A DNA stretch of 64,000 bases from Myxococcus guangdongensis (lineage in GTDB: Bacteria > Myxococcota > Myxococcia > Myxococcales > Myxococcaceae), in the NCBI RefSeq assembly GCF_024198255.1, contig NZ_JAJVKW010000003.1:868001-932000 (forward strand), in the 5' to 3' direction. Positions 1 to 64,000 of this stretch are shown here, in pieces. Position numbers and translations under genes: made by a program. The notes beneath the pieces are model-generated. The model was not told the DNA's origin, did not search any database, and was given only the letters and a program-made list of their open reading frames with translations. Within the stretch, counting starts at the first letter, position 1. Every line of letters starts with the position of its first letter.

Positions 1-446
1 TCATCGCCGACAACGTGGGCGGGCACCTCATGCAGCACGGGCAGGTGGACCTGTGCATCGTGGGCACGGACCGCACCACGGCCCATGGCGACGTGGCGAA
101 CAAGATTGGCACCTACCTCAAGGCGCTCGCGGCGAAGGACAACGGCGTGCCCTTCTATGTGGCGCTGCCCTCGCCCACCATCGACTGGCGCCTGCGCGAC
201 GGCGTGCGGGAGATTCCCATCGAGCAGCGCGACGGCGCGGAGTTGAGCGATGTCACCGGTCGGCTCGCCTCGGGTGAGGTGGCCACGGTGAGGGTGACGC
301 CGGAGGGCAGTCCCTCCGCCAACTATGCCTTCGACGTGACGCCCGCGCGGCTCGTGACGGCGCTCATCACCGAGCGGGGCGTGTGTCCCGCGAGTGAGGC
401 CGGCTTGCGCTCGCTCTTCCCGGAGCGCGCGGGGGTGGGGCCGTGA
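1..446 (+). CDS. mtnA: S-methyl-5-thioribose-1-phosphate isomerase, C-terminal part (partial)
   Basis: This is the last ~147 codons of methylthioribose-1-phosphate isomerase; the gene starts upstream of the window and is read in the frame beginning at base 3. The enzyme converts methylthioribose-1-phosphate to methylthioribulose-1-phosphate in cytoplasmic methylthioadenosine salvage. The family signature [19 protein letters not shown] is present; its Asp corresponds to the catalytic Asp of characterised MtnA enzymes. It is followed by [15 protein letters not shown], also typical. The catalytic Cys would lie in the missing N-terminal part. The stop codon overlaps the start of the next gene (GTGA at 443-446), so the two are translationally coupled and should act in one pathway. 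The family assignment is very secure. Confidence 0.95.
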
Positions 447-1093
447 AGGACGAGCGCGCGGTGCGCGAGGCGATGATCGCCACCTGCCGGAAGATGAACG
501 CGGCGGGGCTCAATCAGGGCACGAGCGGCAACCTGAGCGTGCGCGTGGACGGAGGCTTCCTGCTGACGCCGACCGGCATGGACTACGACGCGCTGGTGCC
601 CGAGGACATGGTCCTCATGCGCATGGACGGAGGCCACGAGGGCCCCCGCCGCCCGTCCTCCGAGTGGCAGCTCCACCGTGACATCCTGGAGGCCCGTCCG
701 GAGGTGGGCGCGGTGCTGCACGCGCACTCCATGTTCAGCACCACGCTGGCGTGTCTGCGTCGAGGCATCCCCGCCTTCCACTACATGGTCTGCGCGGCGG
801 GCGGCGTGGACGTGCGGTGCGCGCCGTACGCCACCTTCGGCACCTCGGAGCTGGCGCGAAACGTCCTGGATGCGCTGGAGGGGCGCAAGGCGTGCCTGAT
901 GGCGAACCACGGCATGCTCGCGCTGGGGCGGGACTTGCCCTCGGCCTTCAAGCTCGCGGTGGAGGTGGAGACGCTCGCGGCCATGTACTGGCGCGCGCTC
1001 CAGGTGGGCGAGCCCGTGCTGCTCGACGACGCGGAGATGGCGCGGGTGCTGGAGAAGTTCAAGACCTACGGCCAGCAGTCCGCGCGGCGCTGA
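443..1093 (+). CDS. Class II aldolase/adducin family protein, FucA-like (methylthioribulose-1-phosphate aldolase or dehydratase)
   Basis: A 216-residue zinc-dependent class II aldolase-family protein. All active-site elements of L-fuculose-1-phosphate aldolase can be read, each shifted by one residue: GTSGN (26-30), TPTG (42-45), PSSEW with Glu74, the metal ligands His93 and His95 (HAH), and His156 (MANHGM). The PSSEW glutamate is the catalytic acid/base of the aldolases, so a lyase is more likely than the dehydratase MtnB. Coupling to mtnA by a GTGA overlap suggests the substrate is methylthioribulose-1-phosphate, split to dihydroxyacetone phosphate and methylthioacetaldehyde as in the DHAP shunt known from Rhodospirillum rubrum. 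MtnB activity remains possible. Family certain, substrate inferred. Confidence 0.85.
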
Positions 1094-1099
1094 GCGCGC

Positions 1100-2386
1100 T
1101 CACGCCGAGCGGAGCGTGAGCACCGTCACCTCGGGCGGAACGCCCAGGCGGAAGGGCAGCCAGTGTCCGGTGCCGCCGGACACGTAGAGCTGGTGGTCGC
1201 CCCGGCGATAGCGGCCGAGCATGTACTGGAAGGCGAAGAAGAAGGCGGGCATGCCGAAGAACGCCACCTGTCCTCCATGGGTATGGCCCGCCAGCGTCAG
1301 CCGCGCCCCACGCTCGGCGGCGTGGTCGAAGAAGTCCGGGTGGTGCGTGAGGCACAGCACCACCTCGTCGGGTGAGACACCCTGGAAGGCCTGCTCGGCG
1401 GACTGCTTCATGCGCGCGGCCTTCACGCGGTGGCTCCGGCCGGACATGGGGTAGTCCACGCCCACCACGCGCACGCGCTGACCGCCGTGCTCGAAGGTGT
1501 GCGACTCGTCCACGAGCAGGCGCACCGGACCGCCGCGCGACTGGGACTTCGCGTAGGCCTCCACGACCTCATCCAGCCCGCGCCAGTGTTCGTGGTTGCC
1601 GAGCACCGCCAGCATGCCGTGCGGCGCGCGGCACTCCTCCAGCGCGGCCATGGTGGCGTCGAGCTGGTCCAGGTCGTCGATGAGGTCCCCCGTCATCACC
1701 TGGAGGTCCACCTTGGCCTCGTTCATCGCGGCCACGGTGTCGCGCAGGTACTGGGTGTCGATGAACGTGCCCACGTGCACGTCGGTGATCTGCCCGATGC
1801 GGAAGCCGTCCAGCGCCGCGGGCAGTCCAGGCAGGCGCACCTCCACCGACTCCACCTTGAAGCCCATGGAGCCGCTGGCGAGGCCCGCCGTGCTGGTCCC
1901 CACCGCGAGCAGCGGCACCGCGCGCCCCGCGTTCGTCAGCAGGTTGCGCCGGCTCATCCGCGCGGACGTCAGCGACTCCAGGGCGCTGGCCTGCGTGGAG
2001 TGGGGGGCCGGCGTTCCGCTGGGGGCGGACTCCGGGACGGACACGGGGGGAGGGGCCTGGGGGACCTGACCCTGGGTCGTCATGACGTCAGGGGAGGTCT
2101 TCGCCTGGGCGCGGCGGTCCAGCCACCGGCGCAGCAGGGCCAGGGGGCCGCCGACGAGGAAGATGATGATGGCGGAGATGGACCAGCCCGTGGCGACGAT
2201 GCGCAGCAGGGCGGGGACCTCGGCGTTGCGGCCGGCGATGGCGGGCACCAGCCAGACGGCCAGCGACAACGCCGAGCCGCCGAGCAGCACCCACCGGCGC
2301 CATCCTCGCGCCATGGCGGGCCAGAACGACTTCAGGACGGTCCAGGCGACCACGTAGACCAGGAGGAGAAGCAACGGCCTGACCAT
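1100..2386 (-). CDS. Membrane-anchored metallophosphoesterase
   Basis: A 428-residue calcineurin-like metallophosphoesterase. I start it at the ATG at 2386, preceded by a GGGAG ribosome site; the frame is open further upstream but that extension looks non-coding. The N-terminus has three hydrophobic segments (about 1-20, 31-50, 58-85), then a Pro/Ser/Thr-rich linker. At 144-170 there is a second hydrophobic stretch headed by SRRNLL, a twin-arginine-like motif inside the protein. The catalytic domain follows with QITDVHVG (Asp202, His204), MTGDLIDD, LGNHEHW, THHPDFFDHA and AGHTHGGQ, the complete metal-binding set. It resembles YaeI/YkuE-type phosphodiesterases that act outside the cytoplasmic membrane. 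The substrate is unknown. It is convergent with the aldolase gene, with only 6 bp between them. Confidence 0.9.
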   Translation of the reverse strand: MVRPLLLLLVYVVAWTVLKSFWPAMARGWRRWVLLGGSALSLAVWLVPAIAGRNAEVPALLRIVATGWSISAIIIFLVGGPLALLRRWLDRRAQAKTSPDVMTTQGQVPQAPPPVSVPESAPSGTPAPHSTQASALESLTSARMSRRNLLTNAGRAVPLLAVGTSTAGLASGSMGFKVESVEVRLPGLPAALDGFRIGQITDVHVGTFIDTQYLRDTVAAMNEAKVDLQVMTGDLIDDLDQLDATMAALEECRAPHGMLAVLGNHEHWRGLDEVVEAYAKSQSRGGPVRLLVDESHTFEHGGQRVRVVGVDYPMSGRSHRVKAARMKQSAEQAFQGVSPDEVVLCLTHHPDFFDHAAERGARLTLAGHTHGGQVAFFGMPAFFFAFQYMLGRYRRGDHQLYVSGGTGHWLPFRLGVPPEVTVLTLRSA

Positions 2387-2554
2387 CAACACGCTCCCAA
2401 GCGCACGAGAACAGCAGTCATAGCGCCGGGTCGCATGCCCCGCCGCACGAAGTGGCTGAATGTAGGTGACGCCCCTGTCACCGAAGCCCACCCGGACGCC
2501 AGGGCGTCCTCCTTACGCCCGCGCGGTCCGGGACATTCCCCAGGGCGTGTGGGT

Positions 2555-3091
2555 TCAGCCCCGAGCGCCGGGGCTCGCCATGCGCAGGTGCGCGTGCAGC
2601 GTCTCGGTGCGCAGGTAGAGGAACTGGGCATCGCCGAAACCCAGCGCGTCGCCATCCGTGAGCAGCACGTCCTGCTCGGGCGTCAGCGCGGCGGTGTTGA
2701 CCCAGGTCCCGTTCATCGAGCCCACGTCCCGGACCGAGCAGTCCCCCGCCGAGGCGTGCCACTTGAGCGTGGCGTGGTGCTTGGACACGGACGGGTCCGG
2801 GACGACGAGCGTGCAGCCTTCGATGCGCCCCACGGTGAGCTCGTGCCCGTCCATGGCGGGACGCAGGAAGTGGACCTCCAGCGCGTCGAAGCCGCGCAGC
2901 ATGACGAAGAGCCGGTCCACCAGCCGGGTGCGGTGGGCCATGCCCACGGTGCGCGCCTCGCCCAGCCGCATCGCCACCTGTTGGAAGACGGGCTCGGGCG
3001 GCTGTTGGACGAGGACCACGGGCCCGGAGGCGTCGAGGAAGGCTTCCAGGGTTGCGAGGGCGAACGGGCGCAGTTGCTTCACGGACGGCAT
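2555..3091 (-). CDS. FHA domain protein
   Basis: A 178-residue cytoplasmic protein with a C-terminal forkhead-associated domain (about 80-165). The phosphothreonine-binding residues are visible: GR at 88-89, SxxH at 103-106 and NG at 127-128 in GSMNGTWVN. The first 75 residues are helical with no recognisable domain. FHA proteins read out Ser/Thr kinase signalling by binding phosphothreonine, and myxobacteria have many of both. No kinase is adjacent, so the partner is unknown. It lies upstream of the metallophosphoesterase on the same strand, separated by 168 bp, so an operon is only possible. Confidence 0.9.
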   Translation of the reverse strand: MPSVKQLRPFALATLEAFLDASGPVVLVQQPPEPVFQQVAMRLGEARTVGMAHRTRLVDRLFVMLRGFDALEVHFLRPAMDGHELTVGRIEGCTLVVPDPSVSKHHATLKWHASAGDCSVRDVGSMNGTWVNTAALTPEQDVLLTDGDALGFGDAQFLYLRTETLHAHLRMASPGARG

Positions 3092-3359
3092 CGTGGCCGC
3101 AACCTACCTCGAAGCCGCGTGCCCCGGCGCGCACCCGCACGCGCGAGGTGGACGCCGTCCACCAGCGAACGCTCCCACGCGAGCACCTGGGGCGGGTTCT
3201 GCGGAAGACTTCCTGGAGGCACGCGCACGGCGCAATCCATGCGCAGTGATTGCGAGTGGCTGCAATCCCAGACTCGAAGCGAGGTTGGAGACATTTTCAG
3301 GGAACGCCAGACAGGGCCTCTCCGCGCACGGAGCTCGGTTCCATCACCAGGAGACGCGC

Positions 3360-3422
3360 ATGAAGGCACGGCCCTTCGTGATGGCCGTGGGCAGGCCGGT
3401 GAAGGGCAGCTGCGGAATCTGA
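3360..3422 (+). CDS. Candidate 20-residue small ORF
   Basis: The frame reads MKARPFVMAVGRPVKGSCGI and stops at TGA. Its only support is a good AGGAG ribosome site 6 bases upstream of the ATG, its position alone in a long intergenic region, and a stem-loop 18 bases after the stop. No family is recognised. Chance short frames with such a site do occur, so this is a weak call. Confidence 0.25.
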   Translation: MKARPFVMAVGRPVKGSCGI

Positions 3423-3440
3423 TACATCCGTGGAAGTCTG

Positions 3441-3465
3441 CGTCAGCCGAGGAGGAGGGCTGACG
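3441..3465 (+). other. Stem-loop with purine-rich loop
   Basis: Perfect 8-bp inverted repeat CGTCAGCC / GGCTGACG closing a loop GAGGAGGAG that resembles a ribosome binding site. No U-tract follows, so terminator function is uncertain. Confidence 0.4.
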
Positions 3466-3641
3466 CCGTGGCGTTCGAGGGATGTGTGCATTCCGACACG
3501 TGGCGGCTCGGGCTCATACCCTGGGCATGCCAGGTCGGTGCGTGGCGCGGTGTGTCGTGAGACAAGGCTTTGCGCTCGTGGCGTGTCCGGTGACACTCCT
3601 GTGACACAGACATTTGTGTTCGCGCGAGGAGCGTCCAAGCC

Positions 3642-5672
3642 ATGTGGGAGCGAATGAGGAAGCACGGCGCCTGGGTGTTGGCGGCGTCGTTGTTGGCATT
3701 GAGCGGGTGCTCGGACTCGGACGATGACCTGCCGACGCCGGACGCCGGGGAGCAGCCCGATTCAGGGACACCGGACTCGGGGACGCCGGACTCGGGCTCG
3801 GAGCTGCCGCCGCTGCAGGTGCCGGAGGGGTGCAATCCGCTGGCGTCCGAGCATGACTGTCTGTTGCCGTATCCCTCGGACTACTTCCTGAAGGAGGACG
3901 CGGCGCTGCCGTCGGGGCATCGGGTGACGCTGAGCGCGGCCGCGAAGCTCAAGACGCGGGATGGCACGCCGTTCGACTTCACGGACCTGCATCCGGCGGA
4001 TGGTTATTCGCACGGCACGCAGATGCTGGTGCTGTTCCCGGGTGGAGTGGATGACACGGGGCTGCCCTCGGTGACGCGGCCCACGGCGGCGACGTCGGGG
4101 ACCACGGTGTTGCTGGAGGCGGAGGCGGGCACGGGCGTGCCGCACTTCGCGGAGTTGGATCCTCGGGCGACGGCGGATGCGCGGCGGGCGCTGCTGGTGC
4201 GGCCGGCGGTGCGGCTGAAGGGCGGGACGCGTTACATCGTGGCGCTGCGCGGACTGAAGGCGAAGGACGGCACGCCGGTGTCGGTGCCCGAGGGCTTCCG
4301 TCGCATCCGGGATGGCCAGACGGCGGGGGACGCGCTGCTGGCGCCGCTGGCGCAGCGCTACGAGGCGGACATCTTCCCGGCGTTGGAGTCGGCGGGAGTG
4401 TCGCGCGCGGAGCTGCAGCTCGCGTGGGACTTCACGACGGAGACGGAGGAGAACGTCACGCGGGACATGTTGGATGTGCGCCGGTTGGCGATGGATGCGA
4501 TGGAGGCCACGCCGCCGGTGGTGACGGTGACGGAGGTGACGAACGACGTGGACGCGAACATCGCGCGTCGCATCAAGGGGACGCTGCGGGTGCCGTTGTT
4601 CATGGAGACGGCGCAGCCTGGGGCGCTCCTGGCGCGGGATGCGCAAGGGAGGGTGCGGCGCAACGGTGAGGCGGAGGTGCCCTTCACGCTGCAGATTCCC
4701 CGGAGTGTCTGGGGGCAGGGCGTGGCGCCGGTGCGGCTGCTCCAGTACGGGCACGGCTTCTTCGGTGGGCAGGGGGAAGCGGATGGCTCATTCGTGCGGC
4801 CGTTCGTGCAGGCGACGCGGATGGTGGTGGTGACGGTGGACTGGTGGGGCATGTCGCAGGCGGACGCGCCGGGCGTGGTGGGGGCGATGGCGCAGCAGCC
4901 GGGGCAGACGATGCGCTTCTCGGACCGGGTGCATCAGGGGATGGTGAACCAGATGGCGGTGACGTACGCGGCGCGCACGACGCTCAGGGACGTGGCCGAG
5001 CTGAGCGACAACGGGGTGCTCGTGTATGAGCCGGCGCAGACGTACTTCTACGGCATCAGCCAGGGGCACATCCTGGGCGGGACGTACGTGGCGCTCTCGC
5101 CGCACCTCGAGCGCGCGGTGTTCAGCGTGGGTGGGGCGGACTTCTCGCTGATGATGTTCCGGGCGAAGCCCTTCGCGCCGTTCCTGCAAGCGATTGCGGC
5201 GGCGGTGCCGGACGCGTTGGACCAGCAGAAGTTCGCGGCGATGACGCAGACGGGGTTCGACCGCATCGACCCGCTGACGTATGCGCCGCATGTGTTGAAG
5301 ACGCCGTATGCGGGCGGCCCCGCGTCGCGCAAGGTGTTGGTGCAGTACGGCCTGGGGGATGCGCAGGTGCCCAACGTGGCGACGGAGCTGCATGCGCGAG
5401 CGATGGGGCTGACGCAGCAGCTGCCGGCGACGTGGCGGGTGCCGGAGCTGCCGGCGGTGGAGGGTGTCCTCGACGGCGCGGCGCTGGTGCAGTTCGACTT
5501 CGGGTTGCCCTCGCCGTTGCCGGGCACGGTGGCGAACCTGCCGGCGGACGACAACCCGGTGCACGAGGGTGTGCGTCGCAACGCGAAGGGCCGTGAGCAG
5601 GTGGACCTGTTCCTGAGGCCCGACGGCAAGGTGGAGGCCACCTGCGGCGGCGTCTGCCTCGGCGCGAACTGA
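3642..5672 (+). CDS. Lipoprotein with alpha/beta-hydrolase-type GISQG motif
   Basis: A 676-residue exported lipoprotein. The start ATG follows GAGGAG with an 11-base spacing; the signal peptide ends in the lipobox LSGC, followed by an Asp/Pro/Ser-rich linker with two copies of DSGTPDSG-like sequence. The middle (about 60-300) looks like the beta-rich N-terminal region of bacterial lipase-like proteins (YPSDYFL at the start, then DGTPFDFTDL). The C-terminal half carries YFYGISQGHILGG with a GxSxG nucleophile at Ser473 and a plausible late acid (QYGLGDAQVPN). I infer an ester or lipid hydrolase at the envelope; the substrate is unknown. It is monocistronic, with a strong hairpin 42 bp after the stop. 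Confidence 0.8.
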   Translation: MWERMRKHGAWVLAASLLALSGCSDSDDDLPTPDAGEQPDSGTPDSGTPDSGSELPPLQVPEGCNPLASEHDCLLPYPSDYFLKEDAALPSGHRVTLSAAAKLKTRDGTPFDFTDLHPADGYSHGTQMLVLFPGGVDDTGLPSVTRPTAATSGTTVLLEAEAGTGVPHFAELDPRATADARRALLVRPAVRLKGGTRYIVALRGLKAKDGTPVSVPEGFRRIRDGQTAGDALLAPLAQRYEADIFPALESAGVSRAELQLAWDFTTETEENVTRDMLDVRRLAMDAMEATPPVVTVTEVTNDVDANIARRIKGTLRVPLFMETAQPGALLARDAQGRVRRNGEAEVPFTLQIPRSVWGQGVAPVRLLQYGHGFFGGQGEADGSFVRPFVQATRMVVVTVDWWGMSQADAPGVVGAMAQQPGQTMRFSDRVHQGMVNQMAVTYAARTTLRDVAELSDNGVLVYEPAQTYFYGISQGHILGGTYVALSPHLERAVFSVGGADFSLMMFRAKPFAPFLQAIAAAVPDALDQQKFAAMTQTGFDRIDPLTYAPHVLKTPYAGGPASRKVLVQYGLGDAQVPNVATELHARAMGLTQQLPATWRVPELPAVEGVLDGAALVQFDFGLPSPLPGTVANLPADDNPVHEGVRRNAKGREQVDLFLRPDGKVEATCGGVCLGAN

Positions 5673-5714
5673 CGCGAGGGAGTCGCCACCGCGAGGCGTG
5701 TGGCTTGCCGCGGT

Positions 5715-5748
5715 GACGGTCCGCGCTCGTGAAGGGGCGCGGACCGTC
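5715..5748 (+). terminator. Intrinsic-terminator-like hairpin
   Basis: Perfect 12-bp stem GACGGTCCGCGC / GCGCGGACCGTC (5715-5726 and 5737-5748) with a 10-base loop, 42 bp downstream of the lipoprotein gene. No clear U-tract. Confidence 0.65.
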
Positions 5749-5796
5749 CAACCAGTGAGACTGCATGCATCGTCTGAGTGAATCGCCGAGCAGTAC

Positions 5797-5817
5797 GGCC
5801 CCTATCGTGATGGGGCC
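5797..5817. promoter_or_regulatory. Inverted repeat upstream of the putative toxin-antitoxin pair
   Basis: GGCCCC and GGGGCC half-sites (5797-5802, 5812-5817) flank a 9-base centre about 120 bp before the first gene of the PIN module. Autoregulatory operators are usual for such modules, but this one is GC-rich and could be chance. Confidence 0.25.
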
Positions 5818-5938
5818 GCGAAGAAAGGTAGGGAGTAGACACCATTACCTGGAGGGTGAGACACCCGAGATGGACCTGGAGCCTGCTCAGGCCGAAGTCC
5901 GTCGAGGTGATGGTGCTCGGGCTCGACAGGGAGGGCTC

Positions 5939-6241
5939 ATGACACGGTACTGGCTTTCGTTCGACTTGGGGCTCCGCGGCAACGACGACGACCTCTACCG
6001 GTGGTTGGCGAAGCTGGACGCGCGCGAGTGTGGTGACGGCGTGGCGACCTTCACCACGGCGCTGACGCCCGCGCAGCTCAAGCGGGCGCTCAAGCCCATC
6101 GTGGGGAAGAAGGGGCGGGCCTATCTGATTGGCTCCGACAAGGAGGGGAAGTGGAGCGGCAAGTGGCTCTTCGGCAACCGGCGTCCCGCGCCGTGGGTCG
6201 GCTACGTCGAACTCGCCGGTGAGGAGCAGGACGACGCATGA
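5939..6241 (+). CDS. Small protein preceding a PIN toxin (putative antitoxin or Cas2/VapD-fold partner)
   Basis: A 100-residue cytoplasmic protein. I chose the ATG at 5939 because GGGAGG sits 5 bases upstream; the longer open frame from 5765 has no such site. The pattern is strand (YWLSFDLG), helix (DDDLYRWLAKL), strand (ECGDGVATFTT), helix (PAQLKRALKPIV), strand (RAYLIG). It looks like a ferredoxin-like fold of the Cas2/VapD kind rather than a DNA-binding antitoxin. The stop overlaps the next start (ATGA, 6238-6241), so it is coupled to the PIN-domain gene. I infer a type II antitoxin or accessory subunit. The fold reading is by eye and tentative. Confidence 0.7.
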   Translation: MTRYWLSFDLGLRGNDDDLYRWLAKLDARECGDGVATFTTALTPAQLKRALKPIVGKKGRAYLIGSDKEGKWSGKWLFGNRRPAPWVGYVELAGEEQDDA

Positions 6242-6693
6242 AGGTCTGTGTCGATGCCTGCTTCCTGCTCGCGCTCTATGACCCGAGGGATGGTCTCCAC
6301 GGCGTCGCCAAGGCGCTGTTCGAGAAGCTGTTCGACTCATCGGCCCACGAACTGGTGGTGCCCTGGCCCATCCTCTACGAGACGGTGTCGACGCGCATGG
6401 CTCGCAGGAGCGCGTCGATGGGACTGCTGGAGCGAGACTTGAAGCGCCTGCGGCAGCGCAACCGGCTGTCGATGTTGTTCGACCGGAAGATGCGAGAGCA
6501 GGCGCTTGCGGAGTGCTTCGCGGAGCTGACGAAGGAGGGTGGTTACCGCGCCCTGAGTCTGGTGGACCGGGTGGTGCGGTTGATGCTGCTCAGTCGGAGC
6601 AACCGGCTCCACGCCCTCGTCACCTTCAACCGGGGAGACTTCGAGGACGTGTGCCGGCAGCGGAAGATCCAGCTCATCGACCAGGAGGGCTGA
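6238..6693 (+). CDS. PIN domain ribonuclease (VapC-like toxin)
   Basis: A 151-residue PIN-domain protein. The acidic metal-binding residues are in place: Asp6 in CVDACFLLALYD, Glu48 in PILYETVSTR, Asp110 in SLVDRVVRLML and Asp134 in TFNRGDFEDVC. PIN toxins cleave tRNA, rRNA or mRNA and are held in check by the cognate antitoxin. The gene is coupled by ATGA overlap to the 100-residue protein before it. Length and motif order are those of VapC-family toxins. The target RNA cannot be told from the sequence. Confidence 0.85.
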   Translation: MKVCVDACFLLALYDPRDGLHGVAKALFEKLFDSSAHELVVPWPILYETVSTRMARRSASMGLLERDLKRLRQRNRLSMLFDRKMREQALAECFAELTKEGGYRALSLVDRVVRLMLLSRSNRLHALVTFNRGDFEDVCRQRKIQLIDQEG

Positions 6694-6700
6694 CGGCCCG

Positions 6701-6732
6701 GGGCCCACCGTCCTTCCGCGGACGGCGGGCCC
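6701..6732. terminator. Bidirectional terminator hairpin
   Basis: Stem GGGCCCACCGTCC / GGACGGCGGGCCC with one A.C mismatch and a 6-base loop, placed between the convergent PIN and acyl-CoA ligase stop codons (6693 and 6741). Confidence 0.65.
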
Positions 6733-6740
6733 ACCGTGCT

Positions 6741-8384
6741 TCAGCTCGCGGCGCTGGTGTTCTTGAGCAGGTGGTCGCCGTAGTCCTCACGGAGCTTCGT
6801 CTTGAGGAACTTCCCGGTGGACGTGCGCGGAATCTGCTCGATGAAGAGGTAGTCGTCCGGCAGCCAGAACTTGGCGAACTGCTTCGCCAGGTGCTCCGCC
6901 AGCGCTTCCTTGGTCGCCGTCTGCCCCGGCTTGAGCACCACCGCCGCCAGCGGGCGCTCGTCCCACCGCGCGTGCCGCCCGGCGAACACCGCCGCCTCCA
7001 GCACCGCCGGGTGGCTCATCAGCGCGTTCTCCAACGCCACCGACGAAATCCACTCACCCCCCGACTTGATGACGTCCTTGCTCCGGTCGCAGATGCGCAC
7101 ATACCCATCCGCGTCCAACGTGACGACATCCCCCGTCTTGAACCAGCCATCCGCCGTGAAGCGGTCCGCGCCCTCGCCGCCGTAGTACGAGCCCGCCACC
7201 CACGGCCCGCGCACCTCCAGCTCGCCCATCGTCGCGCCATCCCACGGCAGCGCCTTCCCGTCCTCCCCCATCACCCGCGTCTCCACGAACGGCAGCGCGA
7301 AGCCCTGCGAGCTCTGCGCCCCCAGCTGCGCCTTCGCGTCCGCGTGGCGAAGCTCCTGCTTCACCTTCGCCATCGTCCCCACCGGGTTCATCTCCGTCAT
7401 GCCCCAGGCGTGCGTCACCTCCAGCCCGTGCCGCTGCCGGAAGCCGTCAATCATCGCCGGCGGCGCCGCCGAACCCCCAATCAACATGGTCCGCATCGCG
7501 CTCAGGTCCCACTTCTTCGGGTCCTGGTCCAACAACGCGAGGATGCCCAGCCAGATGGTCGGCACCCCGCCCGCCACCGTCACCTTCTCCGCCGCCATCA
7601 ACTCCAGGAGCGACGGCGGGTCCAGGTGCGGCCCCGGCATCACCATCCGCGCCCCCGTGAGCAGCGCGTCGAACGGCAACCCCCACGCCGCCGCGTGGAA
7701 CATGGGCACCACCGGCAACACCGAGTCCGCCTCGCCGATGCCCGTCAAGTCCTTCATGCAACACACCAGCGTGTGCAACGTGATGGACCGATGGCTGAAC
7801 AGCACCCCCTTGGGGTTGCCCGTCGTGCCCGACGTGTAGCAGAGCATCGCCGCGCTGTTCTCATCCAGCGTGGGGAAGTCGAACGTCTCCGGCTCCGCCG
7901 CGAGCAGCTTCTCGTAGTCCAGCGTCCCCTCCGGCGCCGGCCCCGCGTCCGGGATGACGACGACATGCCGGAGGCTGGGCACCTGCGCCGCGAACTTCTC
8001 GAACAGCGGCCACAGCGAGCGGTCCACCAGCACCACCGTGTCCTCCGCGTGCTTCGCGATGTAGCCCAAGTCGTTCGGATGCAGTCTCAGGTTCAGCGTG
8101 TGCACCACCGCGCCCATCGCCGGAATCCCGAAGTACGCCTCCAGGTGCCGGTAGTGATTCCAGCTCAAGGTCGCCACCCGGTCGCCGGCCTTCACCCCCA
8201 ACCGCTTCAGCGCGTTCATCAACTGGCACGTGCGCCGGTAGAAGTCCGCGTACGTGTAGCGGTGCGTCGACTTGTCCGGGTTGCGGCTGACGATTTCGGA
8301 GCGCGGGTAGTACGTCCGCGCGCGCTCCAGGAAGTGCGTCAACGTCAGCGGGAAGTCCATCATGCGGCCTGGCAGCATCGGCAT
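6741..8384 (-). CDS. Long-chain fatty acid--CoA ligase (AMP-binding)
   Basis: A 547-residue acyl-adenylate-forming enzyme, started at the ATG at 8384, where the protein begins MPMLPGRMMDFPLTLTHFL. It activates a fatty acid with ATP and CoA in the cytoplasm. The motifs are complete: P-loop TSGTTGNPKGVLFSHRS, GMTEMNPVGT, GWFKTGDVV, RSKDVIKSGGEWIS, and the C-terminal catalytic lysine in PRTSTGKFLKTKL. Length and motifs fit medium/long-chain acyl-CoA synthetases; chain-length preference is not readable. It lies 95 bp downstream of the phosphofructokinase gene on the same strand, but a shared function is not evident. Confidence 0.93.
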   Translation of the reverse strand: MPMLPGRMMDFPLTLTHFLERARTYYPRSEIVSRNPDKSTHRYTYADFYRRTCQLMNALKRLGVKAGDRVATLSWNHYRHLEAYFGIPAMGAVVHTLNLRLHPNDLGYIAKHAEDTVVLVDRSLWPLFEKFAAQVPSLRHVVVIPDAGPAPEGTLDYEKLLAAEPETFDFPTLDENSAAMLCYTSGTTGNPKGVLFSHRSITLHTLVCCMKDLTGIGEADSVLPVVPMFHAAAWGLPFDALLTGARMVMPGPHLDPPSLLELMAAEKVTVAGGVPTIWLGILALLDQDPKKWDLSAMRTMLIGGSAAPPAMIDGFRQRHGLEVTHAWGMTEMNPVGTMAKVKQELRHADAKAQLGAQSSQGFALPFVETRVMGEDGKALPWDGATMGELEVRGPWVAGSYYGGEGADRFTADGWFKTGDVVTLDADGYVRICDRSKDVIKSGGEWISSVALENALMSHPAVLEAAVFAGRHARWDERPLAAVVLKPGQTATKEALAEHLAKQFAKFWLPDDYLFIEQIPRTSTGKFLKTKLREDYGDHLLKNTSAAS

Positions 8385-8479
8385 GTCCCTTCGAGGGGAG
8401 GGTGGGGCGCCGATGCTACCGGATGCGCGCTCGGGCCAGCGTCCCGCGTCACCCGCGGCCCGAGCGTTGTCGCGTTGCG

Positions 8480-9517
8480 TCAGCCGAAGAACACCTGGGC
8501 GACCTCGAAGAACTCCGTCGGCACGCGCTTGAGCTCCTTGGTGGCGGCGGACAGCTCGATGCTGACGATTTCGTTGCCCTTGAGCGCGGCCATCTTCCCG
8601 AACTCGCCCCGGGCGACCATGTCGCACGCGTGCACGCCGTAGCGCGTGGCCAGCACGCGGTCATGCGCGGTGGGCGCGCCGCCGCGCTGGATGTGGCCCA
8701 GCACCGACACGCGCGTCTCGAAGCCCGTGCGGCGCTCGATTTCCTGCGCGACGATGTTGCCCACGCCGCCCAGCCGGGGACGTCCCGCCTCGTCCAGCGC
8801 GCCGCTCGTCACCAGCTGCTCGCCCTGGTCCGCGGACAGCTTGATGCGCGTGCCCTCGGCCACCACGACGATGGAGAAGCTGCGCCCGCCCGCGTGACGG
8901 CTGCGGATGTGCTCGGCCACGCGCTCCAGGTCCGCGGGAATCTCCGGCACCAGGATGACGTCCGCGCCGCCGGCGATGCCCGCGTAGGTGGCAATCCAGC
9001 CCACGTGCCGGCCCATCACCTCGCACACGATGACGCGCTTGTGCGACTCGGCCGTCGAGTGCAGCCGGTCCACCGCCTCCGTGGCGATCGCCACCGCGGT
9101 GTCGAAGCCGAACGTGAAGTCGGTGCCGTTCAAATCGTTGTCGATGGTCTTCGGCACGCCCACGATTCGCAGCCCCTCCTGGGACATGCGCGTGGCGGCC
9201 GACAGCGTGCCCTCGCCGCCGATGGCGATGACGGCGTGGATGCCGTTGCGCTCGATGGCGCGCTTCACCTTCTCCAGGCCGTTCTCCACCTTGAACGGGT
9301 TGACGCGCGAGGTGCCGAGGATGGTGCCGCCCCGGTGGAGGATGCCGGAGGTCGTCTCGCGGGTGAGGCGGAAGTGGTTGTCATCGAGCAGGCCCTTCCA
9401 CCCGTCGCGGAGGCCCATCATCTCGAAACCGTGGGCGGAGGCGCGGCGGACGAGGGCGCGGATGACGGCGTTGAGGCCGGGGCAGTCACCCCCGCCGGTA
9501 AGCACGGCGACTTTCAT
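8480..9517 (-). CDS. pfkA: 6-phosphofructokinase
   Basis: A 345-residue phosphofructokinase, phosphorylating fructose-6-phosphate in glycolysis. Readable motifs are GGGDCPGLNAVIR (phosphate donor site), GGEGT, PKTIDNDLNG with the catalytic Asp, MGRHVGWIATYAG and GHIQRGG. GGEGT keeps the glycine that goes with ATP use (position 104 in E. coli numbering). PKTIDND has the lysine usual in PPi-dependent enzymes, where ATP enzymes such as E. coli PfkA have glycine. This mixed signature matches the actinobacterial-type group, many of which use ATP. In Myxococcus xanthus a phosphofructokinase is controlled by the Ser/Thr kinase Pkn4, but no kinase gene lies beside this copy. Donor specificity is uncertain; the family is not. 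Confidence 0.93.
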   Translation of the reverse strand: MKVAVLTGGGDCPGLNAVIRALVRRASAHGFEMMGLRDGWKGLLDDNHFRLTRETTSGILHRGGTILGTSRVNPFKVENGLEKVKRAIERNGIHAVIAIGGEGTLSAATRMSQEGLRIVGVPKTIDNDLNGTDFTFGFDTAVAIATEAVDRLHSTAESHKRVIVCEVMGRHVGWIATYAGIAGGADVILVPEIPADLERVAEHIRSRHAGGRSFSIVVVAEGTRIKLSADQGEQLVTSGALDEAGRPRLGGVGNIVAQEIERRTGFETRVSVLGHIQRGGAPTAHDRVLATRYGVHACDMVARGEFGKMAALKGNEIVSIELSAATKELKRVPTEFFEVAQVFFG

Positions 9518-9595
9518 GAAGAATGTTTTATCGCGCCTTGCACCCGACGTGCTGATGAAGTTTGCCCGAGCGCCCTGCGACGGGAGGAGCGGCCC

Positions 9596-11023
9596 CTAGC
9601 CGAACACCGACGGCCGGCGGTGCGTCCACGGGTGCGCGGCCTCCAGTTGCGACGCCAGCCGCAAGAGCGTGGCCTCGTCGCCGAAGCGGGCGATGAACTG
9701 CACGCCCACCGGCAGCCCCTCGGGACTCCAGTGCAGGGGCACGCTCATCGCCGGATTGCCCGCCATGTTGGCCATGGGGCAGTAGGGCGTGAAGCCCGCC
9801 GCGCGGAACAGGGGGGCGAGCGGCGCGTCGGGCTCGGACGCGAACGTGCCGAGCACGGGCGCGGGCTCGGTGACGGTGGGCAGGAGCCACACGTCCACGT
9901 CCTCGAAGTGGCGGGCGAAGACGCGGCCGAAGCGCAGGATTTCCGTCTGCGCGTGCAGGTAGGCCGACAGGCCCTGGCTGAGCCCGTATTGATACAGCGC
10001 CCAGGTGAAGGGCTCGAAGTCCTCCGGCGAGGGCGCGCGGCCCAGGCGGCGCGAGAGCCCCTCCACGGTGTTCACCACGCCACAGGCCCAGGCCGTCATG
10101 AAGTGCTGTCCGAGCGTGTCGTCGCCGGGAATCTGGAGGTTGCCCTCGATGACGGAGTGGCCCAGTCCCTCGAGCCGCTTCGCGGTGGCGACGACGGCGC
10201 TGAGGCACTCGGGGTGGACGGGGGCGCCCACCGCGTTGCGCAGCGTCAGGCCGATGCGCAGCCGTCCCGGGGGCGCGCCGACCTCCAGGCTGTAGGGACG
10301 GGCCTTGGGCGGAGCGTGATAGGGCGCGCCGAGGTCAGGCCCTTCCGTGGCGTCGAGCAGCGCCGCGCTGTCTCGCACCGTGCGGGTGAGGGCATGCTCG
10401 CCTATCAACCAGTGGACACTGTCGGCCAGCTCCGGCCCGGTGGGGTTGCGGCCCCGGCTGGGCTTGAGGCCGAACAGGCCACACGCGGACGCGGGGATGC
10501 GGATGGAGCCGCCGCCGTCGGACGCGTGCGCGAAGGGCACCATGCCGCTGGCCACCGCCGCCGCCGCGCCGCCGCTGGAGCCTCCTGGCGTGCGCGTCAC
10601 GTCCCATGGGTTGCGACACGGCCCGTGCAGCGAGCCCTCCGTCGTGGGGAGCAGCCCCAGCTCCGACGTGTTGGTCTTCCCCAGGACGACGAGCCCCGCG
10701 CGCAGGTAGCGCTTGACGAGCTCGCTGTCGTGGCCCGGCGCGAAGTCCTTCGCGAAGCGCGAGCCGAAGGTGAGCGGATGGCCCTCCTGCGCGGCGAGCA
10801 AATCCTTGAGGAGGAAGGGCACGCCGGTGAAGGGGCCCTCGGGCAGGGAGGACTTCGCCCTCAGCCGCGCGGTCTCGAACTGGGTCTGCACCACCGCGTT
10901 GAGCCGGGGGTTGCAGCGCTCGATGCGGGAGATGGCCGCGTCCACGAGCTCCAGCGGAGTCACCTCCCGGCGCCGCACGAGGTCGGCCTGGGCGGTGGCG
11001 TCGAGGCTGATGAAGGGGTCCAT
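9596..11023 (-). CDS. Amidase (amidase signature family)
   Basis: A 475-residue amidase-signature hydrolase. The Ser-cisSer-Lys triad is visible: Lys73 in FLLKDLL, Ser149 in [12 protein letters not shown] and nucleophile Ser173 in [11 protein letters not shown], with the 24-residue spacing found in characterised members. There is no signal peptide, so it is cytoplasmic. It hydrolyses an amide of unknown nature. GatA is unlikely because there is no gatB/gatC nearby. It is preceded by a divergent gene (NagB type) and followed by phosphofructokinase 78 bp downstream. Confidence 0.9.
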
Positions 11024-11238
11024 GGGCCGGGCACTCTACCCTCGTTCCCCAGGGAGCCCTCCGTGTGTGCGCCACGCGCGGTATGACGCGTCGCGTTCGC
11101 GCGGTGTCGGAGATGACGGCAGTTGCTGCAACAGTCACGGACATGCCTCTCGGTGAACGTGTTCGTGACTCTCGGGTGGTGTTGAGGCGGCGGCATCCAT
11201 GGTCGTGTGCGCGGCTCTTTTTCGAGCGAGGAGCCTCC

Positions 11239-11982
11239 ATGCACATCCGGGTCTTCGAATCCGAGCAGGAAGCGGCCGCCGCGTGCGCCGCGCGCATCGC
11301 CGAGGCGGTGACGGCGCATCCTTCATTGGTGTTGGGATTGCCCACGGGGCGCACGCCGCTCAACGTGTACCGGGAGCTGGTGGCCCTGCAGGCCAGGCGG
11401 CGGCTGGACTGGTCCATGGCGCGGACGTTCAACCTGGAGGAGTGGGTGGGGTTGTCGCCGGAGGATGGCGGCAGCTTCCACGCGTACATGGAGCGGCACC
11501 TGTTCCGACATGTGAACCTGTCGAAGGAGCGCATCCACTTCCTCGACGGCGCGGCGTCGGACTTCGCCGAGGAGTGCGAGCGCTACGAGGCGGAGTTGAT
11601 GGCGGAGGGTGGGCTGGGATTGGTGTTGGTGGGCGTGGGCGCGGATGGGCACCTGGCGTTCAACGCGCCGTCGGACCACCTGCGCGCGCGCTGCCACCGG
11701 GCGAAGCTGAGCCGTGGGGCGCGCGAGGCGAACGCGATGTTCTTCGGGGATGACGCGAGCCGCGTGCCGTTGGAGGTGCTGACGCTGGGGATGGGCGCGC
11801 TCATCCAGTCGCGCCGGGCGATGCTGCTGGCGTTCGGCGCGCAGAAGGCGGAGGCGGTGAAGGCGCTGGTGGAGGGCCCGCTGACGCCTGCGTGTCCCGC
11901 GTCGTTCCTGCAACTGCATCGCGACGTGGAGGTGTGGCTGGACGTGCCCGCCGCGAGCGCGCTGGCGGGCCGCGTCCAGTAG
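11239..11982 (+). CDS. Glucosamine-6-phosphate deaminase / 6-phosphogluconolactonase family (NagB-like)
   Basis: A 247-residue sugar-phosphate isomerase-fold enzyme. The start ATG follows GAGGAG; an upstream in-frame ATG at 11065 lacks support. Motifs are VLGLPTGRTPLNVY (phosphate loop), FNLEEWVGL and GVGADGHLAFNAP with the ring-opening His. They match NagB, which converts glucosamine-6-phosphate to fructose-6-phosphate and ammonia. One oddity: the NagB general base (Asp72 of E. coli, in FNMDEY) is Glu here (FNLEEW). That may mean a different activity or a tolerated change. A phosphofructokinase gene lies nearby but on the other strand. It is convergent with the VWA gene, 4 bp away. Confidence 0.85.
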   Translation: MHIRVFESEQEAAAACAARIAEAVTAHPSLVLGLPTGRTPLNVYRELVALQARRRLDWSMARTFNLEEWVGLSPEDGGSFHAYMERHLFRHVNLSKERIHFLDGAASDFAEECERYEAELMAEGGLGLVLVGVGADGHLAFNAPSDHLRARCHRAKLSRGAREANAMFFGDDASRVPLEVLTLGMGALIQSRRAMLLAFGAQKAEAVKALVEGPLTPACPASFLQLHRDVEVWLDVPAASALAGRVQ

Positions 11983-11986
11983 GGCT

Positions 11987-13618
11987 TCAGCGCGAGCTGC
12001 TGGCGAGGCGCGGGGCGAGAAGCTGGCGCAGCTTGCCGAGCAGCGAGAGGAACTCCACGCGGTCCTCCTGGCCGTGGGTGGCGTCCGCGGCGAGCGAGTG
12101 GATGCGGGAGAAGTTGCGCTCGTCGGTGGTGAGGGTGCCGCGCAGCAGGTCCGCGGTGCTGGCGACCGCCGCGGCGAAGCGCAGGTCATCCGAGGCGCGG
12201 TCCAGCGACGCCTTCACCTGCTCGCGGTTCAGCACGAAGCGCTGCTCGGCCGCCTCGGAGTCGCCCGGCTTCTTGGCGCGCACGCGCACGGTGGCCACGG
12301 TGTCCCCCTCGCCCGTCAAATCCAGCTCGTAGAGCGCGGTGACGGTGTGGCCCGCGCCCACCTCGCCCGCGTCGACGTCATCCTTGCGGAAGTCCGCGTC
12401 GGCGATGGCGCGGTTCTCGTAGCCGAGCAGCCGATAGGCGCGCACCGCCGTGCGGTCGAACTCCACCTGAATCTTCACGTCCTGGGCGATGACCTCCAGC
12501 AGGCCGCCCAGCTGGTCCCGGAACACGCGCTGCGCCTCGCGCTCCGAGTCGATGTAATAGCAGTTGCCGTTGCCCTGGTTGGCCAGCTTCTCCATCAACT
12601 CGTCACGGTAGTGGCCCATGCCGAAGCCAATCGTGGACAGGGTGACGCCCTCCTTCACGTACTGGCGGATGCTGGCGAGCATCGTCTCCGCCGTCTGGTT
12701 TCGGCCCAGGTTGGTGTCGCCGTCCGTCAGCACGATGACGCGCGAGACGCGCTGTGAGCCCGCCATGCGCACCGCCTGCTGGTAGGCGAGCTCCAGGCCG
12801 TCCCCCATCGCGGTGCCACCGCTCGCGGAGAGCGCGTCGAGGGCGGCGTTGATGCGCTTGCGCTCCTTGGCGGGCGTGGGCTCGAGCACGGTGGACACGC
12901 CGCCGGCGTAGGTGGTGATGGCCACGGTGTCGTTGGGGTTGAGCCCCTCCACCGCGAGCTTCACCGACTTCTGGACGAGCGCCAGCCGGTCGGGCCCCTG
13001 CATGGAGCCGCTGGTGTCCACGAGGAAGACCAGGTGCGTGGGCTTGCGCTCGGCCTTGGCGACCTGGCGCCCCTGGAGGCTCACCTTGAGCAGGTGCTGA
13101 CGCTCCGCGAAGGGCGAGGGCGCGGCCTCGAGCGCGACGTGGAACGGGCCCTGCCCGGGGCGGGGCGCGGGGATGGCGTAGCGGAAGTAGTTGACCCACT
13201 CCTCCACGCGAACGTTGGAGGGGTGGGGGAGCTGGTGCTCCGTCACGGAGCGGCGGAACTGGGTGTAGGAGGCCGTGTCCACGTCCACCGCGAAGGTGGA
13301 GAAGGCGTCCTCGCGGACCTCCGTGCGCGGATTGATGACCTGGGGCGTGTTGCTCGGGGCGGGGGCCTGCGCGACGGGGATGCGGGCCTGCTGCCCGGTG
13401 TCGGAATCGCCATACGCTTCGTTGTTGCCGAAGCTCTTCAGGCTCTTGCGCCGCAGGCTCTCCGAGCCCGAGGTGGCGGCGGGGTACTCCAACGCGAGCG
13501 ACGAGGCGCTGACGCCGAAGAGCTTCCGGATGTTGTCGCCGTACAGCGTGACGCCGCCGCCGAGCAGCGCGAGCGTGACGAACAGGGTGGTGAGGATTCG
13601 GATGAAGCGCTTGCTCAT
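11987..13618 (-). CDS. von Willebrand factor A domain protein (YfbK-like)
   Basis: A 543-residue membrane-anchored protein with start ATG at 13618. One N-terminal membrane segment (about 4-28) is followed by a YfbK-type N-terminal domain (about 95-190, containing DVDTASYTQFRR and VRVEEWVNYFRY). Then comes a VWA domain with an intact MIDAS motif, FLVDTSGSM, and SGGTAMGDG and LTDGDTN, and a C-terminal DUF3520-like region. VWA proteins bind ligands through a metal ion at the MIDAS site. The role of this family in Gram-negative bacteria is not established. Three direct repeats lie 70-120 bp upstream. It follows the four-gene lipoprotein operon on the same strand but is separated from it by a strong hairpin. 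Confidence 0.9.
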   Translation of the reverse strand: MSKRFIRILTTLFVTLALLGGGVTLYGDNIRKLFGVSASSLALEYPAATSGSESLRRKSLKSFGNNEAYGDSDTGQQARIPVAQAPAPSNTPQVINPRTEVREDAFSTFAVDVDTASYTQFRRSVTEHQLPHPSNVRVEEWVNYFRYAIPAPRPGQGPFHVALEAAPSPFAERQHLLKVSLQGRQVAKAERKPTHLVFLVDTSGSMQGPDRLALVQKSVKLAVEGLNPNDTVAITTYAGGVSTVLEPTPAKERKRINAALDALSASGGTAMGDGLELAYQQAVRMAGSQRVSRVIVLTDGDTNLGRNQTAETMLASIRQYVKEGVTLSTIGFGMGHYRDELMEKLANQGNGNCYYIDSEREAQRVFRDQLGGLLEVIAQDVKIQVEFDRTAVRAYRLLGYENRAIADADFRKDDVDAGEVGAGHTVTALYELDLTGEGDTVATVRVRAKKPGDSEAAEQRFVLNREQVKASLDRASDDLRFAAAVASTADLLRGTLTTDERNFSRIHSLAADATHGQEDRVEFLSLLGKLRQLLAPRLASSSR

Positions 13619-13688
13619 GGGGCCCCGGGGTGTGGTGGGAGAAGTTCGCGTGAGGCGCAACTCCTCTCATGGGCACCCCGTGGCGCGC

Positions 13689-13735
13689 GTCCGTCATCCG
13701 CCCGAGGTCGGTCATCGGGAGGAGGGTCGGTCATC
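13689..13735. repeat. Three direct repeats GTCSGTCATC
   Basis: Copies begin at 13689 (GTCCGTCATC), 13707 (GTCGGTCATC) and 13726 (GTCGGTCATC), spaced 18 and 19 bp, between the terminator hairpin and the VWA start codon. Spacing near two helical turns suggests binding sites for a regulator of the VWA gene; the regulator is unknown. Confidence 0.5.
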
Positions 13736-13745
13736 CGTCCGATGT

Positions 13746-13778
13746 GAGGGAGCCCCGATGGGCCAGCGGGGCTCCCTC
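13746..13778 (-). terminator. Terminator hairpin of the lipoprotein operon
   Basis: Perfect 12-bp stem GAGGGAGCCCCG / CGGGGCTCCCTC with a 9-base loop, starting 7 bp after the stop of the di-haem gene on the minus strand. It separates that operon from the VWA gene. Confidence 0.75.
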
Positions 13779-13784
13779 GCCCCT

Positions 13785-16136
13785 TCAGAGCGTCTGGAGG
13801 AACGCGAGCAGGGCGTCGCGCTCCGGCGCGGAGAGCGCCTCGTAGGCGCGCCGTGAAGACTCCGCCTCGCCTCCATGGAGGGTGATGGCCCGGGCCACGG
13901 TGCTGGCCGCGCCGTCATGGAGATAGGGCGCCGTCCGCGCGATTCCCCACAGCGGAGGCGTGCGCAGCTCGTTCATGCGCGCCTGTCCATCCTCCACACC
14001 CTTTCGTCCGTCGCGCATCACGTCGTGCAGGAGCAGGTCGCTGTAGAGCAGGACCTCTCGTCCGTCCGCCGTGGGCAGCGAGGGGATGTGGCACTTCGCG
14101 CAGCCCACGTCATGGAACACCGCGCGTCCTGCGTCGTCCAGGTCCGGCCGGGCCCCGGTGCGCGGCGGCGGCGCGAGCGTGGACAGGTAGAAGGTGAGCG
14201 ACTCGATGGTCGGTGTCCCCACCTCCGGGTCCGGGATGGGGTCCTCGTCCCGTGCGCTGCCGAAGGTGAGCCCTGGCTCGTCGACCAGCGTCAGGCCCAG
14301 CTCGTTGCTGAGGGCGTCGCGGACGAACTCGTGCAGGCTCGGCACATGGGCCTTCCAGCCGAAGCGCCCCAGTCTGCCATCCGCGAGCCGGTGGGCCCTG
14401 CCGCGAACCCCGTCTCCGTCGCGGTCCTCGGGGTCCTCGTTGGCGAGGATGCGCGCCTCGGGGATGCGCTCGATGAGCCCCAGGCCCAGCAGGGAGGGCG
14501 TCTGACGCCGCTCGAAGAAGTTGCTGCGCGGGTCCAGCGGCGGCCGTGCATCCAGCGCGCCGTGCCGGTGCGCCATGGTCCCCGGCGTGGGGTACAGGAA
14601 GGCCCCGTCCACGAAGATGCCCTGGCGCGTGACGTCCAGGTCCAGGCCTCCCGCTCCGCCGGACACGGGGTCGAAGTGACAGGCCCGGCAGGAGTCGCCG
14701 TTGAAGTGGGGCCCGACTCCCTCCCGCAGACCGAAGTCCCGGTCGAACAGATGCTGCCCCTGCCGGAAGCGCTCCTGGTCCTCCGCGCCGAGCGCCACGG
14801 TGGGTCCACCCCAGTCGCCGGGAGCGGGCACCGGTGCGTCCGGCGGGAGCATCCCGTCGCTGCGCTGGGCCCGGCCTCCGAGTGACTCCAGGAAGTGGAT
14901 GACGCGGGCCTGCTCGGCGCTGCCCAGGGCCACGTAGGCGTCACGCGAGCGTCGGGCCTCACCGCCATGGAACCGGATGGCCTCGTCCAGGTCATCCGCG
15001 CGGCCATCGTGCAGGTAGGGCCCCACGGCGGTGATGCCCCACAGGGGCTGGGTGCGGAACTCCGCGCCGCTGGCCTGCTTCATCACGATGCCATCGTCCA
15101 GCTCCGGCCCCATGTCGTGCAGGAGCAGGTCGCTGTAGAGCGGGATGAGGCCCCGGGGCCCCTCCAGCGCGGGCACGTGGCAGCGGTCACACCCGAGCGA
15201 GGTGAACAGCGCGCGGCCGGCCTCCGACTCTGGCGTGGGCTCATCCGGGCGCGGCGCCGCGGTGAGCATGGAGAACGACACCAGGTCGAACAGCTCCTGC
15301 TCGGTCATCTCCGGGTCCGGCACGCCGTCATCGTCCACGGTGGGCTCGTCCGGCGCCGCCGCCTGCCCCTGGCGCACCGTGCCCCAAGCGTCCTCGGACC
15401 CCGCGGCGCCGGTGTTCCCATCCAGCGCGCTGGGCACCGGGAGCCGGGCCTTGGCCGCCTCCGACAAGGGATTGGAGGTGATGCCCATGTGGTTGAAGAC
15501 AGGCCCTCGGATGAAGCCCTCGATGGAGACCGTCTGGGATTTACGGCCGAAGCGGCCGACGAAGCCCCGGTCGTAGTTGGGGCGCCCGCTGATGCCGTCG
15601 CCGTCCACGTCGTCCGGGTCCGCGTTGCGGAGGATGACCTCGTCGGGGAGCTCCGCCAGCAGCCCCACGCCGAAGAACGGGATGGGGTGGCGCGTGGCCA
15701 GGGTGTTGGTGGCGGTGTCGGTGGGCCGCCGCACGCCGTCCAACGAGAAGTGTGGCTGCACGCCGTTGACGCCCGTGGGGATGAAGGACCCATCTGGCAG
15801 CGTCTGCCCCACCAGGAGGAAGTTTCGATATCGCCCCGCGCCGCCACCGACGACGGGCTTCTCATGGCAGTTCACGCAGCTCACCACGTTGAAGGACGGA
15901 CCGAGCCCCTCCTCCGGCGTGAAGCGGCGCAGCACCACCTGCCGTCCCCGCTCGAAGCTCGCGCGCTGCTCCGGTGTCGCGGAGGGCAGCACGTCGCCCA
16001 GCTCCCCGAAGATGTCCTGGGCCATCCGCGGGGGCTCGGGCGCGGGCTGCTTCGAGTCGTTCCGCGAGCATCCCGTGAGCAGGAGGGCGCACCCCACCAG
16101 CCCACGCATCCAGCGTGTCATCCTTGTCATCGTCAT
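13785..16136 (-). CDS. Double DUF1111 di-haem c-type lipoprotein (peroxidase/oxidoreductase family)
   Basis: A 783-residue lipoprotein (lipobox LLTGC, Cys23) made of two tandem di-haem oxidoreductase (DUF1111, putative peroxidase) modules, about 40-415 and 440-783. Each has two CXXCH sites: Cys87 and Cys316 in the first, Cys483 and Cys679 in the second, so four haems c are expected. The modules share YSDLLLHD(M/V) and LWGI..(V/T)(G/A)PYLHDG, so the arrangement looks like internal duplication and fusion. Most members have one module of about 450-500 residues. It should sit in the periplasm and transfer electrons or reduce peroxide; the activity is unproven. It is the last gene of a four-gene lipoprotein operon, 11 bp after the previous one. 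Confidence 0.9.
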   Translation of the reverse strand: MTMTRMTRWMRGLVGCALLLTGCSRNDSKQPAPEPPRMAQDIFGELGDVLPSATPEQRASFERGRQVVLRRFTPEEGLGPSFNVVSCVNCHEKPVVGGGAGRYRNFLLVGQTLPDGSFIPTGVNGVQPHFSLDGVRRPTDTATNTLATRHPIPFFGVGLLAELPDEVILRNADPDDVDGDGISGRPNYDRGFVGRFGRKSQTVSIEGFIRGPVFNHMGITSNPLSEAAKARLPVPSALDGNTGAAGSEDAWGTVRQGQAAAPDEPTVDDDGVPDPEMTEQELFDLVSFSMLTAAPRPDEPTPESEAGRALFTSLGCDRCHVPALEGPRGLIPLYSDLLLHDMGPELDDGIVMKQASGAEFRTQPLWGITAVGPYLHDGRADDLDEAIRFHGGEARRSRDAYVALGSAEQARVIHFLESLGGRAQRSDGMLPPDAPVPAPGDWGGPTVALGAEDQERFRQGQHLFDRDFGLREGVGPHFNGDSCRACHFDPVSGGAGGLDLDVTRQGIFVDGAFLYPTPGTMAHRHGALDARPPLDPRSNFFERRQTPSLLGLGLIERIPEARILANEDPEDRDGDGVRGRAHRLADGRLGRFGWKAHVPSLHEFVRDALSNELGLTLVDEPGLTFGSARDEDPIPDPEVGTPTIESLTFYLSTLAPPPRTGARPDLDDAGRAVFHDVGCAKCHIPSLPTADGREVLLYSDLLLHDVMRDGRKGVEDGQARMNELRTPPLWGIARTAPYLHDGAASTVARAITLHGGEAESSRRAYEALSAPERDALLAFLQTL

Positions 16137-16147
16137 GTCCTGAGTCG

Positions 16148-17167
16148 TTACTCGTGAGGGCCCAGCGGCCGTGTCCAGGCCAGGCCGCGATAGTCATCCG
16201 CCAGCGCGCCCAGGTTGCCGCCCACGGCCGTCAGCTGGCCGGAGGCATCCCCGAAGACGCCGTGGAAGGTGAGGCGCGTGGTGGCGGGCTCGGACTGGAC
16301 GGTGAGCGTGTCCACGTCGAGCACGGCCAGCGTCCCCTCGATGCCCACCACGTGCGCCACCTCGGGCGCGCGCATCCACACGCCATTGAGTCCGGGCAGC
16401 GGCGCGAGCTCGCGGGAGTCCCATGTCTGTCCATTCCAGCGCGCCACCACGCCGTTGCTGCGGCCGCCCACCACCACCACCCGGTCGCGGCCGGTCCCCC
16501 ACACGCAGATGAGGTCGTCGCCGAGCCCCACGAAGTGCTCGGTCCACGCCGCTCCATCCCAGTGGAGGACCGCGCCCTTCTGGCCCACGACCCAGACGTC
16601 ATCGCGGGCGCTGCCCCAGACCTTGTAGAAGGCATCCACCCGCTCCCGGCGGAGCGGCGGCACCGCCACCACCGTCCATTCGCGGCCGTCGTAGTGGAGC
16701 AGGGTGGCGTCCCCGGCCTGTCGTCCCCGGCCGCCCACCACCCAGAGCGCGTCCGGCGCGGCGCCCCAGATGCCCCACAGGTCCTGGTCCGTGGGCACCT
16801 CCACGCGCCGCCACCGCACGCCATCTCCGTGCAGGACGGTGCCCGCGTTGCCCACCACCCAGCGGTCATCCTCGGCGAAGCCGTGGCTCCAGTTGAGCAG
16901 CGGCACGGACTCGGTGAGCGGCACGGGCGCCCAGTCCCGGGCCTGTCGCTGATGGAGGCCCCCCTGGTCGAGCCTGCCGCCCACGGTGAGGAGCGCGCCG
17001 CCCGGTGGCGCGGAGACGTTCATCAACCAGCCCGCGTCCGTCGCGTCGAAGGCCTCGGTCCAACTGGGGACGAGCGGGGGCGTCGGCGCGGATTCGCCGC
17101 AGCCCGTGGCGAGCGCGAGCCCCAGGGCCACCGCCATGAGGTCGGCTCCTCGATTCCTCAGGGACAT
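16148..17167 (-). CDS. Lipoprotein with beta-propeller-like repeats
   Basis: A 339-residue lipoprotein starting at ATG 17167 (MSLRNRG), with lipobox ALATGC. It contains several degenerate repeats with the core WG(A/S)A.D..WVVG followed by VLHWDG.(A/E)W (for example near GIWGAAPDALWVVGG and KVWGSARDDVWVVGQ), as in beta-propeller proteins common in myxobacteria. The function is unknown; a binding or scaffold role at the outer membrane or in the periplasm is plausible. The start overlaps the end of the preceding gene by 10 bp and the stop is 11 bp before the di-haem gene, so it is part of the same operon. Confidence 0.8.
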   Translation of the reverse strand: MSLRNRGADLMAVALGLALATGCGESAPTPPLVPSWTEAFDATDAGWLMNVSAPPGGALLTVGGRLDQGGLHQRQARDWAPVPLTESVPLLNWSHGFAEDDRWVVGNAGTVLHGDGVRWRRVEVPTDQDLWGIWGAAPDALWVVGGRGRQAGDATLLHYDGREWTVVAVPPLRRERVDAFYKVWGSARDDVWVVGQKGAVLHWDGAAWTEHFVGLGDDLICVWGTGRDRVVVVGGRSNGVVARWNGQTWDSRELAPLPGLNGVWMRAPEVAHVVGIEGTLAVLDVDTLTVQSEPATTRLTFHGVFGDASGQLTAVGGNLGALADDYRGLAWTRPLGPHE

Positions 17168-17655
17168 GCGTCGGCCCCCCACTGGATGACGCCCTCACGG
17201 GTGTCCGTCGAGGACTGGCCCTGCGCGTCCTCCAATCGCGCCTCGAGCGTCACCGGCTCACCCAGGGCCTCGGAGGGCTCCGGGACGACGAGCAGCAGCC
17301 CGGAGAGCATCGCGGGGCGTTGGGTGTTCGCCGGCTCGAAGGGGAGGCGCAACTGGTAGGGCAGCGACACCCGCTGACCATCCGAGCGGCGCGTGAGCGA
17401 CAGGCTCACCGTGGCGGAGAGCGGCTCCAGGTTCCATGCCTGGAGCGACACGAAGACGTGCTGGCTGCCCTGACAGCCACGCTGCAGGCGCAGCGTGTCG
17501 CCTGCCTTCACCGGGATGTATTGCCCCGGGCGCCCCACGCCGACGGCCACGCGCGGCGGTGTGGTCGAGGGCTCCTCGGGCGCACGCTCGCTCCCTTCGC
17601 CGCAGCCCATCAGCCACGCCGTGGTGGCGAGGGGCCACAGCCACGCGGTCCTCAC
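17158..17655 (-). CDS. Small lipoprotein of unknown function
   Basis: A 165-residue lipoprotein. The start is a GTG at 17655 that overlaps the stop of the NHL-repeat gene (GTGA), giving VRTAWLWPLATTAWLMGC with the lipobox ending at Cys18. The open frame continues upstream but only inside the preceding gene. The mature part looks beta-rich (QYIPVKAGDTLRLQRGC and similar), with cysteines near the middle and at the end. No family is recognised. Tight coupling on both sides places it in the NHL/propeller/di-haem operon. Confidence 0.75.
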   Translation of the reverse strand: MRTAWLWPLATTAWLMGCGEGSERAPEEPSTTPPRVAVGVGRPGQYIPVKAGDTLRLQRGCQGSQHVFVSLQAWNLEPLSATVSLSLTRRSDGQRVSLPYQLRLPFEPANTQRPAMLSGLLLVVPEPSEALGEPVTLEARLEDAQGQSSTDTREGVIQWGADACP

Positions 17656-19874
17656 GGAGCCACCTGGGGTCGAGCCAGATAGACGCCGTGGTCGGAGAGG
17701 AGCGCGACGTCCGCCTCCGTCACCGCCACCGCCTGGGGGAAGTAGAGCGTCGCGTCCCGGAAGGGCACGCGCTGCCCCGGGCCGATGCCGCCGCTGCGCA
17801 CGGGATTGCCGAGCCACGTGGACACCGTGCCGGTCCCCACGTCCAAGGCGCGGAGGACGTGGTTGCCGTTGTCCGCGACATACAGGCGCGTGCCCGCTGG
17901 GTTCAGCGCCAGCCCCGAGGGGGCCTTGAAGAGGGCCTGGGTGGCCGGGCCGTCCACCACGCCCGTCGTCTGGTCCTTCCCGGCGACGGTCGTCACCGCG
18001 CCCGTGGCCACCGCGACGGCGCGCAGCGTGTGGGCGCTCGAGTCGGCCACGTAGAGTCGCCCCGTGGCCGCATCCAGGGCGAGGCCCGTGGGCTCCCGGA
18101 AGCGCGCGGTGGCGCCCGTGCCATCGACGGTGGCTCGTTCGCCCGCGGCGCCGGCCACCGTCGTCACCACCCGGGTGGCGATGTCGATGGCGCGCACCGT
18201 GGCGTTGGCCGAGTCCGCGACGTACAGCGTGAGCCCATCCGCCGTCAGGGCGAGTTGCTGGGGGCTGTCGAAGCGGGCGGCCGGGCCGGTGCCATCGCTG
18301 CTGCCCGCCGCGCTCGCCGTGCCCGCCAGCGTCTGGACCTGCCGGCTTCGCACGTCGATGACGCGCACCACGTGGGTCCCCATGTCGGAGACGTAGAGCC
18401 GCTGGGTGGCCCCGTGCCAGGCGAGCCCCGCGGGGTAGCTCAGCGTGGCGGTCTCCAGCGGGCCATCCACGGCGCCCGGCGTCCCGGGCCTGCCCGCGAG
18501 CGTGCGCGTCTCTCCGTCAGCGAACGTGACGGAGCGCACGGTGTGGTTGTACGTGTCGGCGATGAGCCAGGCGCCGTCCCCCGCGACGATGGCGGAGGGG
18601 CTGTCGAAGCGGGCCTGGACCCCGGGGCCGTCCACGTGGCCGGAGGGCCGCGCCGCGCCGGCGAGCGTCGTCATCTCCAGCGTGCGCAGGTCCAGCCGGC
18701 GCAGCGAGTTGGCGTCGCGGTCGTTGTAGTAGAGGACGTCGCGCGTGGCATCGAGCAGCGGCGGTCCGAAGGCGATGCCCAGCCGCACCTCCGGGCCCAC
18801 GCCGTCCACCGGACGGACATCGTCCGCGTTCCCCAGCAGCGTGGTGGTGCGCCCATCCTCCAGGGCCACCCGGCGCAGCAGGCCGTCCCACCCGGTGACG
18901 TACAGGAAGGTGGCGTCCCCCGTCAGGGACTGCGGCGTGTCGAAGCGCGCCGCGGCGCCCACGCCGTCCTGGTTTCCGGGGGAGCCCGCGGCGCCCGCCA
19001 GCGTGGTGACGTCGTACGTCGTCAGGTCGACCCGCCGCACCGAATGGTTGAAGGTGTCCGCCACGTACAGCGCGGCGCCGACGCGGACGATGCCGCCCAG
19101 GCTGCTGAAGCGCGCCGCGGCGCCGCGTCCGTCGACGCTCTGGTCCGCGCCGGTGTAGCGGGCCCCCGCCACGGTGCTCACCCGTCGGCTGGCGATGTCC
19201 AGGGTGCGGAGCACGCGGTGGGTGCGGTCCGCGATGTAGAGCGTCGCGCCGTCCTCGGAGAGCGCCAGGCTGTGGAGGAGCGACCCCAGCCGCGCCTCGT
19301 CGCCCACGCCATCCACGTTGCCTGGGGAGTCGGGGCTCCCGGCGAGCGTCGTCACCCGTGCGTCCGGCAGGGTGATTCTCCGGACGGTGGGGCCGTCCGC
19401 CAGGTACAGGGCGCTGCCATCCGGCGCCGCGGCCATCGCGCGAGGACTCTTGAAGCGCGCCTCCGTGCTCGAGCCGTCCACCACCCCCATCTGCTGCACC
19501 CGCCCCGCCAGCGTCACGACCGCTCCTGTCGCGGTGTCGATGCGGCGCAGCAGGTTGTTGAAGGTGTCCGCGACATAGATGGACGCGCCGTCCGACGTCA
19601 GCGTCGCTCCCGCCGGGCCGCTGAAGCGCGCCTGTGTCCCCACGCCATCCACGAAGCCCGTGGCCGTGTTTCCCGACAGGAGCGTCAGCGTGTCGCGTGC
19701 CTCGCCCGTGCCGCCGTCCGGCGGTGCTCCCGCGTCGGGCGTCGTCCCCGCGTCCTCCGGGGGGCCGGCATCGGGCCGAGTGGGGGTGGAGCTGGAGCCG
19801 CAGGCCGCGCTCAAGAGGAGGGCCGATGTGACGGCCCACCGGAAGACCCAGGTCCTCGTGCTGCTGGATGTCAT
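17652..19874 (-). CDS. NHL-repeat lipoprotein
   Basis: A 740-residue lipoprotein (lipobox LLSAAC) with a Pro/Asp/Gly-rich linker after the acyl-Cys. Eleven NHL-type repeats fill the rest. Each repeat has VDG.G..ARF, LYVAD..N..(V/L)R and (V/T)TLAG elements and runs about 55-60 residues. NHL repeats fold as beta-propellers and usually bind proteins or ligands. The ATG at 19874 follows GAGG. It is the first gene of the four-gene operon with two small lipoproteins and the double di-haem protein, and it diverges from the RoxA-like gene. I infer an envelope complex; no biochemical role is known. Confidence 0.88.
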   Translation of the reverse strand: MTSSSTRTWVFRWAVTSALLLSAACGSSSTPTRPDAGPPEDAGTTPDAGAPPDGGTGEARDTLTLLSGNTATGFVDGVGTQARFSGPAGATLTSDGASIYVADTFNNLLRRIDTATGAVVTLAGRVQQMGVVDGSSTEARFKSPRAMAAAPDGSALYLADGPTVRRITLPDARVTTLAGSPDSPGNVDGVGDEARLGSLLHSLALSEDGATLYIADRTHRVLRTLDIASRRVSTVAGARYTGADQSVDGRGAAARFSSLGGIVRVGAALYVADTFNHSVRRVDLTTYDVTTLAGAAGSPGNQDGVGAAARFDTPQSLTGDATFLYVTGWDGLLRRVALEDGRTTTLLGNADDVRPVDGVGPEVRLGIAFGPPLLDATRDVLYYNDRDANSLRRLDLRTLEMTTLAGAARPSGHVDGPGVQARFDSPSAIVAGDGAWLIADTYNHTVRSVTFADGETRTLAGRPGTPGAVDGPLETATLSYPAGLAWHGATQRLYVSDMGTHVVRVIDVRSRQVQTLAGTASAAGSSDGTGPAARFDSPQQLALTADGLTLYVADSANATVRAIDIATRVVTTVAGAAGERATVDGTGATARFREPTGLALDAATGRLYVADSSAHTLRAVAVATGAVTTVAGKDQTTGVVDGPATQALFKAPSGLALNPAGTRLYVADNGNHVLRALDVGTGTVSTWLGNPVRSGGIGPGQRVPFRDATLYFPQAVAVTEADVALLSDHGVYLARPQVAP

Positions 19875-20432
19875 GGTGCCTCGTGTGAGAGGCGTCCTGG
19901 TTAATGTATCCGTGTTGCATTTGCAATTGATGAGTCAATACAGGGATTCACGGCGCGCGACACCTGGGCTGTCTGGCTTGATTTGAATTGCGAGGCTCAC
20001 GACCTGGCGGTGTCACCTCCCCCTCCCCCCGGGGAGTCGCTGGATGGCGGCTCTCTCATTTTTTAATGGAATTTGTGCTGTTTCAGACATTTCTGGAGAT
20101 GGGGCTTGTTGACGGACTGCCAATAAGAGGGCATCTTTCGTGGCGAAGCAGTCACGAGTGGCCCTCCATGACCTCTCCCCCTGGTCCTCGATTGCCGAGC
20201 AGGTCCTGCTCCTCGAGCGCTCGAGTCGAGCGACGACCCTGCGTGGGCGAAGGGCTGGCGGACGCGCTCTGCGAGGCGCCCGACGATGTTCCTTCCGCGC
20301 GTACTTCCGCCTCGCCGTCGGTGATGCCCGTGCTCGAAGTCCGCCGAGGTGGCGGCTTCGGGGCGGGCTCGACCTGCTTCCTGCCGTGTCTTGGCGGTGG
20401 GGAAGCGGGAACACGCAGCGAAGGAGCGTCCT
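19875..20432. promoter_or_regulatory. Divergent promoter region between NHL operon and RoxA-like gene
   Basis: 558 bases with no convincing gene; several overlapping frames are open but lack ribosome sites and family resemblance. Two AT-rich patches (about 19900-19990 and 20055-20110) contrast with the surroundings and are likely promoters. On the minus strand TTGACT (near 19935) and TACATT (near 19905) resemble promoter hexamers but are spaced too far apart for a normal pair. Confidence 0.5.
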
Positions 20433-22496
<2,064 letters not shown>

Positions 22497-22516
22497 CGAA
22501 GGGCCGTGGGTGTTTG

Positions 22517-22555
22517 GAATCGAGGCACGGGGTGGAATACTCCGTGCCTCGATTC
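22517..22555 (+). terminator. Terminator hairpin after the RoxA-like gene
   Basis: Perfect 14-bp stem GAATCGAGGCACGG / CCGTGCCTCGATTC with an 11-base loop, 20 bp after the stop and just before the next gene's start at 22571. Only a short T run follows. Confidence 0.65.
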
Positions 22556-22570
22556 TTGGAGCACTCACAC

Positions 22571-23092
22571 ATGCGAACGGCCCACGTTGTCCCTGTCCTC
22601 TTCCTCGCGCTCTCGACTCCGGCCTCCGCGGAGGACGTCACGTTCGAGTACACCGACGTGGAGAAGTGTCCGCGGGAGGCTGCCACCGAGGAGGAGGAGG
22701 GCAGTGACATGCCCTTGGACTGTCCCGCTCCCGGAGGCGAGTACACGCTGACGGAGTCCTACAGCGCCTACGACTCCTTCCGGCGCATCACGTTGAAGGG
22801 TGACGCCCAGTTCTCCGTCGAGCTGCGGCCGAAGGCTTCGTGCCCCGTGGCCCGCTTCAGCAACAAGGTGGAGTGGCGGATGAAGGATGGGAAGCCCTTC
22901 GCGGTGATTCAGCGCGTGACGTGCCACGCCCTCAACAAGGATCAGTCCGGGCCGGGCAAGAAGCTGGGGGAGTACCTCGTCGTGAGGGGACTCAAGGGCC
23001 ACACGTCGATCAGCGGTGAAGTGCCCACGAAGACGGCGGCCGCGAACACGAAGGCGCGCGCGCTCGCGGACTCGGCGCTCCAGAAGCGCTGA
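22571..23092 (+). CDS. Secreted protein of unknown function
   Basis: A 173-residue exported protein starting at ATG 22571, with a signal peptide ending near STPASA-ED. The mature protein has four or five cysteines and a beta-rich pattern (DSFRRITLKGDAQFSVEL) and a Lys/Ala-rich tail. An in-frame ATG at 22514 lies inside the preceding hairpin and is not used here. No family is recognised. It may read through from the RoxA-like gene, but the hairpin between them argues for separate transcription. Confidence 0.65.
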   Translation: MRTAHVVPVLFLALSTPASAEDVTFEYTDVEKCPREAATEEEEGSDMPLDCPAPGGEYTLTESYSAYDSFRRITLKGDAQFSVELRPKASCPVARFSNKVEWRMKDGKPFAVIQRVTCHALNKDQSGPGKKLGEYLVVRGLKGHTSISGEVPTKTAAANTKARALADSALQKR

Positions 23093-23223
23093 GAGAAGTT
23101 CTAATCAGAAGCTCGCCGCACTTCATGTGGGTTGCATTGTCGGTGGCTTCAGGGCTGGGACACGCCGCACATGGCAGTTCCCATTCTGGGAGCTCTCTTG
23201 TTCGGGGATGCCCGACTCTGCGC

Positions 23224-24015
23224 TCAGTCATCGTTAGGCTGATTGCGTATTGCGATCCACTCGTAGCGGCCATCGCTGAGATGCTGTACCCAACCTGCCA
23301 GTCGCTTGGGCCTTCGCTTCGCGCTCATCTGATGAAGCGTCGTATTGATGGATGCGATGTTTTTGACAGCCAGTATCTTGGCAACCTCGTCTGCGCTGAG
23401 TGGACGTCCAGCGTCGCGGAGCGCCAGCGCCGCCCTGTCTGCAAGAACAAGGTTGTTTGTTCTCGGGCCTTCACCTCGGAGTCCCTTTGCTGCGCGGACG
23501 ACGCTGGTGCGACGATGGTTTCGCTTGCTCAGTTCTTCTTCAGCCTTCACCCTGCTCTTTACGTCCTCTGCCACCTGCATGCTCTGGAGGATGAGGCCGT
23601 AGGCGGTATCGGTGATGCCGTCAGGATCGGGGACCAGAATCAGATCTGTATCCATGAAAGCTTTGTCAACGACACGCGGATCGATGTCCAATTCGTCCTT
23701 GAACTGGAACAGCCAAGAATGAAGCAGGATGTCCATTGTCGAGGCACTGAATCGGCTGGTCCAATACCCATCGCCGAACTCCTCTGACGCGGGATAGGTG
23801 CCTGCAAGCTCGAAACGCAGTTGGCAGGCTGACAGGTATCCCAAGATCTCAAATGGATTGAGCCATTCGTCCACCTCTTCTAGTGTGGGAGGTGGATCCT
23901 TGTAGATGCTCTCCCACATATCCTGAACGTATGCAGATGCGTTTTCGTAGATCTCCTCAGCTGCTTGGATCTGGCTGAGTGGATGTGCGAGAGATCTGAA
24001 TGAATGCATCGCCAT
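23224..24015 (-). CDS. Low-G+C gene; hypothetical protein with C-terminal winged-helix-like region
   Basis: A 263-residue cytoplasmic protein. The base composition is near 50% G+C by eye, with A/T-ending codons common, against about 70% around it, which suggests recent acquisition. The N-terminal two thirds is acidic and helical, with no recognised domain (LNPFEILGYLSACQ, DLILVPDPDG). The last ~70 residues (ALALRDAGRPLSADEVAKIL, then INTTLHQMS and DGRYEW) have the pattern of a HARE-HTH-type winged helix, found in restriction and chromatin proteins. This domain reading is tentative. The gene stands alone and is convergent with the secreted-protein gene. A role in defence or regulation is possible but unproven. 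Confidence 0.75.
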   Translation of the reverse strand: MAMHSFRSLAHPLSQIQAAEEIYENASAYVQDMWESIYKDPPPTLEEVDEWLNPFEILGYLSACQLRFELAGTYPASEEFGDGYWTSRFSASTMDILLHSWLFQFKDELDIDPRVVDKAFMDTDLILVPDPDGITDTAYGLILQSMQVAEDVKSRVKAEEELSKRNHRRTSVVRAAKGLRGEGPRTNNLVLADRAALALRDAGRPLSADEVAKILAVKNIASINTTLHQMSAKRRPKRLAGWVQHLSDGRYEWIAIRNQPNDD

Positions 24016-24120
24016 AGGCGTTATCTAGTGCATATTCTGGCGGCGCGTCAAGGTGACTTGTCATGACTGCATGCTCGGCCGAGTCGAGTCGGGATGGTGG
24101 CCAGTCGCGTCGGCCCTGGT

Positions 24121-24342
24121 TCAGTCGGTGCTCCGCGTGCCGCCACGTGACCGGGCGGTGTAGGGCAGCACGAACAGGTACATGCCGGTGAGCAGGAGCA
24201 GCAGCAGCGGAGGCAGCGCCAGATAGGCGGCCCAGACGGGGGGCGCCTCCTGTCCCATGACGACGATGTTGGCGATGACGGCCACCGTGAAGGCCACGGA
24301 CAGCCAGCGATGCGTCCGACGGATTCCCGCACTCCAGTTCAT
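24121..24342 (-). CDS. Small two-helix membrane protein
   Basis: A 73-residue integral membrane protein starting MNWSAGIRRTHRWL at ATG 24342, with GGGAG upstream. Two hydrophobic segments (about 15-32 and 36-55, LALPPLLLLLLTGMYLFV) are joined by the short loop GQEAPPV. No family is recognised. A decayed paralogue lies at 24918-25075 on the same strand, on the other side of the SUKH gene, so this gene has duplicated locally. Confidence 0.7.
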   Translation of the reverse strand: MNWSAGIRRTHRWLSVAFTVAVIANIVVMGQEAPPVWAAYLALPPLLLLLLTGMYLFVLPYTARSRGGTRSTD

Positions 24343-24437
24343 GGGTCGCTCCCGAGATGAGCGACCACTGTGGAGTTTCATGCGGGCGATTGCTTCTCGA
24401 ATCCTGCTCGACCGTCATGCGCTACGTTCCGGTGGAT

Positions 24438-24917
24438 ATGGTGAAGCCCAAGAAGCCTCAGACTCCCGTGGTCGATGCGTTCGGCAATACCTGGAGCGAC
24501 TGTGTCCCCGTGCTCGCGGAGGACATCGCGTCGACGGAGGCCGCGGTGGGACTGAAGATGCCCGCCGAGCTCGCGAAGCTGTTCGAGGGGTATGCGGGCG
24601 GCTCTCCCGAATGGAGCTTCTACGAGAGCGAGGAGAACGACATCGAGGTGTCGATCGGCTACATCATCCCTCTCCAGCAGGAGGGGATGCGCGATGCGCT
24701 GGCGACGGTCCACCAGCGAATCCGGAAGCATCAGCCCACCTATCCGCGGGACGTGTTCCCGTTCGCCTATGACAACGGCCACGCCAACCTGCTCTGTGTG
24801 AAGGTCGAGACCGGGGAGGTGGTGTACTGGCTTCACGATGACGTGGATGAGCCCGTCCGGGTCGTCGCGGGGACGCTCCAGGAGTTCCTCTCGGGGCTGG
24901 CCGAGCCTCCGTTCTAA
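24438..24917 (+). CDS. SMI1/KNR4 (SUKH) family protein, possible immunity protein
   Basis: A 159-residue SUKH-fold protein; an ATG at 24417 would add seven residues and neither start has a perfect ribosome site. Typical features are TEAAVGLKMPAELAKLFEGY near the N-terminus, the aromatic/acidic loop SPEWSFYESEEND, and the C-terminal DVFPFAYDNGHANLLCV and WLHDDVDEP. In bacteria this fold is common as immunity protein to secreted polymorphic toxins, and many copies are orphan. No toxin gene is seen in the window. It sits between a small membrane-protein gene and that gene's decayed copy, in an accessory-looking islet. Confidence 0.8.
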   Translation: MVKPKKPQTPVVDAFGNTWSDCVPVLAEDIASTEAAVGLKMPAELAKLFEGYAGGSPEWSFYESEENDIEVSIGYIIPLQQEGMRDALATVHQRIRKHQPTYPRDVFPFAYDNGHANLLCVKVETGEVVYWLHDDVDEPVRVVAGTLQEFLSGLAEPPF

Positions 24918-25075
24918 CTGGACGGGGCGCCCGGCTCCTATATGGCCGCACGAACAGATACATGCCGTTGAGCAGCAGCAGGAGTGGAGGCAGCGCCAGC
25001 CAGGCGACCCAGACGGGCGGCGCTTCCTTCCTCCAGCCAGCGATGGGCCTGACGGATTCCTCGGTTCCAGCTCAT
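24918..25075 (-). pseudogene. Decayed copy of the small two-helix membrane protein
   Basis: On the minus strand, ATG at 25075 begins MSWNRGIRQAHRWL, clearly homologous to the intact gene at 24121-24342. A deletion of about 45-50 bp then removes the first membrane helix and shifts the frame. In the next frame the rest of the protein reads EAPPVWVAWLALPPLLLLLN, then GMYLFVRPY, matching the intact copy. The 3' end is lost where it meets the SUKH gene. The 5' flanks of both copies are also alike. Confidence 0.75.
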
Positions 25076-25372
25076 GGGCGCTCCTGAGATGGCGAAGGCA
25101 GACACGGGCATGAAGACAGACGCGTGACGGTGCGGTGTTCATGTCAGGTTCGGCAGTCGGAGAATCCATTGGCCCGGCTCGTCGTGGATTCGTGATGCCA
25201 GGTTCTTGTCGCCGTGGGTGGTCTCGCTCGCCCTCGAGCTCGTACCCTCCAGCCTGTTGGGCTTGCTCCTCTCGCCTCGGGGCTTTTGGAGCGTCTTCCA
25301 GCGGGAAACAGGTGGGCTAGGCTCCAGCGGGACACGGTTGCATCCAGTCCGTGGGGGAAAGGCGGCGCAGGC
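25076..25372. other. Intergenic region before the glycosyltransferase gene
   Basis: About 300 bases. The left end is the former upstream region of the decayed membrane-protein gene. The rest has long open frames but no ribosome site or recognisable product. It probably contains the promoter of the glycosyltransferase gene. Confidence 0.4.
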
Positions 25373-26200
25373 GTGCGACTCGCTGGGTACGTGATTCACG
25401 GAAACAACCAGGACACCTTGCCCAGGTGTCTGGAAGGCCTGCTGGCGGTTTGTGATGAGGTCGTCGCCCTGGACTCCCTGTCCACGGACGGCTCCACGGA
25501 GATTGCCCGGAGGATGGGGGCGCGCTCCGTGTCGGTGGCCTGGGCGGGTTATGGCGCCGCCCGGGCCGCCGCCATTGAGGCGCTGGGCCCCTCCGACTAC
25601 GTCTTCTTCCTCGACTCGGATGAGCACCTGGGCGAGGAGGCCATCCAGACCCTCCGGGCCTGGAAGGAGCGCCAGCCCGAGGAGGCCGTCTACAGGCTGC
25701 CCCGGCGCGACTGGGCCGAGGTCGATGGCCAGCGTTTCCTGTACCGCACGGAGTGGCGTGCGCGCCTCATCCGCAGGGATGTCGCCGTGTGGCGGCCCGA
25801 GATGATCGTCCACGAGGCGTTGCCGTGCATGCGCGCAGGTCGGCTGCCCGCGCCCATCGAGCACCGGTTCGCGACTTCCGTCTCGCTTCGCTCAGCCAAG
25901 GAGCACCGTTATGCGCTGCTCTGGGCGGTCATGGCGCTGGCGGAGGGGCGCAAGTCCAAGCCCGTGATGTTCCAGCGCCCGGCGCATCTCCTCAGGGACG
26001 GGGTGCTGCATGGGGCGTTGTGGCGCGGTGGATGGGCCGCGTTGAAGCTCGCATGGGTGGTGGCTGGGTACCACGCGGCCAAGTACCGCTATCTGCGCGA
26101 CCTGCGACAGGGTGGGTACCCGGAGCTGGTCCGGGCGTTCCAGGAGCGACGCTACGGCGAGCTGTTCCAGCAGGTCCGGACCCTGGAGCTCGAGCCCTGA
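25373..26200 (+). CDS. Glycosyltransferase family 2 (WaaE/KdtX-like)
   Basis: A 275-residue GT-A glycosyltransferase. I start at GTG 25373 (VRLAGYVIHGNNQDTL), which places the beta-strand of the GT2 fold at the N-terminus as in homologues. The open frame runs on to 25214 but without family resemblance. Motifs are DSLSTDGSTEIARRMGAR (nucleotide binding) and FFLDSDEHLGEEA with the DxD-type metal site, followed by WRARLIRRD and VHEALPC. This pattern fits enzymes adding sugars to lipopolysaccharide core. The C-terminal amphipathic segment is probably membrane-associated. Donor and acceptor are unknown. Confidence 0.85.
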   Translation: MRLAGYVIHGNNQDTLPRCLEGLLAVCDEVVALDSLSTDGSTEIARRMGARSVSVAWAGYGAARAAAIEALGPSDYVFFLDSDEHLGEEAIQTLRAWKERQPEEAVYRLPRRDWAEVDGQRFLYRTEWRARLIRRDVAVWRPEMIVHEALPCMRAGRLPAPIEHRFATSVSLRSAKEHRYALLWAVMALAEGRKSKPVMFQRPAHLLRDGVLHGALWRGGWAALKLAWVVAGYHAAKYRYLRDLRQGGYPELVRAFQERRYGELFQQVRTLELEP

Positions 26201-26282
26201 TGCTGGACGTCGCTCCCGGCGAGGCTCGTTGGGGCGGCTGCTTTGGAGGACGAGCCCCTGCGTGATGCGTGTGTCCGCGGGC

Positions 26283-27239
26283 TCAGCCCTGCCGGGCGTG
26301 GGGGCTCACAGCGGGCTTCGCCTGCGTGGCGCGAGGCTGAGTCTTCGCGGGCGTGGCCTGCGGCATCGCGGATGGCTTGCGGGATGCGGGCACGGGCTTC
26401 GTGGCCACGGGCTTCCCCTTGGGCACGAGGGGGCGTGGCTCAGCCTTCACTCCCATGGGGCGCGAGGTCTCCACCTTCGCTCCCATCGTCGTCGTGGATG
26501 ACGGCCTCGCGGGCGTGGGGGGCTTGCGCGCCCCCGTCTGCGGCGGCCTCACCGCCGGAGCCGGCTTCACCACCGCCGCGCGCACCGGCGTCTCCACGGC
26601 CACCACCGGCACGGGCCGCGCGCGCGCCGCCACCACGGGACGCGGAGGAGGCTCCGGCCGCGTCCGTGCCCACGCCGTGAGCACCTTCGGCACGTAGTAC
26701 TCCGTCTCCCCGTTCCTCGGCACGCGCCCGTTCACCGACCCGGGCCCCGCGTTGTACGCGGCCACCGCGAGCCGCACGTCACGGAAGCGCCGCAGCTGCT
26801 CGGCCAGGTACCGCGCGCTGCCATCCAGCGCCGGCTCCGGGTCGAACGGGTCCTCCACGCCGAGCATCTTCGCCGTCGTCGGCATCAGCTGCCCCGGGCC
26901 CATCGCACCCGCCGGAGAGATGCGGTGCACCCGCCCCTCCGACTCCACCAGCACCAGCGCCTGCAACAACCCCTCGGGCAGCCCGTGCCGCTTCTCCGCC
27001 CGCGCGATGAGCGGCTCCAACGGCTCATGCCCATCCCACAGGCACGAGGGCCGATGCGCCGCGTACGAGCGCAGCGCGTTCACCTTCATCTCCAGGAACG
27101 AGGGCGACAGGGGCGAGATGTGCGTGTCCCCCAGCCACGCGACGGCCGTGTTGATGAGCACCAGCGGCGCCACCGCCGCCAGCCCCACCCACGCCCACCA
27201 CGGAATGCTGAAGCCACCCAGGGCCCGCTTGCGTCCCAC
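26283..27239 (-). CDS. Lytic transglycosylase (SLT domain) with membrane anchor
   Basis: A 318-residue peptidoglycan lyase. The chosen GTG start (27239) lies 10 bp after the TetR stop and directly behind GGGTGGGGAG; upstream in-frame starts would overlap the TetR gene. One N-terminal membrane helix (WAWVGLAAVAPLVLINTAVAW) anchors it. The SLT domain (about 75-190) has the catalytic Glu in LVESEGRVHRISPAGAMG, then GQLMPTTA and AVAAYNAGPGSV. The C-terminal ~120 residues are Pro/Ala/Lys-rich and basic, probably disordered and cell-wall-binding. It cleaves the glycan strand of peptidoglycan in the periplasm. It is probably cotranscribed with the TetR regulator. Confidence 0.88.
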   Translation of the reverse strand: MGRKRALGGFSIPWWAWVGLAAVAPLVLINTAVAWLGDTHISPLSPSFLEMKVNALRSYAAHRPSCLWDGHEPLEPLIARAEKRHGLPEGLLQALVLVESEGRVHRISPAGAMGPGQLMPTTAKMLGVEDPFDPEPALDGSARYLAEQLRRFRDVRLAVAAYNAGPGSVNGRVPRNGETEYYVPKVLTAWARTRPEPPPRPVVAARARPVPVVAVETPVRAAVVKPAPAVRPPQTGARKPPTPARPSSTTTMGAKVETSRPMGVKAEPRPLVPKGKPVATKPVPASRKPSAMPQATPAKTQPRATQAKPAVSPHARQG

Positions 27240-27249
27240 CTCCCCACCC

Positions 27250-27975
27250 TTAAGGGCGCTTCGCACCCCCGTCCAACTTCCGGCGCCCCCCGCGTTCACC
27301 CGGCGGCACCCTGAGTCCATCCAGCACCAACGTGGTGAGCGCGTCCGGAAGCTCCAGCGGGTTGCCGATGTCCTCCTCGCTCAACACCGCGAGCAACAGC
27401 CGCTCCACCGCCCCCACCACCGCGAGCCCGCTCACCGCCGGGCGGATGGGCCGCAAGAGCCCGTGCGTGTGCGCCTTCTGGGTGATGTCCACCGCGTGCC
27501 GGGACACCTCGCGCGACAGCTGCGCCACCTTCGTGCGCGCCCCCACCGCCGGCCCCCGGCTCTCCTGCAGGTACAGCCGCACCACGCCCGGGTACTGCAA
27601 GAGCGCGCTGGCGATGACCGCCGCCATCGCCCGGTACGCCTCGAACATCGCCTCCACCCCGCGCGCCCCCTCGAGCGCCCGGCCACACGCCTCCAGCCCC
27701 GACAACAGCTCCCCGCGCACGGGCGCCAGCAGCGCCTCCACCAGCGCCGGCTTGTCGGCGAAGTACCGGTAGAACGTCCCCTTGGCCACCCCCGCCGCCT
27801 GGGTGATGTCGTCGATGGTGACCGCGTCCAGCCCCCGCTCCACGAAGAGCTTCAGCGCCGCGTCCTCCAGCTCCTTCTTCCGCTCCCGCCGCGCCGTCTC
27901 CCGCACGCCCCCAGGACGCCCCGGACGCCGGTCCGCCTCCTCGCCCCCTCGCTTCGGTCCCTCGCGGCTCACCAT
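27250..27975 (-). CDS. TetR/AcrR family transcriptional regulator
   Basis: A 241-residue regulator started at ATG 27975, preceded by GGAG. After a basic N-terminal tail (about 1-30) the helix-turn-helix reads [37 protein letters not shown], a classic TetR head. The C-terminal ligand domain (about 90-225) is unassigned. The gene diverges from a fatty-acid-hydroxylase-like gene, with a palindrome TGACCAAATAGTCA between them that is likely its operator. It is expected to repress itself and that neighbour, probably in response to a lipid-like ligand (inference). Confidence 0.92.
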
Positions 27976-28010
27976 CGTGCGCTCCGACGCATCGCGTGAT
28001 ACATAAAGAG

Positions 28011-28024
28011 TGACCAAATAGTCA
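28011..28024. promoter_or_regulatory. Probable TetR operator
   Basis: TGACCAAATAGTCA, an inverted repeat with half-sites TGAC/GTCA around a 6-bp AT-rich centre, 35 bp upstream of the TetR start and 48 bp before the divergent hydroxylase start. Size, symmetry and place fit operators of the TetR family. Confidence 0.6.
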
Positions 28025-28072
28025 TGATTTCGAGGGCGGGGCGCCGGCCGGGCGCTCCGTGGGAGAGCGACG

Positions 28073-28588
28073 ATGATTGGCATCCCTCTGGGCTGGGCGT
28101 ACTCCAATTTCGGTGAATGGGCGCTGCACAAGTACGTGCTGCATGGCCTGGGGCGCCGCCGCGGGAGCTTCTGGGGCTTCCACTGGCACGAGCATCACCA
28201 GGCCTCGCGCCGGCACGACATGCTGGACGACCAGTACCTGCGCTCCCTGTGGACGTGGTCCGCGCAGACGAAGGAGCTGGTGGGGCTGGCGGTGCTGGCG
28301 CTCGCGCACGCGCCCCTGTTGCCGGTGGCGCCGTTCTTCGTGGGCACCGTCTGGGCCTGCGCGGCCAACTACTACCGCGTCCACCGCCGCGCCCACCTGG
28401 ACCCGACGTGGGCCCGAGAGCACCTGCCGTGGCACTGCGACCACCACCTGGGCACGGACCAGAACGCCAACTGGTGCGTCACCCATCCGTTCTTCGACAA
28501 CCTCCTGGGCACCCGCCGCGAGTACGTCGGCGTGCAGCCCGTGCACGCGGGAGAGCCCCGTTCCCCGGCCTCTCCCGCGCACCCGTGA
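28073..28588 (+). CDS. Fatty acid hydroxylase/sterol desaturase superfamily membrane protein
   Basis: A 171-residue membrane protein with the di-iron histidine boxes of the superfamily: HKYVLH (near 19-24), HWHEHH (near 37-42), HRRAH (near 104) and HCDHH (near 120), with a hydrophobic segment between them ([25 protein letters not shown] region). A GGGAG ribosome site precedes the ATG. Such proteins use O2 and electrons to hydroxylate or desaturate lipid chains in the membrane. It is shorter than most members but has all boxes. The divergent TetR gene probably controls it. Confidence 0.85.
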
Positions 28589-28595
28589 GGCGGAC

Positions 28596-29141
28596 CTAGA
28601 ACACCAGGTCGAAGTAGTTCGCCTTGGCGCGCACGCCCGCGCACGCCTCCAGCCGCGCGGTCCACTCGCGCGTGGGCAGCGAGCCGCGCGCGGTGAAGAC
28701 CAGCTGCAGCGAGTCCTCGCGCGCCATGTCCAACAGGTTCACCGCGCCGCTGCCCGTCAGCCGGATGGACTGCGTGGGCGTGTTGCTGGCGCGGCGGTAC
28801 TCGCCGATGAGGATGCTCTCGGAGGTGCCCGGCTTCACCACGGACACGCTGGCGCGTTCGATGCCGCTCAGGTCCGTGCTGGACGTCACCTCGAAGCCGC
28901 GCAAGCGCAGCTCCGTCTCCACGTCCGTGTCGTCGGGCAGCACGCTGTCGAAGTCACCCAGCGGGAAGTCGAGCGCGTATTCGATGTCGGCGGAGCCGGG
29001 GAAGGCGGCGGGGAAGTCCACGTTCGGCTCGGCCTTGCAGATCTCCTCGGCCTCCGCCTCGATGAAGAACAATGAGTCGCAACCGGTGGCGACGAGCGCG
29101 CAGGTGGAGAGCACCAGGGCGCGGAAGGAAGTCGTTCGCAT
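28596..29141 (-). CDS. Lipoprotein of unknown function
   Basis: A 181-residue lipoprotein starting at ATG 29141 (MRTTSFRAL), with lipobox LVATGC and AGGAG upstream. The mature part is beta-rich (DIEYALDFPLGDFDSVLPDD, then ELRLRGFEVTSSTDLSGIE) with a C-terminal region ending in YFDLVF. No family is recognised. It lies 17 bp downstream of an outer-membrane-like protein gene on the same strand, so the two are likely an operon and may act together at the outer membrane. Confidence 0.75.
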   Translation of the reverse strand: MRTTSFRALVLSTCALVATGCDSLFFIEAEAEEICKAEPNVDFPAAFPGSADIEYALDFPLGDFDSVLPDDTDVETELRLRGFEVTSSTDLSGIERASVSVVKPGTSESILIGEYRRASNTPTQSIRLTGSGAVNLLDMAREDSLQLVFTARGSLPTREWTARLEACAGVRAKANYFDLVF

Positions 29142-29158
29142 GGTGAGGGCTCCTGGCC

Positions 29159-29794
29159 TTAGAAGAAGTAGAAGAGGAACCCCACCTTGACGGAGGGGAT
29201 GGTGGCGCGAACGGAGAGGTTGCGGGCGGTGATGTTCGACTCGTCCGTGGCCTCCTCGATGAGGGCGGTGGCGTCCTTCACGCCCAGCCGCACGTAGCTC
29301 AGGCCCAGGTGCAGGAAGAAGTTGAAGCGGCTGGCCGCGCCCACCTCCAGGCCCACGCTGCCGGCCACGTAGTTGTAGCTGATGTCCCGGATGGCCGACG
29401 TCGACCGCGAGGGCGTGGCCCCCAGCCAGTCCACCACGTCGTTGTAGTCCGAGCCGAAGTAGTACCCGGCCTCGGCGTTGAAGGACGGCGCGATGAAGGT
29501 CTGCAGGGGCAGGATGCTCAAGCCGCCGCGCAGGCCCAGGCTCAGCGTGTTGGTGGTGGGGCCCGCCTGCAGCCGCAGCCAGGGCAGCGGCTTGACCACC
29601 GCGGACAGGCCGATGCCGTGGGGCGCGCCCGCGTCCACCAGCAGGCCGAAGCGGTAGGGCGAGTCGCCACCGCCTTCGCCCTCCTGGGCGTGGGCGGCGG
29701 CGCCAGTGGCCAGCGCCGTGAGGCAGGCCAGCGCCGTGCCGTGTCGTCGTAGGAATGCCGCGCGTCGTCTCGTCGAGGGTGTCGCCGTCGTCAT
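29159..29794 (-). CDS. Exported outer-membrane beta-barrel-like protein
   Basis: A 211-residue protein (215 if the GTG at 29806 is used). A signal peptide ends near GAAAHAQ-EG. The mature part alternates polar and hydrophobic residues (YRFGLLVDAG, FNFFLHLGLSYVRLG) and ends KVGFLFYFF with a terminal phenylalanine, which is the usual signal for beta-barrel insertion into the outer membrane. No family is recognised. It is the first gene of a probable two-gene unit with the lipoprotein. Confidence 0.75.
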   Translation of the reverse strand: MTTATPSTRRRAAFLRRHGTALACLTALATGAAAHAQEGEGGGDSPYRFGLLVDAGAPHGIGLSAVVKPLPWLRLQAGPTTNTLSLGLRGGLSILPLQTFIAPSFNAEAGYYFGSDYNDVVDWLGATPSRSTSAIRDISYNYVAGSVGLEVGAASRFNFFLHLGLSYVRLGVKDATALIEEATDESNITARNLSVRATIPSVKVGFLFYFF

Positions 29795-30028
29795 GTGCTG
29801 TTCCACGAAGGGAAGTCCCGGCCCGGGCGAGCATCATTCGGCGCCACGCCCCGAAACGGAAGTCGCGCGCTCGAAAATGATGCCGGCGGCGCCATCGAGG
29901 CACGGAAAGCCCCGGGTTCCCAGCGCCGGCCCCGAGGAAGAAAGGCCCCTCGCCCGGTGTGCACCAGGCAACGAAACCTCCCACACCCCCAGGGCCTGCA
30001 TGGACGACGGTGTTGCGCGGCCGTGACG

Positions 30029-30511
30029 TCAGCCCTGGAGCGCTTCGGTGCGGCCCTGGCGCGCGGTGACGGCCTCGATGACCTGCGCGGGCGCAATCAC
30101 GCCCTGCTTGCCGAGGATGACGGCGGTGGACTCGCCCTCCGCCACCACCTTGCCGTTCGAGATGAACTGGTGCGTGGCGTAGAAGTACTTCTCGTCCCAG
30201 CGCGAAATCGTCATCGACACCGTGTACTTGCGGAACGGCGGCAGCGCCTTTTTGTAGTCCATGGTGTGGCGCACGATGATGGGCGCCCACTTGTTCTTCA
30301 TCATCAGCGCCGCCAGCCCCGTGCGCACGAACAGGTCCACCCGGTTCAAGTCACACACCGTGAGGAACCGCCCGTTGTTCATGTGCAGGTTCAGGTCCAA
30401 ATCATTGGGCAGCACGCGCTGCTGGAGGGTGCTGGTCAGCGCGTCCACCTTCATCTGCGGCTTCCACAGCGAGGACAGCAGCACCCACAACATCCGGAGA
30501 TAGAGATTCAT
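30029..30511 (-). CDS. Hot-dog fold acyl thioesterase (THEM6-like)
   Basis: A 160-residue thioesterase-family protein starting MNLYLRMLWVLLSSLWKP at ATG 30511. An N-terminal hydrophobic anchor precedes the hot-dog domain (VLPNDLDLNLHMNNGRFLTV, carrying the DxN-type active-site region, then DLNRVDLFVRTGL). It resembles 4-hydroxybenzoyl-CoA thioesterase/THEM6 proteins. It is the last gene of a four-gene lipid operon. Its first 110 bp overlap the frame of the preceding hydrolase gene. A TGA stop in the third frame overlaps this ATG, the usual coupling pattern (see findings). Confidence 0.85.
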   Translation of the reverse strand: MNLYLRMLWVLLSSLWKPQMKVDALTSTLQQRVLPNDLDLNLHMNNGRFLTVCDLNRVDLFVRTGLAALMMKNKWAPIIVRHTMDYKKALPPFRKYTVSMTISRWDEKYFYATHQFISNGKVVAEGESTAVILGKQGVIAPAQVIEAVTARQGRTEALQG

Positions 30512-31478
30512 GTGCTTCGCGCTGCTCCTGCAGGAAGAACGAGATGAGGCGGGACGGCGGATAGTAGCCAAAGCCGGAAGCGTGGCGGTACATGAAACCC
30601 AGGTGGCCACCGTGGGGCGTGAGCTCCAGTTGCACGTGGGAGCGCAGCTGGCTCGGTGAGGGCAGCGTGTCGGGCGCCACCAGCGGGTCGTCTCCGGCGT
30701 TGAGGATGAGGAAGGGCGTCTGGATGGCGTCCAGGAACTGCCGGCTGCTGCAGCGCCGGTAGTAGTCCTGGGCGTCGCTGAAGCCATGCAGCGGCGCGGT
30801 GAACACCTCGTCGAAGTCGCGGATGCCGCGCAGGCCCGACAGCGCGCCCAGGCGCGAGGCGTACTCGGGCAGGTGTCCCTTGAGCCGCGCCACGCGCTGG
30901 TAGGAGCGCAGCACGCGCAATTGGTAGAGCTGGTTGATGCCCTCGTACGCGCGGGCGGCGGTGCTGGCCAAATCGAAGGTCAGCGACACGGCCGCCGCGG
31001 CGCGGAGGTGGCTGTGGTGGCCCGTCTGCGCGAGGTAGCGGATGACCATGCTGCCGCCCAGCGAGAAGCCCACCGCGTACAGCGGCGTGGTGGGCTCCTG
31101 CTCGCGCACGGTGGCGACGAGCCAGCCCAGGTGCTCGGTGAAGCCCGCGTGGTAGAACGGCGCCAGGCGGTTGGGCAGCGCGCCGCCCCGGTGGCAGAGC
31201 ACCGCCGCGCGCAGGCCGCGCCGGGACAGCTCCCACACCAACGCGCGGATGTACGTGGAGTCGGGCGTGCCCTGCATCCCCGGCAGCAGGATGAACAGGG
31301 GCCCGGTGCCCTCGCGGTTCAGCCAGTGCACGTCCACGAAGTCGCCGTCGGGCAGCTCGTGACGGCGCTGCTCGATGGCCACGTCATAGCGGCGCGGGTC
31401 CAGGTGCGGCGCCACCGTCTGCACGTGCGAGTGCCTGAGCCACCACGGGGCCTGGAAGCCGGAGGCGGGCTCAGCCAC
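30402..31478 (-). CDS. Alpha/beta hydrolase (YheT family)
   Basis: A 358-residue YheT-type hydrolase. Motifs are LFILLPGMQGTPDS (oxyanion region), YAVGFSLGGSMVIRYL (GxSxG nucleophile), ILNAGDDPLVAP (acid) and PHGGHLGF (His). The family acts on esters or lipids. The family-like part ends near residue 320 (RLISFFLQEQ); the remaining ~38 residues are unlike the family and are read over the start of the thioesterase gene. A frameshift or unusual extension is therefore possible. Its start overlaps the upstream hydroxylase gene by 8 bp. The operon context is membrane lipid modification. Confidence 0.88.
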   Translation of the reverse strand: MAEPASGFQAPWWLRHSHVQTVAPHLDPRRYDVAIEQRRHELPDGDFVDVHWLNREGTGPLFILLPGMQGTPDSTYIRALVWELSRRGLRAAVLCHRGGALPNRLAPFYHAGFTEHLGWLVATVREQEPTTPLYAVGFSLGGSMVIRYLAQTGHHSHLRAAAAVSLTFDLASTAARAYEGINQLYQLRVLRSYQRVARLKGHLPEYASRLGALSGLRGIRDFDEVFTAPLHGFSDAQDYYRRCSSRQFLDAIQTPFLILNAGDDPLVAPDTLPSPSQLRSHVQLELTPHGGHLGFMYRHASGFGYYPPSRLISFFLQEQREAHESLSPDVVGAAVLAVEAADEGGRADQHPPAARAAQ

Positions 31479-32202
31479 GGACGGCCTCGACGGGGGGCGT
31501 GGCCGTGTCCTCGGGCAGCGGCATGCCGATGCGCGCCATGACCTCCAGGTCCTTCGGCGTGTAGGGCCGCGTGCGGCGGCGCACGTAGTCGGCGCCCAGC
31601 ACCAGGTTGAAGTTGGACACGCCGCCGTAGCGGTGGTGCAGGAAGTGGTTGCGGTAGATGGCGCGGCCGTAGCGCGTGCGCAGGAACCACGCGAGCCACC
31701 GGGGCGCGGTGCGCTGCCCCTCCTCGAAGGGGCGGTGCAGGTACGGGTGCACGAAGTGGCTCATGAACGGCGGCAAGAGCAGCGTCACGCACCCGGCCAG
31801 GAAGGCGATGGGCTTGAGCGTGAAGTAGAAGAGCGGGAAGAAGATGACCAGCGGCGAGACGAACACGAACGCGCCCTCGCCGTGCAGCTTCGTCGCGAAC
31901 GCGCCCTTGATGATGGTGACGCCGTGCTTGCCGCGCTGGAGCAGCTCCTCGGTGAGCTTCGTCTTCTCCTCCTCGTCGCGGAACTGGGTGACGTGGTCCC
32001 CGCGGAAGGTGCGCACGTGGTGGATGGTGTGGTGGGAGAAGTGCGTGTTGATGAGCGGCCGGAACAGCCACGGCGCGCGTTGCCAGAAGCGCACCGCCTT
32101 GGGGCGCGCGTCGGACACGTACTCGTGCATGAAGGACTCGATGTACGAGGCGATGAGGTAGCCGAGCACGAGCCCGAGGAGGACATGGATGAGGTCGGAC
32201 AT
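31471..32202 (-). CDS. Fatty acid hydroxylase superfamily membrane protein
   Basis: A 243-residue membrane protein starting MSDLIHVLLGLVLGYL at ATG 32202. Histidine boxes are HEY (near 25), HFSHHTIHH (near 54-62), HPYLH and HFLHHRYGG, typical of the di-iron hydroxylase/desaturase superfamily. Hydrophobic segments lie at 1-20 and about 112-145. It probably hydroxylates or otherwise oxidises a membrane lipid. It sits 5 bp after a fatty acid desaturase gene and overlaps the following hydrolase gene, so it is part of a four-gene lipid operon. Confidence 0.85.
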   Translation of the reverse strand: MSDLIHVLLGLVLGYLIASYIESFMHEYVSDARPKAVRFWQRAPWLFRPLINTHFSHHTIHHVRTFRGDHVTQFRDEEEKTKLTEELLQRGKHGVTIIKGAFATKLHGEGAFVFVSPLVIFFPLFYFTLKPIAFLAGCVTLLLPPFMSHFVHPYLHRPFEEGQRTAPRWLAWFLRTRYGRAIYRNHFLHHRYGGVSNFNLVLGADYVRRRTRPYTPKDLEVMARIGMPLPEDTATPPVEAVRG

Positions 32203-32207
32203 GGGAG

Positions 32208-33290
32208 TCAGTGCTCCTCTCCGGAGAGGGCGAGCAGGCGGTCCAGCCGACCGGGTGAGGGCGCTGGAGCCGCCAGGAGCGCGGGTGCGCCCCGGGGTGG
32301 GGTGGGGGGAAAGCCAGTCATGCGGCCTTGCGACGCGTCGTAGACCTTGAGGCGGAAGGCCCTCAGCGACTCGAACAGGCCCAGGCGCACGCCGTGGCCC
32401 TCCAAGTCGTGGTGCTTCATGTAGTCGCGCAACAGGTAGCTGGGCACCTGCGGCTTGAGGTGGTGCACGTGGTGCAGGTTGATGGCACCGAAGGTCCACT
32501 CGAGCGCGCGCGGCAACCTCAGGAAGCTGCTGCCCTTGAGCGCGGAGTCCTTGAGCGTCCAGCGCGCGTGCGGCACCCAGTACGGCTGCTCCACCTGGTG
32601 CTGCACGAAGAACAGCCAGATGCCCAGGCCCGCGGCCACCTGGGTGATGATGAGGTGCATCAGGAAGAAGCGCGGCCAGTCACCGAAGGCGAGGAAGGCC
32701 GCGTGCGCCGCGACGAGCGCCAGGTTCGTCACCCAGATGGAGCGCCGCTCCGGCCCGCGCGTCCGGGGCACCAGCGTGGGCAGGCGGAAGCGGAACATGA
32801 ACTGGAACACCGGGCCGATGCCCAGCAGCACCGCGGGGTGGCGGTAGAGCCGGTAGCGCAGCCGCTCGGCGGGGCGGAGCGCCTGGTACTCGTCCGCCGT
32901 CATCGTCACGATGTCGCCCGTGCCCCGGCGCTCCAAGTCGCCGCTGGTGCTGTGGTGCACCAGGTGCATCGAGCGCCAGTACGCGTGCGGCGCCAGCGTG
33001 AGGAGCCCGAGCCACGTGCCCACCCTGTCGTTCATCGACGGGCGCGCGAAGAGCGAGCGGTGGGAGCAGTCGTGCTGGAGGATGAAGACTCGCACCAGGG
33101 TGATGCCCGCGAGCACCGCGAGCCCCAGGCCCAGTGCCATCGATTGCGCGAGCGCCACGTAGCTGGCGGCGGTGAGCAGCAGATAGGCGCCCACCGTGCC
33201 CACGACGTGGAGCACGCTGCGTGGGGTGCGGGGTTGCCAGCGGGGAACGGGTGCGGGGTGTGGGGTGTGGGGTGTGGGATGAGATGTCAT
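32208..33290 (-). CDS. Fatty acid desaturase
   Basis: A 360-residue membrane desaturase with start ATG at 33290. The three histidine boxes are ILQHDCSH, HLVHHSTSGD and LHHVHH, as in the omega-6/DesA-type acyl-lipid desaturases. Several hydrophobic segments lie between 40 and 100 and between 175 and 230. The N-terminus (MTSHPTPHTPHPAPVP) is low-complexity, encoded by repeats of a GGGGTGTG-like unit. It is the first gene of the lipid operon (desaturase, hydroxylase, hydrolase, thioesterase). A perfect palindrome 35-57 bp upstream is a likely operator. Confidence 0.9.
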   Translation of the reverse strand: MTSHPTPHTPHPAPVPRWQPRTPRSVLHVVGTVGAYLLLTAASYVALAQSMALGLGLAVLAGITLVRVFILQHDCSHRSLFARPSMNDRVGTWLGLLTLAPHAYWRSMHLVHHSTSGDLERRGTGDIVTMTADEYQALRPAERLRYRLYRHPAVLLGIGPVFQFMFRFRLPTLVPRTRGPERRSIWVTNLALVAAHAAFLAFGDWPRFFLMHLIITQVAAGLGIWLFFVQHQVEQPYWVPHARWTLKDSALKGSSFLRLPRALEWTFGAINLHHVHHLKPQVPSYLLRDYMKHHDLEGHGVRLGLFESLRAFRLKVYDASQGRMTGFPPTPPRGAPALLAAPAPSPGRLDRLLALSGEEH

Positions 33291-33619
33291 GGCTGTCTCG
33301 ACGCTGCGGGCCGGCCCCCCGGAACCATTGATTTCTCCATCAATGGACATAACCGCCGTGACGCGTCGCGACAAGGACTTCGCAGGTTTTGCGCTGATTT
33401 GGTAGTTTTCTTGGTTGGTTGTGCCTTTGGGACTGTCAGGGGCGCAACAGTCGATGGAGGCTCACCTCCCGCTGGTTGCGGATGACGGCCAGCAGGCTCT
33501 CCCGTTCGGAGGGGCCACGTGCGCGGGTCCTTCGACGTCGGCATGTGCGCGGCCACGGGGGCGCACGAAGTCCTCGGGCTGGAAATGAAGCGACGAAGAC
33601 GCCGTGAGCCCCCGAGGTC
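33291..33619. promoter_or_regulatory. Upstream region of the lipid operon
   Basis: 329 bases without a gene. The part at 33380-33430 is AT-rich for this genome. On the minus strand TTGTCG followed 16 bp later by TTATGT could be a weak promoter just before the palindrome at 33325-33346. The rest, down to the hydrolase stop, shows nothing clear. Confidence 0.4.
33325..33346. promoter_or_regulatory. Palindromic operator candidate of the lipid operon
   Basis: CCATTGAT-TTCTCC-ATCAATGG, perfect 8-bp half-sites around a 6-bp centre, 35-57 bp before the desaturase start, near the expected transcription start. Such symmetry suggests a dimeric repressor; the regulator is unknown. Confidence 0.55.
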
Positions 33620-35875
33620 TCAGGGCGCGGGCTGCTTCCACACGGGCAGGGTGAGCCGACTCCCCGGGAGCCAGGTGATTTCGAGCGGCGTCTTCGCGTC
33701 CGCGAGGCGCTCGTCGCTGACGTCCTTGCCCGTGCCCAGGTTGAGCTGGGATTGCGCGTGCTTGTTGATGGCGACCACCGCGACCACCTGACTCCCCACC
33801 TCGAGTCGACGGCTGGTCATCCGGCCGCTCTGGAACGCCAGGCGCTGGCGCTTGCCCGGGACGAGCAGCCGCCGCTTCTCACGCTCCGCCACGTGGCTGG
33901 CGCGCTGGAGCACGTAGGACAGGTACACGTACTCGCCCTTCGCCGTGCGCTCGTAGAGCACCACGTAGAAGTCGAAGTCCTTCTTGTTGGTGATGAGGTC
34001 GAACTGCCCGGAGAACAGCCCGCTCACCTCCAGGGCTTGCGTGAGTGGCTCGCCGACATAGACGAAGCCATCGCGCGGCGCCTCGAACGTCGTGGACACG
34101 ATGTCCGACGGCTCGTAGTGCGGCCCTGGCGAGCGGTCCTTGAAGTCCACGCGCAGCCGCTGCCGGGTGCTCGCCGCGGGCGCCGCTGTCGTCAGCTGGT
34201 GCTGCGTCCCCGTGGCCGACGGCGCGAGGAACAACTCCACCGCGCCGTTGCTCACGCCCGCCAGGTCCGGCGCGTGCTTCCAGGTGTTCGCCCCCATCAC
34301 CTGGTAGTTGACGCGGTCCTGGAGCAGCGCGGGCCGCGGGCCCTGTCTCAGCACGTGCTCCAGCCACTGGTAGCGCAGCGCATGCACATCCAGCCGGGCC
34401 ACGGGGTCGATGCGATAGCCCATCAGCTCATCGCTCGAGGCGTGCTGCCCGCCCATGTGGTCATACGGCCCGATGACGAAGTAGTGGCGAGCGTCCGGCG
34501 CGTGCTTCAGGTGCTCGGTGAGATAGTACATCGCGCTCAGCGAACAGCCGTCGTAGTAGCCCGTCGTGGTGAGCACCGGGATTCGGATGCGCGCGAACTC
34601 CTGACGGTACGGAATCATCTTCCGCCAGTACGCGTCGTATGTCGGGTGCTCCAGCCAGCGCTGGAAGAAGGGATTGGGCCGCCCGTCCAGTCGCTCCAGC
34701 GCGCGATAGGGCTCGCCGCTCGTGTACCAGCGCTCGTGGAGCGCATCCCAGCGCGCTCCGTCGAAGTAGTCCGCGTCCGCCAGGCCTTTGTCGAGCGTGA
34801 CGTGGCGCGGCCAGCGGTAGAAGAAGCCCTGGAAGACGTTGCCCTGCATCGGCACGTCGATGCCCGGCGCCACCGGCACCGACGGCATGATGGCCTTGAG
34901 CGCCGGGTGGCCTCGCTTCGCCGCGGACCACTGGGTGAAGCCCTCGTAGCTCCCCCCGAACATCCCCACCTGCCCATCGCTCCACGGCTGACGGCTCACC
35001 CAGTCGATGACGGCGATGGCGTCGTCCCCGTCGTGCTCGAAGGGCACCGGCGCATCGGGACTGTTGCGCTTGCCTCGCGTGAGCGCCGTCACCCCCACGA
35101 AGCCATGCGCCGCCGAGCGCAGCGCCTCCATCCGGTTGAAGGCGTTGGCGTAGATGGTGAACGACATCGCCGTGGGCAGCGGCGCCGGGGCCTTCCGGGG
35201 ACGGGCGAGGGTGACGGACACCCGCGCCCCGTCGGGCGTGGGCACCAGGAGGTCCTCCTCGATGACGTAGCGGCGCACCTCGTCCTGGGCCCACAGGGGC
35301 TCGCTCGCGGGCAGCAGCTCCTGGAACACCTGCTGGACCTGGTAGTGACGCACCAGCTCCACCGCCTGCGGTCGTGACAGCCGCTCCGCCTTGCGCGCCT
35401 CGTCGAGTCGGGTGTCCAGCTCCCGTCGCGCCCGCTCCAGGTCGAAGCGGAACATCCCCCGCGCATCGAGCGCGACGCGGTCCTCCAACGCGCCGAAGGT
35501 CCGGTCGAACGCCTCGCGCAGCGCCTCTGCGTACGGCGTCCCGCGCTCGGCCTGGGCCTGCTTGGCCAGCGCGTGGGCCTCGTACTGCAGGAAGGTGATG
35601 CCCTTCGTCGCGGCGCTCGCCTCCAACAGCGGTCGGAGCTCGCGGATGGACGCGACCGCACCCGCGAAGTCACCCGTCACCATCTGGAGCCGGAAACGCT
35701 GGCCCAGCCGGGTGGCCAGGTCCTCGTCGGGCGGGTCCTTCAGCAGGGCTCTGGCGAGCACGGGCATCGCCTTCGCGAGGACCTCGGGGGAATCGGAGGC
35801 GGGCGGCGCGAAATCGGCGGGTGTGGCTTTCGCGAGCGTGGCGAGCAGCAGGGTCAACAGGAGGGCGCGTGGCAT
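33620..35875 (-). CDS. CocE/NonD (S15) family hydrolase with extra N-terminal domain
   Basis: A 751-residue exported hydrolase started at ATG 35875 with a signal peptide (MPRALLLTLLLATLAKATPA). The hydrolase part begins near 215. It has the nucleophile Ser309 in FGGSYEGFTQW, a late acid region in TTTGYYDGCS, and His in GPYDHMGG. The C-terminal ~200 residues form the beta-sandwich typical of X-Pro dipeptidyl-peptidase and cocaine-esterase relatives. Most relatives lack residues 25-200, which here are helical and charged. Substrates in the family are acyl amino acid esters or peptides. It is monocistronic. Confidence 0.9.
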   Translation of the reverse strand: MPRALLLTLLLATLAKATPADFAPPASDSPEVLAKAMPVLARALLKDPPDEDLATRLGQRFRLQMVTGDFAGAVASIRELRPLLEASAATKGITFLQYEAHALAKQAQAERGTPYAEALREAFDRTFGALEDRVALDARGMFRFDLERARRELDTRLDEARKAERLSRPQAVELVRHYQVQQVFQELLPASEPLWAQDEVRRYVIEEDLLVPTPDGARVSVTLARPRKAPAPLPTAMSFTIYANAFNRMEALRSAAHGFVGVTALTRGKRNSPDAPVPFEHDGDDAIAVIDWVSRQPWSDGQVGMFGGSYEGFTQWSAAKRGHPALKAIMPSVPVAPGIDVPMQGNVFQGFFYRWPRHVTLDKGLADADYFDGARWDALHERWYTSGEPYRALERLDGRPNPFFQRWLEHPTYDAYWRKMIPYRQEFARIRIPVLTTTGYYDGCSLSAMYYLTEHLKHAPDARHYFVIGPYDHMGGQHASSDELMGYRIDPVARLDVHALRYQWLEHVLRQGPRPALLQDRVNYQVMGANTWKHAPDLAGVSNGAVELFLAPSATGTQHQLTTAAPAASTRQRLRVDFKDRSPGPHYEPSDIVSTTFEAPRDGFVYVGEPLTQALEVSGLFSGQFDLITNKKDFDFYVVLYERTAKGEYVYLSYVLQRASHVAEREKRRLLVPGKRQRLAFQSGRMTSRRLEVGSQVVAVVAINKHAQSQLNLGTGKDVSDERLADAKTPLEITWLPGSRLTLPVWKQPAP

Positions 35876-36173
35876 GGAGTCTTTCGAGACGGACCACGAT
35901 AGGACGCGATGCCCGCGCATCCATGAGTACCTGGTGCGGCCGAGGCGTCGAAGGTGCGCTCAAGGCCTACTTGTCGCGGAGCCTCTCGCGCGCCTCGCGC
36001 GTGTGCTCCGCCGGACGAAGCGAGTGTCGTCGGTGGGGGGCTGTTGGGCTCGCGACGGCGGCGTTGTCCCTGGGAGCAGTTCCGGTGCCCCGCAGTCGGT
36101 GCGACCTTGCGAGCCCGGATATCACGGAGGGCACGGGCCCCGTGGAAGCCGGCCCACGACCTGGGGGGACCGG
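35876..36173. other. Intergenic region, divergent
   Basis: About 300 bases between the CocE-type gene and the Pvc16-like gene. It probably contains both promoters. I see no clear hexamers, repeats or hairpins. Confidence 0.35.
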
Positions 36174-36845
36174 ATGATCGACGAAGTCGATCAACGCTTG
36201 AAGGCATGGGTGAGCCGCGTCGCCGGTGAAGCGCCCGTGTACCTCGGCGTCCCGGACCGCGAGGCCATCGAGCGCGGCGTGTGTCTGTACCTGCTGGAGC
36301 TGGGGCCCGCGCCTCCCACGAGGGGTGGGCGCCGCGTGCCGCTGCAGATTTCGGTCTGCTACCTGGTCACCGCCGGCGGGGCCTCGCCTGAACAGGCGCA
36401 CCGGCTGCTCGGCGAGCTGGTCTTCTCCGCGATGGAGGAGGCGGAGTTCGAGGTGGACCTGACGCCCGTGCCCGCCACCCTCTGGGCGGGCCTGCGCGTG
36501 CCACCGCGCCCTGGCTTCCGGTTGCGCTTGCCCGTGCGGCGCGAGCGGCCTCCTTCCGTGGTGCACCACGTGCGCTTCCCCGGGGGGGCCGCGGAGGCGC
36601 TCTTCGGTTGCGTCGTGGGGCCGGGAGACGTGCCCATCGCGGACGCGCTGGTGGAGTTGCCATCGCTGAGCCTCGCGACGCGCACGGATGACCAGGGCTG
36701 CTTTCGTTTTCCCCGCGTGCCACCCGTGGCCACGTTGGGGCGACTGGAGGTTCGGGCCAAGGGGGAACTGCTCGCGCTGGGACCCGAGGCGCTCGCCGCC
36801 GAACCCCAACCGCTGCTCATCCGCTTGCCGCTGAAGGAGGACTGA
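36174..36845 (+). CDS. Pvc16/DUF4255-like protein with carboxypeptidase-regulatory-like domain
   Basis: A 223-residue protein starting MIDEVDQRLKAWVSRV at ATG 36174. Residues 1-125 resemble the Pvc16 N-terminal domain (DUF4255): LYLLELGPAPPTRGGRRVPL, then ISVCYLVTAGGASPEQAHRLLGELV. This domain is found with extracellular contractile injection systems and phage-tail-like particles. Residues 143-205 look like a carboxypeptidase-regulatory beta-sandwich (DALVELPSLSLATRTDDQGCF). Pvc16-type proteins are thought to cap the tail sheath. No sheath, tube or baseplate genes are in the window, so this is an orphan or belongs to a dispersed system. It is followed by a proline-rich protein gene. Confidence 0.75.
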   Translation: MIDEVDQRLKAWVSRVAGEAPVYLGVPDREAIERGVCLYLLELGPAPPTRGGRRVPLQISVCYLVTAGGASPEQAHRLLGELVFSAMEEAEFEVDLTPVPATLWAGLRVPPRPGFRLRLPVRRERPPSVVHHVRFPGGAAEALFGCVVGPGDVPIADALVELPSLSLATRTDDQGCFRFPRVPPVATLGRLEVRAKGELLALGPEALAAEPQPLLIRLPLKED

Positions 36846-36883
36846 CGTGCCGAGCGCCCTCGACGAAGTGGAGGAGGTGACTT

Positions 36884-38125
36884 GTGGCTGAGCGCGCGCG
36901 AGGACAGGCGTCCGGTGGGTGGCTGCGCTCCGTCGCCCGGCGGGTGAAGGACTGGGCGCGGGCGGTGCTCTCCGAGGAGGAGGCGGATTTCGCCGCGGCG
37001 CTCGCCCAGGCGCGGCTGGCTCCGGAGCGTGTGCGTCCCGCGACGAGCGGGTTGCCCATCACCGTGCCCCGTGGGCCTCCGCTGCCCCCCGCGTCCATCA
37101 AGATGGTGACGGCGCCCGCGGTGAGCGTGGGACCGCCGGAACACTGGCTGCGTGATGCGCAGGCACGGCGCGCCATGGGCCCTCCGGCGGACTGGGTGGC
37201 GCGGGTGCGCAAGGTCGCGCCCCACCTGGTCGAGGGGATGACGGACGAGACTCCCCCGCCGCCCTTGAGTGAAGCGCACCTGTCTGCTCGGGCGCGCATG
37301 ATGCTCTCCGGCAATACGACGGACGCGGAGCCTCGGCGTTCCTTGCCACCTTCCGCGATGGTGCCCTCGGTCCGCACGAGGCCCTCGCCTCCGCGCCTCT
37401 CGCGCAGGGTCGAATCCAGCGCCACCGCCGAGAACGGGCGAGAGGGAGGGATTGCGCCGTCGCCCGGGGGCTCCTCGCGCGCGTCTGCCTCCGAGGTGGC
37501 GACTCCAGTGGGCGCGAGGACGTCGAGCTCCTGGGCCCATCCCTTCGCATCGCCGCCGCACGCGCCCATTCCGTCGGAGCCCGCGCCGCTGCCCGTGGAG
37601 GGCCCCACGACGCCCGTTCCGCTGATGCTGCGGGGCGCGCCGTTCCCCCATCCGGTGCGCGTCGAGTCCACGCCGGTGTCGCCCTCGGAGGTGTGCGTGC
37701 CGCCGCTGGGGGAGTTGGACAGCGATGACGGGCTCAGCTCGTCGGGATTGCCGCACGGCATCTCGGCGTCGCGGGCGTTTGGCGTGCAGCGCCCCGTGAG
37801 CACGTCGGTGGCGGCTCCTCGTGCCCGTTCCACCGCGGAGCTGTGGATTCCGCGCCGGCCGACGCGTGAAACCGTGCCCGTGTACGCGGAGCCGGTGCAT
37901 CGCGAGCAGTACATCGCGAGTGGGCTTCGGACCGCTCCCGGGAGAACGGAGACCTGGCCTGGCGAGAGCGGTCAGGGAGGGGCGCGACAGGCGGCGTATC
38001 CGGTCGAGGAAGAAGCGGGGCAGCCCTCTTCTTCTTCGCGAGACACCGACGACGCGGACGCCGCGCATGAGCTGCGCCTGTGGGAGCGGATGCGCCGGCT
38101 CGAGCGGGAGCATCGAGGGGAGTGA
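36884..38125 (+). CDS. Proline/serine-rich protein of unknown function
   Basis: A 413-residue protein starting at GTG 36884, with GGAGGAGG nearby upstream. An N-terminal amphipathic region (WLRSVARRVKDWARAVLSEE) is followed by a long Pro/Ser/Ala/Arg-rich stretch (about 45-380) that looks disordered, and a charged C-terminal helix (HELRLWERMRRLEREHRGE). There is no signal peptide and no recognised domain. It lies 38 bp after the Pvc16-like gene, so the two are probably an operon. A linker, tether or effector-loading role for the partner is conceivable but unsupported. Confidence 0.65.
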   Translation: MAERARGQASGGWLRSVARRVKDWARAVLSEEEADFAAALAQARLAPERVRPATSGLPITVPRGPPLPPASIKMVTAPAVSVGPPEHWLRDAQARRAMGPPADWVARVRKVAPHLVEGMTDETPPPPLSEAHLSARARMMLSGNTTDAEPRRSLPPSAMVPSVRTRPSPPRLSRRVESSATAENGREGGIAPSPGGSSRASASEVATPVGARTSSSWAHPFASPPHAPIPSEPAPLPVEGPTTPVPLMLRGAPFPHPVRVESTPVSPSEVCVPPLGELDSDDGLSSSGLPHGISASRAFGVQRPVSTSVAAPRARSTAELWIPRRPTRETVPVYAEPVHREQYIASGLRTAPGRTETWPGESGQGGARQAAYPVEEEAGQPSSSSRDTDDADAAHELRLWERMRRLEREHRGE

Positions 38126-38197
38126 TGGCTCGCGGGGGCTCGTCCCGGCTGAGGGTTCGGGGCCTGAGTCGCTCGTCGTGAGGCGGGCCTTCCGCCG

Positions 38198-38761
38198 TCA
38201 CGAACCCGCGCCGTCTCCTGGCTCGGTGGGGAGGGTGTCCCACCAGCGCGGCTCGTCCAGGCTCTCCGCGGGAGACGGGAAGTAGAGGAGGGTGCCCCAT
38301 CGCTCCTGGGCCCACTGCCCCACCTCGAGGGCGACTGCTCGCGCGTCACCCGACCCCAGAACTTCGGGGCGCATCGTCACCAGCGGAGCGCAGGTGAAGC
38401 GAGGATGCGCGGTGGAGGCACCCGGCAGGATGGCGAAGACGTCGAGACACCATCCCAGTGAGTCGCCATCCCATTGCACCTCGATGGCCACGGGAGGACG
38501 CGGGAGCGCGTCGAGTGCTTCACGTGCCTTCGCGCGCCACGCCTCGGGAGACCGCTCTTTCCATCGACGCTTCGCCTCCGCCTCGCCGAACGCGGGGTGG
38601 AGCGTCTCCAGTTCCCCGGAACGACAGGTGAGTTGCTCGAGCGCCGTGGCGAGCGTGCAGCCCGTGCGCTCCCGCAGCAGGAAGATGGCCGCGAAGAACT
38701 CGCGCGAGAGCAGGAGCGGGTCGACCTCGACGAGGACCTCGGGTGGGATGGACGGGCTCAT
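38198..38761 (-). CDS. Hypothetical protein
   Basis: A 187-residue cytoplasmic protein starting MSPSIPPEVLVEVDPLLL at ATG 38761, with AGGA upstream. Residues 10-60 are helical (SREFFAAIFLLRERTGCTLA), and the rest is mixed with Trp-rich stretches (IEVQWDGDSLGWCLDVFAIL, WAQERWGTLLYF). No family is recognised. It is oriented against the proline-rich gene (convergent) and divergent from the three-paralog array, so its own transcription is expected. Context gives no function. Confidence 0.6.
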   Translation of the reverse strand: MSPSIPPEVLVEVDPLLLSREFFAAIFLLRERTGCTLATALEQLTCRSGELETLHPAFGEAEAKRRWKERSPEAWRAKAREALDALPRPPVAIEVQWDGDSLGWCLDVFAILPGASTAHPRFTCAPLVTMRPEVLGSGDARAVALEVGQWAQERWGTLLYFPSPAESLDEPRWWDTLPTEPGDGAGS

Positions 38762-38891
38762 GTTTCCTGGGAGGGTCGCGGGTGAATCCTTGCACGCGCA
38801 GGGACGGCGCGGAGGGACGAAGACCTGCTCGGGCAGCTGACCCGGGCGCGGCTCCCCGTCCACGCGCCTTGCCGGCTATGCTGTGCGCGCA

Positions 38892-40217
38892 ATGTCCGAA
38901 CGCACCCGAACCGGCGCCGCCTTGACGGAGTCGCGGGCGTCGGAGGGGGACCTGCGCCGCCGCCTGGAAGGGCGGGTGGAGCTCATCGAGTCAGCCCTCC
39001 GGCGCTACCGCCTGCTCGCTGAGCAGCTCGAGTCCCGTCGCTGGCGACGCAAGGTGCGCGCCGCGCCGAGCCTGCTTCGTGAGGTCGGAGAGCTGGAGGG
39101 TGCGCTGACCGAGGCGCTGGCACAGACCGAGCGACGATGCGACCTGGAGGGCGCGACGCACGACGCGCCGATTCGGAAGACGGTGCGGCGTGTGCGCAAA
39201 CTCCGGGCCCAGGTCGCCACCCTGGTCGACAAGAGGATGTACGAACTGCTGCTCCTCTCCGAGTCTCTGCCGCTGGAAACAGCGCTCGCGAAGCTCGAAG
39301 CCGCCTGTCTCCAGGAGGTCTCGCTCGAGCGGACACCGGGCGAACCGTTCTCGCTGCGCATCGGCTTCGTGGGCGGAGTGGTGCAGTACCTGCTGTCCAT
39401 GCTCTTGGTCCTGGGTGGATTCCTGGGGTGGGTGCTGTTCTTCGCGCTGGACGCCTGGCTCGGCCTGGGGGCGGCGCTGGCCATCACCGTGTCGTCGATG
39501 GGGCTGCTCATGTTCCTCACGGCGACCCTGTTGGGGCGTGAGGCACCGGACGTCGCCTGGCTGACGCCGGAGCGACTGGTGTGGATGGCCTCAGGAGGGG
39601 CGCCACCCGTGGCCGTGCGCCTGGATTCATTGGGCGAGGACGCCATTCGAATGGAGGCCGAGCTGGATACGGTGACGGTTCGAGGCGACAAGTACCTTCG
39701 ACTGTCCCGGCTCGGTCGTGGAGAGGCGGCGAGGTTGCGCGTGTTGCTCGAGTTGTTCCGTGCGCCTCAGGTCCGTGCCAACGCCTCGCGCGCCGAGCGA
39801 CCCGTGACGCTCGTGACCTATCCCGCGCAGCTTCGTCGCAACAAGGCGTGGACTCCGGGCCAGCTCGTGCTGTCGCATCGGGGTGCCTACTTCATTCCGG
39901 GCTCGGGCGCGGATGCGGGAGCGACCTTGCTGCGGACCGCGACGGGACGCAGGCTGGATTCACGGGTCGAGATGCCCTGGGTGCTGGAGGCACTTCGCTG
40001 GCATCCCGAGTCGGAGCTGGACGCGCTGCTGGCGCGGGCCATCGCGCAGTCAGGCGGAGTCGCCTGGGCCTCCGTGGATGTGCGCGTGTCTCCCGATGTG
40101 GAGGAGGAGCAGGACGTCCACCTGTCGCGAGGCACGGAGGTCCTGGTGGGCAAGCCGGCCTCCGAGGACCGAGGCACGGTCCTCCAACTGCTCCACGGCT
40201 GGGGTGGTGGGGCATAA
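38892..40217 (+). CDS. Tandem-paralog membrane protein, copy A
   Basis: A 441-residue protein of a family with three neighbouring copies. The start MSERTRTG is at ATG 38892; an ATG at 38883 is also in frame. Layout: basic helical or coiled-coil N-terminus (about 15-140, with LEGRVELIESALRRYRLL), two membrane segments (about 155-225), then two beta-rich domains. The first begins at AWLTPERLVWMA (WLTPERL..V.LDSLG pattern, like bacterial PH domains) and the second at ERPVTLVTYPAQLRR (through GQLVLSHRGAYFIP). Between them is a helix conserved in copy B (LRVLLELFRAPQVRANASRA). No known function. The gene seems to have its own TATGCT-containing start region, matched in copy B. Confidence 0.75.
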   Translation: MSERTRTGAALTESRASEGDLRRRLEGRVELIESALRRYRLLAEQLESRRWRRKVRAAPSLLREVGELEGALTEALAQTERRCDLEGATHDAPIRKTVRRVRKLRAQVATLVDKRMYELLLLSESLPLETALAKLEAACLQEVSLERTPGEPFSLRIGFVGGVVQYLLSMLLVLGGFLGWVLFFALDAWLGLGAALAITVSSMGLLMFLTATLLGREAPDVAWLTPERLVWMASGGAPPVAVRLDSLGEDAIRMEAELDTVTVRGDKYLRLSRLGRGEAARLRVLLELFRAPQVRANASRAERPVTLVTYPAQLRRNKAWTPGQLVLSHRGAYFIPGSGADAGATLLRTATGRRLDSRVEMPWVLEALRWHPESELDALLARAIAQSGGVAWASVDVRVSPDVEEEQDVHLSRGTEVLVGKPASEDRGTVLQLLHGWGGGA

Positions 40218-40264
40218 CGCTCACCGCCCAACGCGGGAGCTTGTCTGTCTATGCTGTGAGCGCG

Positions 40265-41599
40265 ATGTCCGAACGCGTCCGCGCCGCCAGCGCCGTCCTG
40301 TCCGAGCCGCCAGCGTCGGAAGAAGACCTGCGTCTGCGCCTGGAAGGCAAGGTGGAGTTCATCGAGGTGGCCCTCTATCGCTACGCGCCGCTCGTGGATG
40401 CCCTCGCGTCACGCCACTGGTTGCGCAACCTGCGCGCGACGCCGGACCTGTTGCGCAAGGTCCGCGAACTGGAGGGCCTGCTGCCCGAGGTGCTGGTGCA
40501 CCTGGAGCAGCGGGGTAACCAGGACGGCTGGCCCCGTGGCTCACGGATTCCGAGCCGGTTGCGTCGGTTGCGCAAGGTCCGGGAGCGGGTCTTCAAACTG
40601 CTCCATCGCAAGGTGGGCATGTTGCTCCTGCTCGACGAGCACACGCCCCAGCGCGAGGCACTCGCGAGGCTGGAGTCCTATTGTCTCGAGGAGTCCCCCG
40701 TCGCTCCGACACCGGACGGGTCCTTCGCGATGCACGTCGGCTCCGCGCCCGAGGTGATGCGCTACGTCTATCCCGTGTTGGCCTTCATGGTGGGCTCGCT
40801 GGCGACCGTGGGGCTCATGGCCCACCAGTTCTCCATGTTGGCGGCGATGCTGTTCGGCCTCCTCATGTTCTTTCTGTGGCCCGTGCCGGCCGTCCTGATG
40901 GCCATGTGGATGACCCGAACCCCCGGGGCCGCATGGCTGACGCCGGAGCGACTCGTGTGGTTGGCCCCACGTGGGGAGCCGTCCGCGTCCGTGCGACTGG
41001 ACTCGCTGGGAGATGCCAGCGTCCAACTGGAGCACGCGCGAAGAGGGACGCTGCGACTGCGGGGCAATCGGGGGGTCCGCCTTCCCCGGCTCGGTCGTGA
41101 GAAGGCGGCGAGGCTGCGCGTATGGCTCGAGCTGTTCCGCGCGCCCCAGGTCCGGGCCAACGCCGCGCGAGCCGAGCGACCGGTGGAGCTGGTGACCTGG
41201 CCCGCGCGGCTTCGTCGCCACGGGGCCTGGACCTCGGGCCAGCTCTTGATGTCGCCTCGAGGCGTCTCCTTCCTCCCAGCGCCCGAGCCAGGCGCCGCGC
41301 TGATGAAGGCCGCGACGGGGCGGACGCTGGACGGACGCGTCGAGCTGGCCTGGGTGCTGGAGGGGCTTCGCTGGCAGCCCGAGTCGGAGCTGGAGGCCTT
41401 GCTGGCACGTGCGGTGGAGGCGTCCGGTGGCGCGGCCTGGCCTTCCGAGGAGGTGCGGGTGGCTCCTGGTGTCGAGGGGGCACGGGAGGTCCACCTGGTG
41501 CGTGGCGAAGAGGCGCTCGTGGGCATGCCCGGCAAGGAGGAGCGGAACACCGTCCTCGAGCGACTTCACGCCTGGGCATCTCGCGTGACGACCCGGTAG
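40265..41599 (+). CDS. Tandem-paralog membrane protein, copy B
   Basis: A 444-residue paralogue of the preceding gene, with the same layout: N-terminal helices (LEGKVEFIEVALYRYAPL), two membrane segments (about 160-215), then two PH-like beta domains. The region AWLTPERLVWLAP, then VRLDSLGDASVQLEH, and FRAPQVRANAARAERPVELV, is nearly superposable on copy A. It starts MSERVRAASAV at ATG 40265, 47 bp after copy A. The 14 bases before the start and the first codons resemble those of copy A, so the duplication included the promoter or start region. Function unknown. Confidence 0.75.
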   Translation: MSERVRAASAVLSEPPASEEDLRLRLEGKVEFIEVALYRYAPLVDALASRHWLRNLRATPDLLRKVRELEGLLPEVLVHLEQRGNQDGWPRGSRIPSRLRRLRKVRERVFKLLHRKVGMLLLLDEHTPQREALARLESYCLEESPVAPTPDGSFAMHVGSAPEVMRYVYPVLAFMVGSLATVGLMAHQFSMLAAMLFGLLMFFLWPVPAVLMAMWMTRTPGAAWLTPERLVWLAPRGEPSASVRLDSLGDASVQLEHARRGTLRLRGNRGVRLPRLGREKAARLRVWLELFRAPQVRANAARAERPVELVTWPARLRRHGAWTSGQLLMSPRGVSFLPAPEPGAALMKAATGRTLDGRVELAWVLEGLRWQPESELEALLARAVEASGGAAWPSEEVRVAPGVEGAREVHLVRGEEALVGMPGKEERNTVLERLHAWASRVTTR

Positions 41600-41611
41600 C
41601 CTCTCGAAGTC

Positions 41612-42916
41612 ATGTCCCGACAAGACCTCGCCAAGAGGGTGCCCCGCGAAGGCCCCGCCTCCGAGGCCGTGCGTCTCCAACTGGAGGGGCGCGCGGAGGT
41701 CTTGGAGTCCGCGCATGAGCGCACCGCCGCGCTGGAGTCCGCGCTGCGCAGCCGCGCCTGGAAGCGCAAGCTGCGCGCGAAGCCCACGCTCGTCGAGGAG
41801 TGGCTGGAGCACCAACCCCGAGTCACGGAGGCCCTGGCGCACGCGAAGCGCCGCGCCGAGCGCGAGGCCTGGCCTGAATCGTTGCCCCTGATGCGCGTGC
41901 TGCGGGAGCTGGACGCGAGAGCGAAGCGACTGGGGCCGCTGGTGCGACGGCGGCTCTCCCGCCACACGTTCGTGTCCGGACCCATCGCGCTGCCCGCGGA
42001 GCTGCGCCGGCTGGACCTGCTCGCGAAGCAGCGGGTGTCCCAGACGCTCGAGGAGGGCGAGGTGTTGCTGTTCCAGACCCAGCGCTCCGGCTCGGTGCCC
42101 GTCCGGCAGACGCCGCTGCGCTGGTCCTCACTGGCGCTGGCGGTGCTGGGCGTGTCCGCGCTCATCTCCTTCCTGCCGGTGGATGGGCGACCGGTCGGTG
42201 GCTGGCTGTTGATGGCGCTCCTCATCGCCCCCCTGGTCATGATGCTGCTACGCTCCGGCTGGCTCACGCTGACGAGCGAGCGGCTCATGTGGAACCCGGT
42301 GTTCGGTGAGGCCGTGTCGGTGCCCCTGTCCTCCATCGCGCCGGGGGGAATCGAGGTGGGCCGGATGTTCTCCCTGAAGGTGGACGGGACACCGGGCGTC
42401 ACGGTGCCCTACCTCATGGAGTCCAGCCTGGTCGCCACGCTGCTCGAGCTGCACACCCAGGCTCCGCTGCGAGGGCTGGCGCGCTCTGGGGTGCGGCTGG
42501 AGAACGCGGTCCTCTATCCGGCGACGCTGCGTGAGGACGGGCAAGGGCGCTCGGGCTGGGCGGTGCTGCGGCCCGGCGGCGTGTCCTTCGTCCCCGATGA
42601 CCAGGGCCCCCAGGCGCTCGCCACCGTGCTGGGGCGGCCGAGCGCGATTCAGGCCGAGGTGGGCTGGGTGTTGGACCAGCTGAGATGGATGCCCGACTCG
42701 GAGCTCGACGGCGTGCTGGCGCGGGTGGTGGAGGCCACCGGGGGCGTGAGCTGGTCAGCCTGGGAGACCTCGCGACGCGGCGATGTGCCGCTGTGGAAGC
42801 GACTGACGCTCGCCCACGGCCATCGGGTGCTCAGTGGACAGGTGGAGTGGTCCTCGCTGAGCGCGACCGAGAAGGTGCTGCGCTTCTGGCCGGAGGGCGG
42901 AGGTCACCCGAAGTGA
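41612..42916 (+). CDS. Tandem-paralog membrane protein, copy C (diverged)
   Basis: A 434-residue third member of the array, 12 bp after copy B, starting MSRQDLAKRVPREG. It keeps the basic helical N-terminus (LEGRAEVLESAHERTAALESA), two membrane segments (about 170-215), LTSERLMWNPVFGEAVSVPL in place of LTPERLVWMA, a PH-like C-terminal half with GWAVLRPGGVSFVPDDQ, and the shared LDQLRWMPDSELDGVLARVV segment. It is clearly less similar to A and B than they are to each other. Tight spacing means B and C are probably cotranscribed. Function unknown. Confidence 0.75.
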   Translation: MSRQDLAKRVPREGPASEAVRLQLEGRAEVLESAHERTAALESALRSRAWKRKLRAKPTLVEEWLEHQPRVTEALAHAKRRAEREAWPESLPLMRVLRELDARAKRLGPLVRRRLSRHTFVSGPIALPAELRRLDLLAKQRVSQTLEEGEVLLFQTQRSGSVPVRQTPLRWSSLALAVLGVSALISFLPVDGRPVGGWLLMALLIAPLVMMLLRSGWLTLTSERLMWNPVFGEAVSVPLSSIAPGGIEVGRMFSLKVDGTPGVTVPYLMESSLVATLLELHTQAPLRGLARSGVRLENAVLYPATLREDGQGRSGWAVLRPGGVSFVPDDQGPQALATVLGRPSAIQAEVGWVLDQLRWMPDSELDGVLARVVEATGGVSWSAWETSRRGDVPLWKRLTLAHGHRVLSGQVEWSSLSATEKVLRFWPEGGGHPK

Positions 42917-42944
42917 GCAGGCCCACCTCGGGTGCCTCACGTGC

Positions 42945-43484
42945 TCAGCGCTGCACGTCGTACTGCAGCAGCACCACGCCGTTCCGGTAGACCTTGGTCG
43001 AGCGCAGCTCCAGGTTCAGGTGCTTGTCCAGCCGGGAGACCAGCGGGATGCCCGCGCCGAGCAGCCGCGGGTTGAGCTTGATGAGCACCTCGTCCACCAG
43101 CCCCGCGGCGAAGAGCTGCGCGGCCAGTTCCCCACCGCCCGACAGGTAGATGCCCTTGCCCTCCTTCGCCTTCAGCGCGCGCACCGCGCCGACGACGTCG
43201 TCCGAGATGAGCTTCACCCGGGGATTCGGAGCCTCCTTCAGGCTGCGCGAGACGACGAACGTCTCCAGGTTCGGGTAGGGGTCCGTGACCTGGAACTTCA
43301 GGCCGACCTCGTACGTCTTTCGGCCCATCAGCACCGTGTCGTAGCTGTTGTTCAGCGCGGCCATGTACTCGGTGGTGTGGTCGCCCTCGAAGACGAAGAA
43401 GTCGAAGGAGTCGTCCTGGCGGGCGATGTAGCCGTCGACGGTGGTGGCGACGTGGTACGTGAGCTTGCGCGTCTGGGATTGCAT
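42945..43484 (-). CDS. Dihydrofolate reductase/RibD C-terminal family protein
   Basis: A 179-residue NADPH-binding reductase-like protein starting at ATG 43484, with GAGG upstream. Motifs are VATTVDGYIARQDDSFDFF, VLMGRKTYEVGLKF, YLSGGGELAAQLFAAGL and KLNPRLLGAGIPLV, as in the RibD_C/DHFR-like family (YyaP/YwjB type). These proteins have no firmly known substrate; true folate reductase activity is unlikely. It is convergent with the paralog array, 28 bp away, and is probably transcribed alone. Confidence 0.88.
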   Translation of the reverse strand: MQSQTRKLTYHVATTVDGYIARQDDSFDFFVFEGDHTTEYMAALNNSYDTVLMGRKTYEVGLKFQVTDPYPNLETFVVSRSLKEAPNPRVKLISDDVVGAVRALKAKEGKGIYLSGGGELAAQLFAAGLVDEVLIKLNPRLLGAGIPLVSRLDKHLNLELRSTKVYRNGVVLLQYDVQR

Positions 43485-43743
43485 ACAGAGACCTCGAGAG
43501 GGGCTGTGTCCCGCCGCGCACACGGGTGGCGCTCCGCGCCGGAAGGCCGCGGTGGGACAGGGATGGGAAGCGTCACGGGCCGCGAGGGCGCGTGGCGCAC
43601 GCTCTGGATTCCTGGGGAACACTCCGCTGTCCACGTGGACTCACGCCGAGCACATTCGACGCCCGCACGGACTCGAGAGAGCCGAGGGCGAGGTGCGCTT
43701 CGAGGAGCGGAGGTGTCAGTAGGAGGAGGTCATGGACAGCGCG

Positions 43744-43762
43744 GTTTCCCGCGCCGGGAAAC
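43744..43762. promoter_or_regulatory. Palindrome GTTTCCCG-CGC-CGGGAAAC
   Basis: Perfect 8-bp half-sites around a 3-bp centre, about 260 bp upstream of the reductase start. It could be a dimeric regulator site or an RNA hairpin. Confidence 0.4.
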
Positions 43763-43814
43763 ACAATGGACCTGCCCTCGTATGAATGCAAGGGCTTGCG
43801 TGGCGACGTGTCCC

Positions 43815-43852
43815 GCTCCGACACCGGACGAGCGTTCGTGCGATGTCGGAGC
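43815..43852 (-). terminator. Terminator hairpin after the repeat lipoprotein gene
   Basis: Perfect 9-bp outer stem GCTCCGACA / TGTCGGAGC with a further short inner stem (ACGA/TCGT), 13 bp after the stop codon on the minus strand. Confidence 0.6.
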
Positions 43853-43864
43853 GAGGAATGTTCT

Positions 43865-45682
43865 TCACAGGTCGAGGATGAAGGTCTCGAGCTCTTCGTG
43901 CTCGGGGTCTGTCACCGTCGACGGGTCATTGTCGTTCGTGTCGTCGCCGAAGATGGACAGGCCCGGAGGCACCGTGGTGCCGATGCACAGGATGCGTCGA
44001 GGCTCGGTGCCCACGCCGTCGCCGTCGTTGTCCGGGTATAGCACGGCCCAGCGGATGAGCGCCGCGTCCGCGTCATCGCAGTCGTTGCCCGTGGCCTTGA
44101 TGAAGTAGGGCGCGGGGAGCGTGGCGGCGGCGCAGAGGGTGCCGGACTCGGGCGTGGTGAAGCCGTCCTCGTCGCGGTCCACGTGCTGGTACGCATGGCT
44201 CACCCAGCGACTGGCGTCGTCGTCCGCGCAATCGCTTCCCAACAGCGACCGGTTCGCGGGCGTCTGCCCGTTGGTGCACTGGTCCGCCGCGACGCCCGCG
44301 CCCACGCCGTCCCCATCCAGGTCCGGCCACGTGCGCAGCGTCTTGTGCACCGACGCGTTCGTGTCGTCGCAGTCAGGGCCCACGGAGAGGTTGAGGTAGC
44401 CCGCGGGCAGCGCCTCGCCCGCGCAGAGCTGGCCCGGGGCGGCCACGGTGTACCTGTCGCCATCCACGTCCCGATAGGCATAGGACAGCCATTGCCACCG
44501 CGTGGCGTCGTCGTCCGCGCAGTCCTCGCCGCTCGTCGCGTAGCCCGAGGGCCGGGTGGTGCTCGCGCACACGGAGACCCTGGGGCCCGCGCCCACGCCG
44601 TCTCCATCCGCGTCCCGGTAGAGGTCCCAGCGCACGCGGACCGTGGCGTCCTGGTCATCGCAGTCCGAGCCTCGGGCGAGGGTGAGGTAGCCCGGCGGGA
44701 GCTCCTGGCCGGCACAGACCTTCCCAGGGGACGACACCGTGTCCCCATCGCCATCCGCATCCCGGTAGGCGTAGTCGAGCTGCCGCCAGCGGGTGGCGTC
44801 CTCGGGCGCGCAGTCATTGCTGGAGAAGGCGTGGCCGGCGGCCGGCGTGTTGCCCATGCAGCGCAGGAGCATCGGGCCGGCGCCGACCCCGTCGCCATCC
44901 GTGTCCGCGAAGACGCCGGACATCCAGAACTTCGTCGCGTCCGTGTCGTCGCAGTCCGCGGGCAGCCAGGCGTCGAGGTACCCCGCGGGCAGCGGCTCGT
45001 CGCGGCCCAGGCAGAGCTGCCCGAAGGACTCCACGCCCGTCCCGTCCAGGTCCTGGTCCCGGTAGAGATAGGTGCGGCTCGCGCTGCGCAGCGGGTCATC
45101 GGGCGCGCAGTCACCCGAGAGGCTCGCGTGGCCCTTGGGCAGCGGCTTGCCGGCGCAGACGTCGAGGGGCGCGGCGCCATCGCCCACGCCGTCCCCGTCC
45201 ACGTCGGCGTAGACCACGGTGGACGCCTGGTAGCGCCCATCCTGGTCATCGCAGTCCGGCGGTCCCGGCTGCTCGCGGTAGCGCAGGAGGAGGTCCCCCA
45301 CGCAGGCGCTCACGGGCCCGGGACCCGTGGCCCCGTCCACGTCGGAGTCCGGATACAGCCCGGTGGCGTTCCGCCAGGCGCTGGCGTCCGTCGGGGCGCA
45401 GTCTCCCTCCAGGGGGGACCAGCCCGGGGGCAGGCTGTTGGAGGCACACACCTTCTGCCCAGGGCCATGCCCCCATCCATCCCTGTCGGTGTCCTCGTAG
45501 GCCCACTGCTCCCGCCAGCGCTGGCGGTCCGTGGGAGCGCAGTCCTGCGCGTCCACGACGCCGTCGCCGTCCGAGTCCTGTGGTGTCTTCTTGCCGCCCT
45601 CCTCGAGCCCGCTGCCACAGCCGACCAGCAGCGTCGTCAGGGCCAGCGCGAGCGGCAGCCAGCTGCCTTGCGTCGTGCGCAT
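43865..45682 (-). CDS. Lipoprotein with eleven Asp-rich putative metal-binding repeats
   Basis: A 605-residue lipoprotein (start ATG 45682; lipobox LLVGC). After a short linker it consists of about 50-residue units, each with a YxDxDxDGxG loop (for example YRDADGDGVGAGP) and a DC motif. Eleven DC(A/D)xxD motifs can be counted, largely alternating between DCAPxD/DCADDD and DCDDxD types. Each unit also has a Cys before P.GY/P.GH. This is the putative metal-binding motif family common in myxobacteria, related to thrombospondin type 3 calcium-binding repeats. It is probably exposed at the cell surface and calcium-dependent. It is cotranscribed with the small secreted protein gene 22 bp upstream. 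Confidence 0.88.
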   Translation of the reverse strand: MRTTQGSWLPLALALTTLLVGCGSGLEEGGKKTPQDSDGDGVVDAQDCAPTDRQRWREQWAYEDTDRDGWGHGPGQKVCASNSLPPGWSPLEGDCAPTDASAWRNATGLYPDSDVDGATGPGPVSACVGDLLLRYREQPGPPDCDDQDGRYQASTVVYADVDGDGVGDGAAPLDVCAGKPLPKGHASLSGDCAPDDPLRSASRTYLYRDQDLDGTGVESFGQLCLGRDEPLPAGYLDAWLPADCDDTDATKFWMSGVFADTDGDGVGAGPMLLRCMGNTPAAGHAFSSNDCAPEDATRWRQLDYAYRDADGDGDTVSSPGKVCAGQELPPGYLTLARGSDCDDQDATVRVRWDLYRDADGDGVGAGPRVSVCASTTRPSGYATSGEDCADDDATRWQWLSYAYRDVDGDRYTVAAPGQLCAGEALPAGYLNLSVGPDCDDTNASVHKTLRTWPDLDGDGVGAGVAADQCTNGQTPANRSLLGSDCADDDASRWVSHAYQHVDRDEDGFTTPESGTLCAAATLPAPYFIKATGNDCDDADAALIRWAVLYPDNDGDGVGTEPRRILCIGTTVPPGLSIFGDDTNDNDPSTVTDPEHEELETFILDL

Positions 45683-45704
45683 GGAAGTGCCCCTCGTGCT
45701 TCCG

Positions 45705-46088
45705 TCAGGGAGTGGGCTGCGCCGTGCGGCGCGTGAGGCGACACGACGGCTGTCCGCCAATCCATCGCTGGACCTTCAGCTCCAGCAGGTAGCGCCCCGG
45801 GCGCGTCATGGCCAACAGCGCCATCCGGTCGCACCGCGAGCCATGCTGGCTGGCGTCGTAGTACGCGGGGGAGGAGTAGAACTCGAACTCGAAGGTCCGG
45901 GGCGTGCTCTCGCCCTGGAGCACGCCCCGTATCTCGATGGTGTTGACCTCCGTGACGGCGTAGCTGTCCACCGTCTCGAAGACGTAGGGGACCTCCACCT
46001 GGGGCGTCTCGCTCCACGCCAGCGTCGAGGGCAGCAGCGCGGCCGCGGTCGACAGCACGAGGTTTCGGAGGACTCGACTCGGGGACAT
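45705..46088 (-). CDS. Small secreted protein
   Basis: A 127-residue exported protein starting MSPSRVLRNLVLSTAAALLP at ATG 46088, with signal-peptide cleavage expected near TLAWS-ET. The mature part is beta-rich (VEVPYVFETVDSYAV, TFEFEFYSSPAYYDASQ) with two cysteines. No family is recognised. It is 22 bp upstream of the repeat lipoprotein gene, so the two probably function together at the surface. Confidence 0.65.
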   Translation of the reverse strand: MSPSRVLRNLVLSTAAALLPSTLAWSETPQVEVPYVFETVDSYAVTEVNTIEIRGVLQGESTPRTFEFEFYSSPAYYDASQHGSRCDRMALLAMTRPGRYLLELKVQRWIGGQPSCRLTRRTAQPTP

Positions 46089-46256
46089 GTGGGGCAACCT
46101 GGGACGGGGGTGGGCAGGGCACACGAAGCCCCGCCGCATATACACCCCGGGGGGATTTTCCTGGCCTTTCCCCGGGATTTCCGGCCGGTCATCCAGGCGA
46201 CCGGAGGCCCACGCCGCGCCTTGTCATACGCGGGCGCCTGCAATACGCCTGAGGCC

Positions 46257-47663
<1,407 letters not shown>

Positions 47664-47678
47664 GCGGCGCGGCGCGCC

Positions 47679-48932
47679 TCAGGAGACGATGCGCGTCTTG
47701 ATGTCGGTGGTGAGGCCCGCGATGGCGTCACACACCGGGCGCGACACGTCCTGGTCCAGGTCCATCACCAGGTAGCCGATGTTGGCGTCCGTGCTGAGGA
47801 CCTGGGCGTGGATGTTGGCGTTCAAGTCCGAGACGATGCGGTTGATGTCGCGCAGCACGCCCGGGATGTTGCGGTGCACGTTGAGGATGCGGTGCGTGCC
47901 GGGGATGAGCGGCGCCTCCACCATGGGGAAGTTCACCGCGCCCGTCGTCGCACCCGTGCGGAAGAACTTGGAGAGGCTCACGGCCACCTCCTTGCCGATG
48001 GACGCCTGCGCCTCCTCGGTGGAGCCGCCGATGTGCGGCGTGAGCACCACGTTGGGCAGGTTCTGCAGCTCCGTCACGAAGCCGTCCGAGTTGCCCTCCG
48101 GCTCCTCGGGATACACGTCCACCGCGGCGCCGCCCAGGTGCTTGGACTTGAGCGCTGACGCCAGCGCGGCGATGTCCACCACCGTGCCCCGGCTGGCGTT
48201 GATGAGGCACGCGCCTCGCTTCATCTTCGCGAACTGCTCGGCGCCCATCATCATGTGCGTGGACGTCAGCGCCGGCACGTGCAGCGTGACGAAGTCCGAC
48301 TCGGCCAGCAGCTCGTCCAGCGTCGCCACCGAGCGCGAGTTGCCCAAGGGCAGCTTCGTCATCACGTCGAAGTACATCACCCGCATGCCCAGGGACTCGG
48401 CGAGCACGCCCAGCTGCGAGCCGATGTGGCCATAGCCGATGATGCCCAGCGTCTTGCCGCGCACCTCGTGGCTGCCGGTGGCCACCTTGCGCCACTGGCC
48501 GGTGTGCACCTCGCGGCTGCGGTCGAACAGCTGGCGCGTGAGGACGATGATCTCCGCGATGACCATCTCCGCCACGCTGCGCGTGTTGCTGAAGGGCGCG
48601 TTGAAGACGGGGATGCCGTGCGTGTTGGCGGACGTCAGGTCCACTTGATTGGTGCCGATGCAGAAGGCGCCGATGGCGAGCAGCTCCTCCGCGTGCACCA
48701 GCGCCTCCGGGGGCACTGTCGTCTTGCTGCGGATGCCGAGCAGGTGCACGCCCCGGAGCCGCTCCGCCAGCTCCGGCGGCTTGAGCGCGGAGCTGACGCG
48801 CTCCACCTGGAAGCCCTCGGCGGCGAGCAGCTCCTCGGCGGACGGGTGGATGTTCTCCAGCAGCAGGGCGCGGAACGGACCCTCGTTGAGAATCGGGCGC
48901 GTCGGGGACGGCGGGAACCGGGCAGTGCTCAT
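47679..48932 (-). CDS. serA: D-3-phosphoglycerate dehydrogenase
   Basis: A 417-residue enzyme of the short (E. coli-like) SerA type, catalysing the first step of serine synthesis from 3-phosphoglycerate with NAD. Motifs are SNTRSVAEMVIAEI, the Rossmann loop GIIGYGHIGSQLG, LINASRGTVVD, and catalytic His in LTPHIGGSTEEAQ. A C-terminal ACT domain (about 345-417, GVLRDINRIVSDLNANI) suggests serine feedback inhibition. The start ATG at 48932 encodes MSTARFPPSP, slightly longer than E. coli. The convergent flavodehydrogenase probably recycles its by-product D-2-hydroxyglutarate. Confidence 0.95.
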   Translation of the reverse strand: MSTARFPPSPTRPILNEGPFRALLLENIHPSAEELLAAEGFQVERVSSALKPPELAERLRGVHLLGIRSKTTVPPEALVHAEELLAIGAFCIGTNQVDLTSANTHGIPVFNAPFSNTRSVAEMVIAEIIVLTRQLFDRSREVHTGQWRKVATGSHEVRGKTLGIIGYGHIGSQLGVLAESLGMRVMYFDVMTKLPLGNSRSVATLDELLAESDFVTLHVPALTSTHMMMGAEQFAKMKRGACLINASRGTVVDIAALASALKSKHLGGAAVDVYPEEPEGNSDGFVTELQNLPNVVLTPHIGGSTEEAQASIGKEVAVSLSKFFRTGATTGAVNFPMVEAPLIPGTHRILNVHRNIPGVLRDINRIVSDLNANIHAQVLSTDANIGYLVMDLDQDVSRPVCDAIAGLTTDIKTRIVS

Positions 48933-49059
48933 GTCGCCGTGCGTTATTCCCGGGCCTCCGGAGTGTCAAGCGCGGGGTGAGCAGGCGGGACGGCCCGGTG
49001 TCTCGGGCTGGCCGGCCGCTGGCCCGCCGTGCATGGAGGGAGTGGCCCCGAAGACAGAA

Positions 49060-49090
49060 GCGGGCGGCCCGTCATCCACGGACCGCCCGC
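49060..49090 (-). terminator. Terminator hairpin after the protease gene
   Basis: Stem GCGGGCGGCCCG / CGGACCGCCCGC with one mismatch and a 7-base loop, 34 bp after the protease stop on the minus strand, followed there by TTCTGTCTTC. Confidence 0.7.
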
Positions 49091-49123
49091 CTCGGTGAGT
49101 CAGGTGCCTTGCGTCAGCGGGGA

Positions 49124-50782
49124 CTACCGGAGCGTCCAGGCCACCGTGCCGGAGCAGGTGGAGGCGCCGTAGCAGCCGGCGCGAATCTGGTACGTCCCAC
49201 CCGCGCCCGTGGGCACGGTGTAGGTGGCGTGGGACAGCGAGCCGCAGGCGTCGTCGTTGCTGGTCACCTGCTGACCCGCGCTGTTGTACAGACGCAGCAG
49301 GGTGTCGCCGGTGCCGGTGGCGCCCGACACCGTGCAGGTCCCGAAGGACAGCGACTGGCCGGCGGTGAGGGTGATGTCCTGGTTGATGGTGCCCGTGCGC
49401 GCGCTGTTGGTGGCGGTGGCGGAGAAGTCGAACGCGCCGCTGGTGGGCGCGGGGGTGGAGCCGCCACCCTCGAGCTTCCAGGCCACGGTGCCCGAGCAGG
49501 TGGTGGTGTCGTAGCAGCCCGCGCGGACCTCGTAGGTGCCGGCGGACGTCGCGGTGAAGCTCAGCTGGGAGCCGCGGCCGTTGCACGCGTCGTCGTTCTC
49601 CGCGACCTGCAGGCCGCTCGGGCCGAACAGGCGCAGGTACGAGTCACCGACGACGGCCGCGTCCGGCACGCCGCAGGTGCCCACGGTGATTTTCTGCCCC
49701 GCCGTCAGCGTCACCGCCTTGTTGGTGGTGTTGGCCGTGGCGCTGTAGGTGTTCTGCGCGGAGAAGGTGAAGGTGGTGCCGCCCGTCGGAGGCGGCGTGG
49801 TGCCGCACAGGCGCTGGCTGGTGGCCACGCGGCACAGCGCGGTGATGGCGGGCTGCACGTAGGTGATGCCCTCTCCGCCGCAGCCCGTCTCGGGGCAGTT
49901 GTTGACGACCCTGCAGCTGCCGCTGCTGACGTAGTCGTTGGCGCCGCGCACCAGGATGCCCGCCACGGTGTAGCCGTCCGTCTCGTAGACGCCCGAGCCG
50001 GAGTTGCCCTCGAAGGTGTCCGTGGTGGCGACGAAGTAGTCCAGCGTGCTGGCGCGCGCCGTGCGCACCTTGCCGCCCGAATCAATCTTGAAGGGGATGC
50101 CGCTGCCCGAGCCGATGACGGCCACGCCGGCGCCGACCGCCAGGGCGGTGTTGCCTGCGCGCACGGGCGCGGGGGTGAAGCGCGGCGCGGCGGAGCGGTC
50201 CAGTCGGACGATGGCGTAGTCGAGCATGGGGCTGCCGCTGTCGTCCAGCCGCTGCGTGACGATGGACTTGCAGGAGAAGATGTCCGCCGTCGTCACCTTC
50301 TGCAGCGTGTCGGGGCCCGTGTTGTAGAAGTTGAAGACGAAGCGCGTGTCCGCGCAGTCCGCCGCGGTCTCGATGCAGTGGCCCGCCGTCAGCACCAGGT
50401 CGTCGTCGATGAGCGTGCCGGAGCACCACGCCGCCGCCGGGTCGTTCCGGAAGCGCTGGTTGGTGCACAGGTTCTCGTACTCGCCCAGCGTATAGGCGAA
50501 GAAGCCGACGTCGTCCGGGTCGGTGGTGTCGAGCATGTCCGGGGACATCAGCGCCACGGTGGACTGCTCGGCGCGCTGGCGCAGCGTGGCGTTCGAGTGC
50601 GCGTACACGTCGAAGCGGTCATCCGTGCCGTACACCACGGGGCTCTCGCCGGAGCCCGTCTCCTCCGGAACCTCCGGCTCACCCGTTTGGGACGCGGGGC
50701 CCGGCTGACAGGCGGTGACGGCGACAGAACACAGGAGCGCGCCCAAGAGCTGCCGGGCGGCGCCATTCCGGATGTGGTGCAT
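49124..50782 (-). CDS. Trypsin-like serine protease lipoprotein with two C-terminal PPC-like domains
   Basis: A 552-residue exported protease. The signal peptide ends in VAVTAC, a lipobox. The S1 domain (about 45-320) has the full triad: His135 in LTAGHC, Asp in LDYAIVRLD and Ser261 in FEGNSGSGVY. An added Cys-rich segment (CRVVNNCPETGCGGEG) precedes two tandem ~105-residue domains. These repeat with NDDAC, GTY(E/Q)(V/I)RAGCY and CSGTVAW, like bacterial pre-peptidase (PPC) beta-sandwiches. It probably acts on extracellular proteins, as expected for a predatory bacterium (inference). It is monocistronic, with a terminator. Confidence 0.9.
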   Translation of the reverse strand: MHHIRNGAARQLLGALLCSVAVTACQPGPASQTGEPEVPEETGSGESPVVYGTDDRFDVYAHSNATLRQRAEQSTVALMSPDMLDTTDPDDVGFFAYTLGEYENLCTNQRFRNDPAAAWCSGTLIDDDLVLTAGHCIETAADCADTRFVFNFYNTGPDTLQKVTTADIFSCKSIVTQRLDDSGSPMLDYAIVRLDRSAAPRFTPAPVRAGNTALAVGAGVAVIGSGSGIPFKIDSGGKVRTARASTLDYFVATTDTFEGNSGSGVYETDGYTVAGILVRGANDYVSSGSCRVVNNCPETGCGGEGITYVQPAITALCRVATSQRLCGTTPPPTGGTTFTFSAQNTYSATANTTNKAVTLTAGQKITVGTCGVPDAAVVGDSYLRLFGPSGLQVAENDDACNGRGSQLSFTATSAGTYEVRAGCYDTTTCSGTVAWKLEGGGSTPAPTSGAFDFSATATNSARTGTINQDITLTAGQSLSFGTCTVSGATGTGDTLLRLYNSAGQQVTSNDDACGSLSHATYTVPTGAGGTYQIRAGCYGASTCSGTVAWTLR

Positions 50783-50810
50783 GAAGAGACGACTCCTGAA
50801 GTGGAACGGG

Positions 50811-50832
50811 CCCGCCCGGAAGGACGGGCGGG
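50811..50832 (-). terminator. Terminator-like hairpin after the SpoIIAA-like gene
   Basis: Perfect 8-bp stem CCCGCCCG / CGGGCGGG with a 6-base loop, in the gap between the SpoIIAA-like stop (50880) and the protease start (50782). Confidence 0.5.
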
Positions 50833-50879
50833 GCTCACACTCTACCGGAGACGTCGGTGCCGCGCAGGGCGGGAACGGC

Positions 50880-51257
50880 TCATTCCGCCTCGGGGTTGCG
50901 CAGCCACTCCAGGGCTTCCGGCTTCGTCTCGAACGTGCGGGTGGGGATGGTGAGCATGGCCCGCTTCGTCATCCGCCACGCCTGGAGGCCGGAGGGGGCG
51001 TCACTGACGACCCGCGCCGAGCGCTTCATCCCGTGCAGCTGCGCGTACGCGTTGAGCGCCGCCATGGAGGCCACCACGTCGGTGGGCATCACCCGCAGCT
51101 GGGACTGGTCCACCAGCGCGGACCACTCCCCCGCGAAGCCGACAATCGCCTTCTTCACCTCCGTGAGGTACTCGGTGAGGTCCGCCGAGGTGACCTGCGG
51201 GGGATAGACGACCTCGAGGATTCGGTCCTGCGCGTGAACGGTGATCTGGAATGGCAT
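50880..51257 (-). CDS. SpoIIAA/STAS-like protein
   Basis: A 125-residue cytoplasmic protein with an alternating strand/helix pattern (ILEVVYPPQVTSADLTEYL, then AGEWSALVDQSQLRVMP, AWRMTKRAMLTIP, KPEALEWLRN). It fits the SpoIIAA/STAS-like small domain family. These domains act as anti-anti-sigma factors or phosphorylation-controlled switches, but many orphan copies have unknown partners. No conserved phosphorylatable Ser is obvious, so classical anti-anti-sigma function is doubtful. It stands alone. Confidence 0.7.
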   Translation of the reverse strand: MPFQITVHAQDRILEVVYPPQVTSADLTEYLTEVKKAIVGFAGEWSALVDQSQLRVMPTDVVASMAALNAYAQLHGMKRSARVVSDAPSGLQAWRMTKRAMLTIPTRTFETKPEALEWLRNPEAE

Positions 51258-51341
51258 GGGCGGTGACGGCTCCGAAGGCGCGCCATCCTAGCCTCAGCCG
51301 GTGACACTCCGATACCCGACGCTTCACCTGCCCTCGAAGAC

Positions 51342-51359
51342 GGGTGGCCCAAGCCACCC
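51342..51359. other. Short hairpin
   Basis: Perfect 7-bp stem GGGTGGC / GCCACCC with a CCAA tetraloop, in the divergent gap between the SpoIIAA-like gene and the small secreted protein gene. Purpose unknown; it could be part of the leader of either transcript. Confidence 0.35.
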
Positions 51360-51474
51360 TGTCCAGAAGCGCCGGGAATGTCAGACCCCCCGGCTAGTGA
51401 CGTCCCTGCCGCCGAACCGGTACTGGCCTGCGTCGTAGGGCGTGGCTGGCGGTTCGAGCCGGCAAGGGGGTTAC

Positions 51475-51828
51475 ATGAACAGGAAGCTGTATGTCCTGGG
51501 CGCGGTGCTGGGCACCGTGCCGGGGCTGCTGCCGGGAGCCTGTCCGCCGCGGGGGATGCCCGCCGGAGAGGCACGACGGGAAGCCCAGGCGCCGGTGTCG
51601 GCGCATGGCAAGGGCAGGACGGAGCGCCGGGCCGTGGTGGCTCCGCCCGAGGCTCCCAAGGCCGTCCGGAGCGAGGACGCACGAGCGATAGGCGCGCGGG
51701 AGACGGAGGCACCTCGTCACCCGTGCGAGCTGATGACGGTGGTGAAGGTCCCCTGCGATGAGCGCCTGGAGACCTGCGAGTACACGTACTGGGAGTGCCC
51801 GGCGGCGGTGAACCCGCTCCAGGCCTGA
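51475..51828 (+). CDS. Small secreted Cys-containing protein
   Basis: A 117-residue exported protein starting MNRKLYVLGAVLGTVPGLL at ATG 51475, with AAGGGGG upstream. The signal peptide may end at LLPGAC, a weak lipobox. The middle is charged and low-complexity. The C-terminal 35 residues hold four cysteines (HPCELMTVVKVPCDERLETC, then WEC), which probably form disulfides. It precedes the pseudokinase gene by 25 bp, so the two are likely cotranscribed. No family is recognised. Confidence 0.6.
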   Translation: MNRKLYVLGAVLGTVPGLLPGACPPRGMPAGEARREAQAPVSAHGKGRTERRAVVAPPEAPKAVRSEDARAIGARETEAPRHPCELMTVVKVPCDERLETCEYTYWECPAAVNPLQA

Positions 51829-52820
51829 AGAAAGTCGAAGAGCGAGGCCCCTCATGATGCGCACCGACCGACAGGCAAGCCCGAGCATCCCCACGGCCTG
51901 GGGCGCGGACCCGCTCGTCGGGCAGGTGTTGCAGGGCCGTTACCAACTGGTGGCGCCGCTGGAGGGGCCGGGCACGCAGCGGGTGTACCGGGCCCTCCAG
52001 CTCCCGCTGGAGCGGACCGTGGCCGTGCGCGTGCTGGCCGCGCCCTTCGAGGACCTGGAGGCGCCGCGCCGCTTCTTCCAGGAGGCCCGTGCCGCGGCCA
52101 GGCTCGCCCATCCCCACACCGTCACCGTGCTGGACGCGGGGCGGCTGGAGGATGGGACGCTGTTCGTGGCCACGGAGTGGCTGGAGGGGCGCACGCTGCA
52201 GGACGTGCTCGCCTCGGGGCCGCTGCCGTGGCCGCGGGCGGTGGCGTGGGCCCGGGCGCTGGGGCGCTCCCTGCGTCAGGCGCACCAGCGAGGCGTGGTG
52301 CACGGAGACGTGTCCCCGGGCAACGTCGTGCTGGTGGAGGAGGCGGGGGCGCACGTGAAGCTGCGCGGCTTCGGGCGCACGCGCCCCGTGATGTCGGAGT
52401 CGGCGCGGCTGTCGGTGCGGGAGCTGACCGAAGGGGACGCGGGGCTCGGCTCGCCCGCGTACATGGCGCCGGAGCGGGCGCGCCACGTGGCCGACGCGCG
52501 CGGGGACATCTACTCGCTGGGCGTGGTGCTCTTCCACATGCTGATGGGGCGGGTGCCGTTCGAGTCGGAGGACCTGCTCGAGCTGGTCTTCGCCCATCAC
52601 AAGGAGCCGCCTCCGCGCTTCTCGGAGCTGCGGCCGGAGCTGGCCGTGCCGGAAGCGGTGGAGGCGGTGGTGCGGCGGTGTCTGGAGAAGCGCCCCGAGC
52701 AGCGCTTCGCGTCCATGGAGGCCCTGTTGGAGGCGCTCGGGGACGTGGCGTCACGTCAGGTGGTGCCCGAGGAGGATGCGCCGGTGCGCGCGGCTTCGGA
52801 CGCGCACCGGACGCGAGGGC

Positions 52821-54782
<1,962 letters not shown>

Positions 54783-54958
54783 GGTGGACTCCAATGGGGG
54801 TGTGGAACCCGGAAGCGGCGCCGCCGTCCGGTGTCCCACCTTGTACACGAATGACGTCGGGCGGGATTGCATGCGCTCGCGAGCCCGCCTCGGGGAGCGA
54901 GCGGGCGAGGGTCTTTCACGGGAAGAGGAGCCGGGGCCCTCCGGGGTTGTGTTGGACG

Positions 54959-55987
54959 ATGCAAGACCCCCAGAGGACACCGGTCCGACGCGCGCCCGCC
55001 CCTGCCAGTCACCGCGAGCGCAATCAACTCGTCCTGCCCGTCCCGGAGCGACCCGTGGAGGAGGCGCTCGTGGAGGCGCGCGTGTGGCTCGACGGCATGC
55101 ACGCGCGGATGCTGGAGGCCGACGACGACGTGCTGCACCAGGACATGCACTCGCTGCACCTGGGCCTGCTCTCGCTGCGACGGCGTTGGAGCCAGGAGGA
55201 CTGGAAGGCCTTCTGTCAGGACACCGCGCGCAAGCACCCGCTGCGCTCGTTCCTGCACCAGTGTCCCTTCACCCGACGCGCCTTCGAGCGGCCCCGGGGT
55301 TACGCGGGCGACGCGGCGCTCATCGACTACCTGTACCTGGACCGCGCTGCGGACGAGCTCCACGCGGGCCGGGAAATCTATCGGTACATGCACCAGCAGC
55401 CCAGCGCGGTGAGCGTGCGCGAGCGCCGGGATTTGCTCGCGCGGCAGCTCGACGCCACGGCCGAGCGGGTGCCGGGCGAGGCGCGAGTCCTCTCCGTGGC
55501 GTGTGGCCATCTGCGCGAGGCGGAGGCCTCGGCGGCCGTGCGGGAGCGGCGCGTGCGGGAGCTCATCGCGTTCGACCAGGATGCGCTGAGCCTGGCGGAA
55601 ATCTCCCACCACCAGCCGCTGGACGTGGTGAAGCCGCACTGCGGCTCGGTGCGCGCGCTGCTCGCTGGCAAGGAGTCCTTCGCGGACCTGGACTTCGTCT
55701 ACTCCGCGGGCCTGTATGACTACCTGTCCGACTCCGTCGCCACGCGGCTGACGGGGCTGCTCTTCAACATGCTGCGCGCACAGGGGCGGCTCCTGGTGGC
55801 CAACTTCGCGCGCTTCCCTCCGGAGACCGGCTACATGGAGGCCTTCATGGACTGGTGGCTCCTGTACCGCGAGGAGGATGAGCTGCGCGGCTTCCTCGGC
55901 GAGGTGCCGCTGGACCGGCTCGACTCCGTGCGGCTGTTCCGCGACGGCCAGGACAACGTCATCTACCTGGAGCTCGTGCGGCGCTGA
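54959..55987 (+). CDS. SAM-dependent methyltransferase (PhcB-like group)
   Basis: A 342-residue class I methyltransferase starting MQDPQRTPVRRAP at ATG 54959. An N-terminal helical region (30-100) with CPFTRRAF and ERPRGYAGDAA (102-120) precedes the Rossmann domain. Motif I is VLSVACGHLREAEA (about 177-190) and motif II LIAFDQDALS. The CP..RA / GYAGD segment recalls proteins annotated as 3-hydroxypalmitate methyl ester synthesis (PhcB-like), which make fatty-acid methyl ester signals, but this is a tentative reading. The stop is 4 bp from the stop of the convergent kinase hybrid gene. Confidence 0.75.
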   Translation: MQDPQRTPVRRAPAPASHRERNQLVLPVPERPVEEALVEARVWLDGMHARMLEADDDVLHQDMHSLHLGLLSLRRRWSQEDWKAFCQDTARKHPLRSFLHQCPFTRRAFERPRGYAGDAALIDYLYLDRAADELHAGREIYRYMHQQPSAVSVRERRDLLARQLDATAERVPGEARVLSVACGHLREAEASAAVRERRVRELIAFDQDALSLAEISHHQPLDVVKPHCGSVRALLAGKESFADLDFVYSAGLYDYLSDSVATRLTGLLFNMLRAQGRLLVANFARFPPETGYMEAFMDWWLLYREEDELRGFLGEVPLDRLDSVRLFRDGQDNVIYLELVRR

Positions 55988-55991
55988 CGCT

Positions 55992-58900
55992 TCAGTGCAC
56001 CGGTGGGCCCGGGGACTCCTGCTGCGAGGAGGGCCCGGAGCAGGGCAGGGTGACGGTGAAGGTGGAGCCCTCGCCCGGCGTGCTCTCCACGTCGATGGCG
56101 CCGCCCAGCGCCTGGACGATTTCGCGGACAATCCACAGGCCCAGCCCGAAGCCGCCGTAGTGGCGCACGGACACCGCGCGCTCGAAGCGGCCGAAGATGC
56201 GCGCGCGGTCCTCGTCGGCGATGCCGATGCCGAAGTCGCGCACCCGCAGCAGCGCGAGCCCGTTCTTCTCCTCGCGCAGGGTGATTTCAATCGGCTGGCC
56301 CGCGCCGTACTTCATCGCGTTGGAGAGGAGGTTGCCCACCACCTGCTCCAGTCGCATCGCGTCCCAGGAGCCGGTGAGCCGGGGGGCGTGTGCGTCGAGC
56401 CGCACCGGGCACTCCGCGCGCACGAGCGCCTCGCGGCTGCGCTCGAGCTGGCCCTGGACGAGCGCCACCAGGTCCACCTCCGAGAGCTTGATGTGCAGCT
56501 GCCCCTGGGCGAGCCGGGAGATGTCCAGCAAGTCACTCACCAGTCGCCCCAAGCGCTGCGTCTGCGCGGAGGCGGACTCCAGCTTGGTGGAGAGCTTGCG
56601 CGGGGACAGGCCCGCGTCACCGCTGGCGCGCGCCTGGGCCTGGAGGCCCTGGATGTGGAGCTGCAGCGAGGTGAGCGGCGTCTTCAACTCGTGGGCGGCG
56701 ATGGAGAGGAAGTCGTCGCGGCGGCGCACCGCCTCCTGCTCGGCCTCGAAGTTCTCCGCGTTCTCCAGGGCGGTGCCCGCGAGCACGGTGACGAACTCCG
56801 TCAGGTGCTCCTCCACCTCGCCGAACAGGGCGCCCACCTGACGGTGCGTGGCCAGGACGCAGGCCACCGTCTTGCCCCGGACCTGGAGCGGCGCGCACAA
56901 CAGCGAGCGGACCCCGAGCAGCTCCATGCTCTCGCTCGCCCCGCCCGGAAGTCCCTGGCCCATCACGGTGATGCGGCCCGTCTCCATCGCGCGGGAGAGG
57001 GCGGTGCGGCTGGGGCCCTCGGTGTCCTCGTCCTCGGACAGCTCGCGCGGGTCCACGATGGCGCAGTGCTCGGCGCGCAACAGCTCCAGCATGGACTGGC
57101 GCACCGCCTCGAACACCGCCTCGCGGGACAGCGCCGACGCGAGCCGTCTCCCCGCCTCCAGCACGCGCGGGAAGCGGTCCACCAGCGAGAGCGCGCGGGT
57201 GCCCCCCGGCTCCACGACTTCGGGCGAGAGGCCCTCCTCCATCTCCGCCAGCTCACGCGTGGCCAGCGACAGGTCGGCCTCCGCGCCGGGCCAGCCGAGC
57301 GCGCGGCCCAGCTCTCCTCGCGCCTTCAGGCTCCGGGCGTGCTCGTGGCGCATCTTCAAGTCGCGCGCCGACTGGAGGGACTGCTCGAGCCAGCTTCGGG
57401 CCTGGCGCTCCTGGCCTCGCAGCGCGGCGACGAGGGCCCGCTCGCGCAGGGCATGAGGGAGGTTGTTGCGGTAGGTGCGCGCGAGGGCATGCGCGTCCTT
57501 CGCCGTCTTCTCGGCGCGCTCGAGCAGGGCGCGGCGTCGCGCGGCTGCAAGGGGCGAGGTGGTCTCCGCGAGCTGGCGCAGCGCGGTGGCGAGCAGCGGG
57601 GTGATGGGGGCCACGTACTCCTGACGCAGGTGGGCCTCGTCGACGAGCCGCGCGGCCCGCTCCAGCACCGCCACCGCGCCCGCCGCGTCGCCCTGACGCA
57701 TCCGATGGAGGGCGTCCGCCTGGAGCACGCCCGCGAAGCTCTGCGGGTCCGGCTGGTCCGGGTTGTTCAGCTCGCCTTCGAGAAGCGTGCCCGGCAGCCT
57801 CCCGTCGGACGCCTTGGCCCAGGCCTCCAGGCCCAGCCGCACCGAGTAGCGGTCTCCCAGCGCCAGCGCGGCCGCGTGCAGTCGCTGGCTGGTCTCCAGC
57901 GACTCGCGCAGCCGGCCCAGGCGGTAGAGGGCCATGGCCACCTGGAACGTGGCGTTGTTCACCTCCCACGGGTCTCCGGTGCGCTCGAGCAGGCGGATGG
58001 CCTGGGTGCACTTCTCGATGCAGTCGTCGAAGCGCGAGGAGGCGTAGCAGGCGAGCCCATAGAAGTGCAGCGTCTGGCCCTGGCCCCAGATGTCATTCTG
58101 CTCCTGGCGCAGGGACAGCGACTTCTCCGCGTACGCATAGGCCCGCTCGAACCAGGGCAGGGTGGTCAGCGCGGGCGAGTGCTCCGAGTACGCCTGCGCC
58201 AGCTCGGGCGTGGGCGGATAGCGCTCTGCGAGGTTCAAGTCCCTGAGGTGCGCCCACAACACCGCCGCGCGGCCCCGTCGGTACCAGTAGCCATACGCGA
58301 GCCGGCTGTAGAGCCGCACGGCCTGGAGGTCCTCGGTGCCTCCCTCGATGGGACGACGCGCGAGGAACCACCTCGGCGCCACCGTGTGCGCGGCCTGCGC
58401 GAGGATTTCCCACGCGGCGCTCGCGCCGGTGAGCACGCCTCGGGGCGGCACCCAGCGTCCCATCAGCTTCAGGCCCTGCTCCAGCGCGAGCGTCGCCTCG
58501 CCGAAGTCGCCGCGCTTGAAGGCGAGCTCGCCCAACTGGCCGAGGATGCGCGCCTGCTCCTGCTTCTCCCTCGCAAGCGACTGCGCGCGCTCCAGTTGCT
58601 GACGGGACTCCTCGTAGCGGCCGCGCAGCATGAGGACGTTGCCCAGGCCCGCCGCGACGCGGAAGCGGATGCTCGCGTCCGCGTCCGCCGCGCCGCGCTC
58701 GGCGATGCGGTAGTTGAGCTCCGCGGACTCCAGCGCGAACCTCCCGCGCGCCAGCTCCGCCGCGATGAGCGCGTGGGGCAGCGCCTGCGTGTCCTCACCC
58801 GCGGCGTCGAAGTGGTAGGCCAGCTCGAACGAGTCCTTCGTCGGCTGGGCCGCCGCCGAGCGCGCCGCCTGTCGGTGCAGCTCCCGCCGTCTCTGCGGCG

Positions 58901-60938
58901 TCAGCATGTCCAGCAGCACCTCGCGCAGCTTGTCGTGCACGAAGGTGTAGCGCGCGCCCTCCTCCCACAGCATGTGACGGCGACGCGGCTCCTCCAGCGC
59001 GGCGCTCAAGTGCTCGCGCGACACGCCCGAAAGGGCCTCCAGGCGTGACAGCTCGAAGGACTTGCCCAGCACCGCGCCCACCGAGAGCAATCGCCGCGAG
59101 GCCAGGGGCAACAGGCGCAGCCGCCGCACGAGGAAGCTCGCGGCCTGCCGGGACGAGCGCGCGTGCGCCATCGCCGTCGGCTCCACGCTCCAACCGGAGG
59201 CCCCCGGCACCAGCACGCCGTCCTCCACCAGCCCGTGCAGCACCGCGCTCGCCATGAAGGGGTTGCCCTCCGACAGCCGCGTCACCAGCTCCGTGGCCTC
59301 GCGCGGCAGCGCGCCCGCCATGGACTCCGTCAGGCGCGTCACCTCCGAAGCCCCCAGCGCGGACAGCCGTAAGTGCGCGTTGGGCGCCAGCCTGCGCAGC
59401 ACGTGCGTGGGGCCGATGTCCTCACCGCGGAAGGCGACGACGACGAGCACCCGTCCCTGTCCCTGGCGCCTCGCCTGTGACCAACCCTCCAGGGCCCGCA
59501 GCGTCAGCTCATCCGCCCACTGGCAGTCGTCGAGCACCACGACGGCGGGCTCGTCCCGCGTGCCCAGCGCGCCGAGCAGCGCGGTGAGTGCCTGGATGCC
59601 GCGGCTCTCACCGAGAGACTCGGGCCCCAGTCCCCGCGGGGAGGCGTGCGGCGCGGGGCACAGCAGCGGCTCCAACTGCGGCAGCACCATGCACAGCCCC
59701 GCCTCCTGTCCAGCGAGCCGCTCACGCAGCGCCTGGGCCAGCGCGGGCCTCGACGCGAGCGCCTGGGTGATGGCCGAGGCCACGCCCGTGAAGAGCTGGA
59801 AGGGCCTCCGCGCGGCCTGGTCCTGCCCCTGTCCCTGCAGCACCCACGCGTGGTGTCGCGGAGCGCGGGCGGAGAGCTCCTCGAGCAGCCGGCTCTTGCC
59901 GCCGCCAGACTCGGCCTCCACCACCACCAGTCGCCCCGGGTCCGTCACCGTGTGCTCGAGCTCGCGCTCCAGCGTGGCGACCTCCTCGTGGCGGCCGACG
60001 AAGGAGGGCTCGGTGAGGCTGCGTCGGGAGTCCCTCGCGCCGGTGATGAGCTCCGGCTCCGCCTGGCCCCGGGCCAGCGCGTCCTCCAGCTCCAGCAGGT
60101 CCGCCAGCGCGGAGGCCGCCGACTGGTAGCGATCCGACGGGTCCGTCTGCAACAGGCGCGAGACGAGCTCCTCCAATGCGCGCGGCGCGTCCACGCCCAC
60201 CGCGCGCAGCCGGGGCCGCGCGGACAGGTGCTGACGAAGGACCTCGCCCACCGAGTCGCCCGTGAAGAGGGGGACCCCAGCCAGCGACTCGAAGAGGACG
60301 ACGCCCGTGGAGTACAGGTCCGACGTGGCCTCCACGGGGCGGTGCAGGAGGCCCGCCTGCTCCGGGGACAGGTAGCGCGCGGTGCCCACCGGCAGGTCCC
60401 TGAGGGACGCGTCGAGGCGCTCGCTGCGGGCGAGCCCGAAATCAATCAGCGTGGCGCGTGACAGCGGCTCGCCGGAGACGATGAGGTTGGCGGGCTTCAC
60501 GTCGCGGTGCAGCACGCCGTGGTGGTGGGCCTCGGCCAGCGCGGACAGCAGGCCCCGGCCCAGCGCGAGCGCTTCGGGGACGCTCAGCACGCCGCGCTCC
60601 AGGCGCGCCTCCAGGGACTCTCCCGTCAGCCAGGGGGTGACCAGGTACAGCCAGTCCTCCGAGGTGCCGATGTGGCGCACGGCGACGACGAAGGGGCTGT
60701 CGAGCCGCGCGAGCGTGGCGGCCTCGTGCTCCATGCGGTGGCGCGTGGCGGGGACGAGCGCCGTGGTGGAGGTCACCTTGATGGCCACGCGCTCCCCGGT
60801 GCTCAGGTCCACACCCGCCCACGTGGAGATTCCCCGGCCGACCTTCAACCGCTGGACGAGCTCGAACTGGTGGCCCAGTCGGCGGCCGGGCCGCGGCTCT
60901 CCTGGAACGGCGCTGGCGGATGGGATGCCTTCAGCCAT
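55992..60938 (-). CDS. Hybrid Ser/Thr kinase, AAA-type ATPase, TPR, GAF and histidine kinase
   Basis: A 1648-residue cytoplasmic signalling protein. The N-terminal Ser/Thr kinase (about 25-290) is intact (VAIKV; HRDVKPAN near 144; DFG near 166; GTARYLSPEQ). Next is a STAND/AAA-like ATPase (about 320-600) with Walker A ESGGGKSRLL near 344 and Walker B VVVLDDCQWAD. A long TPR-like helical region (about 700-1200) and a GAF domain (about 1240-1400) follow. The C-terminal histidine kinase has H-box AAHELKTPLTSL (His near 1413), N-box VVGNLLSNAMKYG, G1 DFGIGIAD and G2 GFGLGLWIV. There is no membrane helix and no receiver. The signal and response regulator are unknown. This architecture is known in myxobacteria and cyanobacteria. 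Confidence 0.93.
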   Translation of the reverse strand: MAEGIPSASAVPGEPRPGRRLGHQFELVQRLKVGRGISTWAGVDLSTGERVAIKVTSTTALVPATRHRMEHEAATLARLDSPFVVAVRHIGTSEDWLYLVTPWLTGESLEARLERGVLSVPEALALGRGLLSALAEAHHHGVLHRDVKPANLIVSGEPLSRATLIDFGLARSERLDASLRDLPVGTARYLSPEQAGLLHRPVEATSDLYSTGVVLFESLAGVPLFTGDSVGEVLRQHLSARPRLRAVGVDAPRALEELVSRLLQTDPSDRYQSAASALADLLELEDALARGQAEPELITGARDSRRSLTEPSFVGRHEEVATLERELEHTVTDPGRLVVVEAESGGGKSRLLEELSARAPRHHAWVLQGQGQDQAARRPFQLFTGVASAITQALASRPALAQALRERLAGQEAGLCMVLPQLEPLLCPAPHASPRGLGPESLGESRGIQALTALLGALGTRDEPAVVVLDDCQWADELTLRALEGWSQARRQGQGRVLVVVAFRGEDIGPTHVLRRLAPNAHLRLSALGASEVTRLTESMAGALPREATELVTRLSEGNPFMASAVLHGLVEDGVLVPGASGWSVEPTAMAHARSSRQAASFLVRRLRLLPLASRRLLSVGAVLGKSFELSRLEALSGVSREHLSAALEEPRRRHMLWEEGARYTFVHDKLREVLLDMLTPQRRRELHRQAARSAAAQPTKDSFELAYHFDAAGEDTQALPHALIAAELARGRFALESAELNYRIAERGAADADASIRFRVAAGLGNVLMLRGRYEESRQQLERAQSLAREKQEQARILGQLGELAFKRGDFGEATLALEQGLKLMGRWVPPRGVLTGASAAWEILAQAAHTVAPRWFLARRPIEGGTEDLQAVRLYSRLAYGYWYRRGRAAVLWAHLRDLNLAERYPPTPELAQAYSEHSPALTTLPWFERAYAYAEKSLSLRQEQNDIWGQGQTLHFYGLACYASSRFDDCIEKCTQAIRLLERTGDPWEVNNATFQVAMALYRLGRLRESLETSQRLHAAALALGDRYSVRLGLEAWAKASDGRLPGTLLEGELNNPDQPDPQSFAGVLQADALHRMRQGDAAGAVAVLERAARLVDEAHLRQEYVAPITPLLATALRQLAETTSPLAAARRRALLERAEKTAKDAHALARTYRNNLPHALRERALVAALRGQERQARSWLEQSLQSARDLKMRHEHARSLKARGELGRALGWPGAEADLSLATRELAEMEEGLSPEVVEPGGTRALSLVDRFPRVLEAGRRLASALSREAVFEAVRQSMLELLRAEHCAIVDPRELSEDEDTEGPSRTALSRAMETGRITVMGQGLPGGASESMELLGVRSLLCAPLQVRGKTVACVLATHRQVGALFGEVEEHLTEFVTVLAGTALENAENFEAEQEAVRRRDDFLSIAAHELKTPLTSLQLHIQGLQAQARASGDAGLSPRKLSTKLESASAQTQRLGRLVSDLLDISRLAQGQLHIKLSEVDLVALVQGQLERSREALVRAECPVRLDAHAPRLTGSWDAMRLEQVVGNLLSNAMKYGAGQPIEITLREEKNGLALLRVRDFGIGIADEDRARIFGRFERAVSVRHYGGFGLGLWIVREIVQALGGAIDVESTPGEGSTFTVTLPCSGPSSQQESPGPPVH

Positions 60939-61291
60939 TCAGTGCCCTCGCGCTCCACCCCGCGACGCGAAGGCGCCGTGGTTGGCCGCGCGTCCCGTCC
61001 CTCCCGGCAACGTTGGGTGTCGGACGGGCGCCGCCAAGGGAGTGGTCGACGCACGTCTCCCGTGCGCCGACTCAGCCTTCAACAGCCGCACCCGCTCCGC
61101 TTCCCTCCTGCTTCTCGGGCATGCGGGCAGACTGCTCGGGCACCGAGGGGGCGGGCACGAATGACTCGGGTGTGCCCGCACGTCGTCCGGCGGGCGACGG
61201 GGCAGGGGGCCGACCTTCCGGCAGGTGGGTGGCACATGCTACGCCGGTGCGCGAAGTCGCCGTCCCTTCCCTCCCCCTGAGGACCTGCTCC
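60939..61291. promoter_or_regulatory. Divergent promoter region
   Basis: 353 bases between the kinase hybrid and the secreted protein gene, without a convincing gene. It has one 8-bp inverted repeat GCGGGCAC / GTGCCCGC (61151-61158, 61172-61179), about 115 bp before the secreted protein start. Promoter hexamers are not clear. Confidence 0.4.
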
Positions 61292-61879
61292 ATGACGAAG
61301 TTCTCGCAGACGTTGCTGGCCGCGCTCGCGCTGTCCCTGCTGCTCCCCGTCGCCTCCGCGCGCGCTTCCGACTATCCGCCCGACTACCCCATCTGCAGCG
61401 TCTATGACTCCGTGACGACGGGGCCCTTCGAGGTCATCCGCCACACGCGCCGGCTCCCCGGGAGGCTCGCCACGCTCACCGTCAGCTACCGGGGGTTCTT
61501 GCGCAACCTGTACCCGGACAATCAGATCTCCATCTATGTCAGCCTCAACGGCCGTCAGCAGACGCTGGCCGCGAGCGCGGGCGCGAACAGCGACGCCTAT
61601 GTCCTCCTGAACGCGGGCCCGCGCGGGTGCACCAAGTGCATGCGGTACATCAACACGCCGCTGTGCAACGCGCACTTCGCGGCGGGCGGCCAGGAGGGTG
61701 TCTGGGTGTGCGAGCAGCCCTCGGCGGTGGAGAACGACTTGTTCTTCTATGCCTTCGACTGGAACGGCTACCAGAACGCGTGGGACATCCACGTGGCCGC
61801 GACGGCCGGCGGCCAGTGGGACAGCAATCTGGGCAACAACTACTTCGCGCGACTGCCGGCACGGTCGAGCTGCTGGTAG
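61292..61879 (+). CDS. Secreted protein of unknown function
   Basis: A 195-residue exported protein starting MTKFSQTLLAALALSLLLP at ATG 61292, with GAGGA upstream. The signal peptide ends near SARAS-DY. The mature part is beta-rich (GRLATLTVSYRGFLRNLYPD, ENDLFFYAFDWNGYQNAWD) with six cysteines, including the pair CTKC, and an aromatic C-terminus. No family is recognised. It stands alone; the next gene is 120 bp away. Confidence 0.7.
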   Translation: MTKFSQTLLAALALSLLLPVASARASDYPPDYPICSVYDSVTTGPFEVIRHTRRLPGRLATLTVSYRGFLRNLYPDNQISIYVSLNGRQQTLAASAGANSDAYVLLNAGPRGCTKCMRYINTPLCNAHFAAGGQEGVWVCEQPSAVENDLFFYAFDWNGYQNAWDIHVAATAGGQWDSNLGNNYFARLPARSSCW

Positions 61880-61929
61880 TTTTCCGCCGAGAGCGTTCGC
61901 GGGCTGCACCCGAAGCTTGACTCCCCGAG

Positions 61930-61954
61930 AGCCCCGGCGGAAAAGCCGGGCTCA
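61930..61954 (+). other. Hairpin before the FAH gene
   Basis: GAGCCCCGGC and GCCGGGCTC pair with one bulged C around a loop GGAAAA, 50 bp after the secreted protein gene. It may be that gene's terminator or a leader structure of the next transcript. Confidence 0.4.
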
Positions 61955-61999
61955 TGAGGCGGCCCCCGCTGTTTCCACCGGGCCGCGGGGAGCCCGGGA

Positions 62000-62976
<977 letters not shown>

Positions 62977-62980
<4 letters not shown>

Positions 62981-63636
62981 AGGGCCTTCGGTTGCACAAC
63001 TACTGGCGCAGCTCCGCGTCGTGGCGGGTGCGCCTGACGTTGCACCTCAAGGGCCAGCCCTTCGAGTACGTGGCGGTGCACCTGCTCAAGGATGGTGGGC
63101 AGCAGAACTCGGAGGCGTATCGGAGCGTCAATCCGATGCGCACGGTGCCCACGCTGGAGTGGACGGAGACGGATGGGACGGAGCGGCGGTTGTCGCAGTC
63201 GCTCGCCATCGTGGAGTTGCTTCAGGAGCGCTTCCCGACGCCGTCGCTGTTCCCGGAGGACAGCTACCTGCGGGCTCGGACGCGGATGCTGGCGGAGTAC
63301 GTGAACTCCGGCATGCAGCCGCTGCAGAACCTGGCGGTGTTGCAGCGCATCAAGAGTGAGCTGAAGGGCGACGACAAGGCGTGGGGCGCGTACTGGAATG
63401 CCCGGGGCCTGGAGGCGCTGGAGACGATGGTGCAGCCCACGGCGGGACGCTTCTGCGTGGGAGACACCGTGTCTCTGGCGGACGTGTGCCTGGTGCCGCA
63501 GCTGTATGGCGCGCGCCGGTTCGCGTTGGATTTGTCGCCGTACCCGACGCTGCTGCGCATCGAGGCCGCGTGCGCGGAGCATCCCGCCTTCCAGGCGGCG
63601 CACCCGGACCGTCAGCCGGACGCGGCGCCGGCCTGA
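62977..63636 (+). CDS. maiA: Maleylacetoacetate isomerase (zeta-class GST)
   Basis: A 219-residue glutathione-S-transferase-fold protein of the zeta class. The signature SSASWRVRLTLHLKG near the N-terminus carries the catalytic Ser of the SSCxWRVRIAL-type motif, with Cys replaced by Ala, which is common. NPMRTVPTLEW (cis-Pro) and ADVCLVPQLYGARRFALD are also typical. It isomerises maleylacetoacetate to fumarylacetoacetate with glutathione. It is coupled (ATGA) to the FAH gene, which uses its product. A terminator hairpin follows the stop. Confidence 0.93.
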
Positions 63637-63647
63637 GGAGTGGTCGA

Positions 63648-63676
63648 GGAGCGCCCCGTCACGAATGGGGCGCTCC
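63648..63676. terminator. Terminator hairpin between maiA and the OsmC gene
   Basis: Perfect 10-bp stem GGAGCGCCCC / GGGGCGCTCC with a 9-base loop, 11 bp after the maiA stop. It lies between convergent genes and could serve both. Confidence 0.7.
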
Positions 63677-63772
63677 GGTCCTCCGCAGTATCGGCAGGCA
63701 TGCTTCTGCGCTCGCTACCGGTGGAGCGTGCGGATATCCGCCGGGTTTGTTCTTCTCCGCGGAGTTCGAGAT

Positions 63773-64000
63773 TCAGGCCGTCGGCGCGAAGGTCGTGTCG
63801 ATGCGCAACGCGCGTGACAGTGTGAGTGTCACGGGCGTCTTCGCGGCGATTTCGAGCAGGCGCGCCTTCTGCTCCTCGGTGACGGCGGGGCCGACCGAGA
63901 GCACGCGCTCCACGCGCTCCACGTCGTTCTCGCGCAGCAGCTTGAGCTTCACGGTGAAGGGGTTCAGCTCCCATCCCTTGCGCGCCGCGTACATCTTCAA
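63773..64000 (-). CDS. OsmC family protein, C-terminal part (partial)
   Basis: The last 75 codons of a gene that starts beyond the right edge. The pattern MKMYAARKGWELNPFTVKLK, then VERVERVLSVGPAVTEEQKARLLEIAAKTPV and TLSRALRI, is typical of the OsmC/Ohr fold C-terminal half. The catalytic cysteine usually seen in the C-terminal part (CPV) is here TPV, so peroxidase activity is doubtful for this copy. Function otherwise unknown. Confidence 0.75.
   Translation of the reverse strand: MKMYAARKGWELNPFTVKLKLLRENDVERVERVLSVGPAVTEEQKARLLEIAAKTPVTLTLSRALRIDTTFAPTA

What the first reader, a model, noticed from the sequence alone, without database searches (positions are those of the whole stretch)
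38892..42916. Three tandem paralogous coiled-coil membrane proteins of an unrecognised family
Three consecutive genes (441, 444 and 434 residues) share one layout: a basic helical N-terminus, two membrane helices, then two beta-rich modules with WLTPERLVW / VRLDSLG and a conserved helix LFRAPQVRAN. A and B are close and C has diverged, so two rounds of tandem duplication are likely. I cannot name the family. The PH-like reading of the beta modules is an inference. Tandem retention of three diverging copies suggests a multi-subunit membrane assembly.
Basis: partly seen in the sequence, partly recalled or inferred. Interest (0 to 1): 0.65.

Follow-up and report, generated by a model that had tools for sequence, protein, structure and literature searches.

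The report
PH-fold membrane proteins beside eroded injection machine
Three neighbouring genes make related inner-membrane proteins of an unnamed family found almost only in one group of predatory soil bacteria; relatives show that they sit in what is left of a phage-tail-like injection machine, so they may once have served that machine at the membrane.

Summary
A (38892-40217), B (40265-41599) and C (41612-42916) are intact paralogues (A/B about 53% identical, A/C about 33%) without any Pfam, NCBIfam or PADLOC match. AlphaFold2 models of A and C (pLDDT 88, 85) show a helical N-domain, a membrane hairpin inserted between strands 1 and 2 of a PH-like (GRAM/GLUE-type) domain, and a second, split PH-like domain. 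The PH reading is supported: well for module 1, weakly for module 2. "Coiled coil" is not. A/C is an old split; A/B is recent, and B is degraded in the nearest relative.

The main result lies outside the given coordinates. Relatives carry a contractile injection system (CIS) at this locus (Pvc16-like, sheath, tube, spike, gp25, baseplate J, Tail_P2_I) with A-C beside it. The window keeps only the Pvc16-like gene (36174-36845) and a proline-rich gene (36884-38125). A full-length family gene lies within 17 kb of the Pvc16-like gene in 37 of 50 decidable genomes, in three arrangements.

Most likely A/B/C were membrane-side accessories of that CIS, kept after it eroded (about 0.4). The main rival is a CIS-independent membrane scaffold, because further family copies lie elsewhere.

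The parts
38892..40217 (+). gene A, 441 aa: helical N-domain, membrane hairpin, two PH-like modules
   Evidence: ORF and translation; AlphaFold2 pLDDT 88.2, pTM 0.80
38943..39308 (+). A residues 18-139: helical N-domain, also found in a separate protein encoded beside dnaN
   Evidence: secondary structure; homologues
39375..39539 (+). A residues 162-216: membrane hairpin, inserted between strand 1 (155-157) and strand 2 (221-224) of PH-like module 1
39552..39761 (+). A residues 221-290: rest of PH-like module 1, with invariant R228 and W231
39813..40205 (+). A residues 308-438: PH-like module 2, split by three helices
   Evidence: PH matches at Z 6.6-7.8
40265..41599 (+). gene B, 444 aa: recent duplicate of A
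   Evidence: tree
41612..42916 (+). gene C, 434 aa: older paralogue with the same layout
   Evidence: AlphaFold2 pLDDT 85.2, pTM 0.76; PH matches up to Z 9.6
36174..36845 (+). Pvc16-like (DUF4255-like) gene with CarboxypepD_reg-like C-terminus; first gene of the CIS locus in relatives
   Evidence: Pvc16_N E 0.009 and CarboxypepD_reg E 3.5e-5, both below curated cut-offs; orthologues directly beside sheath and tube genes
36884..38125 (+). g413: proline-rich protein; its homologues lie between tube and CIS_tube genes in intact loci
38198..38863 (-). g221: opposite-strand gene of unknown family between g413 and A, seen only here and in G003

Best explanation
A, B and C are inner-membrane proteins. 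A helical N-domain and two PH-like modules lie on the cytoplasmic side, and a membrane hairpin threaded through the first PH module holds that module on the membrane surface (fold and hairpin shown by model; orientation inferred). They belong to a group whose genes stand at the edge of a contractile injection system locus in several genera of one family (shown by synteny). The most likely role is accessory to that machine at the inner membrane: holding or controlling the assembled tube-sheath or baseplate from the cytoplasmic face, with the PH modules as protein or lipid contacts (inferred). In this genome sheath, tube and baseplate genes are gone, while the Pvc16-like gene, g413 and A/B/C remain under purifying selection, so the remnant probably still has some function that does not need the syringe (inferred).
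For: Full CIS of at least ten recognisable genes directly beside A-C in G009, G002 and G004, beside A in G020, and beside one family gene in G123, G126, G033 and G086 (Pfam identities). Family gene within 17 kb of the Pvc16-like gene in 37 of 50 decidable genomes, in three arrangements: 3' of the CIS (g1, g33, g34), 0.16 kb 5' of Pvc16 (g8), and just 3' of Pvc16 in reduced loci (g31). Erosion series from intact loci to the window, with relics of CIS_tube and X161 in G010 and G016. dN/dS below 1 for A (0.24-0.62) and C (0.32-0.72) in intact and eroded lineages. Confident models with two cytosol-type modules and a membrane hairpin. Precedent: CisA, a membrane protein needed for CIS firing in Streptomyces (PMC12237407).
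Against: Family copies elsewhere in the genomes are not beside these CIS genes, and one clade has lost the membrane helices. G019 and G118 have the intact CIS without an adjacent family gene. A-C persist where the syringe is gone. In g1, g33 and g34 the family gene is divergent from the opposite-strand gene X258, so it is not in the CIS operon. The two other CIS loci of this genome have no family gene. Contact with CIS parts was not tested.
Confidence: 0.4

Rival explanations
1. A/B/C are general membrane-anchored PH-like scaffolds of Myxococcaceae. The CIS is an old neighbour at this place and they do not work with it.
For: Dispersed copies up to 11 per genome in g8; one dispersed clade sits inside a DUF58/VWA-type gene cluster; A-C outlive the CIS; independent transcription is likely in intact loci.
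Against: The family gene stays at the CIS in three different arrangements across genera, which simple vertical inheritance in place does not fully explain.
Confidence: 0.32
2. A/B/C protect the producer's own membrane, as immunity or membrane-shielding proteins against the CIS or its cargo of kin; they were kept as orphan immunity genes after the weapon was lost.
For: Fast evolution, tandem duplication and persistence after loss of the syringe fit immunity genes; PH proteins of the YdbS/YdbT type act in a bacteriocin system (PMC8657885).
Against: No toxin gene is paired with them; a 2023 review says no immunity proteins against eCIS effectors had been identified (PMC10598620); M. xanthus-sized genomes lack both weapon and A-C.
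Confidence: 0.15
3. One reading: A, B and C are subunits of one obligate multi-subunit membrane complex.
For: Co-directional genes with short gaps; A and C occur together in most genus g1 loci.
Against: B exists only in this lineage and is degraded in G003; g31, g8, g33 and g34 loci have a single family gene; G020 has A without C beside it.
Confidence: 0.08

Closest known systems
CisA, membrane adaptor of the Streptomyces coelicolor cytoplasmic CIS (PMC12237407)
   Same: Membrane protein encoded with a CIS; a cytoplasmic part could meet the machine; proposed as recruitment and firing factor.
   Different: CisA is single-pass with an unstructured N-terminus and a periplasmic substrate-binding-like domain. 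A/B/C have a two-helix hairpin, a helical N-domain and two PH-like modules. No sequence comparison with CisA was run, and CIS function of A/B/C is untested.
Bacterial PH proteins with membrane helices (bPH_2, YdbS/YdbT, DdE/DdF)
   Same: Membrane-helix pair next to a PH-like domain; LT-x-x-RL motif at the first strand after the hairpin.
   Different: No bPH_2 match by Pfam in 46 members and no significant profile-profile match to bPH_2 proteins of the same genomes; extra N-terminal helical domain and a second PH-like module without membrane helices.
PHb domain PF08000 / DUF1696 (3dcx, 3hsa)
   Same: Fold of module 1: C at Z 7.9, 2.6 A over 83 residues; A at Z 6.8, 2.2 A over 84 residues.
   Different: PHb is soluble and forms five-fold rings (PMC2817789 abstract); no sequence match to PF08000 was found.
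GRAM/GLUE-type PH domains (Lam6, MTMR2, EAP45/Vps36)
   Same: Best structural matches of C module 1: Z 9.6 (89 residues, 3.1 A), 9.5 and 9.2.
   Different: Membrane hairpin between strands 1 and 2; no significant sequence match (Vps36 best E 0.11).

Membership tests
PH-like superfold (module 1) | Strand barrel closed by a C-terminal helix, matched to solved PH domains | tested here: met
   C: 15 chains at Z 8 or more, all listed top rows PH/GRAM/GLUE. A: best Z 7.9, at background level by itself.
PH-like superfold (module 2) | Strand barrel closed by a C-terminal helix, matched to solved PH domains | tested here: inconclusive
   PH matches to Rtt106, Trio, OCRL and SPRED1 at Z 6.6-7.8 only; strand order interrupted by three helices.
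bPH_2 (PF03703, YdbS/YdbT) | Match to the PF03703 sequence model | tested here: not met
   No PF03703 match at E <= 1 in any of 46 members; hhalign against bPH_2 proteins of the same genus not significant, though that profile was shallow.
bPH_2 (PF03703, YdbS/YdbT) | Two membrane helices beside a PH-like domain | tested here: met
Contractile injection system locus (history of the window's locus) | Sheath, tube, spike, gp25 and baseplate genes at the same chromosomal place in relatives | tested here: met
   Pfam identities and gene orders.
Working contractile injection system in this window | Sheath, tube and baseplate genes present | tested here: not met
   The window has only the Pvc16-like gene and g413; other CIS loci exist in this genome.
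CisA-type CIS membrane adaptor | Single membrane segment with periplasmic substrate-binding-like C-terminal domain | tested here: not met
   Models show a hairpin and PH-like C-terminal modules against the CisA description.
CisA-type CIS membrane adaptor | Needed for CIS membrane recruitment or firing | not testable with these tools
   Needs mutants and imaging.

The most novel reading that the evidence does not exclude
A PH-domain-based inner-membrane docking module of a so far undescribed Myxococcaceae contractile injection system that outlived the syringe and, with the Pvc16-like protein and g413, now forms a membrane assembly that does not inject.
Probability: 0.2. Interest if true: 0.7.

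Novelty: new variant of a known kind. Interest (0 to 1): 0.45.

Why it matters
How cell-bound contractile machines meet the inner membrane is an open question, and CisA of Streptomyces is a recent worked example. A structurally different membrane protein family beside a CIS, in predatory bacteria that offer a natural series of intact, half-eroded and lost loci, makes that question testable in a second system. The series also shows which genes of a CIS locus are kept when the syringe goes.

Tried and rejected
Pfam, NCBIfam and PADLOC gave nothing significant for A/B/C. The PDB sequence profile search gave only an NADH-dehydrogenase match (E 2e-4), judged compositional. Profile comparison of module 1 with bPH_2, and of module 1 with module 2, was not significant. 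A genome-contig search with C alone found nothing. DH-PH-PH FARP1 as top Foldseek hit (E 1e-4) was rejected as a whole-length match: TM 0.15, rmsd 29. Viral structures: no match below E 1e-3. Syntaxin-like matches to the N-domain (Z 7.0-7.6) are within background for helical bundles. Simple orthology of A between G000 and G003 is doubtful, because its ends are about 90-95% and its middle 60-75% identical, so dN/dS of A for that pair is rough. No paper in the held library joins PH domains and CIS. I considered that g413-like genes might be tape measures; nothing supports it beyond position.

Full report
Observation. The three ORFs are real, intact and co-directional at the stated coordinates. 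A and B are about 53% identical, A and C about 33%. A search with A found no other full-length copy in the genome, only a fourth match limited to the N-terminal domain, in a gene beside dnaN on another contig. None of the three has a significant match in Pfam, NCBIfam or PADLOC, nor do 46 family members scanned one by one. Weak Pfam matches include PH-type domains (Vps36 in four members; POB3_N and TFIIH PH once each), none significant.

Structure. AlphaFold2 on family alignments gave confident models of A (pLDDT 88, pTM 0.80) and C (85, 0.76) with the same order of elements: about five helices, a short strand, two membrane helices, six strands and a helix, then three strands, three helices, three strands and a final helix. 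PH matches run from before to after the membrane hairpin (A 142-295, C 143-288), so the hairpin appears to be inserted between strands 1 and 2 of module 1. For C the best matches are Lam6 PH-like (Z 9.6, 89 residues, 3.1 A), MTMR2 (9.5) and EAP45 GLUE (9.2); bacterial PHb 3dcx scores 7.9 at 2.6 A. For A the best is 7.9, which taken alone is background level, but nearly all rows are PH domains. Module 2 matches PH domains only at Z 6.6-7.8. Cytoplasmic orientation of both ends is inferred from the basic N-terminus and the very short hairpin loop.

Distribution and history. Members, full-length or N-domain only, occur in 80 of 145 genomes searched in the order, all of one family (f1), with up to 11 matches per genome in genus g8. 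In the phylum sample one genome outside the family has a strong match (G155, E 2e-19; not examined) and two have marginal ones. In a maximum-likelihood tree of 69 members the A clade is supported 100/100, and B is sister to the A genes of G000 and G003 (100/99). A clade without membrane helices nests among membrane-type members, so its hairpin loss looks secondary. G004 has its own second A-type copy from a separate duplication.

Context. The gene two places upstream of A on the same strand (36174-36845) gives sub-threshold matches to Pvc16_N and CarboxypepD_reg. In relative G013 the next gene is a T4 gp19-type tail tube protein (E 1e-17). Reading further relatives showed an entire contractile injection system at this place. 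In G009, G002, G004 and G020 the order is Pvc16-like, sheath, tube, g413-like, CIS_tube, VgrG-like, a PAAR-sized gene, gp25, baseplate J, Tail_P2_I, X354, X161, the opposite-strand X258, then A and C (Pfam); G004 has a second A-type copy and G020 shows no C. Genera g33 and g34 have the same order with one family gene. Genus g8 has the family gene 0.16 kb upstream of Pvc16. Genus g31 has Pvc16, a short gene in the g413 position, and the family gene.

Erosion series. G010 and G016 keep Pvc16, sheath, tube and g413, with relics of CIS_tube (G010) or X161 (G016). G007, G008, G013 and G014 keep Pvc16, tube and g413. G003 keeps tube, g413 and a Pvc16 that has lost its regulatory domain. The window keeps Pvc16 and g413; an opposite-strand gene, g221, stands between g413 and A. 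The two M. xanthus-sized genomes read here (G017, G021) keep Pvc16 and X354 and have neither CIS core nor A-C at the locus. The tools give no genus names; Myxococcus and Corallococcus are my own reading of the genome sizes.

Strength of the link. By coordinates, of 55 genomes with the Pvc16-like gene 37 have a full-length family gene within 17 kb and 13 do not (nine M. xanthus-sized genomes, two of g30, G019 and G118). Five cannot be decided because of contig ends or fragments. These are not 37 independent events; the three arrangements are the better count. Against the link, dispersed copies stand at unrelated places, one clade inside a DUF58/VWA-type cluster, G019 and G118 have an intact CIS without the gene, and the two other CIS loci of this genome (C6 and C14) have none.

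Selection. Between close pairs dN/dS is 0.24-0.62 for A (0.94 in one comparison of paralogues) and 0.32-0.72 for C. Most core CIS genes are at 0.09-0.26, with one tube comparison at 0.56. Pvc16 is at 0.08-0.17 within the genus, also where the syringe is gone. So A and C are kept but evolve fast, and Pvc16 is kept strictly, which argues that the remnant is not mere debris. These are simple Nei-Gojobori values.

Mechanism and comparison. The best-supported reading is a membrane-side accessory of this CIS, comparable in role to CisA of Streptomyces but of a different build. Shown: the paralogy, the locus, the erosion series and, by model, the fold and hairpin. Inferred: orientation, contact with CIS parts, docking. 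Rivals are a CIS-independent PH scaffold and an orphan immunity or membrane-protection role; YdbS/YdbT-like PH proteins act in a bacteriocin system. I put these at 0.4, 0.32 and 0.15, with 0.08 for an obligate A-B-C complex.

Noticed in passing
L004:613-1890 (own genome, contig C11) and equivalents: The N-terminal helical domain of A/B/C recurs in a separate protein of about 400 aa without the PH modules, encoded directly downstream of dnaN in most of the 20 loci checked, including small genomes that lack A-C.
   Followed up: partly
36174-36845: The Pvc16-like gene is strictly conserved (dN/dS 0.08-0.10 in genomes without sheath) and present in all 27 genomes of the genus searched, even where the CIS core is gone; it may have a function of its own.
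   Followed up: partly
38892-40217 against L034:7007-8329: A of this genome and of G003 is mosaic: ends about 90-95% identical, middle 60-75%, with higher dS than C and most flanking genes, which suggests recombination in this stretch.
   Followed up: no
L054, L062, L065: A dispersed clade of the family lies inside a conserved cluster of DUF58-like and VWA-like genes with an ABC transporter, in three genomes; the names are read from sequence, not searched.
   Followed up: no
L167 and L168 (own genome, C6:428-446 kb and C14:88-106 kb): This genome has two further CIS loci with Pvc16_N and gp19 matches over cut-off and sheath genes, neither with an A/B/C-type gene.
   Followed up: partly
L164:12317-14673 and equivalents: The intact CIS ends with two putative membrane proteins (X354, X161) and an opposite-strand multi-pass protein (X258), all without a confident family; X354 also survives in M. 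xanthus-sized genomes.
   Followed up: partly
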